NCBI GenBank assembly: GCA_031271045.1
Contig: JAISWO010000044.1
Coordinates: forward strand, 1-43,972
Direction of reading: 5' to 3'
DNA: 43,972 nt
Origin: Tannerellaceae bacterium
GTDB lineage: Bacteria > Bacteroidota > Bacteroidia > Bacteroidales > Tannerellaceae
The notes beneath the pieces were generated by a model. It was given only the letters and a program-made list of their open reading frames with translations. It did not search any database and was not told the DNA's origin. Shown one piece after another: positions 1 to 43,972 of the stretch. The position numbers and the translations under genes are program-made. Position 1 is the first letter of the stretch; each line of letters begins with the position of its first letter.

Positions 1-242
1 TAATTACTCAATTAAAGGGATGATGGCAACTAAGGTAACGAATATCCAACAAAGTTATGCCAAATCAAATACCTTTTCATCCCCTTTGGTGAGCGAGAGC
101 GATCATGTCTGTTTCATAAGGTATCTATTGTTAGTAATTTATTTTAATTGAACAAGGCAGGCAAATGTAGTTATTTTACCCCGCAATATGTCTATCTTTA
201 CGGCCTTTCAGTAAATAATATTCATACTAAAATTAACCTCTG

Positions 243-785
243 ATGAAAAACTTGATTCTCTTTATTGCGGCATGCCTGATGCCGGTTCTTGTGGATGCAC
301 AGGACAAAAATTTCTATGATTTCGCAGTACGTTCTATTGATGGCAAGACGCTTTCCCTGTCGGAATTTAAGGGCAAGAAGGTCTTGGTAGTGAATGTAGC
401 CTCCCGTTGCGGCCTGACGCCGCAGTACAAGCAATTGCAGGAGCTGTACGACGCATACGGCAAGGGCGATTTTGTTATCATCGGCTTCCCCGCCAACAAT
501 TTCGGGGCTCAGGAACCGGGGACAAACGAGGAGATCCGCGAATTTTGCACCCTTAACTACGGCGTTACCTTCCCTATGATGGAGAAAATATCCGTCAAAG
601 GCGACGACATCGCCCCCCTCTACCAATGGCTCACCCGTAAGAGCGAGAACGGCAAGCAGGATGCCGAAGTGACGTGGAACTTCCAGAAGTTCCTGATCGA
701 CGAGAACGGCGACTGGGCTGCCACGTTCGAGCCCCGTACCCTCCCCAACGCGCCGGAGATCATCCGGTGGATCGAAGGTCAATAG
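243..785 (+). CDS. Secreted glutathione peroxidase (Cys type)
   Basis: The 180-residue product is a thiol peroxidase of the glutathione peroxidase family, which reduces hydrogen peroxide or lipid peroxides, usually with thioredoxin as donor in bacteria. Residues 1-19 form a signal peptide ending VDA, so the enzyme should act in the periplasm or on the envelope. The catalytic tetrad is visible as Cys56 (NVASRCGLTP), Gln90 (NNFGAQEPG), Trp145 and Asn146 (TWNFQKF). The peroxidatic residue is cysteine, not selenocysteine, and there is no in-frame UGA. Length matches the family. It is a single-gene unit that converges on the propeller gene at 872-1795, with a strong hairpin between them. The family call is very sure; the physiological electron donor is not visible. 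Confidence 0.93.
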   Translation: MKNLILFIAACLMPVLVDAQDKNFYDFAVRSIDGKTLSLSEFKGKKVLVVNVASRCGLTPQYKQLQELYDAYGKGDFVIIGFPANNFGAQEPGTNEEIREFCTLNYGVTFPMMEKISVKGDDIAPLYQWLTRKSENGKQDAEVTWNFQKFLIDENGDWAATFEPRTLPNAPEIIRWIEGQ

Positions 786-810
786 GAGGAAAGACCTTCG
801 TTTCCCACTG

Positions 811-866
811 TCAGAATGTTCTGAAAGCCATTTCAAAGCCTGTGTGCGGCTTTCAGAACATTCTGA
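811..866. terminator. Perfect 19-bp inverted repeat between convergent genes
   Basis: The arms at 811-829 and 848-866 are exact reverse complements around an 18-nt loop. Each arm also contains its own palindrome (TCAGAAtgTTCTGA, TCAGAAcaTTCTGA). It lies between the stop codons of two convergent genes, so a bidirectional terminator is the simplest reading, although neither side has a clear T-run. Confidence 0.7.
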
Positions 867-871
867 GACGA

Positions 872-1795
872 TTAGTTCGCCAGCCGGTAGCTCACGAAAG
901 CGAAGCGTTTACTATCGGGCGCCCACGAATTGACGTTGATCGTGCCCTGTCCGCCGAAGAGTCGGGCGACGACTTTGGGCTGTCCGCCTTCGCTGGGGAT
1001 GATGGCAAGCTCCACGTTCTTGTTGGCGGGATGATCGCCGGGAGCGACGTCGCCTTTGGCATAAGAGATGTAGACAACACTTTTCCCGTCGGGCGACGGG
1101 TGCGGGAACCATGCGTTGCGGTTTTCGTCGAACGTCATCTGCACCTGTTCGCTGCCGTCGGCCCTCATTCGCCAGACCTGCATCAGCCCGCTACGTACGG
1201 AATTGAACCAGATGAACCGTCCGTCGGGCGAATATTCAGGCCCGTCGTCCAGCCCCTCGGTTGTCGTGAGCCGCTTTTCCTCCCCTCCCTCAGCCGGGAT
1301 GACGTATACGTCGAAGTTGCCATTCCGTTCGGCGCAATAGGCCAGGGCGCTCATATCAGGGCTCCATCCATGCAGATAGCTGGGAGCAAGCGGCGTAATG
1401 AGCTTCGGTTCTCCCCCTTCGAAGGGCAGGGTCCATATACGCGAACGTCCGTCCTCCTGGGTACCGCTACTGATGGCTATCTGCTTGCCGTCGGACGAGA
1501 GGACATGATCGTTATTGCACCGGGTAGCGATGCCGGTCGGTATGACCTGCGGCTCGCCCGGATTGTCGGGAGAGATTTTGTAGAGTTTACCCCCACTGTT
1601 ATACACCAACCACTTGCCGTCCGCCGTCCAGTTGGGCGCTTCCATGCGGAAGGGAAATTCTTTAACTACGGAACGGCTGCCGGAAGCAACGTCGATCACT
1701 TCCAGAACGCTTGTAACCTGCTGTTGCCCCTGTTGAGCCTGCAAAGCACATAGGCAGCAGCAAAGACCTATGGCCGAATTGAGAATACGTTTCAT
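872..1795 (-). CDS. TolB-like WD40/PD40 beta-propeller protein, exported
   Basis: The 307-residue product begins with a signal peptide ([20 protein letters not shown]) and then carries repeated PD40/TolB-type blades. The recurrent motif is W/Y-SPDG-k-W/Y ([41 protein letters not shown]), with VIPAEGGE and LPFEGGE strand ends. This suggests a six-bladed periplasmic propeller used for protein or ligand binding. It is not TolB itself, since no tol/pal genes are near. An in-frame ATG lies 12 codons upstream, but the start at 1795 gives a clean signal peptide and sits about 27 nt after a plausible promoter. It is transcribed alone. The substrate or partner is unknown. Confidence 0.82.
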
Positions 1796-1828
1796 AATGC
1801 AATAATAATAAGGTTCATTGTATGAGGA

Positions 1829-1862
1829 CAAATGTAGGCATAAAAACCGTCCCCTCTCGCAA
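1829..1862 (-). promoter_or_regulatory. Candidate promoter of the propeller gene
   Basis: On the minus strand TACATTTG (1829-1836) matches the Bacteroidetes -7 box TAnnTTTG exactly. A TTG (1860-1862) lies 23 nt upstream, slightly farther than usual. The predicted RNA start supports translation from 1795 instead of the longer reading frame. Confidence 0.5.
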
Positions 1863-1906
1863 AGCCCTCCATAAAGTGGCGAAGTGAATTTCTGTCCTTG
1901 AATTAT

Positions 1907-1937
1907 TTGCGTATCAAATAAATCTTTCGTTCCTTTG
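1907..1937 (+). promoter_or_regulatory. Candidate promoter of rplS
   Basis: TTG (1907-1909), a 20-nt spacer, then TTCCTTTG (1930-1937), one mismatch from TAnnTTTG. This would leave a leader of about 80 nt before the rplS start at 2025. Confidence 0.5.
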
Positions 1938-2024
1938 CAACCGCTTTACGTAATCTCTGTCGGGAAAAAGTGGCCCGTTATATTGCGTTTCAAATTAAAT
2001 GTATCAACTAAAAGCTATAAAAGA

Positions 2025-2372
2025 ATGAATTTAATAAAGATTGCAGAAGCAGCGTTTGCTACCAAGAAAGAGCATCCCGCGTTTAAGAGCGGTGATACAG
2101 TGACTGTATCCTATCGCATAAAAGAAGGCACCAAAGAACGTGTCCAGCAATACCGCGGTGTTGTTATCCGTGTATCGGGAGAAGGAGACAAGAAACGCTT
2201 TACGGTTCGTAAGATATCGGAGAACATCGGAATAGAACGGATATTCCCGATAGAATCGCCTTTCATCGAAAGCATTGTCGTCAATAAAGTAGGAAAAGTA
2301 CGCAGGGCCAAGCTGTACTACCTGCGCGCGCTGACAGGCAAGAAAGCCCGCATCAAGGAAAAGAGGGTTTGA
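2025..2372 (+). CDS. rplS: 50S ribosomal protein L19
   Basis: The 115-residue protein is ribosomal protein L19, located at the 30S-50S interface. The diagnostic run is the central [30 protein letters not shown] and [11 protein letters not shown] segments, ending in [11 protein letters not shown]. Length equals the family norm. The reading frame stays open back to 1935, but the ATG at 2025 gives the conserved N-terminus [11 protein letters not shown] and is used here. It is not in the rpsP-rimM-trmD-rplS order seen in many bacteria, since the upstream neighbour is an unrelated opposite-strand gene. A hairpin with a T-run follows. Confidence 0.97.
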
Positions 2373-2400
2373 CCCCCCTTCCTTTCCAGTGCCATACAGA

Positions 2401-2428
2401 AGCCATCTGAATACCGGGTGGCTTTTTT
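2401..2428 (+). terminator. Rho-independent terminator after rplS
   Basis: AGCCATC (2401-2407) pairs with GGTGGCT (2417-2423, including a G-U pair) and is followed by a T-run to 2428. It separates rplS from the DUF5606 gene starting at 2467. Confidence 0.75.
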
Positions 2429-2466
2429 AGTAGAAAGAGATAACTCAAATTGAAATACGAAAGATT

Positions 2467-2898
2467 ATGTTGAAGACTATTTTGTCCGTTTCCGGAAGAC
2501 CCGGGTTGTTTAAATTAGTATCCAAGGGGAAGAACATGTTTATTGTTGAATCGTTGATCGACAAACAGAGAATCCCCATGTATGCAAAGGATAAGGCTGT
2601 TCCGCTGGCCGATATTACAGTGTATACCGATGGGGAGAACGAACCTCTGCCTGTGGTACTCACTCAGATCAGGGATAAAGAGAACAGTGAAAAAATCTCA
2701 CTCAACCTTTCTGCAGCTAAACCGGATGAGTTGCGTGCTTACCTGGCAACGGTTCTCCCTCACTTTGATCGTGAGAGAGTCTATCCCAACGACATCCGAA
2801 AGATCCTTTCGTGGTACAATCTGCTGATTACTTCCGGTATCACAGACTTTACTCCCGAGGAAAAGCCGCAGCAAGAGGAGCCCTCGGAGGAAGAATAA
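2467..2898 (+). CDS. DUF5606 family protein
   Basis: The 143-residue protein opens MLKTILSVSGRPGLFKLVSKGKN and continues with ...IVESL..QRIPMYAKDKAVPLADITVYT, which I recognise as the DUF5606 family common in Bacteroidota. The N-terminal half looks like a small SH3-like beta-barrel. The second half is helical (DELRAYLATVLPHFDRERVYPNDIRKILSWYNLL) and the tail is acidic (EEKPQQEEPSEEE). There is no signal peptide or membrane segment, so it should be cytoplasmic. The molecular function is not established. It converges on lon with only 8 bp between stop codons. Confidence 0.85.
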   Translation: MLKTILSVSGRPGLFKLVSKGKNMFIVESLIDKQRIPMYAKDKAVPLADITVYTDGENEPLPVVLTQIRDKENSEKISLNLSAAKPDELRAYLATVLPHFDRERVYPNDIRKILSWYNLLITSGITDFTPEEKPQQEEPSEEE

Positions 2899-2906
2899 AC
2901 GAAGGG

Positions 2907-5372
2907 TCAGAACAGGGGATTGGTCACCTTCTCTTCCAGCAAAGCCCGGCTGACCACTTCCCTGATGTCTTTTACATAATGGAATGTAAGGCCTTTGAGG
3001 TATTCGGCTTTGATTTCGTTGATGTCTTTCCGGTTCTCCTCGCAGAGGATGAGTTCTTTGATGCCGGCTCGTTTGGCGGCCAGTATTTTCTCTTTAATGC
3101 CGCCTACGGGCAGTACTTTTCCACGCAAGGTTATCTCGCCGGTCATGGCGATGCTGCTTCTGACTTTTCGTTGTGTGAAGGCGGAGACTAAGGAGGTGAC
3201 CATCGTAATACCGGCGCTTGGGCCATCTTTCGGGATAGCGCCTTCGGGCACGTGGATGTGCACGTTCCAGTTCTCAAACATTTCTTCGTCTATACCGAAG
3301 TGCGAGGCGTGCGCATGGATATATTCAAGCGCCAGCATGGCGGATTCTTTCATTACATCGCCCAGCTTGCCGGTGAGGGTCAGTTTGGATCCTTTTCCTT
3401 TGCTGAGGCTTGATTCGACAAAGAGTATTTCTCCCCCGACGGCTGTCCAGGCAAGGCCGGTGACGACTCCGGCGTATTCGTTGCCCTGGTAGGTATCGCG
3501 TGTGTATTCAACGGCGCCGAGGTATTCGGAGAGGTGTTCGGGCAGGATCTCTTCGGGTAGGGGTTCGTTGGAGGCTAATTTACGGGCCAGCTTACGCATG
3601 ACTTTGGCTATCTTTTTGTCTAATTCGCGGACGCCGCTTTCGCGGGTATAGGATATGACTAATTCCTGGAGGGTCTTCTTTTTGAACTTGGTGCTGGCTT
3701 TGGGCAGTCCGTGGGCTTCGAGTTGTTTGGGGACGAGGTGTTTGGAGGCTATCTGCATTTTCTCTTCCAGGATGTAGCCGCTTATTTCGATCAGTTCCAT
3801 GCGGTCGAGCAGGGGCTGGGAGATGGTGTTCAGGTTGTTGGCTGTGGCGATGAACATGACTTTGCTCAGGTCGTAGTCGATGTCGAGGTAGTTGTCGTGG
3901 AAGGCGTTGTTTTGTTCCGGGTCAAGGGCTTCGAGCAGGGCGGCTGCGGGGTCGCCTTTGAAGTCGTTGGCTACTTTGTCTATTTCGTCGAGGATAAAGA
4001 CAGGGTTTGAGGTGCCGGCTTTCATGATGTTCTGGATGATGCGTCCGCAGAGGGCGCCGATATAGGTTCGGCGGTGTCCTCGTATTTCGGCTTCGTCGTG
4101 GAGTCCGCCCAGGGAGATGCGGACGTATTTGCGGTTGAGGGCTTCGGCGACGGATTTGCCCAGAGAGGTTTTACCGACTCCGGGGGGGCCGTAGAGGCAG
4201 ATGATGGGTGATTTCATGTCGCCTTTGAGTTTGAGTACGGCGAGGTGTTCGATGATGCGTTCTTTTACTTTTTCGAGGCCGTAATGGTCGCGGTCGAGGA
4301 CTCGTTGGGCGTGGGCGAGGTTGAAGTTGTCTTTGCTGTATGTTCCCCAGGGGAGGTTGATGATGGTTTGTACGTATTGGGTTTGTATGGAGAAGTCGGG
4401 CGACTGTGGGTGGAGTCGTTCGAGTTTGCGTATTTCTTTTTCGAAGGTTTCTTTCACGGTGTCGGGCCATTGTTTGCGGCTGGCTTTGTTGCGTAGTTCG
4501 CGTATTTCGATTTCGTTGATGTTTCCTCCGAGTTCTTCTTGTATGGTTTTGATTTGTTGTTGCAGGAAGTATTCTTTTTGCTGCTGGTTGATGTCTTCAT
4601 GGGTTTTCATTTGGATGGAGTTTTTCAGCTCGAGCAGTTGGTATTCGCGGTTGAGGATGAACAGGAGCCGGAAGGCGCGTTCGCGGAGGTTACCGATGAG
4701 GAGGAGTTCTTGTTTTTCGGCCGGGCTGACCAGGATGTTGCTGCATGCGAAACTGATGACGTAGAGGACGTTTTTGTTGTTTTTGATTGTGAGCAGGAGG
4801 TCTCGCGGGAGTTCGTTGACGGCGGCCTGGAGCATTTTCACGGTTAGTTCTTTGATGGTTGAGACGAGGGCTTCGAATTCGCGGTCGTCTTTGCCGGGCA
4901 TTTCTTCTTCGAGGATGGTGATGTTTCCTTTGAGGTATGTTTCGGTGTGGATCAGTGTGTTGAGTTGGAAGCGTTTTTTGCCTTGGAGGATGACGGTGGT
5001 GGATCCGTCGGGCATTTCGAGTATGCGCACGACGTCGGCGATGACGCCGGTGGTGTAGAGGTCGTTTTCCTGGGGGTCTTCGATGTCGGTGTCTTTCTGG
5101 CAGAGGACGCCGACGAGTTTTTTGTGTTTGATGGCGTCGTTGATTAGTCGCATGGATTTGGGTCGTCCGACGGCGACGGGCATGGCGACTCCGGGGAAGA
5201 GTACGGTATTGCGTAGTGGGAGGATGGGGATGGTGTCGTCGAGGTTGTCGATGCCGTCTGTGAAGTCTTCGTCCGTATCGCATTGTGTGAGTAGGGGCAT
5301 TGCTAATCCTACGTTTTCGTCTGTGTCGTCGTTGAAGGTTATGTGACGGAGTATGCTTGTTTTATGTTTCAT
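2907..5372 (-). CDS. lon: ATP-dependent Lon protease (LonA)
   Basis: The 821-residue protein is a cytoplasmic AAA+ serine protease that degrades misfolded and regulatory proteins. The LON substrate-binding domain spans about 45-250 ([18 protein letters not shown]). The AAA+ module has Walker A GPPGVGKT at 395-402 and Walker [10 protein letters not shown] near 458-466. The C-terminal protease domain carries the Ser-Lys dyad Ser719 (PKDGPSAGI) and Lys762 (GGIKEK), with the 43-residue spacing of the E. coli enzyme. The protein is slightly longer than E. coli Lon because of an acidic N-terminal extension (TDENVG...[15 protein letters not shown]), which is usual in Bacteroidota. The gene stands alone. 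Its upstream region carries a 12-bp inverted repeat that overlaps the -7 box. Confidence 0.98.
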
Positions 5373-5413
5373 TTGATTCTTTACGTCTTGTTCTTAATTG
5401 CCTTTATGAAAAA

Positions 5414-5453
5414 CGTGCCAAAGGTACGAATATATCTTCTCACCTTTGGCACG
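5414..5453 (-). promoter_or_regulatory. lon promoter -7 box inside a 12-bp perfect inverted repeat
   Basis: CGTGCCAAAGGT (5414-5425) and ACCTTTGGCACG (5442-5453) are exact reverse complements with a 16-nt spacer. On the minus strand TACCTTTG (5419-5426) is a perfect TAnnTTTG box about 47 nt before the lon start. No TTG is found at the expected -33 distance. An operator for a dimeric regulator is a reasonable inference. The repeat is not the CIRCE element. Confidence 0.55.
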
Positions 5454-5530
5454 ATTGGCTTGTCTTTTCGGTGCAGGGGGTTTATATTTCTTTGTTTGGT
5501 CTGTGTTTGAGTGGTATGTTGTGCCGGTGG

Positions 5531-5573
5531 GCGTCATAGGGTTATTATGGGGTGCGTCATAGTGTTATGACGC
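5531..5573. repeat. GCGTCATA repeats with an 8-bp hairpin
   Basis: GCGTCATA occurs at 5531-5538 and again at 5554-5561. The second copy pairs with TATGACGC (5566-5573) across a 4-nt loop. The element lies between the lon promoter and the pseudogene remnant. Its role is unknown. Confidence 0.5.
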
Positions 5574-5598
5574 GCCTCGTAATAGTTCGGGAATAGGT

Positions 5599-5885
5599 TT
5601 AATTGTTGATAATGCCTTCTTTCAGAGGCAGTCCGTAGGTGAGGGTACGGGGTTTTTTCAGCAATGTGCCGCTGTGGGAAAAGCGTGTTACGATCTTTAG
5701 GGTAAAGACGCCGTCGTGCCTGCGATGGGGACTTGGCAGACGATCCTCGAGGGGTTGTTTTCGGTCAGGGGGTCGTCCAGGGGGATGATTGTGCCGGTGG
5801 ATACTTCGGCGACGGGGTCGTTGTCTACTTCCTGGGTCAGTACATTGGACCGGAGCCAGATTTTCCAGAAGAAATGTTTACTCAT
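5599..5885 (-). pseudogene. Remnant of a DUF4469/HU-like DNA-binding protein gene
   Basis: Reading from 5885, the N-terminus MSKHFFWKIWLRSNVLTQEVDNDPVAEVST resembles the start of Bacteroidales HU-like proteins with a C-terminal DUF4469 domain. After about 32 residues it jumps directly to a C-terminal-domain-like segment (PLTENNPSRIVCQVPIAG), so the central HU-like core of about 90 residues is missing. Near 5715 the frame shifts. In the neighbouring frame the sequence continues as FTLKIVTRFSHSGTLLKKPR and TYGLPLKEGI to a stop at 5599-5601, which is the expected end of such proteins. An internal deletion plus a frameshift therefore explain the region better than a real 62-residue gene. The family assignment is from recalled patterns, so it is moderately sure. 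Confidence 0.6.
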
Positions 5886-5980
5886 ATCAATATGGAGTTA
5901 GTTACTAAATTGACGTAAAGACAGCGATTATTTTACATCTCCATCACAATTTACTTTTTTATTGATCTTTTTTTGGGAGT

Positions 5981-6014
5981 CTTCAGGGGGCTATGTGTGG
6001 ATAGTCCCCTGAAG
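5981..6014 (-). terminator. Long hairpin immediately after gnd
   Basis: CTTCAGGGGGCTAT (5981-5994) pairs with ATAGTCCCCTGAAG (6001-6014) with one G-U wobble and a 6-nt loop, 5 nt beyond the gnd stop codon. The minus strand has no T-run after the stem, so it may act as a 3'-end stabilising hairpin as well as a terminator. Confidence 0.6.
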
Positions 6015-6019
6015 TTGGT

Positions 6020-7471
<1,452 letters not shown>

Positions 7472-7541
7472 ACGTTCTGAATTGAATGATTATTTGTTCA
7501 TTGTCACATTATATATAATGATGTTCCGCACCGGTTGCGCG

Positions 7542-8738
7542 TCAGCTTCGCGCCCGGCCTCGCGTTCGCTTGGCCTTGGTTTTGCCTTCGGGTAGGCGCT
7601 CGGTGCAAAGGTGAAAGCCCAGGGACCGGAGGCTGGTTACCATCCAGAGGTCTGCGTCGACAAGGTGGAGGGTAAAGCTGTCCATCTCGCGCCGGGTCCA
7701 GTAATTCCCTCTGAACTCTTCGAAGCTTTCGGGCGAGTGTTTCAACCGGTGGCTGTCTTCCTCTATGGGAAAGGCGTGCGTCATGGCTTCGTACAAGACC
7801 CTTCCGGGTGTTTTTCCCCGGCAGTCGATGGTCCATTCGGTGGGCATGGGTGGCGGCGGGATGGTTTCCGGGTACCAATTTGCCAGAGCGGGGATGTCGA
7901 AGAAGCGGCTCAGCTCGCGTATGCAGGCGGCTGTTCCGTTGGCCTTCCCGTCGGCCGAATAGCCGGCGATGTGAGGTGTTGCAACGAAGGCCCTATCCAG
8001 CAGGACGGGGTCAATGTCCGGTTCTCCCTCCCATACGTCTAAGATGCAGGTGGCGAGCTTAGTCTGTATGGCGTGTCGCAGGGCGGCCGTATCAGTCACC
8101 GCTCCCCTGGACGAATTGATAAAGACTGCACCTTCCTTCATTTTGCCGAAGAAGTCGTGTGAGGCCAGATGATAAGTAGGGTAGGGGCCGTCGTGGGTGA
8201 GGGGCGTATGGCAACTGACGATATCGCTTTCGCGGAGCAGTTCGTCCAGCGGGAGGAAGCCTGTTGTCCCTTCGCGGTCGGCACGGGGCGGGTCGCACAG
8301 AAGTACGCGCATGCCCAGCGCGGCGCCGGCCAGGGCTACCTTGCTGCCGACGTGGCCTACACCGATGACGCCCAGCGTCATATCCGGCAACCACAGGGTG
8401 TGTTCATGCGCCCAAGCGAGGATGGCAGCCGTGATGTATTGTTGCACAGAGGAGGAGTTGCAGCCGGGGGCATTCACCCAACGGATGCCGTTGGCTTCGC
8501 ACCAGGCGGTGTCGATGTGGTCGTACCCGATGGTGGCGGTTGCAATCAGGCGGATGCTGCTACCGCTCAGCAATGCGGCGTCGCAGCGGGTGCGGGTGCG
8601 GGTCAGGAGGGCGTCGGTGCCGGCCAGGTCGGCGGCTGTGATGCCGTCTCCCGGCAGGTAGCTAATGTCGGCGAAAGGTTCCAATGCACCGCGGAGGAAG
8701 GGTATTTTATCGTCGGCAATGATGAGGGGTCGTTTCAT
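7542..8738 (-). CDS. pdxB: 4-phosphoerythronate dehydrogenase
   Basis: The 398-residue enzyme oxidises 4-phospho-D-erythronate in the DXP-dependent pyridoxal phosphate pathway. It belongs to the D-2-hydroxyacid dehydrogenase superfamily. The N-terminal part shows TATIGYDHIDTAWCEANGI. The NAD-binding site is GVIGVGHVGSKVA. The catalytic Arg, Glu and His lie in NSSRGAV, VWEGEPD and TPHIAGYS. The C-terminal extension after about residue 280 (W..DCRGKTPGRVLYEA) is the PdxB dimerisation region, which separates it from SerA-like enzymes. Its start overlaps the stop of the LarA-family gene by 4 bp (ATGA), so the two are translationally coupled although the pathways seem unrelated. Confidence 0.93.
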   Translation of the reverse strand: MKRPLIIADDKIPFLRGALEPFADISYLPGDGITAADLAGTDALLTRTRTRCDAALLSGSSIRLIATATIGYDHIDTAWCEANGIRWVNAPGCNSSSVQQYITAAILAWAHEHTLWLPDMTLGVIGVGHVGSKVALAGAALGMRVLLCDPPRADREGTTGFLPLDELLRESDIVSCHTPLTHDGPYPTYHLASHDFFGKMKEGAVFINSSRGAVTDTAALRHAIQTKLATCILDVWEGEPDIDPVLLDRAFVATPHIAGYSADGKANGTAACIRELSRFFDIPALANWYPETIPPPPMPTEWTIDCRGKTPGRVLYEAMTHAFPIEEDSHRLKHSPESFEEFRGNYWTRREMDSFTLHLVDADLWMVTSLRSLGFHLCTERLPEGKTKAKRTRGRARS

Positions 8739-10003
8739 TCTTCAAAGCGTTCTTTGTATGCCCATAGTCCCAACGCCGGGTTGGAGATGTAGTATATTTC
8801 TTCTCCGTCTACATCGTTCCATCCGTCTCTCAGGAGGGCGGGGTTGTACTTCTTTTCCATCTGTTGCAGGCTGGCATAGTGGAAGCCTACGCTTTCTATT
8901 TCCTGCTGCGTGAGGCGTCCGGGGCAGTAGGTGATCCGGAAACGTCCTTCCGGTGTACCGTGTATCAAGTGTGCCGCTACGCCTAAGTTGTCCTGCAGGT
9001 CTTCGTTCTCTTCCACGTACTTCAGCGCCTGGTGGGTATGTACGTAGCCATACTTGCGGATGAGGGCGTCGTTCACAGGGTCTTCACCGAACCGGTACAG
9101 GCCGGGCGCCAGGACAATCAGCTCGCCTCCGTCGGCTATGGCCATGCGGGTGCGGTAGATGCTTTTGTTGCCCACCCAGGTGGTGCGGAATTCTTCGGGA
9201 TCGAGGTAAACAACGACCTTCTTCATCTCCCGGTCGAGCATCCGGAAGTTGACGTCGAGCGCCAAGGCGGCAGCCTTGTTGAAACATGCCGCATCGTCGC
9301 CGATATACAGCCCCCGCATCTGTAACCCGTCGCTGCCCGGTGATACGACGGTTTGCATATAGACAATCGGCAGGTGGGCGGTGAAGTGTCCGGAAGCGTA
9401 ATTAAGCACCTTCCGTACGGGGTTATCCGCCCGCCCCATGATACGCTCCATGCCGTAGGCGGCGCCGATGAAGTGGCTTTTGTTGATGCCTTCGGCTCCG
9501 CCTGTTCCTACGAAGATGTTCTTGTTGTAGCTGGCCATCCCGATGACTTCGTGAGGGACGACCTGTCCCAGCGAGAGGATGAGATCGTATCCGCCCGTTA
9601 CCAGCATTTTGTTGACCTGCGCCGGCCAGGGGTAGTCTACTGCGCCTCCGGACACTTCCCTCACATATTCTCCCGGCACGACGCCCACCGTCACCACGTC
9701 TTCCCGCCAGTTATGCACTCGGAAGAGCGCGTAGGGAACACCGGGGAACATCTTCGCTATTTCGGCTTCCGTCATGGGGAAGTGCGTTCCCAGGGCAGGG
9801 AGGATGTCGGTCAGGCGATCTCCGTAATAGGCATAGATATATTGCGTCAGTTCGCCGGCACGCGAATGGAAGCGGGTGAAGTCGGGAGGGATCACCAGCA
9901 CCTTTTCCCTTCTGCCCAACTGATCCAGTGTGCGGAACACAATGCTTTTCAGTTCTTCGCTGCTGAGGGCAAGCAGGGGAGCGCCTTTTTCAAAATAGAG
10001 CAT
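8735..10003 (-). CDS. LarA-family nickel-pincer racemase/epimerase
   Basis: The 422-residue protein belongs to the lactate racemase LarA superfamily, which uses a nickel-pincer nucleotide cofactor. Key residues line up with LarA at matching spacing: His74 (LGTHFPMT, catalytic), His151 (VPHEVIG, catalytic), Lys161 (YNKNIFVG, cofactor attachment) and His177 (NKSHFIG, nickel ligand). The 10- and 16-residue gaps equal those of the reference enzyme. The frame is open for 51 codons further upstream, but that part overlaps kdgK and looks non-coding, so the start at 10003 is chosen, 14 bp after the kdgK stop. Coupling to KDG kinase and a LacI-type regulator points to a sugar acid as substrate (for example gluconate/mannonate 2-epimerisation) more than to lactate. 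No larB, larC or larE cofactor genes are in the window. Confidence 0.88.
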   Translation of the reverse strand: MLYFEKGAPLLALSSEELKSIVFRTLDQLGRREKVLVIPPDFTRFHSRAGELTQYIYAYYGDRLTDILPALGTHFPMTEAEIAKMFPGVPYALFRVHNWREDVVTVGVVPGEYVREVSGGAVDYPWPAQVNKMLVTGGYDLILSLGQVVPHEVIGMASYNKNIFVGTGGAEGINKSHFIGAAYGMERIMGRADNPVRKVLNYASGHFTAHLPIVYMQTVVSPGSDGLQMRGLYIGDDAACFNKAAALALDVNFRMLDREMKKVVVYLDPEEFRTTWVGNKSIYRTRMAIADGGELIVLAPGLYRFGEDPVNDALIRKYGYVHTHQALKYVEENEDLQDNLGVAAHLIHGTPEGRFRITYCPGRLTQQEIESVGFHYASLQQMEKKYNPALLRDGWNDVDGEEIYYISNPALGLWAYKERFEE

Positions 10004-10017
10004 ATCCGTCCGTTTGT

Positions 10018-11094
10018 TTATCTGAGTACTCTTGCATTTCCTTTCCAGATACTCCATACCTGGTCTTCGTCGGCGGGCTGGCCGTAGTCGGTCAGGAAGG
10101 TGGTAGCCAAGGCGCCTGTTGCCCATCCGAACTGTGCCCATTGCTCCGGCTCCCATCCTCGGAGGATACCGTAGAGCAAGCCTCCCACGAAGCCGTCTCC
10201 GCCGCCGATGCGGTCGAGCACGTTGATGGGGCGCGGTTCGACCACGTGCCAGTTGTCACCTTCGAGCAGGATGGCTCCCCAGTGATGATTGTTGGCGCTG
10301 ACGACTTCGCGCAGGGTGGTGGCGAATACAGAGGCGCCGGGATAGATCTTTTTCACGTTTCGTATCATGCCCTTGAAGCTATCTATTTTGGCGGCGATGT
10401 CTTTTCCTCCGGCTTCAGGCCCTTCGATACCGAGGCAGAGTTGGAAATCTTCCTCATTACCGACCAGTATATCGGAGATGGAGGCTATTTCCTTGAATAT
10501 CTCGCTCAGTTCCTGTTCGCGTCCTTTCCAGAAGGAAGCCCTAAAGTTGAGGTCGAAGGAGATGGCGGTGCCGTATTTCCTGGCCGTGCGCGCCAGGCAG
10601 AGGCAGAAGCGACTGGTTTCGGCCGACAGTGCCCCGATCAGTCCCGACAGGTGGAGGATCTGCACACCTTCCTGTCCGAAGAGACGTTCCAGGTCGAAGT
10701 CCTCGATGTTGAGAGTACGTCCTACTTCGCCGCTCCGGTCGTTCCAGACCCGCGGGCCCCGTGATCCGAAGCCGCTATCGGCGATATTGATCTGGTGGCG
10801 GAATCCCCAGGGGCCTCCTTGTTCTACTTCTTTTCCCTCGTAGGCGATGTTGCGGCTGCGGAGGTTGTCTTTGATAAACCGGGCGATCGGGCTATCTTTC
10901 ACGAAGGTGGTGAGAACTTTGACGGGCAGTCCCAGATAGGCTGCTACGCTGGCTACGTTGGACTCGGCGCTGGTGGCCTGCATAAACAGGAGGTCGCTTT
11001 TGTGTACCGGCTGTCCCTGGGCTGTGGGCGTCAGCCGGATGCCCATACTGGTAGGGACGACCAACGACCATTGGTATTTGTCTTTTAGTTGCAT
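10018..11094 (-). CDS. kdgK: 2-dehydro-3-deoxygluconokinase (PfkB family)
   Basis: The 358-residue protein is a PfkB/ribokinase-fold sugar kinase that most resembles KDG kinase, which makes KDPG for the Entner-Doudoroff aldolase. The catalytic motif is DRIGGGD at 294-300 (Asp300 as base), a GGGD variant of the usual GAGD. The substrate-side residues lie in SAESNVASVAAYLGLPVKVLT near 42-62 and DLNFRASFWKG near 181-191. No signal peptide is present, so the enzyme is cytoplasmic. It lies 22 bp downstream of the LacI-type regulator and 14 bp upstream of the LarA-family gene. No KDPG aldolase (eda) or mannonate dehydratase (uxuA) is in the window. A different ketose or sugar-acid kinase activity cannot be excluded. 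Confidence 0.8.
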   Translation of the reverse strand: MQLKDKYQWSLVVPTSMGIRLTPTAQGQPVHKSDLLFMQATSAESNVASVAAYLGLPVKVLTTFVKDSPIARFIKDNLRSRNIAYEGKEVEQGGPWGFRHQINIADSGFGSRGPRVWNDRSGEVGRTLNIEDFDLERLFGQEGVQILHLSGLIGALSAETSRFCLCLARTARKYGTAISFDLNFRASFWKGREQELSEIFKEIASISDILVGNEEDFQLCLGIEGPEAGGKDIAAKIDSFKGMIRNVKKIYPGASVFATTLREVVSANNHHWGAILLEGDNWHVVEPRPINVLDRIGGGDGFVGGLLYGILRGWEPEQWAQFGWATGALATTFLTDYGQPADEDQVWSIWKGNARVLR

Positions 11095-11116
11095 GATTAT
11101 ATAATGTTTTTGTTCG

Positions 11117-12175
11117 CTAAATGTAGTTGTTGTAATAGGCTATGTTTTCTTTCACCAGGATGTCGATGGGCATGTAGTTGATCTGTTCGATTTCTTCTTT
11201 CATAACCAGATAGCGGAACAAGGCCTTGATAGCGTTCAGCCCCTGCACTTCGGGCCGTTGGGCGATCAGGTGGGTGATCAGGCCGCTCCGGAGGTACCGG
11301 ATGTTGTTGTCGAGAACGTCGTAGCCGATGAGTTTGAAGTCTTTGGCGGCCTCGTTCTTTTCGAGGTGTTTGCCCAGGAGGTAGGCGCGCGAGTTGAAGA
11401 TGACGCCGGCTTTCACCTGTGGATTCGTTTGGAAGAAAGAGGCCAGCAAGGCTTCGTTCTCGCTGTCTTTTCCGACATGAATCTTCACCTGGCATATCCG
11501 TCCCTGGTGGTTATGCTGCTTGAGGTAGTCGCAGAACCCTTTTTCCCTCTGGGTGACTTGCGTCGAGTTGAGTTCGTCTGTGCGGTTGGAATAAAAGATG
11601 ACGATGTCGTCGTCCGGTTTTATCTGCCCGGACATCAGCCGTCCGGCAATGTGTCCCGAATCATACGAGTGTGTCCCGTAGTAGGAGATGCAGCGTATGT
11701 TTTCGATATAAGCGTCGATCAGCACATAGGGGATGCTCAATCCGTCCAGGATGGATGTCAGCTCGATCACGCTTTCGCGAAAGAGCGTAGCAATCACGAC
11801 GCCCTGGCAGTCGGTTTCTGCTATCAGGGGAATCAGTGCGTCGAAGCTGCTTTTGTCGTATTGGTCGAAGTAGAGCCGGTCGATGGCTATATTGTAGCTG
11901 AACAGTTCCTGTTCCGCCTTGTTGACGCCTTCGGCTATCTTAGTCCAGTATTCGCCTTTGGCCAGATGAGGAGTCAGCGTAACGAGGTTGTACTTTTTCT
12001 TTAAGGCCAGTGAGCGGGCGATCAGATTGGGATGATAATTAATCATCTTCAACACCTTTTCTACTTTCTCTTGCGCTTCGGTGGATACCTTTCCACGTTT
12101 ATGTAAGATTCTGTCCACTGTTCCGGTAGATACCCCCGACAGGTTGGCAATGTCTTTGATTCGATATGTTCTCAT
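11117..12175 (-). CDS. LacI-family transcriptional regulator
   Basis: The 352-residue protein has an N-terminal LacI helix-turn-helix (YRIKDIANLSGVSTGTVDRIL, residues 4-24) with the hinge segment NYHPNLIARSLALKKKY. A periplasmic-binding-protein-like effector domain follows (about 60-350). The GTVDRIL helix places it near the sugar-acid or xylose-responsive LacI members seen in Bacteroidota. The start at 12175 puts the HTH at the usual position, and an in-frame upstream ATG lies between the -7 box and that start. It heads the run lacI-kdgK-larA-like-pdxB and probably regulates it, with a KDG-pathway sugar or sugar acid as inducer (inference). Confidence 0.88.
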   Translation of the reverse strand: MRTYRIKDIANLSGVSTGTVDRILHKRGKVSTEAQEKVEKVLKMINYHPNLIARSLALKKKYNLVTLTPHLAKGEYWTKIAEGVNKAEQELFSYNIAIDRLYFDQYDKSSFDALIPLIAETDCQGVVIATLFRESVIELTSILDGLSIPYVLIDAYIENIRCISYYGTHSYDSGHIAGRLMSGQIKPDDDIVIFYSNRTDELNSTQVTQREKGFCDYLKQHNHQGRICQVKIHVGKDSENEALLASFFQTNPQVKAGVIFNSRAYLLGKHLEKNEAAKDFKLIGYDVLDNNIRYLRSGLITHLIAQRPEVQGLNAIKALFRYLVMKEEIEQINYMPIDILVKENIAYYNNYI

Positions 12176-12205
12176 GTTCTGTTCTTGTTGTGTTCGCCTA
12201 CAGGG

Positions 12206-12213
12206 CAAATATA
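12206..12213 (-). promoter_or_regulatory. -7 box of the lacI-kdgK operon
   Basis: TATATTTG on the minus strand is an exact match to TAnnTTTG, placed 30 nt before the start at 12175. The nearest TTG is only 16 nt upstream, so the -33 element is weak. Confidence 0.5.
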
Positions 12214-12250
12214 GAGGAAAAACTTATAACAAAGAAAAAGAGTGTAAAGA

Positions 12251-12294
12251 AAAACGGCAAGGATGTCGCTTGTCGCTTGTATCCTTGCCGTTCT
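12251..12294 (-). terminator. Rho-independent terminator of the SusC/SusD operon
   Basis: AACGGCAAGGAT (12253-12264) and ATCCTTGCCGTT (12281-12292) form a perfect 12-bp stem with a 16-nt loop. On the minus strand the stem is followed by TTTTTCTTT, the classic form, just after the SusD stop codon. Confidence 0.85.
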
Positions 12295-12306
12295 TTCATG
12301 CAAACC

Positions 12307-14139
12307 TTATTCCCATCCAAAGGGTTGTTTCAGTTGTGGATTGAGCAGCAACTGTTGTTTGGGTATGGGCAGGTAATAATATAGAGGGGAGACAAAGGTG
12401 CGCGGATTCTTTTGGTAGGCGATAAAGGATACAAAACCCTTTGTGCCTTCGCTCAGATAGAAGCCTTCGTCTGCTCCGTCTTTTGTTTTCAGGTAGTAAT
12501 AGGAGAGGTTTTTCTTCTCTTCGTCTGTCAGATGAGCGATCGGTGTCGTATCATCGGGAGAGGGCAATATGGCCAGGTCGGGTTTACCGTCGCCGCTCAT
12601 ATCGTAGGCGCCCAGATAGGGGATATAGATGCCCTGGTTGTTGTCGGCAAAGTGTTCTCCGGCCGCCCATCGTTTCAGGTCGTTCGCGCGGAGTCCTTCG
12701 CAGGAGAGTTCGACGCGTCTTTCCCTTCGTATTTCCAGCAGGACGCCTTTATTTTCGCCCGATACGTTCGGGTAATAGGCAGCCAGGACGGGATCAATGG
12801 TGGTATTTGCCTTGTTCATATCCAGCCGGGGCATACCGACGCGGTCTCTCAGCCGATTGAGGCTGTTGTCCAGGTCGGTCTGGGCGAGGGTTCCCAGCTC
12901 TGCTTTGGCTTCGGCATAAATCAGGACGGTTTCTCCCAGGCGGAAGATGGGCAGGGAGGTGTAATCCAGGTTCCAACCTCCGCGTAAGGCTTCGTCTTTG
13001 GCGAAGTATTTGATCTGTCCGTATCCGCCGGACTTGATGCTCGGCAGTTCCGGCAGGCTTTCTTCTGTCCTTTTGAAGCCGGGGTAACAGATGGTCTCGG
13101 CCATGCGCGGGTCTCTGTTCTCGAACACTTCCGTATAGGTTTTCCGGTCGTATCCTTTTACTTGGGTGAAAGGCGTTCCGTCGGCCATCAGGAATGATTC
13201 CATCAGGCTGCGGCTTAACGACCATTGCCAGTTCAGTACGGTATTGGTGTTGTTCGATATGCCCAGGTCCTTATTGGAGGCCTGTTGGAGGATTATTTCC
13301 TTGTTGCTGTCCAGAGCCGGTGAAGTGAACAAGGCTCCGTAGGCGGCGCCGTTGCTGCCGGTGATGGCAAATTCGCCGCTGTTCATGATCTGCTCGCAAG
13401 CCCAGACGGCTTTTTCGAGGAAGGGTTTATAGCTGTCCGTCAGGTTCAGTTCCTGGTGGTACTTGCGGTAGGTTCCTTCGTGCAGGCAGATGCGTGCCAT
13501 GAACGCCAGTGCGGCGTAGCGGTTGATTCTTGTTTTTGTCTTCAGGTCGGGTTTGATATTCTCGACGGCGAATTGCAGGTCGCTCAGGATAGAATCGACG
13601 ACCAGGCTTCGCGGATCAGCGGCCTTGTAGAGGAGTTCATCTTCTGTCTCCAAGGGGCGGTTATACCAGGGTACGTCCGAGTAGAAGCATACTTTCTCGA
13701 AGTAGAATTTGGCCCGGAAGAATTTGGCGATCCCGATGTAGTGATTGATGTCGGCCTGCGCTCCGGTAGCCTTCCCGGCGTTGACCAGGAAGAAGTTGAT
13801 TGACCGCAGCTTGTTCCAGTTATCCCATCCTTTGATGTTGGAAGAAGAGATATTCCCGATCACAACCTGGTCCATCGAAACGATCATCTGATCGTTCGAG
13901 ATAGAGCCGGTATGGACAGAGATGTTGTCGGATCCATAGTCGGCATAAGTGGCGGGGATGTAGCTGTAAAAGCCGTTCGTATAGGTTTCCAGGTCGGAGA
14001 CCGTATAGAAAAACTCCTTGTCTGTAATCTCTGTTTTCGGGTACAGGTCCATAAAGTCCGAGTCGCACGACGGAAGCAGGAAGATATACAGAGACAAAAC
14101 GCTCAGGATAATTGCATGGATTGCATTAATTCGTTTCAT
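12307..14139 (-). CDS. SusD/RagB-family nutrient-binding lipoprotein
   Basis: The 610-residue protein is a surface lipoprotein of the SusD family that caps a SusC-type transporter and captures its substrate. A signal peptide ends in the lipobox LLPSC with Cys25 acylated, followed by DSDFMDLYPKTEITDKEFF, the characteristic SusD start. TPR-like helices fill the N-terminal half (WDNWNKLRSINFFLVNAGKA, IGIAKFFRAKFYF). The conserved YAEAKAELG, LNRLRDRVGMP and EIRRERRVELSCEG segments occupy the C-terminal SusD/RagB domain. It follows the SusC gene by 12 bp. There is no adjacent glycosidase, sulfatase or peptidase, so the ligand cannot be deduced; a non-glycan substrate or host-derived oligomer is possible. 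Confidence 0.95.
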   Translation of the reverse strand: MKRINAIHAIILSVLSLYIFLLPSCDSDFMDLYPKTEITDKEFFYTVSDLETYTNGFYSYIPATYADYGSDNISVHTGSISNDQMIVSMDQVVIGNISSSNIKGWDNWNKLRSINFFLVNAGKATGAQADINHYIGIAKFFRAKFYFEKVCFYSDVPWYNRPLETEDELLYKAADPRSLVVDSILSDLQFAVENIKPDLKTKTRINRYAALAFMARICLHEGTYRKYHQELNLTDSYKPFLEKAVWACEQIMNSGEFAITGSNGAAYGALFTSPALDSNKEIILQQASNKDLGISNNTNTVLNWQWSLSRSLMESFLMADGTPFTQVKGYDRKTYTEVFENRDPRMAETICYPGFKRTEESLPELPSIKSGGYGQIKYFAKDEALRGGWNLDYTSLPIFRLGETVLIYAEAKAELGTLAQTDLDNSLNRLRDRVGMPRLDMNKANTTIDPVLAAYYPNVSGENKGVLLEIRRERRVELSCEGLRANDLKRWAAGEHFADNNQGIYIPYLGAYDMSGDGKPDLAILPSPDDTTPIAHLTDEEKKNLSYYYLKTKDGADEGFYLSEGTKGFVSFIAYQKNPRTFVSPLYYYLPIPKQQLLLNPQLKQPFGWE

Positions 14140-14151
14140 GTGATTGATGGT

Positions 14152-17100
14152 TTAAAAGGTGATGTTTAAGCCCAAAGAATAGGTTCTTTGCATAGGATAT
14201 GTGCCGGAATTATAACCGTTATAGCTTTTGTGCACTATTTCGGGGTCCAGGTCGATGTCCTTTTCCAGATTACTGAACGTGAGTACGTTCTCGGCGCTGA
14301 AATACACTTTCGCATGTTCGATCTTTATTTTGTTCAGCAGCGTCCGAGGTAAGGTATATCCCAGCGTCAGGTTCTTCAGGCGCAGGTAAGAGGCATCTTG
14401 CAGGTATTTCGTTTGCGGGGCGCTGAGTTCTTCGTTGGCGTCTTCCGCTATATAGGCTTTCATGCGGGGGAAATAACCATCGGGCTTCTCAGGCGTCCAG
14501 TGATCGAGGTTCTTTTTTGTCACGTTGGTCCAAGGCTGTGCATACATGCCCCAGAAATAAATACTGGCGGCGCCCGGATACCAGTCGCGTTTGCCGATTC
14601 CCTGGAACAAGGCGCGCAGGTCGAAGCCTTTCCATTCGCCGTACAATTCGAAGCTGTACGGGTAGCGGATCTCGCTGTTGCCGATTATTTCCCGGTCGCC
14701 GGGTTTGTCGACGGTCTTATCGCCGAAGTCGATCTTGTTGTCGCCGTTCAGGTCTTTGAAGCGGGTATCACCTACGTAGAACTTATAGCTCTGGTCATCC
14801 GTACCGACGGCGCTTTGGTCCAGTTTTTTCAGTTCTTCTTCGTTCTGGAAAAATCCGTCGTTGATGAAGCCCCATATTTCGCCTATCTGTTGTCCTTCGT
14901 AATAGTTGGAAAGGAGTCTGCCGGGGTTGTCGAATTTGGTGATGAAGGATTTACTATCGGCCAGCATCACTTTGACAGACCAGTTGAAGGGCGCATTAGC
15001 GAGGGTGAACCTGTCTCTCCATCCGACTGTCAATTCCCAACCTTGGGTCTTCAGGTTGGCGGCATTTGTTTTGGGCGCTGTGGCGCCGAAGACGGCCGGA
15101 AGTTCTTTGCTGTACGTGAGCATATCGTCCGTGTAGCGTACGTAACGGTCGAAAGCCAGGTCGAACTTTCCGTTGAAGAGTCCGATGTCAATACCGCCGT
15201 TGATGGTCCTTACCTTTTCCCAGGTGAGAGATGAGGATACGACGCCCGGTTGGCCGACCAGGATGGGAAGCGCGCCGTCGAGTATCTGCGATGTTTTTCC
15301 GGAGGTCATGTAAGGAATATAGGGGTAATAGATCGGATTGTCGCTACCGTCTACCATGGTTTGGTTGCCCAGGGAACCGTAGGAGGCGCGAACCTTAAGG
15401 TTCGAGACCTTCAACGTATTGGCAATGTCGGCGAAGAATTTTTCGTTCACGACCAACCATCCGGCAGAGGCCGAGGGGAAAAATCCGTAGCGGTCGTCAG
15501 CCGGGAAGCGGGAGGATCCGTCGTAGCGTCCGTTAAATTCGACGATGTACCGGTTGTCGAAGATATAGTTGACCCTTCCGAAGACACCTTGCAGAGCAAG
15601 CTGTGCACGGCTGTTGGATACCGTTGCCGCGCCGGTGGCCAGGTTGATTTCGGGCAGGGAGTTGGAGATAAGGACGTCCTTCTTCGACTTATAAACATCA
15701 ATGTAGGTCAACTCGCGGTTGTAACCGGCCATGACGTTGAGGAAGTGCTTCTGTTGGAAGGTTTTCGTAAAGTTCGTATAAACATTGTATACGCTGTAAC
15801 GATTTTCACGGGCTTCAAATTCTGCATAGGAGGTACTTCCTCTATCGCTGAGGGAGTAGAGGAGCGGTTGATTCGGTCCGGTGCGATAGGGGACGGGGAG
15901 GTTAAATTTGTCGCGGTTGAAGTTCGCCATCCGGAAGTTGCCGTCGGCATTGATGGTCCAAACGTCTTTGATCAGATCCACCTGCGTGGTGAGCGAGACT
16001 TGGGTTTCGTTCCGTCGGTCGAGGCGTCGTCCTCCATCTTGCGTGGCTCCCAGGACGGAGGCGCCGGTGGCGGTCCATGTTCCGTCCGGGTTACGGGGCA
16101 GATCGGTAGAACTCATGCGGTTGATGTTCCAGTTGAAGAGGCCGTCGAGGAAAGAAGGCGAGTCGTAGTTCGTATTCACGTACGAGATGTTGGCGCCAAC
16201 TTTCCACCAGTTGGTAAGCGACATATCGCCCTTGGCTCTGAAATTATACCGCTGCATGACGTCTTTGCCGTAGCGCAACAAACCATCTTCCTTGTAGTAG
16301 CTACCGGAGACGTAATAGGAAAGTTTTTCGTCCCATTTCGAGACATTGATGTTGGCCGTATACGAAGGAGCGGCGTTTTTGTATCCCTCTTCGATCCAGT
16401 CGGTTTCACCGTAGTATGCCCACTGGTTCGGGTTGTTGGGGTTAGGAGTTACGCGGGCGAGGCTGGGATCCTTCGAGAGCTGACGTGCGTATTCGAGCTG
16501 CTGTTCGCTGAAGATGGGGGCCAGCGGCGTGCGCGCCAGGTTCTTGGTCTCCATAACCTGGAGTACGTCGGTGATGATTTCCGGACGTATGCCGCGGTCG
16601 CGGATGGCGTAGTTGCCGCTGAAGTTGACCTTGATGTCTTTGTTATTCTGGCTGGCTCTTTTTGTGGTCACCAGCACAACTCCGAAGGCAGCACGCGCAC
16701 CGTAGATGGCGGCCGAGGAAGCATCCTTGAGGACGGAGATGTTTTCGATGTCGTCCGGATTGATACGCGAGAGTTCTTCGCTTGACATGGGGACGTTGTC
16801 GACCAGGATGAAGGCTTCGCCGCCGTTGATAGAGGTGAATCCGCGGATATTGATTTTGGGCGCGGCGTCGGCTCGTCCTGTGGTGTTGGTAATGTTGAGG
16901 TTAGGAACCAAACCTTGCAAGCCTCTGTTGACATTGCTGACGGGTCTGCTTGCAAGCGCTTCTCCGGATACGGCCTGTACGGCGCCCGAAAGGTTTACTT
17001 TCTTTTGTACGCCATAACCGATGACGACCACTTCGCTCAGCGCCTGGGTGTTCTCTTCGATCCTGATTTGGATGGAAGAGCGGTTGCCTACGGCCGTTTC

Positions 17101-17613
17101 CGAGGTTATGTAGCCGATGTAGGAGACAACGAGGGTGGCGTTGCCGGCAACGGAGAGGGTGAAATCACCGTCGATGTTGGTGATCGTCCCGTTGGAGGTG
17201 CCTTTTTCCATTACATTGGCGCCGATGATGGGTTCGTTGTTGCGGTCAACGACACTTCCGGTCACCACTTTCCTGTTGTTCGTTACCTGTTGCTGCGCCA
17301 CTCTTTCCGGCGTGAGCGCCACCTGGTTGTTTTCTCTGATGGTGTACGACAAGCCGGCTTGCTTGGCGATCCGGTTCAACACATTCTCCAGGCTTTCGTC
17401 GGAGACGTTGATGGAAACAATAGTTTCCAATCCCTGAAGATCGTCGCTATAAAAGAAACGATATTCGCTGATCTTTTCGATCTCTTTGATCACTTCCCTT
17501 ACTGTTTGATTCTTTGCAGAGAAGGTGATTTGGGCAATTGCAGCACAGTGGAATGGTATCAGCACGCACAGGCAGACTATTGTCCGTAAAAATAATTGCT
17601 TAATGCTACTCAT
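14152..17613 (-). CDS. SusC/RagA TonB-linked transporter with STN signalling domain
   Basis: The 1153-residue protein is an outer-membrane TonB-dependent importer. A signal peptide (about 1-28) precedes an STN domain (about 29-100, ITFSAKNQTVREVIKEIEKIS), which links transporter occupancy to an anti-sigma factor. A carboxypeptidase-like domain follows (VTGSVVDRNNEPIIGANVMEKGT, about 116-190). The TonB-box region EVVVIGYG is at 194-201. The plug (VSNVNRGLQGLVPNLNI, SVLKDASSAAIYGARAAFGVVLVTTK) and the beta-barrel end in YSLGLNITF. The STN domain together with the FecR and ECF genes upstream forms a classic transcriptional signalling relay. It forms an operon with the SusD gene. Confidence 0.97.
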   Translation of the reverse strand: MSSIKQLFLRTIVCLCVLIPFHCAAIAQITFSAKNQTVREVIKEIEKISEYRFFYSDDLQGLETIVSINVSDESLENVLNRIAKQAGLSYTIRENNQVALTPERVAQQQVTNNRKVVTGSVVDRNNEPIIGANVMEKGTSNGTITNIDGDFTLSVAGNATLVVSYIGYITSETAVGNRSSIQIRIEENTQALSEVVVIGYGVQKKVNLSGAVQAVSGEALASRPVSNVNRGLQGLVPNLNITNTTGRADAAPKINIRGFTSINGGEAFILVDNVPMSSEELSRINPDDIENISVLKDASSAAIYGARAAFGVVLVTTKRASQNNKDIKVNFSGNYAIRDRGIRPEIITDVLQVMETKNLARTPLAPIFSEQQLEYARQLSKDPSLARVTPNPNNPNQWAYYGETDWIEEGYKNAAPSYTANINVSKWDEKLSYYVSGSYYKEDGLLRYGKDVMQRYNFRAKGDMSLTNWWKVGANISYVNTNYDSPSFLDGLFNWNINRMSSTDLPRNPDGTWTATGASVLGATQDGGRRLDRRNETQVSLTTQVDLIKDVWTINADGNFRMANFNRDKFNLPVPYRTGPNQPLLYSLSDRGSTSYAEFEARENRYSVYNVYTNFTKTFQQKHFLNVMAGYNRELTYIDVYKSKKDVLISNSLPEINLATGAATVSNSRAQLALQGVFGRVNYIFDNRYIVEFNGRYDGSSRFPADDRYGFFPSASAGWLVVNEKFFADIANTLKVSNLKVRASYGSLGNQTMVDGSDNPIYYPYIPYMTSGKTSQILDGALPILVGQPGVVSSSLTWEKVRTINGGIDIGLFNGKFDLAFDRYVRYTDDMLTYSKELPAVFGATAPKTNAANLKTQGWELTVGWRDRFTLANAPFNWSVKVMLADSKSFITKFDNPGRLLSNYYEGQQIGEIWGFINDGFFQNEEELKKLDQSAVGTDDQSYKFYVGDTRFKDLNGDNKIDFGDKTVDKPGDREIIGNSEIRYPYSFELYGEWKGFDLRALFQGIGKRDWYPGAASIYFWGMYAQPWTNVTKKNLDHWTPEKPDGYFPRMKAYIAEDANEELSAPQTKYLQDASYLRLKNLTLGYTLPRTLLNKIKIEHAKVYFSAENVLTFSNLEKDIDLDPEIVHKSYNGYNSGTYPMQRTYSLGLNITF

Positions 17614-17829
17614 TTTGATGTTTTGTTTTGTAGGTACATATTAAATAATTCGTAACTTTATAAGCATAAATCATGCGGTGCCTTGCCGAACGGTTGCAAC
17701 CTGGCAGTTACGCGTTTGGGAGTTTTTGCATACGTATGATCTAAGTTTATAAATGTAGTTGGTAAGGGCGGTTTTCTTCTAAAGGAAGCCGTCCTTTGGT
17801 TTTTCTGTGTTATATCATAGGCATATGTA

Positions 17830-18738
17830 TTAGAAGTTTTTTTCGTTTAATATAATCGTATCCCCCACGGAGCGGTACGTGATGGGCGCTGTGAGGCTGA
17901 TGAGTTCGATGACATTGTCCAAACTATTGTTCTTGATGACGCCTGAGAAGCGGTAGTTCCTGATTTTATCCGACTGGAAGACGATCTCGACGTTGTACAT
18001 CCGGTTCAGCAAAACGGCTATCTCGTTCATTGTCTGGCGCTCAAAGGCTAATTCGTTGTCTCTCCACATCGAGGCGTAGGCGGCGTTTTCGGCGTGGGCG
18101 ACGGTCAGTTGCCCGTTCAGACGATTAAACGAGGCATAGTCTTCGGGCGCAAGCTTTTGCGCGAAGTCGCCGGCAGTTGTCCGGACGCTGCCGCTGAAGA
18201 GGGTGGCGATGACTTCTTTATCTTCTGCGTACGCTTTGATGTTGAAGGCCGTACCGAGGGCTTCGACGGCCATTTCGCCGGCTTGGACGACGAAGCGGTG
18301 GGCCGAGTCGGGGGCCACTTCAAAGTAGGCTTCGCCGGTGAGGACAAGCGAGCGTTCGCTCCGGCCGTAGTTGGCGGGGTAAATAATTTGCGAATGCGAG
18401 TTGAGCCATACTCTGCTGCCGTCGGGGAGGGTGAGATTGGCCCGCTGACCTTTGTCGGCAGAGACGGTAAAAGTCAGTTGCTCTGTCTGTGAATCGGTTG
18501 TCTCTCCCATATATTTGAGCGTATACAGATGAGATGCGAGGCCGACGCTGATCAGGGCGGCCACGGCTGCCGCATAAGGCATCCAGAGCCGGGTTTTTAT
18601 ACGGCGTCTGATGCGTTTGAGCATCCGCGTCCGTATTTCGTCCGGCAGGTCTTCCTGCGATGCCTCCAGCCATTTGGTGTGGTAGAAGGCTTGCAGTTTG
18701 CTTTGCGGTTCTTCCTGTTCCGTTCTTTTTTCATCCAT
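17830..18738 (-). CDS. FecR-family anti-sigma factor
   Basis: The 302-residue inner-membrane protein holds the cognate ECF sigma factor until the SusC STN domain signals. The N-terminal cytoplasmic part (1-50) is charged. A single membrane segment follows (about 53-73, WMPYAAAVAALISVGLASHLY). The periplasmic FecR domain has LPDGSRVWLNSHSQIIYPANYG and GEAYFEVAPDSAHRFVV. The C-terminal DUF4974/STN-like domain (about 225-300) includes ELAFERQTMNEIAVLLNRMYNV. Its expected partner sigma gene is not adjacent: a DUF6261 gene and a repeat array intervene. The 216-bp gap before the SusC gene probably holds the sigma-dependent promoter, which I could not pin down. Confidence 0.93.
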   Translation of the reverse strand: MDEKRTEQEEPQSKLQAFYHTKWLEASQEDLPDEIRTRMLKRIRRRIKTRLWMPYAAAVAALISVGLASHLYTLKYMGETTDSQTEQLTFTVSADKGQRANLTLPDGSRVWLNSHSQIIYPANYGRSERSLVLTGEAYFEVAPDSAHRFVVQAGEMAVEALGTAFNIKAYAEDKEVIATLFSGSVRTTAGDFAQKLAPEDYASFNRLNGQLTVAHAENAAYASMWRDNELAFERQTMNEIAVLLNRMYNVEIVFQSDKIRNYRFSGVIKNNSLDNVIELISLTAPITYRSVGDTIILNEKNF

Positions 18739-18853
18739 AGATATATTTCTCCTTTATATAGTATATCTCCGGCGGGCCTCGATCCCTTACAGCGGGGTGA
18801 AAAATATAGTTTTTTTAACTTTCTTTCCTGATTATTGGACTGCCGGAAACGAC

Positions 18854-18883
18854 GGAGCCCCTTGCCATATGTGGCAAGAGGCC
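18854..18883 (-). terminator. Hairpin downstream of the DUF6261 gene
   Basis: CTTGCCA (18861-18867) and TGGCAAG (18872-18878) form a perfect stem with a TATG loop, extended by partial pairing of the flanking GGAGCCC and GGCCC. It lies between the DUF6261 stop and the FecR start. No T-run follows. Confidence 0.45.
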
Positions 18884-18923
18884 CGTTGGATATGTTGTCG
18901 CCCTGTCTGTCCGGACGGCGGGG

Positions 18924-20108
18924 TCAGTCGTTCCGCATGGTGGCGGGATATTGCAGGTCGTCGAGGCAGGCGAGTATCAGGTCGTCCTTGACGATTTCCG
19001 CATCGCAGAGGCCGATGCCGGCGAAGGGTTTGTCGTAGCCTGCTTTGGAGGAGTAAATGCCTACGATGAAGCCGGTAACGGCGTCCTGGGCGCCGGTCAG
19101 GAGACTGAGGATGGGATAGTCGTACGGTTTGCCGTCTTCGCTGGGATCGTAGAGGCGGAGGATGCCATTTTCGGCGGCGGGGAATATTTCGGTGGCGAAA
19201 ATGTCGGCTTCGGCTAAGGCGATGGACATTTGGGCGGCCGTATTCGATATGGGTCCGGTGCCGAGTACGGCTTGGGCGGTGACGGTGAAGTGTGGGACGA
19301 CATCGCCTTCGTCTTCGTCTTCTTCGTCTTCGCCGGGCAGATCGGTGTCGTCATCTTTGCCGGGGTGATACTTCGGATTGCGGCGGGAGATGATGATTTC
19401 GTACTGGTGGATGAAGGAGTTGATGAAGGTGATAATTTCTTCGAGGAGGGCCTTGACTTCCTGGTCGACGGGGCGTTGCATTTCGTTGGCGCGGGCCATG
19501 ACGTTGATGCTGTCGGTCAGGATAAAAGCGGCTTCGTCGACCAAGAGGCGGATGTCTTTCATCGATCCTATTTTCTTGAGTTCTTCGAGGTTGAAGGTGC
19601 GTTCGACATAGGCGGCGATGAAGGCTTCGTTGTCGCGATCAAGGCGTTCGATGAGGCTGCTGACATTCGCGACGGTGGCGGCTGCGGCGTAGCGCGGTTT
19701 GGCCAGGTCCTGTATCATGTTGAAGAACAGAGAGGATACTTCGGTCATCGGCGCGTAATAGGCATCGGCGTATTTGTCCATTATTTCCATCAACGTCTGC
19801 CCGGCCTCGCGCAGGTTGGCATCTTCGCTGTACGTGGTGGCTTCGACGCTTCTTTTGAGTCCCATAAAGGCCATTCGCCGTTTTTCGTGCGCTTCGTTGA
19901 TTTGTTTGGTTTCCACGTGCTTGACGTCGCGCTTGTAGATGAGATCTTCTTTTTCAAACAACTGTACCAGGCGGTCCAGCAATGGTTGCAGGGCGGCCGG
20001 CTTCAGTATTTTTGTCAGCAGGAAAGCGATGATATTCTTGAAGAAATCAAAATGTTCTGCATTGCGCATCCTTCCTGTAAGCGAGCGATAACTTATTATC
20101 AGTTTCAT
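18924..20108 (-). CDS. DUF6261 family protein
   Basis: The 394-residue protein is a Bacteroidales-type DUF6261 protein of unknown function. Residues 1-245 are predicted mostly helical, with long amphipathic stretches (LKPAALQPLLDRLVQLFEKEDLIYKRDVKHVE, DQEVKALLEEIITFINSFIH). A strongly acidic linker follows at 251-269. The C-terminal part (about 272-394: FTVTAQAVLGTGPISNTAAQM, TGFIVGIYSSKAGYDKPFAGIGLC) resembles a beta-rich lectin- or Ig-like module. There is no signal peptide. The gene sits between the ECF sigma and FecR genes, in the same direction, with its own promoter and with a 42-bp repeat array upstream. That position looks like an insertion into the sigma/anti-sigma unit. Family identity is recalled from pattern, and no function is claimed. 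Confidence 0.75.
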   Translation of the reverse strand: MKLIISYRSLTGRMRNAEHFDFFKNIIAFLLTKILKPAALQPLLDRLVQLFEKEDLIYKRDVKHVETKQINEAHEKRRMAFMGLKRSVEATTYSEDANLREAGQTLMEIMDKYADAYYAPMTEVSSLFFNMIQDLAKPRYAAAATVANVSSLIERLDRDNEAFIAAYVERTFNLEELKKIGSMKDIRLLVDEAAFILTDSINVMARANEMQRPVDQEVKALLEEIITFINSFIHQYEIIISRRNPKYHPGKDDDTDLPGEDEEDEDEGDVVPHFTVTAQAVLGTGPISNTAAQMSIALAEADIFATEIFPAAENGILRLYDPSEDGKPYDYPILSLLTGAQDAVTGFIVGIYSSKAGYDKPFAGIGLCDAEIVKDDLILACLDDLQYPATMRND

Positions 20109-20148
20109 AATGTATGGACCTTTGTTTGTTGGTTTAAAATTCTGCCGG

Positions 20149-20177
20149 TAAAGGTACGATATATTTTATTTGTACAA
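20149..20177 (-). promoter_or_regulatory. Candidate promoter of the DUF6261 gene
   Basis: On the minus strand, TTG (20175-20177), an 18-nt spacer and TACCTTTA (20149-20156), one mismatch from TAnnTTTG. The predicted leader is about 34 nt. This suggests the DUF6261 gene is transcribed independently of the sigma gene. Confidence 0.55.
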
Positions 20178-20264
20178 GAAAAAACCTGTTTTTTTTCATT
20201 CTGCAACAAAAAAAGCATCGAAAAAGCCGTTTCGTCGTCCGTCAAGTCCTCAAACTTAGCTGTC

Positions 20265-20545
20265 GTTGCTTCCGTAAAATTACGACGGCCCGGTTGATGC
20301 GTTGGCGGAGCTTTCGTAAACTTGCGAAACCCTGCCGGACGTTTTGCCGGAGCTTTCGCAAACTTACAAAACCTTGCCGGACGTTTGCTTGGAGTTTTCG
20401 TAAAATTACGAAACGTCCGATGGCAAATTGGGGAGATCTTTGTAAAATTACGAAATGCCCGCCAACATATTTATGGGATTTTCGTAGATTTACGGAGCCT
20501 CCGCCGGCACGTTGGCGAAGTTTTCGTAAAATTACACTCCGGCCG
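20265..20545. repeat. Degenerate 42-bp tandem repeat array (array 1)
   Basis: About seven units lie between the sigma gene and the DUF6261 gene. The landmark TTTCG (or one-base variants) recurs at 20270, 20312, 20354, 20396, 20438, 20480 and 20522, exactly 42 bp apart. The core is a palindrome, best preserved as TTTCGTAAAATTACGAAA at 20396-20413. The rest of each unit is GC-rich, with GCCGG and GGCG elements. A weak earlier copy may begin near 20230. Because 42 is a multiple of three the array stays open in several frames, but no frame has a convincing gene start. With 20109-20264, which holds the DUF6261 promoter and A/T-rich sequence, it makes up the 442-bp gene-free stretch. Confidence 0.8.
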
Positions 20546-20550
20546 GATCC

Positions 20551-21111
20551 TCAGCGCACATTCTCCGACAGTTTTTGTTTGAGGAAACGGAGCGAGCGAT
20601 AGAGCTGGGTTTCTACGGTTTTCTCCGAAATAGAAAGCTCCCGGGCTATCTCTTTATTAGAGAGATGCCCGACGCGGCTCATCCGGTATATCTTGCGGCG
20701 TTCCGGGGGAAGCTGTTCTACTAACTGGTCGATGTATTCGTTCAACGAATTGGTCTCGATGTTTTGTTCGGTAGAATCATCCGTTTCTTTTTGCCGTTCG
20801 CGGATGTTGTTCAGCAGATGTTCCATCATCAGGCGCTTCTCGGTCTCTTTAGAGATCATATTCCGGGCGATGGTAAACAAGTAAGCCTCGAAATTGTCGT
20901 CCGGCTGAATATCTTCGCGCCTTTCCCAAATTTTAAGGAAAACGTTCTGCGTCAGATCTTCAGCCGGCAAGGTGTCGTGGAGGAGTGATTTGAAAAAATT
21001 GTACACCCACGCACTGTAATCCCTGTAAACCACTTCAAACGCCGCCTTATCCCCTTCTCTGAGCAGAAAAAGCGCCTGTCGGTCCGTCTTATGTATCCAA
21101 TGCTTGGCCAT
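20551..21111 (-). CDS. ECF RNA polymerase sigma factor (FecI-like)
   Basis: The 186-residue protein is an extracytoplasmic-function sigma-70 factor. Region 2 is visible as AAFEVVYRDYSAWVYNFFKSLL and AEDLTQNVFLKIWERRED, then NFEAYLFTIARNMI. Region 4 is QLPPERRKIYRMSRVGHLSNKEIARELSISEKTVETQLYRSLRFLKQKL with its helix-turn-helix. It should direct polymerase to the SusC/SusD operon when released by the FecR anti-sigma. The stop codon abuts the 42-bp array, and the FecR gene is about 1.8 kb further on. It diverges from the TonB-dependent receptor at 21211, with about 100 bp between starts. Confidence 0.94.
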   Translation of the reverse strand: MAKHWIHKTDRQALFLLREGDKAAFEVVYRDYSAWVYNFFKSLLHDTLPAEDLTQNVFLKIWERREDIQPDDNFEAYLFTIARNMISKETEKRLMMEHLLNNIRERQKETDDSTEQNIETNSLNEYIDQLVEQLPPERRKIYRMSRVGHLSNKEIARELSISEKTVETQLYRSLRFLKQKLSENVR

Positions 21112-21136
21112 CGCGCCACAAAAATACGAATCATTA

Positions 21137-21165
21137 TTGTTTAAATAATATTTTGTTTAACTTTG
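21137..21165 (+). promoter_or_regulatory. Promoter of the TonB-dependent receptor gene
   Basis: TTG (21137-21139), an 18-nt spacer, then TAACTTTG (21158-21165), an exact TAnnTTTG match. The leader to the ATG at 21211 would be about 40 nt, which also argues against the longer frame starting at 21163. Confidence 0.65.
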
Positions 21166-21210
21166 CGCCTCTATATTTTTATTATTGCCGCCCTTTTAAT
21201 CCATATTGAA

Positions 21211-23685
21211 ATGAAAAACTGTCTTTCCCTCATACTACTCTTTCTTTCCTTCTCCACTCCCCTCTACGCAGATGCCGCCCCCCGTATCAAAGGCAAGCTT
21301 GTGGAAGCAGGCAGTCGCCAACCGATTGATTTCGCCGACATCTATCTCTTAGCCGGCGAGAGCGCCGTTCCTGCCTACCGCTCTTTCCCCGAAAGCAACG
21401 GGCAGTTCGTCATCCTGGACGTGCGCGACGGAACCTATACCCTGCTTGTCCGCTTACTTGGCTTCGACGTCTATACCCTCCCCGGCCTTGTGCTCAACGC
21501 ATCGACCCCTCAGCTCGACCTGGGGACGATCGAAATGAAACCCCTCGAAGTCGGACTGGCCGAAGTCGAGGTCGTCGCCCATAAAAAACAGATCATCTAT
21601 AAATTGGACAAGAAAATAATCGACGCCTCCGGCAATCTGCTGGCCGGCGGAGGCTCGGCCGTAGATATACTGGAGCATACCCCATCCATTCGCGTCGATG
21701 CCGAGGGCGAAGTCTCCTTCCGCGGAAGCAGCGGCTTTGCCGTCTATGTCGACGGCAAGCCCTCCGTCTTCAGCGGTTCCCAAGCCTTGCAACAAATCCC
21801 CGCCGGACAGATCGAAAACATCGAAATCATCACCACACCCTCGGCCCGCCACGATACGGGGGGCGACGTGGGTATTATCCACATCATCACCCGCAAGGAC
21901 GCGAAGCCGGGCCTCAGCGGCATGGTCAACCTCTCAGGCAGTACGCTCCTCTCGCGCGCCGCCGACTTCCTGCTCAGCCATCAGGCGAACCGCTCGCGCT
22001 GGCATTTCGGAGGCAACTGGACGGAACGGATGCTGAAAAGTCAGTTCGAACAGGATAAAACAACGCTGGTCAATGGCTGGGAAACACATTCTCATTCCAC
22101 CGGTCCGCGCTCCAGCAACAACTTCAACTACTCCCTCAAAGCCGGATGGCAATACGACCTCCTGACAACCACATCCCTCACCGCCGACCTGGAAGGCGGC
22201 TACGGCGGACGCATCCGCCAGGGCGACCTCCGTTACTCGGAAGAACATCCCGGCCTCGAACGCGCCGACTACTTCAGCCGCGACTATTACCATATCGACG
22301 AAACCTACCTCCAAGGTTCCCTCGGCGCCAACCACCGTTTCAACGACAACGGACACCAGCTAAGCACCCTCTTCTACCTCAAATACGGCGGTGATGCCCT
22401 GGAATACTTCCAAAGCGACCTTTTCGACGCCCTCGTCACCCCTTCACTCCTGAAAAAAGCCGGCAATGCCTACGCCGACGAGCATCGCCAGATGGGCCAC
22501 CGCGCCTACGAAGACGAATACCGCTGGACCGTTCGTGCAAACATCGACTACGCCTATCCCTACAACGCCTCCGGACGCCTGGAAGCCGGTTATCAATACT
22601 ATTCCTACTTGGAAGACGGCGATTACAGCATGGAATTTTGGCTCCCCGACGAGAAAAGGTTCGAGTTCCGCACCGACGACGCCATCTACAACAATTTCTT
22701 CTACTTCCAGAACGGCATCCACTCCCTCTACGCCCTGCTGGCCGATGCGTACCGGTCTTTCACCTACCAGATCGGACTTCGGGGAGAGCATACCCACCGC
22801 GTCCTGCGCACCGATGTCGCCGGAGCGAACCGTACTTACAATAATTTCCACCTCTTCCCCTCGGTGCACATCGGAGTCAATCTTCCCCACGAGCAGCAGC
22901 TCCTGGCATCCTACTCCCGTCGCATCACCCGTCCGGACCTTTTCTATATGGAGCCCTACATCACCTACCGCGACTTCTACTCTGCCGAGATAGGCAACCC
23001 CGACATCGGCAACGAATTCATCAACTCCTTCGAGTTGAACTACAAAAAAAATATCGGCGCTTCCACCCTTTCCGTCACCGCCTTCCACCGAAGCCGCGCC
23101 GGCAAGATCGAACGCCTGCGCATCCCTTACGAATCCGCCATACGCCCCGGCGTCACGCTCGACTCGATGGCCAACGTTGGCAACGACTACTCCTCCGGTC
23201 TCGAATTGAACGGACAAATACAAGCCTCTCGCCGCTGGAATCTGGGGATCAACGGCAGCCTTTACCATTACCGCGTCGTAAATAAATTATTGCGTGATGC
23301 CCGCAACGCCTCCAGCGCCAACTACGACATCACCCTCCACAATGCCTTGGATGCCGGCCGGTACACTCGTATACAAATAGATGGAAATTTCGTAGGCCCT
23401 TCCGTCACCACCCAGGGGAGAACCAAAGCCTACTGGTACGTCAACCTGGCGATCCGGCAACAGTTCCTCAATCGCAGACTGAGCGCCTCCCTTTCGATGC
23501 GCGACGTATTCAACTCCGCGCGCTACGTCAGCCATATCTCCACCGCCGACCTGCAATCCCTCACCAAGATCCGCCCGTCCTACCCACTAATCACACTTAC
23601 ATTAAACTACACCTTCAACAACTTCAAAGCCAAATCCACTCCTCCCCGCGAAGACCGCGATTTATTTGAAGGCTCCAAACACTAA
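21211..23685 (+). CDS. Outer-membrane beta-barrel TonB-dependent receptor
   Basis: The 824-residue protein has a signal peptide (MKNCLSLILLFLSFSTPLYA) and a carboxypeptidase-regulatory-like domain (about 25-105, IKGKLVEAGSRQPIDFADIYLL). A plug-like segment follows (ILEHTPSIRVDAEGEVSFRGSSGFAVYVDGKPS, IENIEIITTPSARHDTGGDVGIIHIITRK), then a barrel of the OMP_b-brl_3 type that ends in YPLITLTLNYTFNN. This family imports unknown ligands and is not a SusC. The start at 21211 is preferred over 21163 because it gives the signal peptide directly and follows the promoter. It is transcribed divergently from the ECF sigma gene and appears to be a single-gene unit ending just before an intron remnant. The ligand is unknown. 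Confidence 0.9.
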   Translation: MKNCLSLILLFLSFSTPLYADAAPRIKGKLVEAGSRQPIDFADIYLLAGESAVPAYRSFPESNGQFVILDVRDGTYTLLVRLLGFDVYTLPGLVLNASTPQLDLGTIEMKPLEVGLAEVEVVAHKKQIIYKLDKKIIDASGNLLAGGGSAVDILEHTPSIRVDAEGEVSFRGSSGFAVYVDGKPSVFSGSQALQQIPAGQIENIEIITTPSARHDTGGDVGIIHIITRKDAKPGLSGMVNLSGSTLLSRAADFLLSHQANRSRWHFGGNWTERMLKSQFEQDKTTLVNGWETHSHSTGPRSSNNFNYSLKAGWQYDLLTTTSLTADLEGGYGGRIRQGDLRYSEEHPGLERADYFSRDYYHIDETYLQGSLGANHRFNDNGHQLSTLFYLKYGGDALEYFQSDLFDALVTPSLLKKAGNAYADEHRQMGHRAYEDEYRWTVRANIDYAYPYNASGRLEAGYQYYSYLEDGDYSMEFWLPDEKRFEFRTDDAIYNNFFYFQNGIHSLYALLADAYRSFTYQIGLRGEHTHRVLRTDVAGANRTYNNFHLFPSVHIGVNLPHEQQLLASYSRRITRPDLFYMEPYITYRDFYSAEIGNPDIGNEFINSFELNYKKNIGASTLSVTAFHRSRAGKIERLRIPYESAIRPGVTLDSMANVGNDYSSGLELNGQIQASRRWNLGINGSLYHYRVVNKLLRDARNASSANYDITLHNALDAGRYTRIQIDGNFVGPSVTTQGRTKAYWYVNLAIRQQFLNRRLSASLSMRDVFNSARYVSHISTADLQSLTKIRPSYPLITLTLNYTFNNFKAKSTPPREDRDLFEGSKH

Positions 23686-23714
23686 CCTCCCCCCGCCCCC
23701 CTACTTGCCCTCCG

Positions 23715-23797
23715 TGAAAGTGTATAAGACAAGTAAAGTGAGAGCTTCACGCACGGTTCTGTGAGAGGCTTGGGCTGAAATGCCCGACCTACTCGAC
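23715..23797 (+). mobile_element. Group II intron 3'-end remnant (domains V-VI)
   Basis: The segment CACGCACGGTTCTGTGAGAG is the 3' half of a bacterial group II intron domain V. It is followed by a domain VI hairpin GGGC-tgaaat-GCCC (23772-23785) with an A-rich bulge and the typical intron end CCTACTCGAC (to 23797). The upstream half of domain V is not canonical, and there is no reverse transcriptase/maturase gene, so only the 3' tip remains. Recognition rests on remembered consensus ends. It marks the left border of the AT-rich ABC pair. Confidence 0.65.
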
Positions 23798-23887
23798 ATC
23801 GCCGGGCTGCCCTCAAGCTGCATATTAAATTGAAAAAAAGGGAACCACATCTCTTATAAAGTGCTTCCCTTCTATTACATTTGCCGA

Positions 23888-24838
23888 ATGTTTGCAAAAA
23901 CTCTAAAACTTCATGCCATCATTTTGTGCCGAATTCTTTGGGACATGGGATTGTTGCGATTGCTCTTTGTTTTCGCTTTGACGGCATTTTTGGCCATTTA
24001 TCTTTTCATTGCTGCCCAGCCGTTTTATTTTCCCGCTTTGCTCGCTGCAATTTTATATTGCATCCATAGCTGCCGCAATGACAAGCCGTTGCTCGCTTTG
24101 CTTTTTGAGAAACGGGTCATATCGTTTTACTGGTTAGAGTATGCTGTCATTGCCGCGCCTTTCCTGGTTTTGTCTGCCGTCGAAGGTTATGTTGTTGATT
24201 TTGCGTGTTACATACCTCTTGTATTGCTTATCCCCATCCCCATACTGCAAACAGTCCGGTTTAAAAGCTTTTATCTTGGGAATCGTTTTTTTTGCAAGGG
24301 CAGCTATGAATATCAAACGCAATTTCGGCGGACCTATCCCTTTGTGTTTGCCTCCTATTCTTTGGCTTTCATTGGATTAGCGGTAGACAATGATGCTTTG
24401 TTCTGTTTTGCATATATACTATCCGGTTTGCCTTTTGCCATTCGGATGCTAAAATGCGAATCACAAATTTATGTGACTAATTATATGAGTATAAGATATT
24501 TATTTCTCCATAAATTCAAAAGTATCTTATATAATAATATAAATCTGTATATTCCCCTTGGGCTTGCTGCAATGCTGATCAACTGCGGACTGTGGAGTAA
24601 TATGCTGTTGATGTTTGCAGTGATCACCATGCTGATATATGCCTCTTGCCTGCTGCGCTATGTATTTCCATCAACTTTTATTGCAGAAATCCTGTTTTTC
24701 GTGCTGCTGCTGCCAATCTTTGCAACACCGCTGTTGCATCCGCTATGTTTATTTTTACCTGCATTGACCTTATTACTGATTGCCTTAGGGACATACAATA
24801 AATTAAAACATTTATTTTATTATGCTGAATATAAATAA
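23888..24838 (+). CDS. Putative ABC transporter permease, unrecognised family
   Basis: The 316-residue protein is almost wholly hydrophobic, with about eight to ten predicted membrane segments (for example LLRLLFVFALTAFLAIYLFI, IPLVLLIPIPIL, LLMFAVITMLIYASCLL, ALTLLLIALGTY). I do not recognise the family. Its role as a permease is inferred from the ATPase gene that overlaps its 3' end by 17 bp. The start at 23888 is chosen over 23861 because it begins with a short basic stretch before the first segment. A TAnnTTTG-like string ends 4 nt before this ATG, so either the start is later or the match is chance. The gene is visibly more AT-rich than its neighbours, consistent with acquisition. Confidence 0.7.
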   Translation: MFAKTLKLHAIILCRILWDMGLLRLLFVFALTAFLAIYLFIAAQPFYFPALLAAILYCIHSCRNDKPLLALLFEKRVISFYWLEYAVIAAPFLVLSAVEGYVVDFACYIPLVLLIPIPILQTVRFKSFYLGNRFFCKGSYEYQTQFRRTYPFVFASYSLAFIGLAVDNDALFCFAYILSGLPFAIRMLKCESQIYVTNYMSIRYLFLHKFKSILYNNINLYIPLGLAAMLINCGLWSNMLLMFAVITMLIYASCLLRYVFPSTFIAEILFFVLLLPIFATPLLHPLCLFLPALTLLLIALGTYNKLKHLFYYAEYK

Positions 24839-25496
24839 TCTATATAAATCATACGGCAAAAATGTCGCCTTGTCCGGCATTTCATTTTCCGTTCAGGAAG
24901 GAATGATTTGCGGGATTGCAGGTAAAAATGGTTCGGGCAAAACAACGTTGTTTGAATGTGTCCGCAACCTGCAACCATACGAAGGCCACATTGCCATAGG
25001 AGCAGCCGACAGAATCGGATATTTGCCAGAAGCACTGTATTTTTATCCGGCAATGAAAGGACGTGAATACATTGAATTTTGCCTGTCGGCTCGCAAAGAT
25101 GAAATAGACAGGACAAAAATCAATCGCTACAATCAACTGTTTGAACTGCCCCTTAATGACTATGCCGTAAACTATTCTACGGGCATGAAAAAGAAGTTGG
25201 CGTTGATGGCTTTACTCTTACAGGAGAATACGATATACATCCTTGATGAGCCCTTCAACGGTTTAGACCTGTCTTCTTGCCTTATTTTGAGGCAGATACT
25301 ATTCAAATTAAAATTACGGAATCGTATAGTTCTTCTTTCCTCGCATATTTTATCTTCATTGACAGATATATGTGATATAATCCTTTATCTGAACAATCAT
25401 ATCATTGAAAAGACCTATCCCAGGAAAGAATTTGCAGCACTAGAAAGAGATATGACTGATTCGATAACGACTCAAGTCGATAACGTATTCATTTAG
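24822..25496 (+). CDS. ABC transporter ATP-binding protein
   Basis: The 224-residue protein is a stand-alone ABC ATPase. Walker A is GKNGSGKTT (about 34-42), the signature is YSTGMKKKLAL (an LSGGQ variant), Walker B is IYILDEPFNGLD, and the switch histidine is in LLSSHIL. It is of the short, single-domain type that pairs with ABC-2-like permeases for export of peptides, lipids or drugs. Its ATG lies inside the end of the permease gene, so the two are co-translated. No precursor peptide, peptidase or accessory gene is visible nearby, so the cargo is unknown. Base composition is AT-rich like the permease. Confidence 0.92.
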   Translation: MLNINNLYKSYGKNVALSGISFSVQEGMICGIAGKNGSGKTTLFECVRNLQPYEGHIAIGAADRIGYLPEALYFYPAMKGREYIEFCLSARKDEIDRTKINRYNQLFELPLNDYAVNYSTGMKKKLALMALLLQENTIYILDEPFNGLDLSSCLILRQILFKLKLRNRIVLLSSHILSSLTDICDIILYLNNHIIEKTYPRKEFAALERDMTDSITTQVDNVFI

Positions 25497-25696
25497 CTTT
25501 TTCTCCCGGCAAAGAAAAATCAGGAAGAGTTTATACTATAATTTTGAATCTCAATACTTTTTCTGTTGATGCCAACATAAGGAAGAAAAACTTCCTCTTT
25601 CCAGGACTCCGGAAATGAACGCCGCAGACATATCCATGCTGACTCTAATAACTGATATTTGTTTACATTAGATTGTTAAGCCTACTATTTGTTTAC

Positions 25697-27091
25697 TTAC
25701 TTCCCGATGCAGAAGCGGGAGAATATGTTGGAGAGGATTTCGTCGTTGGTGATGTGGCCGGTTATTTCGCCGAGATAGTGGAGGCATTCGCGGATGTCCT
25801 GGCTGAGGAAGTCGGCGGAGATGTCTTGCGTCAGGCCGTCGAGGATGCGTACGAGGGCGGCGTGGGCGTGCGTGAGGGCTTCGTAGTGGCGGATGTTGGC
25901 GACAATGACGTCGGCGGAATGGATGACGGGGATAGCGGCGGCTTCGATGAGGCGGCTTTTGAGGAGTTCGATGTCGGCGGCTTGCCGAGTGGAGATGTAG
26001 AGGCGGTCGAAGGTTATCTCCGGCAGTAAGCGGCGCTTGAGTTCGAGGTCGGCGGCGGACAGCAGGTCGGCTTTGTTGAACAACAGGATGGTCTTCTTTC
26101 CTTCCAGATAGGGGACGATGAGTGTCGAGAGAGCTTCTGCGGAGGTTGACGAGCCTGTAAGGTCGATCATCCAGAGGACGATGGAGGCTTTTTGCAGTTG
26201 GCGGAAGGTACGTTCGATGCCGAGGCTTTCGATGGTGTCGGTCGTTTGGCGGAGGCCGGCGGTGTCGATAAAGCGGAAGGTGATACCGTCGAGGCTGACG
26301 GTGTCTTCTATCACGTCGCGCGTGGTGCCGTGGACGTCGGAGACGATGGCTCGTTCTTCGCCTACCAGGAGGTTGAGGAGGGTGGATTTGCCGGCATTGG
26401 TTTCGCCGATGATGGCTACGGGGATACCGTTCTTGATGGCGTTGCCGACGCTGAAGGAGTCGGCCAGGGTGCGGACTAAGCGTTCAATCTCTGCGGCCAG
26501 TTGATGGAGATGGCTGCGGTCGGCAAACTCTACGTCCTCTTCTCCGAAATCAAGTTCGAGTTCGACGAGTGCGACGAAGTCGAGCAACTGTTCGCGCAAT
26601 TTGTTCAGCTCTTGGCTGAAGCCGCCGCGCATTTGGTTCATGGCCAATCGGTGCATACCGGCGGAGGAGGAGGCGATCAGGTCGGCTACGGCCTCGGCCT
26701 GACTCAGGTCCATCTTGCCGTTCAGGAAAGCTCGTTGGGTAAACTCGCCGGGGCGGGCGGTTCGGCAGCCCTGTTCGATCAGCAGTTTCAGGATCTGTTG
26801 CTGTATGTAGGGGGATCCGTGGCAGGTGATTTCGACTGTATCTTCGCCGGTATAGGAATGTGGTGCGCGGAAGAGGGAGAAGAGCGCCTGGTCGATGCAG
26901 TCTTCACCTCGGCGGATGTCGCCTAAGCGGAGGGTGTGGGAGGGTTGGGCGAGCAGGTCGCGTCCTGGGCTTTTGGGCGAGAATATGGCGTTAGCGATGG
27001 CGATCGCTTCGGGGCCGGAGATGCGTATGAGGGCGACTCCCCCGCTACCGGGGGCGGTAGAGAGGGCGCAGATCGTATCGTTCGTCATCAT
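25697..27091 (-). CDS. mnmE: tRNA uridine-5-carboxymethylaminomethyl modification GTPase
   Basis: The 464-residue protein is MnmE (TrmE), which with MnmG modifies U34 of several tRNAs. The N-terminal folate-binding domain starts DTICALSTAPGSGGVALIRISGP. The central helical domain holds a G domain with G1 GETNAGKS at 229-236, G2 GTTRD, G3 DTAGLR and G4 FNKADL. It ends in the obligatory CIGK, with the catalytic cysteine. The frame extends to 27160, but the conserved N-terminus starts at the ATG at 27091 or the adjacent ATG at 27088. This overlaps the DUF362 stop codon, so the genes are coupled. Confidence 0.97.
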   Translation of the reverse strand: MMTNDTICALSTAPGSGGVALIRISGPEAIAIANAIFSPKSPGRDLLAQPSHTLRLGDIRRGEDCIDQALFSLFRAPHSYTGEDTVEITCHGSPYIQQQILKLLIEQGCRTARPGEFTQRAFLNGKMDLSQAEAVADLIASSSAGMHRLAMNQMRGGFSQELNKLREQLLDFVALVELELDFGEEDVEFADRSHLHQLAAEIERLVRTLADSFSVGNAIKNGIPVAIIGETNAGKSTLLNLLVGEERAIVSDVHGTTRDVIEDTVSLDGITFRFIDTAGLRQTTDTIESLGIERTFRQLQKASIVLWMIDLTGSSTSAEALSTLIVPYLEGKKTILLFNKADLLSAADLELKRRLLPEITFDRLYISTRQAADIELLKSRLIEAAAIPVIHSADVIVANIRHYEALTHAHAALVRILDGLTQDISADFLSQDIRECLHYLGEITGHITNDEILSNIFSRFCIGK

Positions 27092-28206
27092 ACGGCGATC
27101 AGTTTGTAGGAGCGGGTTCCGAGGCCTATCTTTTCGCCGTGCGCGAGGCCGGCTTGCCAATGGGTGTCGGGATGTACGAGCTGGAACTTGTCTTGTCCTT
27201 CCAGGCAGTCGTGCGGGTATTTTTCCTTCAGAGCGCTTCCGCTAAGGGCCGGCGCTTCCGTCACCAGGTCGGCGCATGCCTGGTCGAGGGCTACCGGATC
27301 GAAGGAGGCGAGGATGCCGAGGTCGGGTATGATGGCTGCATCATTATGGTTCCAGCAGTCGCAATTGGGTGAGACGTTCATAACGAAGCTGAGGTGGAAG
27401 GAGGGTTTGTCTTTGAGTACGGCCTGGGCGTATTCGGCGATCTTGCAGTTCAGGCGTTCGGAGGTATCGCCTTCGCCCATGACGACGCCTTCGTACTGGC
27501 AGAGCGCCACGCATTGTCCGCAGCCGGTGCAGCGGTCGTAGTCGATGACGGCTTTCCGGTCGGGGCCGACGTGAATGGCATCGTGTGCGCAGTGTTTCTG
27601 GCAGATGCGGCAGCCGGTACATGCGGCGGGGTCGGTGACCGGCTGGGAGGCGGAGTGCAGCTCCAGTTTCCCGGCTACGCTGGCCGATCCCATGCCGAGG
27701 TTTTTGAGCGCTCCTCCGAAGCCGCTTTGTTCGTGTCCTTTGAAATGATTCATGCTGATGACAATGTCGGCGTCGGCGATGGCTGCGCCGATTTTGGGCG
27801 CCCGGCAGTATTGGCCGTCGAGGGGTATTTCGCGGTAGTCGGCGCCTTTGACGCCGTCGGCGATGATGACGTTGCATTTGGCCGAGATGGGGTTGAATCC
27901 ATTCTCCATAGCGCTCTGCAGATGGTCGACGGCGTTGGAGCGGCCGCCGCTGTAAAGCGTATTACTGTCGGTCAGGAAGGGTTTGCCTCCGAGGCTTTGG
28001 AGCAGTGTGGCCAGCCTGGCGGCGTAATTGGGGCGGATATAGGCCAGGTTTCCCGGCTCGCCGAAATGGATTTTGATGGCTACGTATTGACGGTTGAAAT
28101 CAATCGTTTCGATGCCGGCGCGCCGGGCCAGCCGTTCCATTTTGGCGGGCAGGCTGCTGGAGGGCGTCGTCCTCAGGTTTGTGAAATAGACTTTGGATGT
28201 ATTCAT
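27088..28206 (-). CDS. DUF362 protein with two 4Fe-4S clusters
   Basis: The 372-residue protein joins an N-terminal DUF362 domain (VYFTNLRTTPSSSLPAKMERLARRAG, VAIKIHFGEPGNLAYIRPNYAA) to a ferredoxin-like insert. The insert has two CxxCxxCxxxC motifs, CTGCRICQKHCAH and CTGCGQCVALCQY, near residues 190-230. A DUF362 C-terminal part follows (DCWNHNDAAIIPDLGILASFDPVALDQACADLV). Such proteins are thought to act in electron transfer or redox chemistry, but no reaction is established. There is no signal peptide. It is co-transcribed with mnmE through a 4-bp overlap. Confidence 0.88.
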   Translation of the reverse strand: MNTSKVYFTNLRTTPSSSLPAKMERLARRAGIETIDFNRQYVAIKIHFGEPGNLAYIRPNYAARLATLLQSLGGKPFLTDSNTLYSGGRSNAVDHLQSAMENGFNPISAKCNVIIADGVKGADYREIPLDGQYCRAPKIGAAIADADIVISMNHFKGHEQSGFGGALKNLGMGSASVAGKLELHSASQPVTDPAACTGCRICQKHCAHDAIHVGPDRKAVIDYDRCTGCGQCVALCQYEGVVMGEGDTSERLNCKIAEYAQAVLKDKPSFHLSFVMNVSPNCDCWNHNDAAIIPDLGILASFDPVALDQACADLVTEAPALSGSALKEKYPHDCLEGQDKFQLVHPDTHWQAGLAHGEKIGLGTRSYKLIAV

Positions 28207-28246
28207 CGCTATGAGTTTTAAAAAGGTATACGTTTAATCGGATGCA

Positions 28247-28254
28247 CAAAGATA
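28247..28254 (-). promoter_or_regulatory. -7 box upstream of the DUF362-mnmE operon
   Basis: TATCTTTG on the minus strand is an exact TAnnTTTG match, about 40 nt before the start codon at 28206. No clear TTG is seen at -33. Confidence 0.45.
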
Positions 28255-28310
28255 GGGCATAAAAATATACGTCCGCTACCGGGGCGATATATTCCCCATC
28301 TCTCAACTGC

Positions 28311-29402
28311 CTATCGCTTGCGGTAGCCGACCAGGGCCAGGGCGTTGAATACGGCGGCGAAGAGGGTGATGATGATGAAGTGCGTACTCAGGTCGCTCAG
28401 GCCGCTGCCTTTGAGGTAGACCATGCGCATGACTTCGACGAAATAACGCACCGGGTTGAAGAGCGTCATCCGTTGCGCCCATTCCGGCATACTGTTGATG
28501 GGAGTGAACAGGCCGCTCATCAGTGCAAAGATGATCAGGAAGAAGAAGGCGGTGAACATCGCCTGTTGCTGGTTGGCCGAGATCGCCGAGATCGCCAGTC
28601 CGAGGCCCGTAAAGGCGATCAGGTAGACGGCCGCAAAGAGATAGATGACGCCCAAGCTCCCCGCCGGCGTCAGTCCATACACTAACCAGGCCACCCCGGC
28701 GCTCAGGCTCAGCAGGATGAAACCTATGATCCAGAAGGGGATCAGTTTCGAGAGCAGGAAAAGAGCTTTTGGGACGGGACTGACGTTGATCTGTTCAATC
28801 GTACCTTTTTCTTTCTCGCTCACGATGTTGAGCGTCGACAGGAAACCACCTATCAGGGTCAGCAGGAAGACCATGATGCCGGGCACCATGTAGTTCTTAT
28901 AGTTGAGGTGCGGGTTGAAGAGGTGCGTATAGGCTATGGCGGTATCCATGGCCGGCAGGGAAGTGCGTTCGCTGTGGAAGTCGGCCAGGATGGCGTTCAG
29001 GTAAGCGCTGCCAAGCCCCCCCTTCGTCCCGTTGACGGCATTAGCGGCGATGTGAACCCCGGTTTTCTCGCCACGCATCAGCAGCCGTTCAAAGCCGGCG
29101 GGAATCTCAAGCAACATATCCGACTCGTCGGCCTCGATGGATGCCAGCCCTTCGTCGTAGCGATTGAAGACGTCCGTCAGACGGAAGTATCCCGACGAGA
29201 GGACTTTCTCCCGAAGGCGGACAGACGAAGCCGAATGGTCGCGGTCGATGATGCCGAGGTTGATGTTGCGCATCTCGAAGTCGGCAGCAAACGGCAGGAT
29301 CAGCAGTTGCAAGATCGGCACGATGAAGATGATCTTCGGAAGGAAGCGGTCCCGGAGGATTTGTTTAAACTCCTTCTCAAGCAGGTAAACGAGCGTTCTC
29401 AT
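28311..29402 (-). CDS. ABC-2 type efflux permease (YbhR/YhhJ-like), second
   Basis: The 363-residue protein is an ABC-2 membrane protein: one N-terminal segment (FLPKIIFIVPILQLLILPFA), a large extracytoplasmic domain (about 45-165), then five C-terminal segments including VPGIMVFLLTLIGGFLSTLNIVSEKEKGTIEQINVSP, the conserved ABC-2 EKExGT region. This topology is that of the YbhS/YbhR drug-efflux permeases. It overlaps the first permease by 4 bp and is the last gene of the efflux operon. The pair probably forms a heterodimer driven by the two upstream ATPases. Substrate unknown; hydrophobic drugs or bile-type compounds are plausible for the family. Confidence 0.9.
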   Translation of the reverse strand: MRTLVYLLEKEFKQILRDRFLPKIIFIVPILQLLILPFAADFEMRNINLGIIDRDHSASSVRLREKVLSSGYFRLTDVFNRYDEGLASIEADESDMLLEIPAGFERLLMRGEKTGVHIAANAVNGTKGGLGSAYLNAILADFHSERTSLPAMDTAIAYTHLFNPHLNYKNYMVPGIMVFLLTLIGGFLSTLNIVSEKEKGTIEQINVSPVPKALFLLSKLIPFWIIGFILLSLSAGVAWLVYGLTPAGSLGVIYLFAAVYLIAFTGLGLAISAISANQQQAMFTAFFFLIIFALMSGLFTPINSMPEWAQRMTLFNPVRYFVEVMRMVYLKGSGLSDLSTHFIIITLFAAVFNALALVGYRKR

Positions 29403-30454
29403 GACAGGCGCAAATTAAAACGTTTCACACTGATACCCGCCAGGCCGGCCACCATGAGCGCCAGTATGCCCATCTCGCGGGCAATAGCTCCGAAGCCGAG
29501 CCCCTTGATCATGATGTCTTTCACACCTGCGATGTACCACTTAGCCGGCACGATCTCGGACAACAGGCGAAGCGGCCACGGCATGTTCTCGACCGGGAAC
29601 ATCATGCCGCTCAGCAGCACCACCGGCAGCATCAGCGCCACGCCGCTGGTCAGCATCGCCGCCTGCTGCGTGTCGACAAGGGTCGAGATCAACAATCCCA
29701 GGCACAGCGCCACCAGCGCGTACACCGTCGACAGCGCCATCAATCCGAAGAGGCTTCCCCTAACCGGCACATCCAGCAGGAATCGCGAGAGCAGCACGAT
29801 GGTGACGATGTTGACCATACTGAGCAGCAGGTAGGGCGCCACCTTTGCCAGGATGATGTACGCCGGCTTCAAGGGCGAGACCAGGAGGACCTCCATCGTC
29901 CCCATCTCTTTCTCCTTGACAATGCCTACGGACGTCATCATCGCGCAGATCAGCATCAGGATCATCCCCATTACCCCCGGAACGAAGTTGTATGCCCCCT
30001 TCATCTGCGGATTGTAGAGCAAGCTGACCTCAGCCGGCGAGTTTGCCTCTCCAGGGCCCAAGGTAGCCATCGCATAGCGGATCAGAAGCGTCGCCTCGTT
30101 CGGGTCGGTAGCGTCGGACAGGATTTGCATCCCGGAGGCGACATGGGCCGGCGGTATGATGAGCGCCAACCGTATCTCTCCGCGCCGGAAAAGCCCGTCG
30201 GCCTCCTCCGTACTGCCGATCATACGGCGCAAGTCGAAATACTCGCTCGCCGCCAGGCGGTTGATCATCCGCGCAGACGCATCGTCTCGCCTCTGATCCC
30301 ATACTGCGACGGGCGATTGCCGGACCTCCGTCGATATAGCGTACCCGAAAAGGACGACCAGCACAACAGGCATCAATAACAGGATCGCCATCGTCCGTAC
30401 GTCGCGGAAGATATGGCAGAACTCCTTTCGTATAAAAGACAGGAACTGTTTCAT
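29399..30454 (-). CDS. ABC-2 type efflux permease (YbhS-like), first
   Basis: The 351-residue protein shows the same plan as its neighbour: an N-terminal segment (TMAILLLMPVVLVVLFGYAIS), an extracytoplasmic loop domain, and a C-terminal membrane domain with VPGVMGMILMLICAMMTSVGIVKEKEMGTMEVLLVSPL carrying the EKExGT motif. The two permeases share this layout, which suggests an old duplication. It starts 38 bp after the second ATPase gene and overlaps the next permease by 4 bp. Confidence 0.91.
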   Translation of the reverse strand: MKQFLSFIRKEFCHIFRDVRTMAILLLMPVVLVVLFGYAISTEVRQSPVAVWDQRRDDASARMINRLAASEYFDLRRMIGSTEEADGLFRRGEIRLALIIPPAHVASGMQILSDATDPNEATLLIRYAMATLGPGEANSPAEVSLLYNPQMKGAYNFVPGVMGMILMLICAMMTSVGIVKEKEMGTMEVLLVSPLKPAYIILAKVAPYLLLSMVNIVTIVLLSRFLLDVPVRGSLFGLMALSTVYALVALCLGLLISTLVDTQQAAMLTSGVALMLPVVLLSGMMFPVENMPWPLRLLSEIVPAKWYIAGVKDIMIKGLGFGAIAREMGILALMVAGLAGISVKRFNLRLS

Positions 30455-30492
30455 TGTTCTAATAGTTTACGAGTTGTTTGAGTAGTTACAGG

Positions 30493-31224
30493 TCATTCAC
30501 TCCCTTTCCCCCTTGTAACGGCAAGGAAGACTTCGTTCATATCGGCGGCGCCGAACGCAGATTTCAGTGCGGAAGGCTTATCAAGCGCCTCGATCCGTCC
30601 GTCGACCATGATGGATACGCGGTTGCAGTACTCCGCCTCGTCCATGTAGTGGGTGGTTACGAAGACCGTTATGCCGCGTGCGGCCGCCTCGTAGATCAGT
30701 TCCCAGAAGCGCCGCCTGGTGGCGGGGTCGACACCTCCCGTCGGTTCGTCTAAGAAGACGATCTCCGGCTCGTGGATGACGGCCACCGAGAAGGCCAGCT
30801 TCTGCTTCCACCCCAGCGGCAGGGAGCGTACCAGCGTATGGCGCTCGCTTTCGAGGCCAAGCAAACGGAGGAGCTCTTCCGCCTTGTCGGCCAACTGCCT
30901 TCCGCGAAGGCCGTAGATGCCGCCGAAGAGGCGGATGTTCTCGCGTACCGTCAGGTCGTTGTACAGGGAGAATTTCTGGCTCATATAGCCGATATGCCGC
31001 TTGATCCGTTCCTGCTCGCGGTAGATGTCGCAGCCCGCCACGACAGCCCGCCCCGACGAGGGAACGGACAGGCCGCAAAGCATCCGCATCGCCGTCGTCT
31101 TGCCGGCTCCGTTGGCGCCCAGGAAGCCGAATATCTCGCCCCTGGCAACCGTAAAGCTGATGCGGTCGACGGCCGTAAAGTTTCCGAACTGCTTGCTGAG
31201 GCAGTCTGTCTCGATCACGTTCAT
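30493..31224 (-). CDS. ABC efflux ATPase, second of a tandem pair
   Basis: The 243-residue protein has Walker A GANGAGKTT, a divergent signature LPLGWKQKLAFS in place of LSGGQ, and Walker B IVFLDEPTGGVDP, followed by the H-loop VTTHYMDEAEYC. It corresponds to one half of YbhF, in which two ATPase domains are fused in E. coli. Here they are two genes with a 4-bp overlap at 31221-31224. The start at 31224 is chosen over 31254 because the longer form would extend into the end of the first ATPase. Confidence 0.94.
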   Translation of the reverse strand: MNVIETDCLSKQFGNFTAVDRISFTVARGEIFGFLGANGAGKTTAMRMLCGLSVPSSGRAVVAGCDIYREQERIKRHIGYMSQKFSLYNDLTVRENIRLFGGIYGLRGRQLADKAEELLRLLGLESERHTLVRSLPLGWKQKLAFSVAVIHEPEIVFLDEPTGGVDPATRRRFWELIYEAAARGITVFVTTHYMDEAEYCNRVSIMVDGRIEALDKPSALKSAFGAADMNEVFLAVTRGKGSE

Positions 31225-32138
31225 CGTTCCTCCTTTCCTTGTGCCATAAAACAATCTTCGATGCCGGCCTCGATCGGCGTAAGGCGCAGGCCGGTATGCC
31301 CTTTGCCGCCGAGGTAGGTTGCGAGGGCTTCCGTATCACCGCTTCGGTCTTCCCGAAGCGTCAGGTGGTGCGAGTCGCCGAACGCATAGCACGAGAGCGT
31401 CCCGTCGTAGGCGCGCAGATCACCTAAAAGGGCGTACATCCGGTCGGAACAGACTTTATAGAGCGGTTTGCCGAACGAGCGGCAGATAGCCTGGGGCGTA
31501 TCAACCGTGAGGCATTGCCCCGCATACATCAAGGCGATCCGGTCGCACCGGGCGGCCTCGTCCATATAGGGTGTCGAGACCAGGATCGTGATCCCTTGCC
31601 GGCGCAGGCGTCCGAGCATTTCCCAGAACTCAATGCGTGAGACAGGGTCGACGCCCGTCGTCGGTTCGTCGAGGAAGAGTACGTCCGGGCGATGTACCAG
31701 GGCGCAGCAGAGGGCGAGCTTCTGTTTCATGCCGCCCGACAGCTTGCCGGCCCGCCGGTGGCGGAAAGGTTCTATGTGGACGTAGATGTCGCGGATCAGG
31801 TCGTAGTTATCCTCCACCGTTGTGTCGAATACGGTGGCGAAGAAGCGGAGGTTTTCCTCCACCGACAAGTCCTGGTACAGCGAGAAGCGCCCCGGCATAT
31901 AGCCCACGCGACGGCGTATCTGTTTCAAATCCGTTGCCGTGTCGAGCCCGCAGACCGTAGCCTGTCCGCTGTCGGGCAGGATAAGCGTCGTCAGGATGCG
32001 GAAGAGCGTCGTCTTACCTGCCCCGTCGGGCCCGATCAGTCCGAAGAGCTCGCCTGGAGAAACCGTCAGGCTGATGTCCCGGAGAGCCGTCACCTCCCCG
32101 TAGGCCTTCGTGATGCGGCGGATGATTACATCGTTCAT
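31221..32138 (-). CDS. ABC efflux ATPase, first of a tandem pair
   Basis: The 305-residue protein has Walker A GPDGAGKTT, a canonical signature LSGGMKQKLAL, Walker B VLFLDEPTTGVDP and a C-terminal extension (about 220-305) after the nucleotide-binding domain. It is probably the catalytically regular half of the pair, since the second ATPase has a changed signature. The start at 32138 leaves 13 bp after the fusion-protein gene; an alternative ATG at 32171 would overlap that gene by 20 bp. Confidence 0.93.
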   Translation of the reverse strand: MNDVIIRRITKAYGEVTALRDISLTVSPGELFGLIGPDGAGKTTLFRILTTLILPDSGQATVCGLDTATDLKQIRRRVGYMPGRFSLYQDLSVEENLRFFATVFDTTVEDNYDLIRDIYVHIEPFRHRRAGKLSGGMKQKLALCCALVHRPDVLFLDEPTTGVDPVSRIEFWEMLGRLRRQGITILVSTPYMDEAARCDRIALMYAGQCLTVDTPQAICRSFGKPLYKVCSDRMYALLGDLRAYDGTLSCYAFGDSHHLTLREDRSGDTEALATYLGGKGHTGLRLTPIEAGIEDCFMAQGKEER

Positions 32139-32151
32139 AACCTTCGGCGGC

Positions 32152-33051
32152 TTAGAATTTGACTTCGCCATACTGCCCGATCTTCAGGTATCCGTCGTTG
32201 TGGACGGCTATGCGGATGGCATAGACTAAGTTGGAGCGTTCGTCGCGCGTTTGTATGCCTTTAGGCGTAAACTCGGCCTTGTCGGATATCCAGGCCAGGG
32301 AGCCATCGTATGTGCGGCTGTCGTCGGCTTGGCCGTAGCCGGCGTAGACCTTGACGGTCTGCCCCAGTTGAAGCCCGTCCAGTTGAGCGGCAGTGATATA
32401 GGCGCGCAGGTAGAGCCGGTCCGTATCGGCTATCTTGTAGAGCGGTTTTGCGGGAGCGGTCACTTCGCCCGCCTCGGCGTATTTGGCCAGGACAACGCCT
32501 TGGAAGGGATTGGTGATGCGGCATTTCTGCAACTGGTCGTCGAGCTGGAGGAGTTGGTAGTAGAGACTTTCGGCTTCAGCCTCGGCGCTGGTGGCGGTCT
32601 TGTCGAGCGAGGAACGCTGGGCGTCGAGCTGTTTCTCCAAAAGATGGATCAGGCTAACGATGTCGTCGAGCTGCTTGCGGTTGGCGGCTCCGGCGCGGAC
32701 TAAGTTTTCAAGACGTTGCTGTTCGGTGCGCGCGGTGGCGATCTGCTGTGCGGTGGCGGCGATCTGCTTGTGGACGTCGGGCTTGCGGATGTCAATGGCG
32801 CGGAGTCCGGCAGCGAGTTGCATCTTGCGGAGGTAGAGTTGCGTGGTATCGACATAGCCTACGCAGGCTCCGGCTTCGAGGCGGCTTCCTTCGCGGATGT
32901 CGAACGCCAGGATCCGCCCGCTTGCTTCGGACGATACGATGACTTCCGTTGCTTCGAAGGCGCCGGTGGCGTCGAAGGCCTCCTCTTGCGTCCCGCAGGA
33001 AACAAGCAGGCAGGCCAACGGTGTGAGAATGAGGGAAAAACAGGTTTTCAT
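32152..33051 (-). CDS. HlyD/YbhG-type membrane fusion lipoprotein
   Basis: The 299-residue protein is the periplasmic adaptor of the efflux system. A lipoprotein signal (MKTCFSLILTPLACLLVSC, Cys19) precedes a biotinyl-lipoyl-like half (EATEVIVSSEASGRILAFDIREGSRLEAGACVG). A long coiled-coil hairpin follows (about 75-165, KQIAATAQQIATARTEQQRLENLVRAG and ...LEKQLDAQRSSLDK), then the second lipoyl half and beta-barrel (NPFQGVVLAKYAEAGEVTAPAKPLYKI). The frame opens at 33171, but the extra 40 codons read through the palindromic repeats between genes, so the lipoprotein start is preferred. Confidence 0.9.
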   Translation of the reverse strand: MKTCFSLILTPLACLLVSCGTQEEAFDATGAFEATEVIVSSEASGRILAFDIREGSRLEAGACVGYVDTTQLYLRKMQLAAGLRAIDIRKPDVHKQIAATAQQIATARTEQQRLENLVRAGAANRKQLDDIVSLIHLLEKQLDAQRSSLDKTATSAEAEAESLYYQLLQLDDQLQKCRITNPFQGVVLAKYAEAGEVTAPAKPLYKIADTDRLYLRAYITAAQLDGLQLGQTVKVYAGYGQADDSRTYDGSLAWISDKAEFTPKGIQTRDERSNLVYAIRIAVHNDGYLKIGQYGEVKF

Positions 33052-33111
33052 TGTTGTCTGTATAAATGGTTTTATGATATGTTTCATTGTGATGAACTGT
33101 TGCTTGTCACG

Positions 33112-33170
33112 GTGCAACGTTGCACACTGCCTTTGTGTAGCATTGCACATCGTCGTTGTGCAGCGTTGCA
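33112..33170. repeat. Three palindromic elements at 23-bp spacing
   Basis: GTGCAACGTTGCAC (33112-33125) is a perfect 14-bp palindrome. Related elements follow around ATTGCAC (33142-33148) and TGCAGCGTTGCA (ending 33170). The cores GTTGCA/ATTGCA/GTTGCA begin at 33119, 33142 and 33165, exactly 23 bp apart, in the gap between the TolC-type and fusion-protein genes. They may be a regulator site or RNA-processing signal. Confidence 0.6.
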
Positions 33171-33189
33171 TCCTGCCTCGAAGCTGTTC

Positions 33190-34488
33190 TTACGGCAGGA
33201 TGTTGCCTGCGGTGAGGTACGAGAGGTCATAGATAGCGGTTAGGAGCTGGATACGGTGCGTGGAGGAGGTCTGCCGGGCGAGGTCTTCGGCATTGATCTC
33301 GCGGATGAGGTCGGCTACGGCAATGACGCCACCCTCCAGCTTCACTTCGGCTGCCTGCCGGATGGAGGTGCGCAGGCGGAGGATCTCGCTGTCGGTGTCA
33401 AGCAGGCGGTACATCATGTCTATGTCCGTATCGCGGCGGACAATCCGCAGGGTGGTGTTGAAGAGGAAGGCCTCGCGCTGCACATCGACTGAGCGGAGGG
33501 AGGTTTCGATCTTCCTCCGGTCGTTGGCCAGGGTATAGAATTGTCCGAAGTTCCACGACAGGCGGAGGCCGGCGACGTAGAAGGGCTCGAAGCTATCGGC
33601 CAGCATATTCAGCCCCGGCCGTCCGTATCCTCCCTGCACGAAGAGTCCGATACGGGGCATCAGTTGGGCGGTGAGCTGCCGGCGCTGCACCCCGATCCGG
33701 TCCTTCAGGGCGGCGAAGGCCTCCATCTCCGGCCGGTTGATGCCGGTCTTCAGCGCCTCTCCCGGCATGGATGGGACGATCAGTGAGGCCGTTTCGCCGA
33801 TTTCCTGTCCGGTGAGGGCGCTCAGGACAGCCAGGTAAGCCTTGCGTCCGGCTTGCAGTTCGATGGCCTGCCGGTGGGCTTTGAGGCGTTCCACCTCCAG
33901 GGCGTCGCGGTCGGACTCATTGGCCATTCCCTGGTCCATCATGGCGGCGATACGGCCGGCGTTTACCTCCAGTTCCTTTTGCAGCAGCGTGTTCTGCCGG
34001 AGAAGTTCGTCCTGGAGCAGGCATCCGAAGAAGACCTGGTTGATGCGTTCGCGCAGGGCGTAGAGCTCGCTTTCCAACTGTTTGCGTTCAGTCTCGGCCT
34101 GTGCGTGCGCGAGGGTTTGCGCGGAGCGGATATGTCCTCCGTCCCAGAGCGTCTGGGTGATTTCGGCCGTCACCTGATATTGGTCTTTGCTCACCGTTGG
34201 AATGTCGAATCCGGGTATCAGTGCCGACAGCCTGCCGGCGTCGAAGGGGAGCGTCGTGACGTCGCTCTGGTACGTTGCCCGGGCATTGAGGGCGAGCTGC
34301 GGCAGCCAGGCTTTGCCGGCGTTGGCTACGTTGTAGCTTTCGGTTTGCGCAATCAGGTCGTACTGCCTGATCAGCGGATAATGAGCGCGCGCCAGCTCGT
34401 AGCACCGGATCAGGGTGAGCTGCGGGGCCTCTTGCGAAGCTGCCTCCCCGGCCCAGAGGAGGAGCAAACAGATCAAAAATCGTTTCAT
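33190..34488 (-). CDS. TolC-family outer-membrane efflux protein
   Basis: The 432-residue protein is the outer-membrane channel of the tripartite pump. A signal peptide (MKRFLICLLLLWAGEAASQ) precedes two long helical repeats typical of the OEP family (LTLIRCYELARAHYPLIRQYDLIAQTESYNVANAGKAWLPQLALNARATY, and a second copy around FEPFYVAGLRLSWNFGQFYTLANDRRKIETSLRSV). It lacks a lipobox. It is the second gene of the operon, 26 bp after tetR. Confidence 0.92.
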   Translation of the reverse strand: MKRFLICLLLLWAGEAASQEAPQLTLIRCYELARAHYPLIRQYDLIAQTESYNVANAGKAWLPQLALNARATYQSDVTTLPFDAGRLSALIPGFDIPTVSKDQYQVTAEITQTLWDGGHIRSAQTLAHAQAETERKQLESELYALRERINQVFFGCLLQDELLRQNTLLQKELEVNAGRIAAMMDQGMANESDRDALEVERLKAHRQAIELQAGRKAYLAVLSALTGQEIGETASLIVPSMPGEALKTGINRPEMEAFAALKDRIGVQRRQLTAQLMPRIGLFVQGGYGRPGLNMLADSFEPFYVAGLRLSWNFGQFYTLANDRRKIETSLRSVDVQREAFLFNTTLRIVRRDTDIDMMYRLLDTDSEILRLRTSIRQAAEVKLEGGVIAVADLIREINAEDLARQTSSTHRIQLLTAIYDLSYLTAGNILP

Positions 34489-34514
34489 GGGAATGATGAG
34501 TTACAGGTTATTCA

Positions 34515-35153
34515 CTATTCGTTATTCACCGTCAAAGGTTCCATCAGGTGGTACATCGTGTTGCATATCAACTGCCGGCGGCGGTTCAGGTAGTCGTCGA
34601 AGGCTTCCGGTTTTCCATCCATAAAGAGGGTGATGAGTACATTGCGGATCAGGATCGGGAAGACGATCAGGCTTATGAAAGTCGACACAAGGTCTTCCAG
34701 TGGCTGTGGCCTGATCCATCCTTTCTCCATTTCGTCGACGACCTGCTGTTTGAAGCGCATCAGTACCTGTATCCTGTTCGGGCCTTTGGCGACGGAATGT
34801 AGCAAATGCTCCATGTCGCGGTTCATTTCGTTGATCACGAAGAGGGGGAACAAGTGGTTGCTTCGCAGAGCGTTCAGATAGCGGTCGACGATCTTGGGGA
34901 GTTTCTCCCTGATCGTCGTCGGCTCGTCCATGATCAGGTTGATGTCGGGCAGCACGGCGTCGATCAGTTGCGCAAAGATGGATTCGAACATCATTTCCTT
35001 TGTGCGGAAGTAATAGTGCATGGCTGTGCGGCTGATGCCCACTTCGGCGGCTATGTCGCCCATGGTGGTTGCCTCGTAGCCTTTACGGACGAAGACTCGC
35101 TTTGCGGCTTCGATAATGCGGCTTTCCATGCCGCTTGTTTCATCTGTTTTCAT
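34515..35153 (-). CDS. TetR/AcrR-family transcriptional repressor
   Basis: The 212-residue protein has an N-terminal TetR helix-turn-helix (ATTMGDIAAEVGISRTAMHYYFRTKEMMFESIF, about 27-59), preceded by IIEAAKRVFVRKGYE. The C-terminal ligand domain is helical, with a hydrophobic stretch LVSTFISLIVFPILIRNVLITLFM near 165-188. It heads the efflux operon and should repress it. A palindrome overlapping its own -7 box is the likely operator, so the pump would be induced by the ligand it exports. Confidence 0.93.
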   Translation of the reverse strand: MKTDETSGMESRIIEAAKRVFVRKGYEATTMGDIAAEVGISRTAMHYYFRTKEMMFESIFAQLIDAVLPDINLIMDEPTTIREKLPKIVDRYLNALRSNHLFPLFVINEMNRDMEHLLHSVAKGPNRIQVLMRFKQQVVDEMEKGWIRPQPLEDLVSTFISLIVFPILIRNVLITLFMDGKPEAFDDYLNRRRQLICNTMYHLMEPLTVNNE

Positions 35154-35188
35154 ACGTCGTTATTGCTTCTTGGGTGGTTGTTTGTCTA

Positions 35189-35215
35189 CTGTGTTTGACA
35201 CAGGCGTCAAATATA
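35189..35215 (-). promoter_or_regulatory. tetR efflux-operon promoter with overlapping operator palindromes
   Basis: On the minus strand TATATTTG (35208-35215) is an exact -7 box. Two palindromes overlap it or flank it: CTGTGT-ttg-ACACAG (35189-35203) and TTTGAC-acaggc-GTCAAA (35194-35211). Both have the size of TetR operators and would block the promoter. Confidence 0.6.
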
Positions 35216-35273
35216 CGGCAATAACGAAGCAATCCTCCGGTGTGGTATGTTTCTTACGAAAGTTTAACGTTTG

Positions 35274-35780
35274 TCAGTCCTGATCGGCGATGATCATTCG
35301 GGCTATCCATGCGCAGGCTTCGGCGTCGGCCAGTGCATGATGGTGGTTTTTGAGGTCATATCCGCAGTGTTGGGCGACGGTGTGGAGTTGGTGGTTAGGC
35401 AGGCTTCGGCCGAATCGCTTGCGGGAGGCGCGGCAAGTGCAATGAAACAGATAGTCGGGATAGTCAATGCCGTAGACCTGGTGGACGGCCCTCAGGCAGC
35501 CTTCGTCGAAGGCGCTGTTGTGAGCGACTAAGGGCAGTCCGGCTATCTTCGGAGCGATCTCTGCCCAGACGTCGGGGAAGATGGCGGCATGGACCGTATC
35601 GTAATAATTCAAGCCGTGCGCAACGACGCAAAAGCCGGCGTAGTAATTCGGCGTAGGCCGTATCAGGCGGTAGATGGACTCTTCCACCTGTCCGCTGCGG
35701 ACAATGACTACGCCGACGCTGCAAACGCTCGAACGCTGCCCGTTGGCCGTTTCGAAATCAATGGCCGCGAAGTCGATCAT
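35274..35780 (-). CDS. DnaQ-like DEDDh 3'-5' exonuclease
   Basis: The 168-residue protein is a stand-alone exonuclease of the DnaQ/epsilon superfamily. Motif I is [11 protein letters not shown] (Asp8, Glu10), motif II is [13 protein letters not shown], and motif III is [13 protein letters not shown] (His and Asp of the DEDDh type). No polymerase, BRCT or helicase domain is attached. It is probably a repair or RNA/DNA trimming nuclease. Its ATG overlaps the hisB stop codon by 4 bp, placing it as the last gene of the his operon without an obvious metabolic reason. Confidence 0.93.
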
Positions 35781-36904
35781 ATCATTCCTTTCGTGCTGGG
35801 GAGTTCGTAGGCGTAGATGTCGCGGCGGATGGCCATCCGGATACTGCGGGCCAAGGCCTTGAAGATACCTTCGATCTTGTGATGCTCATTGCTTCCTTCG
35901 GCGCGGATGTGGAGGTTCATGCGGGCGGCGTCGCTCAGGCTTTTGAAGAAATGGAAGAACATCTCCGTCGGTACGTCGCCTATCCGTTCGCGCTTAAAGT
36001 CTGCTTCCCAGACTAACCAGGGACGTCCGCCGAAGTCGAGGGCTACGGTGGCGAGGCAATCGTCCATCGGCAGCGTATAGCCGTAGCGTTCGATGCCGCG
36101 TTTGTCGCCAAGGGCTTTATGAAGAGCTTCGCCCAGCGCCAGGGCGGTGTCTTCGATGGTATGGTGCTCGTCAACGTTGAGGTCGCCACTGACGCGAATG
36201 TTGAGGTCAATGCCGGCATGTTTACCGATCTGGTCGAGCATGTGGTCGAAGAATCCCAGGCCGGTGGCGACGTCGGTGCGCCCCTGTCCGTCGAGGTTCA
36301 CTTCGATGTGGATGTCGGTCTCCTTGGTCGTACGCTGCACCACGGCGCGCCGTTCGCCGGCAAAGAGGAACTCGGTTATCCGGTCCCAATCGTCCGTAAT
36401 CAGCGCCGGCGACAGGGCCCGTTCACAGGCAGCCAGCTCCTGGCCGGCGCCTTCGGGCGAACGTAGCCAGATGCTCCGGGCGCCTAAGTTGGCGGCCAGT
36501 TCTACATCCGTCAGGCGGTCGCCGATCACAAAGCTGCCCGCCAGGTCGTAGTCTCCGCTGAGGTAGGAGGCGAGCATGCCGGTGCGGGGCTTACGGTTGG
36601 GCGAGTTCTCTTCGGGAAAGGAGCGGTCGATGCGTATATCGTCGAAGGTGACGCCTTCTCCTTCGAAGGCTTCCAGCAGTTTGCGGTGCGCCGGCCGGAA
36701 TGTATCTTCGGGGAAGGAGGGCGTACCCAGACCGTCCTGATTGGTGACCATCACCAATTCAAAGTCCAGATGCTTGCGGATGAAATGCAGGTTGCGGAAC
36801 ACCTTCGGATAGAAAGAGAGCTTCTCCAGGCTGTCCAGTTGGTAGTCTACCGGAGGCTCGATAACCAGCGTACCGTCGCGGTCGATGAACAAAGCTCGTT
36901 TCAT
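35777..36904 (-). CDS. hisB: Bifunctional histidinol-phosphatase / imidazoleglycerol-phosphate dehydratase
   Basis: The 375-residue enzyme performs two histidine steps. The N-terminal HAD phosphatase (about 1-165) has FIDRDGTL with Asp8 and Asp10, TNQDGLGT and the metal/phosphate region [10 protein letters not shown]. The C-terminal dehydratase (about 180-375) has [32 protein letters not shown] and [14 protein letters not shown]. This fusion is typical of Bacteroidota and enterobacteria. The start at 36904 gives the HAD motif at its usual place; the longer frame overlaps hisC deeply. It overlaps hisC and the exonuclease gene by 4 bp each. Confidence 0.97.
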
Positions 36905-37944
36905 GGCTTCATTTCGTTTAGTGCTTTCAGGAGTTGCCGGTTCTCTTCCGGCGTGCCGACGGTGATGCGGATACAGTCTTCGCACAAGGCGACAGTGTGC
37001 CGGTTGCGCACGATAACCTTTTTCTCTACCAGGAAGTTGTACGTAGCGTTTGCATCGTTCACCCGGACTAAGATGAAATTGGCATCCGAAGGATAAACCT
37101 TCCGGACGAAAGGCAGTTGTTGCAGTGCTGTTTCCAGGCGGGTGCGTTCGTGGAGTATTCCGATCAGTTGCTCCTTCATCCGTTCTTCCTGCCTTAATAC
37201 CTCCAGTGCGTATTCCTGCGTCAGCCGGCTGACGTTGTAAGGATATTTGATCTTGTTCAGCACGGCGATGATGCCGGGCGAGGCGAAGGCCATGCCGAGG
37301 CGGATACCGGCCGCTCCCCAGGCTTTCGACAGCGTTTGGAGAACGATCAGGTTGGGGAAGCTGACTAATCCCCTGGTAAACGAAGGCGAGGAGGCGAAGT
37401 CGATATAAGCTTCGTCTATGACGACCGGGCCTTTGAAGTATTTCAATATCCGGTAGATTTCGTCCCTGTTCAGGAGGTTGCCCGTCGGATTGTTGGGCGA
37501 GCAGAGGTAGATAACTTTGGTATGGTTGTCTACGGCATCCAGTACGGCGCCTGCATCCAGTTTGAAGTCATTCGTCAGGGGCACTTTGATGCAGTCCACC
37601 CGGTTGATATGCGCCGCCACTTCATACATTCCGTAGGAGGGCGTGATGGTGACGATGTTGTCCGTTGCCGGTTCGCAGAAGGCTCGTATCACCAGGTCGA
37701 TGGCCTCGTCGCTTCCGTTGCCGGTGAATATATATTCCGGTGCGAGGTCTTTCAGGTAGGATATCTGCTGCTTCAGTTCCCTTTGCATCGGGTCGGGATA
37801 GCGGTTGTAGGGTTCGTTATACGGATTTTCATTGGCATCCAGGAATACGGAGGCTTCGCCGTGAAATTCGTCCCGTGCGGAGGAGTAAGGCTTCAGGCTG
37901 CGGATGTTGGGCCTGAGCCAGTCGTTCAGATAATTTGTTGTCAT
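36901..37944 (-). CDS. hisC: Histidinol-phosphate aminotransferase
   Basis: The 347-residue PLP enzyme transfers an amino group from glutamate to imidazole-acetol phosphate. It shows the fold-type I motifs LDANENPYN near the start, [31 protein letters not shown] and the PLP lysine Lys207 in [13 protein letters not shown]. Length is normal. It overlaps hisD and hisB by 4 bp. Confidence 0.96.
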
Positions 37945-39227
37945 AGGACTGTTTCTAATCTTACGGTAACGGCGTTGCGGTGAGCGTCTAATTGCTCGCC
38001 GGCGGCCATTACGCGGATGGTTTCACCTAATTGCCGGATCCCTTCGGGTGTGATTTCCTGAAAGGTTATTTTGCGGATAAAGCTATCCAAGTTGACGCCG
38101 CTGTAAGCGCGGGCATAGCCGTTGGTAGGGAGCGTATGGTTCGTCCCGGAGGCATAGTCGCCAGCGCTTTCGGGTGTATAAGCGCCGAGGAAGACGCTGC
38201 CGGCATTCACGATCTCCTGGGCGATGGAGGCGTAGTCGGCTGTCTGTATGATGAGATGTTCGGGAGCGTAGAGGTTGGTGAAGTCTATCACCTCGCGGCG
38301 GTCGCGGAGCAGGATGATACGGCTATTGAGCAGCGCCTTCGCCGTTATTTCTTTGCGGGGAAGCAACTCTAACTGTTCTTCTATGGCGCGGACGACGGGC
38401 TGGATGAGGCTTTCGGAGGTAGTGACTAAGATCGACTGGCTGTCGGCGCCATGCTCTGCCTGCGAGAGGAAATCGGTGGCGATAAAGACCGGGTTAGCGC
38501 TTTCGTCGGCAATCACTTCTACTTCCGAGGGCCCGGCCGGCATGTCGATGGCTACGTCGCGGAGGCTGACTAATTGCTTGGCGGCTGTCACGTATTGGTT
38601 GCCGGGGCCGAATATCTTGTACACCTTCGGCACCGATTCCGTGCCGTAGGCCATGGCGCCGATGGCTTGTATGCCGCCGGCCTTGAAGATGCGGTGTACG
38701 CCGGCCGTAGCAGCAGCGAAGAGGATGGCGGGGTGGATGCTTCCATCCCTGCGGGGCGGCGTGCAGAGCACAACCTCGCGGCATCCGGCAATGCGCGCCG
38801 GTATGGCCAGCATCAGGACGGTGGAGAAGAGCGGGGCTGTTCCTCCGGGGATATAGAGTCCGACCTTTTCGATGGGCGCCGCCTTTTGCCGGCAGATGAC
38901 GCCGGGGCAGGTCTCTATTTCGATGCCGGCAAAGCGTTGGGCGGCATGGAAGGCTTCGATATGGCCGGCAGCTGTCCGGATGGCCTGCTTCAGGTCTTCC
39001 GCAAGCAGGGCTTCTGCCGCCTGTATCTCCGGTTCTGTAACCTGCAAGGAGGAGAGGACGACGTGGTCGAACTGTTCTTCGTAACGTCTCACGGCGGCGT
39101 CTCCTTGCTGCTTTATTTCGTCCAATACCGGCCGGACGGTGTCGAACAGGGCGGATACATCCATCGCGGGGCGCTTTGTCAGCTCATCCCATCCGGAGCA
39201 GGGGGGGTGTATGGCAACTTGTATCAT
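37941..39227 (-). CDS. hisD: Histidinol dehydrogenase
   Basis: The 428-residue zinc enzyme oxidises histidinol to histidine in two NAD-dependent steps. Visible signatures are VGLYIPGGTAPLFSTVLMLAIPA, KIFGPGNQYVTAAKQLV, MPAGPSEVEVIAD, LSQAEHGADSQSILVT (zinc/substrate His) and NHTLPTNGYARAYSGV. The start at 39227 overlaps the hisG stop by 4 bp; the longer frame to 39341 reads into hisG and is rejected. Confidence 0.97.
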   Translation of the reverse strand: MIQVAIHPPCSGWDELTKRPAMDVSALFDTVRPVLDEIKQQGDAAVRRYEEQFDHVVLSSLQVTEPEIQAAEALLAEDLKQAIRTAAGHIEAFHAAQRFAGIEIETCPGVICRQKAAPIEKVGLYIPGGTAPLFSTVLMLAIPARIAGCREVVLCTPPRRDGSIHPAILFAAATAGVHRIFKAGGIQAIGAMAYGTESVPKVYKIFGPGNQYVTAAKQLVSLRDVAIDMPAGPSEVEVIADESANPVFIATDFLSQAEHGADSQSILVTTSESLIQPVVRAIEEQLELLPRKEITAKALLNSRIILLRDRREVIDFTNLYAPEHLIIQTADYASIAQEIVNAGSVFLGAYTPESAGDYASGTNHTLPTNGYARAYSGVNLDSFIRKITFQEITPEGIRQLGETIRVMAAGEQLDAHRNAVTVRLETVL

Positions 39228-40075
39228 ACGATAATCTTTTCGATGGGGATGATCAGGATACCTTCGGCGCCCAGCGCTTTGAGCTTGCCGATGATTTCCC
39301 AGAAGCGGTTTTCGGCTATCACCGACTGCACGGACACCCATTCGCCGTTTGCCAGCGGGGTGACGGTAGGGCTTTTCAAGCCGGGCAGGACGTCGATGAT
39401 CTCTTCCAGATGTTCCCTGGGCGCATTGAGCAGCACGTATTTCTTGCCTTCGGCTGCCAGGATGGCTTCGAAGCGGAAGAGGAGTTCGTCCAGGATGGCC
39501 TGTTTCTCTGCCGTGAGCGCGGGGTCGGCTATCAGCAGGGCTTCGCTTTGCATGACGACTTCTACCTCTTTGAGCTGGTTGCTTACCAGCGTGCTGCCCG
39601 AACTGACGATATCGAATATCGCATCGGCCAGCCCGATACCCGGCGCAATCTCCACCGATCCGCTGATGATGTGCGACTCGGCCTTCACGCCGCGTGCGGC
39701 TAAGTATCCGGCAAGGATATTCGGATAGGAAGTGGCAATGGTTTTACCTTCGAACCATCCGGCGCCTTCGTAGGCTTCGTCTTTGGGAATGGCCAGCGAG
39801 AGGCGGCAGCGGCTGAAGCCCAAACGTTTCACCAAGCGGGCTTTTCGTCCTTTCTCTACATACTCGTTTTCGCCTACGATGCCTACATCGGCCACGCCCT
39901 GAGCCACCGACTGCGGGATGTCGTCGTCGCGCAGGAAAAGAACTTCGACCGGAAAGCCCTTGGCCGACAGCAGCAGGATACGTTTCCCGCGGTTCAGCCG
40001 GATGCCTGCTTCTTCGAGCAGCGCCATCGTTTCGTCGTATAAACGACCTTTGGACTGTACAGCTATTCGCAACAT
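39224..40075 (-). CDS. hisG: ATP phosphoribosyltransferase, long form
   Basis: The 283-residue enzyme catalyses the first step of histidine synthesis and is the feedback target. It begins MLRIAVQSKGRLYDETMALLEEAG. The PRPP loop is DIVSSGSTLVSNQL. The C-terminal part (about 205-283, APREHLEEIIDVLPGLKSPTVTPLA) is the ACT-like histidine-binding domain of the long form, so no hisZ is needed. It is the first gene of the operon, about 92 nt after the predicted RNA start, with a hairpin in that leader. Confidence 0.97.
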   Translation of the reverse strand: MLRIAVQSKGRLYDETMALLEEAGIRLNRGKRILLLSAKGFPVEVLFLRDDDIPQSVAQGVADVGIVGENEYVEKGRKARLVKRLGFSRCRLSLAIPKDEAYEGAGWFEGKTIATSYPNILAGYLAARGVKAESHIISGSVEIAPGIGLADAIFDIVSSGSTLVSNQLKEVEVVMQSEALLIADPALTAEKQAILDELLFRFEAILAAEGKKYVLLNAPREHLEEIIDVLPGLKSPTVTPLANGEWVSVQSVIAENRFWEIIGKLKALGAEGILIIPIEKIIV

Positions 40076-40133
40076 GTTTTGTTTCTATATTTAAAAGTTA
40101 GTGATACATACTTATATATAATGTATAAGAAAG

Positions 40134-40161
40134 AAGGCCCGCCACACCTACGGCAAGCCTT
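40134..40161 (-). promoter_or_regulatory. Hairpin in the his operon leader (possible attenuator)
   Basis: On the minus strand AAGGC (paired with GCCTT) and GCC (paired with GGC) form an imperfect stem with an 8-nt loop. It is followed by the pyrimidine run CTTTCTT. It lies between the predicted promoter and hisG. No leader peptide with a run of His codons is visible. Confidence 0.4.
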
Positions 40162-40174
40162 TGTATACCGGCCC

Positions 40175-40203
40175 CAAAGTTACAACCTTTCATCGAACAG
40201 CAA
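40175..40203 (-). promoter_or_regulatory. his operon promoter
   Basis: On the minus strand TTG (40201-40203), an 18-nt spacer and TAACTTTG (40175-40182), an exact TAnnTTTG match. Transcription would start near 40167. Confidence 0.65.
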
Positions 40204-40234
40204 AATATATCCCATCTGTTTTTTACCAATCGCA

Positions 40235-40264
40235 TTGTGTTGCAGGAGAAGATACGTATATTTG
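40235..40264 (+). promoter_or_regulatory. Promoter of the three-repeat lipoprotein gene
   Basis: TTG (40235-40237), a 19-nt spacer and TATATTTG (40257-40264) match the Bacteroidetes consensus exactly in sequence and spacing. The leader to the ATG at 40301 would be about 30 nt. Confidence 0.75.
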
Positions 40265-40300
40265 CTTCGTTAAATAAACATACTATAAACCCATACAGCC

Positions 40301-41656
40301 ATGAAGCACTTTTTGAAACGTATTACCCTCGCCGCCTTGACGGTTTGCCTGGCGGTGGGATGTGGGGAAGATCCGGCGCCAAAGATACCGGCGCTTGTGA
40401 TCCCCGAACCCGAACCTTCCTCGCCGGCGGTGGAACGACTTCGCAACTTCCCGCCCTTGAAAGGCACCTACTGGAAGCTGGCCGGCGTCGTCGATACCTT
40501 GACCGGCGCCCTCAGGGTGCTGGAACCCAAAGACTGTGTGAGCTGCTACACGCTGATGTTCGATAGCAACAGTACGGCCACAGGGAAGTCCGTAGATAAT
40601 ATCCTCCATGTCTCCCTTGAGGTAGCGGAGGGAAGCCCGATCATGAACATCGGCCCGGCATACGATATGGAGCCGGATGCCCTGTTTTTCTATCTGTTCG
40701 TCATGCAGGGAGTACATTTGTGCGAATACGATCAGGAGAAAACAGAACTCCACTTCTTCCACCAGAACAAAGATTCTTATTTGCTGTATAAACCGGAGCC
40801 GGTGCCCGAACCGGAACCCGAGCCGGAACCCGAACCAGAGCCCGAACCGGAGCCCGAACCTGCCTGGTTCCCTTCCCTGGAAGGAACCCATTGGAAGTTG
40901 GGCGGCATCGTCGATGTCCTGACCGGGGCCGTCAGGGTACTGGAGCCCAGAGACTGCACAACTTGCTACACCCTGGCCTTTGATACCGACAGTACAGCGG
41001 CAATGAAATCCAAGGCTAACACCATTGGCATCCATATAGGCGGCAATGGCCAGATGGAGATCTACCTCACTGCTGCAGGTGAATCAGGGCCGGATGCGTA
41101 TGTCCTCTACAATTTTGCCAAGGAAGTACATTCCTTCGAATACCAGGCCGCCTGGTCGTCCGAATATGCCGGGGGAAAGGAAGAACTCCGCTTCTTCAAC
41201 GGAAACAAAGACCAATATCTGCTCTACACGCCCGACCCCTCGATCGAGACACCCTCCCCATTCCCTCCCCTGGCAGGAACACATTGGAAGGCTGCCGGCA
41301 TTGTCGAGGCCGCAACCGGCAACGTCAGGAGGCTGGAGCCCAAGAACTGCGAGAGCTGCTACACCTTTGCCTTCGATACCGACAGAACAGCCCAAGGCCA
41401 GTCTGTCATGAACGCCCTCTGGCTATCCTTACGGGAAAGCGAAGCCGGCCATTATTACGCGCATACAGGATACACTTTTATATACGAAGAAATACCCAAG
41501 GGACAAGAGGAGTTAGACCTTTTCTACGATATAATCGGAACCTGCCCCTACGAATACCGCGCCACCTGGTCGTCCGAAGCGGCCGAAGGAAGGAAGGAGC
41601 TCCGCTTCTTCAACCAAAAGAAAGATCTTTATTTACAGTATAAACCCATACAATGA
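40301..41656 (+). CDS. Lipoprotein with three lipocalin-like repeats and an EP linker
   Basis: The 451-residue protein has a lipoprotein signal with lipobox LAVGC (Cys21). Three homologous domains follow, at about 50-163, 189-310 and 321-449. Each opens with FP.L.GT.WKL.G(I/V)VD..TG..R.LEP and a CxxC pair (Cys79/82, 219/222, 350/353), followed by YT..FD.D.TA. The last strand is ELRFFN.NKD.YL.Y. Domains 1 and 2 are joined by a Glu-Pro repeat (about 165-187). The pattern resembles lipocalin-like or META-like secreted modules of Bacteroidales, often single-copy; a threefold array in one chain is unusual. It is monocistronic. No function is known. Confidence 0.85.
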   Translation: MKHFLKRITLAALTVCLAVGCGEDPAPKIPALVIPEPEPSSPAVERLRNFPPLKGTYWKLAGVVDTLTGALRVLEPKDCVSCYTLMFDSNSTATGKSVDNILHVSLEVAEGSPIMNIGPAYDMEPDALFFYLFVMQGVHLCEYDQEKTELHFFHQNKDSYLLYKPEPVPEPEPEPEPEPEPEPEPEPAWFPSLEGTHWKLGGIVDVLTGAVRVLEPRDCTTCYTLAFDTDSTAAMKSKANTIGIHIGGNGQMEIYLTAAGESGPDAYVLYNFAKEVHSFEYQAAWSSEYAGGKEELRFFNGNKDQYLLYTPDPSIETPSPFPPLAGTHWKAAGIVEAATGNVRRLEPKNCESCYTFAFDTDRTAQGQSVMNALWLSLRESEAGHYYAHTGYTFIYEEIPKGQEELDLFYDIIGTCPYEYRATWSSEAAEGRKELRFFNQKKDLYLQYKPIQ

Positions 41657-41663
41657 GGGGAAA

Positions 41664-41679
41664 GGCAGCGAAAGCTGCC
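41664..41679. terminator. Stem with GAAA tetraloop between convergent genes
   Basis: GGCAGC (41664-41669), GAAA loop, GCTGCC (41674-41679). Flanking GGG and CCC extend the stem imperfectly. It lies between the lipoprotein stop and the winged-helix gene stop and can serve both. Confidence 0.55.
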
Positions 41680-41685
41680 GACCCT

Positions 41686-42738
41686 TCAGGGCTGATAGAA
41701 TCTTTCCAATCGCGCTATTTCCGGAGCGAAAAGTTGCCGGGTTTTGCGGTTTGTTTCTTCAAAAAAGGAGAGTTCGATCCGGGGGGAGCCTTTCAGGACG
41801 GTTTTCTTCCACGATCCGACGATCCGGCCGTTCAGCACGATGGTGGGGGAGAACAAACCGTTTTTGGTCATCACCTTGCCGTAATGAACGTCGTCGATCA
41901 TTTCGCTGCGGTCTTTGTAGCTGACCACATATTCGTCGAACGGGGGGAGCAGGAGGGCCGAATCACCTGCCGGGATCCGAAGGTCGTTTCTCATCCAGAA
42001 AACCCGCCCGTTCACTGTTTCGCAAACCCAATCGCTTTGGATCGTTTCAAGCGCCCGCTTACATTCGGTGAGCGATAAGCCCGACCACCAGGCAAAATCA
42101 TGGATCGTAGCCGGGGCATGACTGGTGAAATACCGCCGGGCCAGGCGCTCCAGCGCTTCTTCCCTGGAAAGCGTCTGTTTCCGGGGAGCAAACTCTTCGA
42201 GCAGGGCGAAGGTTTGCTGTTTTCCTTTCAAACGCCCGTTTACAACAAGCCCTTCCCTTTCGGCATAATGTATAACCTGGTTCAGGACATGGATGTCAAA
42301 GGCTTTCCCTTGAGAAGCCAAACGGTCGCTTATCTCCTGTTTGGTGAGGTGCCGGTTGCCTTGAAGGATCTTTTCCAGGACGGGAATGGCGGCGTAAATA
42401 AGTTTTTCGTCCACTTGCATCATCCTTACATAGGATTGGTAAACCGGCTTCAAATGCGGATTGGACAAGTCGAACATCCAGTGAATATCCTCTGCCGGCA
42501 CAAAGTGCCACGTCGGGCGCAGGATGTGAGTACGGATTATTTGCCCGCTATTGAGCGCCTCGTCCACCTCTTTTACCGTTTTATTGCCGAGCCGTGCGCC
42601 GATGGCCCATTTAGCCGGCTCCAGCGATTGCGACTGCATCGCTCCCATCCACGAAACAACCTCGACGGGTTCCTTCATGCCATGCTTCGCCAGCAATTGA
42701 TTATATAGGCGGATGTTGAGTAATTCGGATGTATTCAT
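41686..42738 (-). CDS. Winged-helix DNA-binding protein, AlkZ/HTH_42-like
   Basis: The 350-residue protein resembles the HTH_42 (DUF1006) family, which includes the DNA glycosylases AlkZ and YcaQ that unhook interstrand crosslinks. It opens LLNIRLYNQLLAKHGMKEPVEVVSWMGAMQSQSLEPAKWAIG and continues LNSGQIIRTHILRPTWHFVPAEDI, which holds the QSQ- and RTHxLRPTWHxV-type conserved residues. The C-terminal part has LLPPFDEYVVSYKDR, typical of the family. The start at 42738 aligns with the conserved MQSQ region and lies 24 nt after a TATTTTTG box (42763-42770). Glycosylase activity is inferred from the family only. Confidence 0.85.
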   Translation of the reverse strand: MNTSELLNIRLYNQLLAKHGMKEPVEVVSWMGAMQSQSLEPAKWAIGARLGNKTVKEVDEALNSGQIIRTHILRPTWHFVPAEDIHWMFDLSNPHLKPVYQSYVRMMQVDEKLIYAAIPVLEKILQGNRHLTKQEISDRLASQGKAFDIHVLNQVIHYAEREGLVVNGRLKGKQQTFALLEEFAPRKQTLSREEALERLARRYFTSHAPATIHDFAWWSGLSLTECKRALETIQSDWVCETVNGRVFWMRNDLRIPAGDSALLLPPFDEYVVSYKDRSEMIDDVHYGKVMTKNGLFSPTIVLNGRIVGSWKKTVLKGSPRIELSFFEETNRKTRQLFAPEIARLERFYQP

Positions 42739-42762
42739 GCCATTAAGCAATAGATTGATCTG

Positions 42763-42770
42763 CAAAAATA
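42763..42770 (-). promoter_or_regulatory. -7 box of the winged-helix gene
   Basis: TATTTTTG on the minus strand is an exact TAnnTTTG match, 24 nt before the chosen start. No TTG lies at -33. Confidence 0.4.
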
Positions 42771-42900
42771 GTAATACGGAAAGTTTCCCGTACGATCATT
42801 CCATGAAATATATATCAGTCCGGCGCGACCCAAAAGGAAGCCGCCCGGTGTTTGTTCACCCCCACAGGATTTTTGCACGTCCCATTCCGGACCGGATTGC

Positions 42901-43721
42901 CCTTTCCAAGGATTTTGGAAGAGCAGTTTCAAAATGAAATGGCTCCTCCAAGAGAACTGGAGAAGCAGTTTCAAAATGAATTTGCCTTTCCAAAAAATTT
43001 GGAGAAGCAGTTTCAAAATGGATTTGCCTTTCCAAAAAATTTGGAGAAGCATTTTCAAAGTGAATTTGCCTTTCCAAAAAATTTGGAGAAGTAGTTTCAA
43101 AATGGATTTGCTTTTCCAAAAAATTTGGAGAAGTAGTTTCAAAGTGGATTTGCCTTTCCAACAAATTTGGAGTAGCAGTTTCAAAGTGAAATGGCTCCTC
43201 CAAGAGAACTGGAGAAGCAGTTTCAAAGTGAAATGGCCTTTCCAGAAAATATGTAGAAGCAGTTTCAAAGTGAATTTGCCTTTCCAGAAAATATGGAGAA
43301 GCAGTTTCAAAGTGGATTTGCCTTTCCAAAAAATTTGGAGAAGCAGTTTCAAAGTGAAATGGCCTTTCCAAAAAATTTGGAGAAGCAGTTTCAAAGTGAA
43401 ATGGCTCCTCCAAGAGAACCGGAGAAGCAGTTTCAAAATGAAATGGCTTCTCCAAGAGAACCGGAGAAGCAGTTTCAAAGTGAATTTGCCTTTCCAAAAA
43501 ATTTGGAGAAGCAGTTTCAAAGTGGATTTGCCTTTCCAAAAAATTTGGAGAAGCAGTTTCAAAATGGATTTGCCTTTCCAAGAGAACTGGAGAAGCAGTT
43601 TCAAAATGGATTTGCCTTTCCAAAAAATTTGGAGAAGCAGTTTCAAAATGAAATGGCTTCTCCAAGAGAACCGGAAGAGGCAATCCAAAGTGAAATGGCT
43701 CCTCCAAAAGAATTCCGCGAT
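42901..43721. repeat. 42-bp tandem repeat array (array 2), about 19 units
   Basis: The unit CAGTTTCAAA... restarts at 42924 and then every 42 bp to 43638, with a last decayed unit to 43721; a half unit precedes it. There is no insertion or deletion in over 700 bp. Each unit holds two dyads: TTTCAaaaTGAAA, and either CCAAAaaaTTTGG or CTTCTCC...GGAGAAG. Units combine two forms of the right half (CTCCTCCAAGAGAACTGGAG or CCTTTCCAAAAAATTTGGAG) with A/G changes in the left half. Because the period is a multiple of three, three or more frames on both strands are open, but the QFQNE frame carries TAG in units 5 and 6 and no frame has a convincing start. It is treated as a non-coding repeat. With 42739-42900 and 43722-43933 it makes up a gene-free stretch of about 1.2 kb. 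Confidence 0.9.
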
Positions 43722-43821
43722 CAGGAGCAGGCAGATTATTTTTAGAAAAAAACGGACGAAAATAGTTGAAAGTTTGATTTCTTTGCTATAAATTTATGCC
43801 GGTTTTTGATGGGGTTTTGAA

Positions 43822-43869
43822 GGGACTTCGGCTCTGTAAAAAATCAAGATAGCAAAAATTAGAAGTCCC
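43822..43869. repeat. Inverted repeat upstream of the right-edge gene
   Basis: GGGACTTC (43822-43829) and GAAGTCCC (43862-43869) are exact reverse complements with a 32-nt loop. It may be a leader hairpin of the gene starting at 43934 or a boundary of array 2. Confidence 0.4.
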
Positions 43870-43933
43870 CTGTATTGCGTTCGCTTTGCTCATAAACAAT
43901 TAAAGAAACACTACATCGCTAACACATCGTATC

Positions 43934-43972
43934 ATGAAAAAGTTCTTTACAAATACTGTTACATTGGTCGTC
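43934..43972 (+). CDS. Start of an exported protein gene, truncated by the window
   Basis: Only 13 codons are present: MKKFFTNTVTLVV, a basic start followed by hydrophobic residues, as in a signal peptide. The 200 bp before it hold no other gene. The downstream gene is not visible and the product cannot be named. Confidence 0.5.
   Translation, partial: MKKFFTNTVTLVV

Follow-up and report, generated by a model that had tools for sequence, protein, structure and literature searches.

A 42-bp tandem array in a Tannerellaceae genome is best read as a DUF6261 cassette that has lost its gene

What is a tandem repeat for that keeps its period to the base while its sequence varies? The question is raised by the window analyzed here, a 43,972-bp stretch from a Tannerellaceae bacterium that is contig C66 of a 2.79-Mb assembly (74 contigs, 88.5% complete). 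The array near its right end has 19 units and no indels, with 17 of the units distinct and a mean identity to the consensus of 0.88 (Table 1), much as the original prediction for this DNA had it (about 19 units with an exact 42-bp period). It lies, also as predicted, between divergent genes, an AlkZ-like gene on the minus strand and an ORF on the plus strand; an exported neighbor had been proposed as well, and the plus-strand ORF, truncated by the contig end, looks signal-peptide-like by eye. Variation among the units is modular, but the halves do not recombine freely as had been suggested: the units starting with CTCC or CTTC (6 of 20) are each preceded by a unit ending in GAAATGG. We also note a lipoprotein-like ORF directly to the left of the AlkZ-like gene (window positions 40301 to 41656), in which three tandem domains and a PEPEPE linker can be seen by eye.

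Table 1. Positions of the features discussed, in coordinates of the window
Feature	Position	Strand	Remarks
Intact DUF6261 gene, other subfamily	18924..20108	-	PF19775, E 2e-24
42-bp array upstream of the intact DUF6261 gene	20258..20535	-	Unit unrelated to that of the array at 42901; TTTCGTAAAATTACGAAA dyad
AlkZ-like DNA glycosylase, left neighbor	41686..42738	-	PF06224
Possible relic, 5' flank of the C3 DUF6261 gene	42791..42815	+	L020 1653-1677, 21/25, E 0.003
Relic, DUF6261 coding sequence	42819..42861	+	38/43 identical (88%) to L020 2019-2061, E 2e-11
13-bp match, left edge of the C3 array	42863..42875	+	L020 2646-2658, E 0.03; collinear with the two matches above but weak by itself
42-bp array	42901..43698	+	19 x 42 bp, dyad axes every 21 bp
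20th unit, decayed	43699..43717	+	CTCCTCCAAAAG edge common with the C3 array (judged by eye)
Right-neighbor ORF start, truncated by contig end	43934..43972	+	MKKFFTNTVTLVV start signal-peptide-like, by eye

A fast-evolving repeat protein had been among the options offered, and the period of 14 codons would give it a 14-residue unit. Open frames on both strands are indeed present (one plus frame and two minus frames, all other than the KQFQ frame, stay open throughout the array), and they are expected once one 42-bp (14-codon) unit is open. The KQFQ frame itself, the likeliest coding frame, is interrupted by TAG in four units (5, 6, 7, and 9) rather than the two originally counted, and variation is spread evenly over the codon positions (33/26/35). 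In the homologous array on contig C16, one 41-bp unit throws the frame out of register, and sister families have periods of 41 and 43 bp, with which a reading frame cannot be kept. We therefore reject the repeat protein, which is hardly credible on the TAG codons and the lack of codon-position bias.

The two dyads per unit that had been predicted are borne out at the level of the whole unit. Counting from 0, their centers fall on positions 11 and 32 of the unit, a distance of exactly 21 bp, and whole-unit symmetry is 0.63, compared with 0.44 ± 0.04 after column shuffling, a value matched in none of 1,000 shuffles. We note, however, that a single axis by itself is not significant, being equaled in 45 of 200 shuffles.

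Further copies of the unit had been looked for in related genomes, and no DNA match was found at E 1e-6 in the other 99 relatives searched, 17 of them in the same genus; copies do occur in the source genome, at three other places (contigs C3 and C16 and the contig end of C23). The copy on C3 (locus L020) begins at the stop codon of a DUF6261 gene (L020 1746-2636; PF19775, E 8e-30), and three short stretches to the left of the window array match this locus collinearly (Table 1). This collinearity is why we read the window array as a cassette minus its gene: it is best read as a DUF6261 cassette from which the gene was lost, with the coding-sequence relic carrying the claim and the other two matches weak alone. 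The array has the period (42 bp) and the half-period axes of the DUF6261-linked arrays described below and lacks an adjacent DUF6261 gene, so that it is classed by descent as a gene-lost member of these arrays rather than an intact one.

DUF6261 genes and arrays of this type are strongly associated in the source genome. There are 40 DUF6261 matches, including one within the window (Table 1), and 36 of them have an adjacent array with a period of 41 to 43 bp, the unit sequences being mostly unrelated. These loci were scored by the best 39- to 45-bp periodic stretch in the better of two 750-nt flanks, with a threshold of at least 50, whereas controls are single 800-nt stretches; 15 of 392 such stretches from the same genome (327 kb) reach this score, some of them being gene-less arrays, as do 4 of 410 from other genomes. 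With TRF (period 40 to 44 bp or a multiple), there are 12 arrays in the 327 kb of the source genome, which contain none of the 40 DUF6261 matches. By comparison, four genomes in which DUF6261 was not detected have 1 such array in ∼184 kb, and three genomes with 5 to 9 DUF6261 matches have 2 in ∼160 kb. Arrays with a period of 21 bp, half of 42, are also seen (12 by TRF in the 327 kb; 20 contig starts, L090 to L109). No clear array adjoins the remaining four genes (L027, L043, L047, and L083); TRF does report a 42/84-bp array for L027, despite its sub-threshold score, and L083 has an array ∼0.9 to 1.3 kb upstream.

The 36 gene-linked arrays share little sequence, and blastn relates only L082 to L089 (90%) and, more weakly, L033 to L088, L033 to L038, and L051 to L086. 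Codivergence of units and proteins was considered and set aside: mean unit similarity stays at background (0.36 to 0.39) wherever the paired proteins are less than 70% identical and is high only for the three pairs above that level, and some distant protein pairs also reach 0.55 to 0.58. Among the long DUF6261 proteins (L027, L036, L042, L045, and L086; L025 and L043), the C-terminal domain is highly similar despite differing N-terminal domains; by eye, it looks as if it had been exchanged like a cassette.

Gene-less arrays are not confined to the window. Fifteen were compared by blastn, including two (C2 and C16b) with periods of 63 to 65 bp, and eight match exactly one gene-linked array each, three of the eight matching the C3 array; of the remainder, two match one another and five match none. 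No relics were found near the other 14 (tblastn at E 0.01 and blastn at E 1e-4, within 2.5 kb or as far as the contig extends), and the tblastn search misses the window relic too. The nearest orthologue of the AlkZ locus (L153, 64%) has neither array nor DUF6261 in the ∼288 nt of its 5' side that are covered, and with a flank of this length the comparison fits insertion or deletion alike. Several of the ends of contigs C4, C8, C22, and C23 fall inside 42-bp arrays, and arrays thus probably break the assembly and are undercounted.

The pairing extends beyond the source genome. DUF6261 is present in all 18 genomes of the genus, with 2 to 44 matches per genome, in 15 of 149 genomes drawn evenly from the Bacteroidales, and in 3 of 198 drawn from the Bacteroidota (the source genome is counted in each). 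At a score of at least 40, arrays adjoin 16 of the 28 loci from the same genus, where several flanks are short, 19 of the 27 from across the order, and 10 of the 13 named loci that could be scored (14 were fetched); these loci are the best matches and do not represent a random draw. The 14 named relatives, all metagenome-assembled genomes labeled Tannerellaceae bacterium, appear from their isolate names to be of termite-gut origin. When no period is preset (20 to 130 bp), the strongest periodicity of the 5' flank falls at 41 to 43 bp or a multiple for 28 of the 32 loci sampled across the order and phylum. The 32 loci come from 16 genomes, with positives in 14, and the count takes in weak peaks at the right period such as L134, L189, and L192; in control stretches this occurs in 6 of 31, near the chance level of the accepted periods. 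Four loci (L136, L137, L146, and L190) show no such peak, and the two most distant genomes have a 42-bp array (L188, G218, score 44) and a 41-bp array (L191, G276, score 133). Upstream of position 4001 at L118, we note a strongly degenerate array with a sub-threshold score, in which GCAAAT..ATTTGC dyads are recognizable by eye at ∼42-bp spacing.

In a tree of 80 DUF6261 proteins, all 10 genes with a 3' array, including the C3 gene, form one clade with support of 100/100, and the position of the array and its linkage are thus inherited with the gene. We find no support for spread of the cassettes by phages or plasmids: a 13-protein DUF6261 alignment matched nine stretches of viral contigs, none of them a confirmed relative, a 26-nt piece of the array unit had no exact match in the viral contigs, and the DUF6261 protein of the window had no tblastn match in 72,556 plasmid records. 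This protein also weakly matches one unannotated 'Bacteriophage sp.' record, for which TRF reports no array of this type. Divergent genes also flank a five-unit 42-bp array in genome G062 (L159 1181-1389, the same as L173 9897-10105), which lies upstream of an AlkZ-like gene. DUF6261 was not detected in this genome, and the array is the sole one of its kind in the ∼184 kb sampled from DUF6261-free genomes.

What the arrays share is geometry. Among 81 arrays searched over 39 to 45 bp, which are partly dependent (L082/L089, L110/L111, and L068/L075 are close pairs), the period is 42 bp in 41, 41 bp in 30, 43 bp in 9, and 40 bp in 1. Dyad symmetry is significant (P ≤ 0.05) in 28 of the 36 arrays of the source genome and not significant in 8. 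Local symmetry exactly half a period from the best axis is 0.417 over the 81 arrays, compared with ∼0.25 elsewhere and ∼0.29 half a base off, and the half-period axis ranks first in 32 of the 81, where ∼2 are expected. In 77 arrays, the columns 2 to 7 bp from the best axis are conserved above the array mean and the center below it, although the same pattern is faint at the second axis. Conserved half-sites with a variable center are as expected for a twofold-symmetric protein. Compensatory changes are in modest excess (99, compared with 75.8 ± 6.4 and a maximum of 101 in shuffled data), a figure inflated by related units.

Symmetric tandem DNA can also arise without function, through fold-back or template-switch duplication and unequal crossing-over; alternating inverted halves would generate the half-period axis, and units turn over rapidly between related genes, as such a process would predict. 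It leaves unexplained, however, the restriction to 41 to 43 bp across genera and families, the tie to one gene family, the inherited position beside the gene, and the conserved half-sites around a variable center, and we consider purely mutational products unlikely.

A candidate promoter element adds to the picture on the gene-proximal side. TAnnTTTG, the -7 consensus given for sigma-ABfr (PMC7366714), lies between array and ATG for 26 of 31 upstream arrays in the source genome, 24 of them with the element 20 to 62 nt before the ATG, and its density is 6.65 per kb between array and ATG compared with ∼0.5 per kb upstream of or within the arrays. In the independent set, it occurs 15 to 75 nt before the ATG for only 15 of 40 arrays. 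In the source genome, the dyad axes seem to be phased to this element at 21 bp (n=23, p ∼0.0008, with the period chosen post hoc), a suggestive result that finds no support in the independent set, where phasing is not significant (n=15, p=0.35).

A structured RNA had been another of the options offered. Its most concrete form would be a repeat antitoxin like those of type III toxin-antitoxin systems (ToxIN, CptIN), with DUF6261 as the toxin; in both, a tandem array adjoins a small protein gene, many of the present arrays are immediately 5' of that gene, and type III antitoxin repeat units are close in length to those seen here. Over 5,301 axis pairs in the 81 arrays (axes with symmetry of at least 0.5), however, mismatches are G.T in 396 and A.C in 434, and there is no G.T excess on either strand; since selection on the RNA of either strand should favor one kind, this fits duplex DNA rather than RNA. 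Rfam gives 14 matches for positions 42700 to 43972, all far under the gathering score (the best at 36.7 bits against 144). Type III arrays are described as lying downstream of the promoter, with a terminator between array and toxin gene (PMC8860590), whereas the putative promoter element here is usually between array and gene (26 of 31) and shows no enrichment ahead of the array. Type III toxins are endoribonucleases; in the proteins scanned here, DUF6261 is the sole domain detected. The 10 arrays that are 3' of their gene also fit poorly with an antitoxin RNA. Mismatch counts, Rfam, and promoter order thus leave a structured RNA unsupported and very unlikely, and the window array is probably neither a repeat protein nor an RNA. 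The proposal that selection may act on DNA or RNA structure rather than protein is thus partly supported, with DNA the better fit of the two.

A constant metric with free sequence, half-period axes, conserved half-sites, and the lack of strand bias together suggest duplex DNA that carries binding sites in helical phase, and protein-binding sites, which the original prediction had listed together with recombination sites, fit best among the three options it offered. We thus read the window array, with a probability of about 0.5, as an array of symmetric DNA-binding sites that was formerly part of a DUF6261 cassette, the gene having been deleted and the array kept, and with the binder most simply a DUF6261 protein. 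A unit of 41 to 43 bp is about four helical turns and tends to hold two dyads exactly half a period, or about two turns, apart; with half-sites of ∼5 to 6 bp lying 2 to 7 bp from a variable center, a twofold-symmetric protein could bind one face of the duplex and assemble along the array.

DUF6261 is a candidate reader because it is the only constant partner of the arrays, and since almost every cassette has unit sequences of its own within one common geometry, the reader is presumably cassette specific, most simply the adjacent DUF6261 protein. Such a model demands fast change in specificity, as units are no more alike than background once protein identity drops below 70%. Autoregulation of the DUF6261 gene from its array would be the likeliest primary role, given that most arrays in the source genome are upstream and adjoin the likely promoter of the gene. 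On this view, the C3 protein would act in trans on the gene-less arrays of the same sequence (window, C16, and C23), unless these are relics. Pairing, periodicity, two-axis symmetry, and relics are observed features, to which protein binding, DUF6261 as the binder, autoregulation, and action in trans are added as proposals.

The binder could instead be a factor other than DUF6261, such as a nucleoid protein that reads DNA shape, a regulator encoded elsewhere, or a recombinase that uses the arrays for cassette spread, with DUF6261 as passenger or partner. A single geometry shared by diverse unit sequences would suit such a factor, as would cassettes spread over many contigs together with gene-less copies, and the array in a genome without a detected DUF6261 gene. 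The proteins themselves also lend it some weight, with N-terminal domains that are mostly acidic (pI <7 in 27 of 39) and no other Pfam domain or recognized DNA-binding domain in the two that were scanned; the DUF6261 family profile finds nothing among PDB sequences at E ≤ 1. (A PADLOC match of the C3 protein to JetC2 is weak, at E 0.008, and was disregarded.) Dozens of unrelated units are beyond a single reader of fixed specificity, however, and the inheritance of array position with the gene argues for a direct tie to DUF6261. Binding solely by another factor therefore seems doubtful to us, and we retain DUF6261 as the putative reader.

Several known systems resemble these cassettes in part. 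REP, BIME, and REPIN elements with their RAYT genes likewise combine a gene with cognate palindromic repeats and gene-less copies elsewhere in the genome, but RAYTs are tyrosine (HUH) transposases, and the two DUF6261 proteins scanned have PF19775 only and no such domain. The DUF6261 repeats are, moreover, long tandem arrays with a fixed period of 41 to 43 bp, and dozens of mostly unrelated gene-array pairs occur in a single genome. Iteron and partition arrays (parC/ParR, tubC/TubR, and plasmid iterons) likewise consist of helically phased tandem sites next to the gene for the protein that binds them, a role that is putative for DUF6261. These are plasmid systems with Rep or partition genes, however, in contrast to the many cassettes of one family seen here, with nearly private units, two dyads per period, and no match for the DUF6261 protein of the window in the 72,556 plasmid records.

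DUF6261 (PF19775) is annotated as a family of unknown function, and all of the gene-linked arrays in this analysis are paired with one of its members. We found no description of the pairing in the literature searched, as judged from titles and the starts of abstracts and with preprints and most subscription journals outside its scope; there was likewise no mention of PF19775, and DUF6261 was named once, in a paper whose subject is unrelated by its title. The DUF6261-linked arrays are thus apparently an undescribed, large family of DNA arrays in the Bacteroidota. Membership in this family explains a repeat that seems meaningless at a single locus, and the loss of its gene lies beyond what could be read from a single sequence.

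A protein family with up to 44 matches per genome in the genus thereby gains a partner in a sharply delimited DNA architecture found in several families of the Bacteroidota, and a domain of unknown function becomes one half of a testable protein-array pair. More tentatively, it is possible that DUF6261 proteins and their arrays are dozens of mutually orthogonal protein-DNA address pairs in one cell, constant in geometry and freely diverging in sequence, in which a protein would recognize no array but its own, together with any gene-less copies of it, as a private repressor or a nucleoid-looping or segregation system, the pairs multiplying and diversifying as cassettes. If each protein does read only its own array, then one genome would hold around three dozen natural orthogonal DNA-recognition pairs, which would be useful both for studying the evolution of specificity and as genetic parts.
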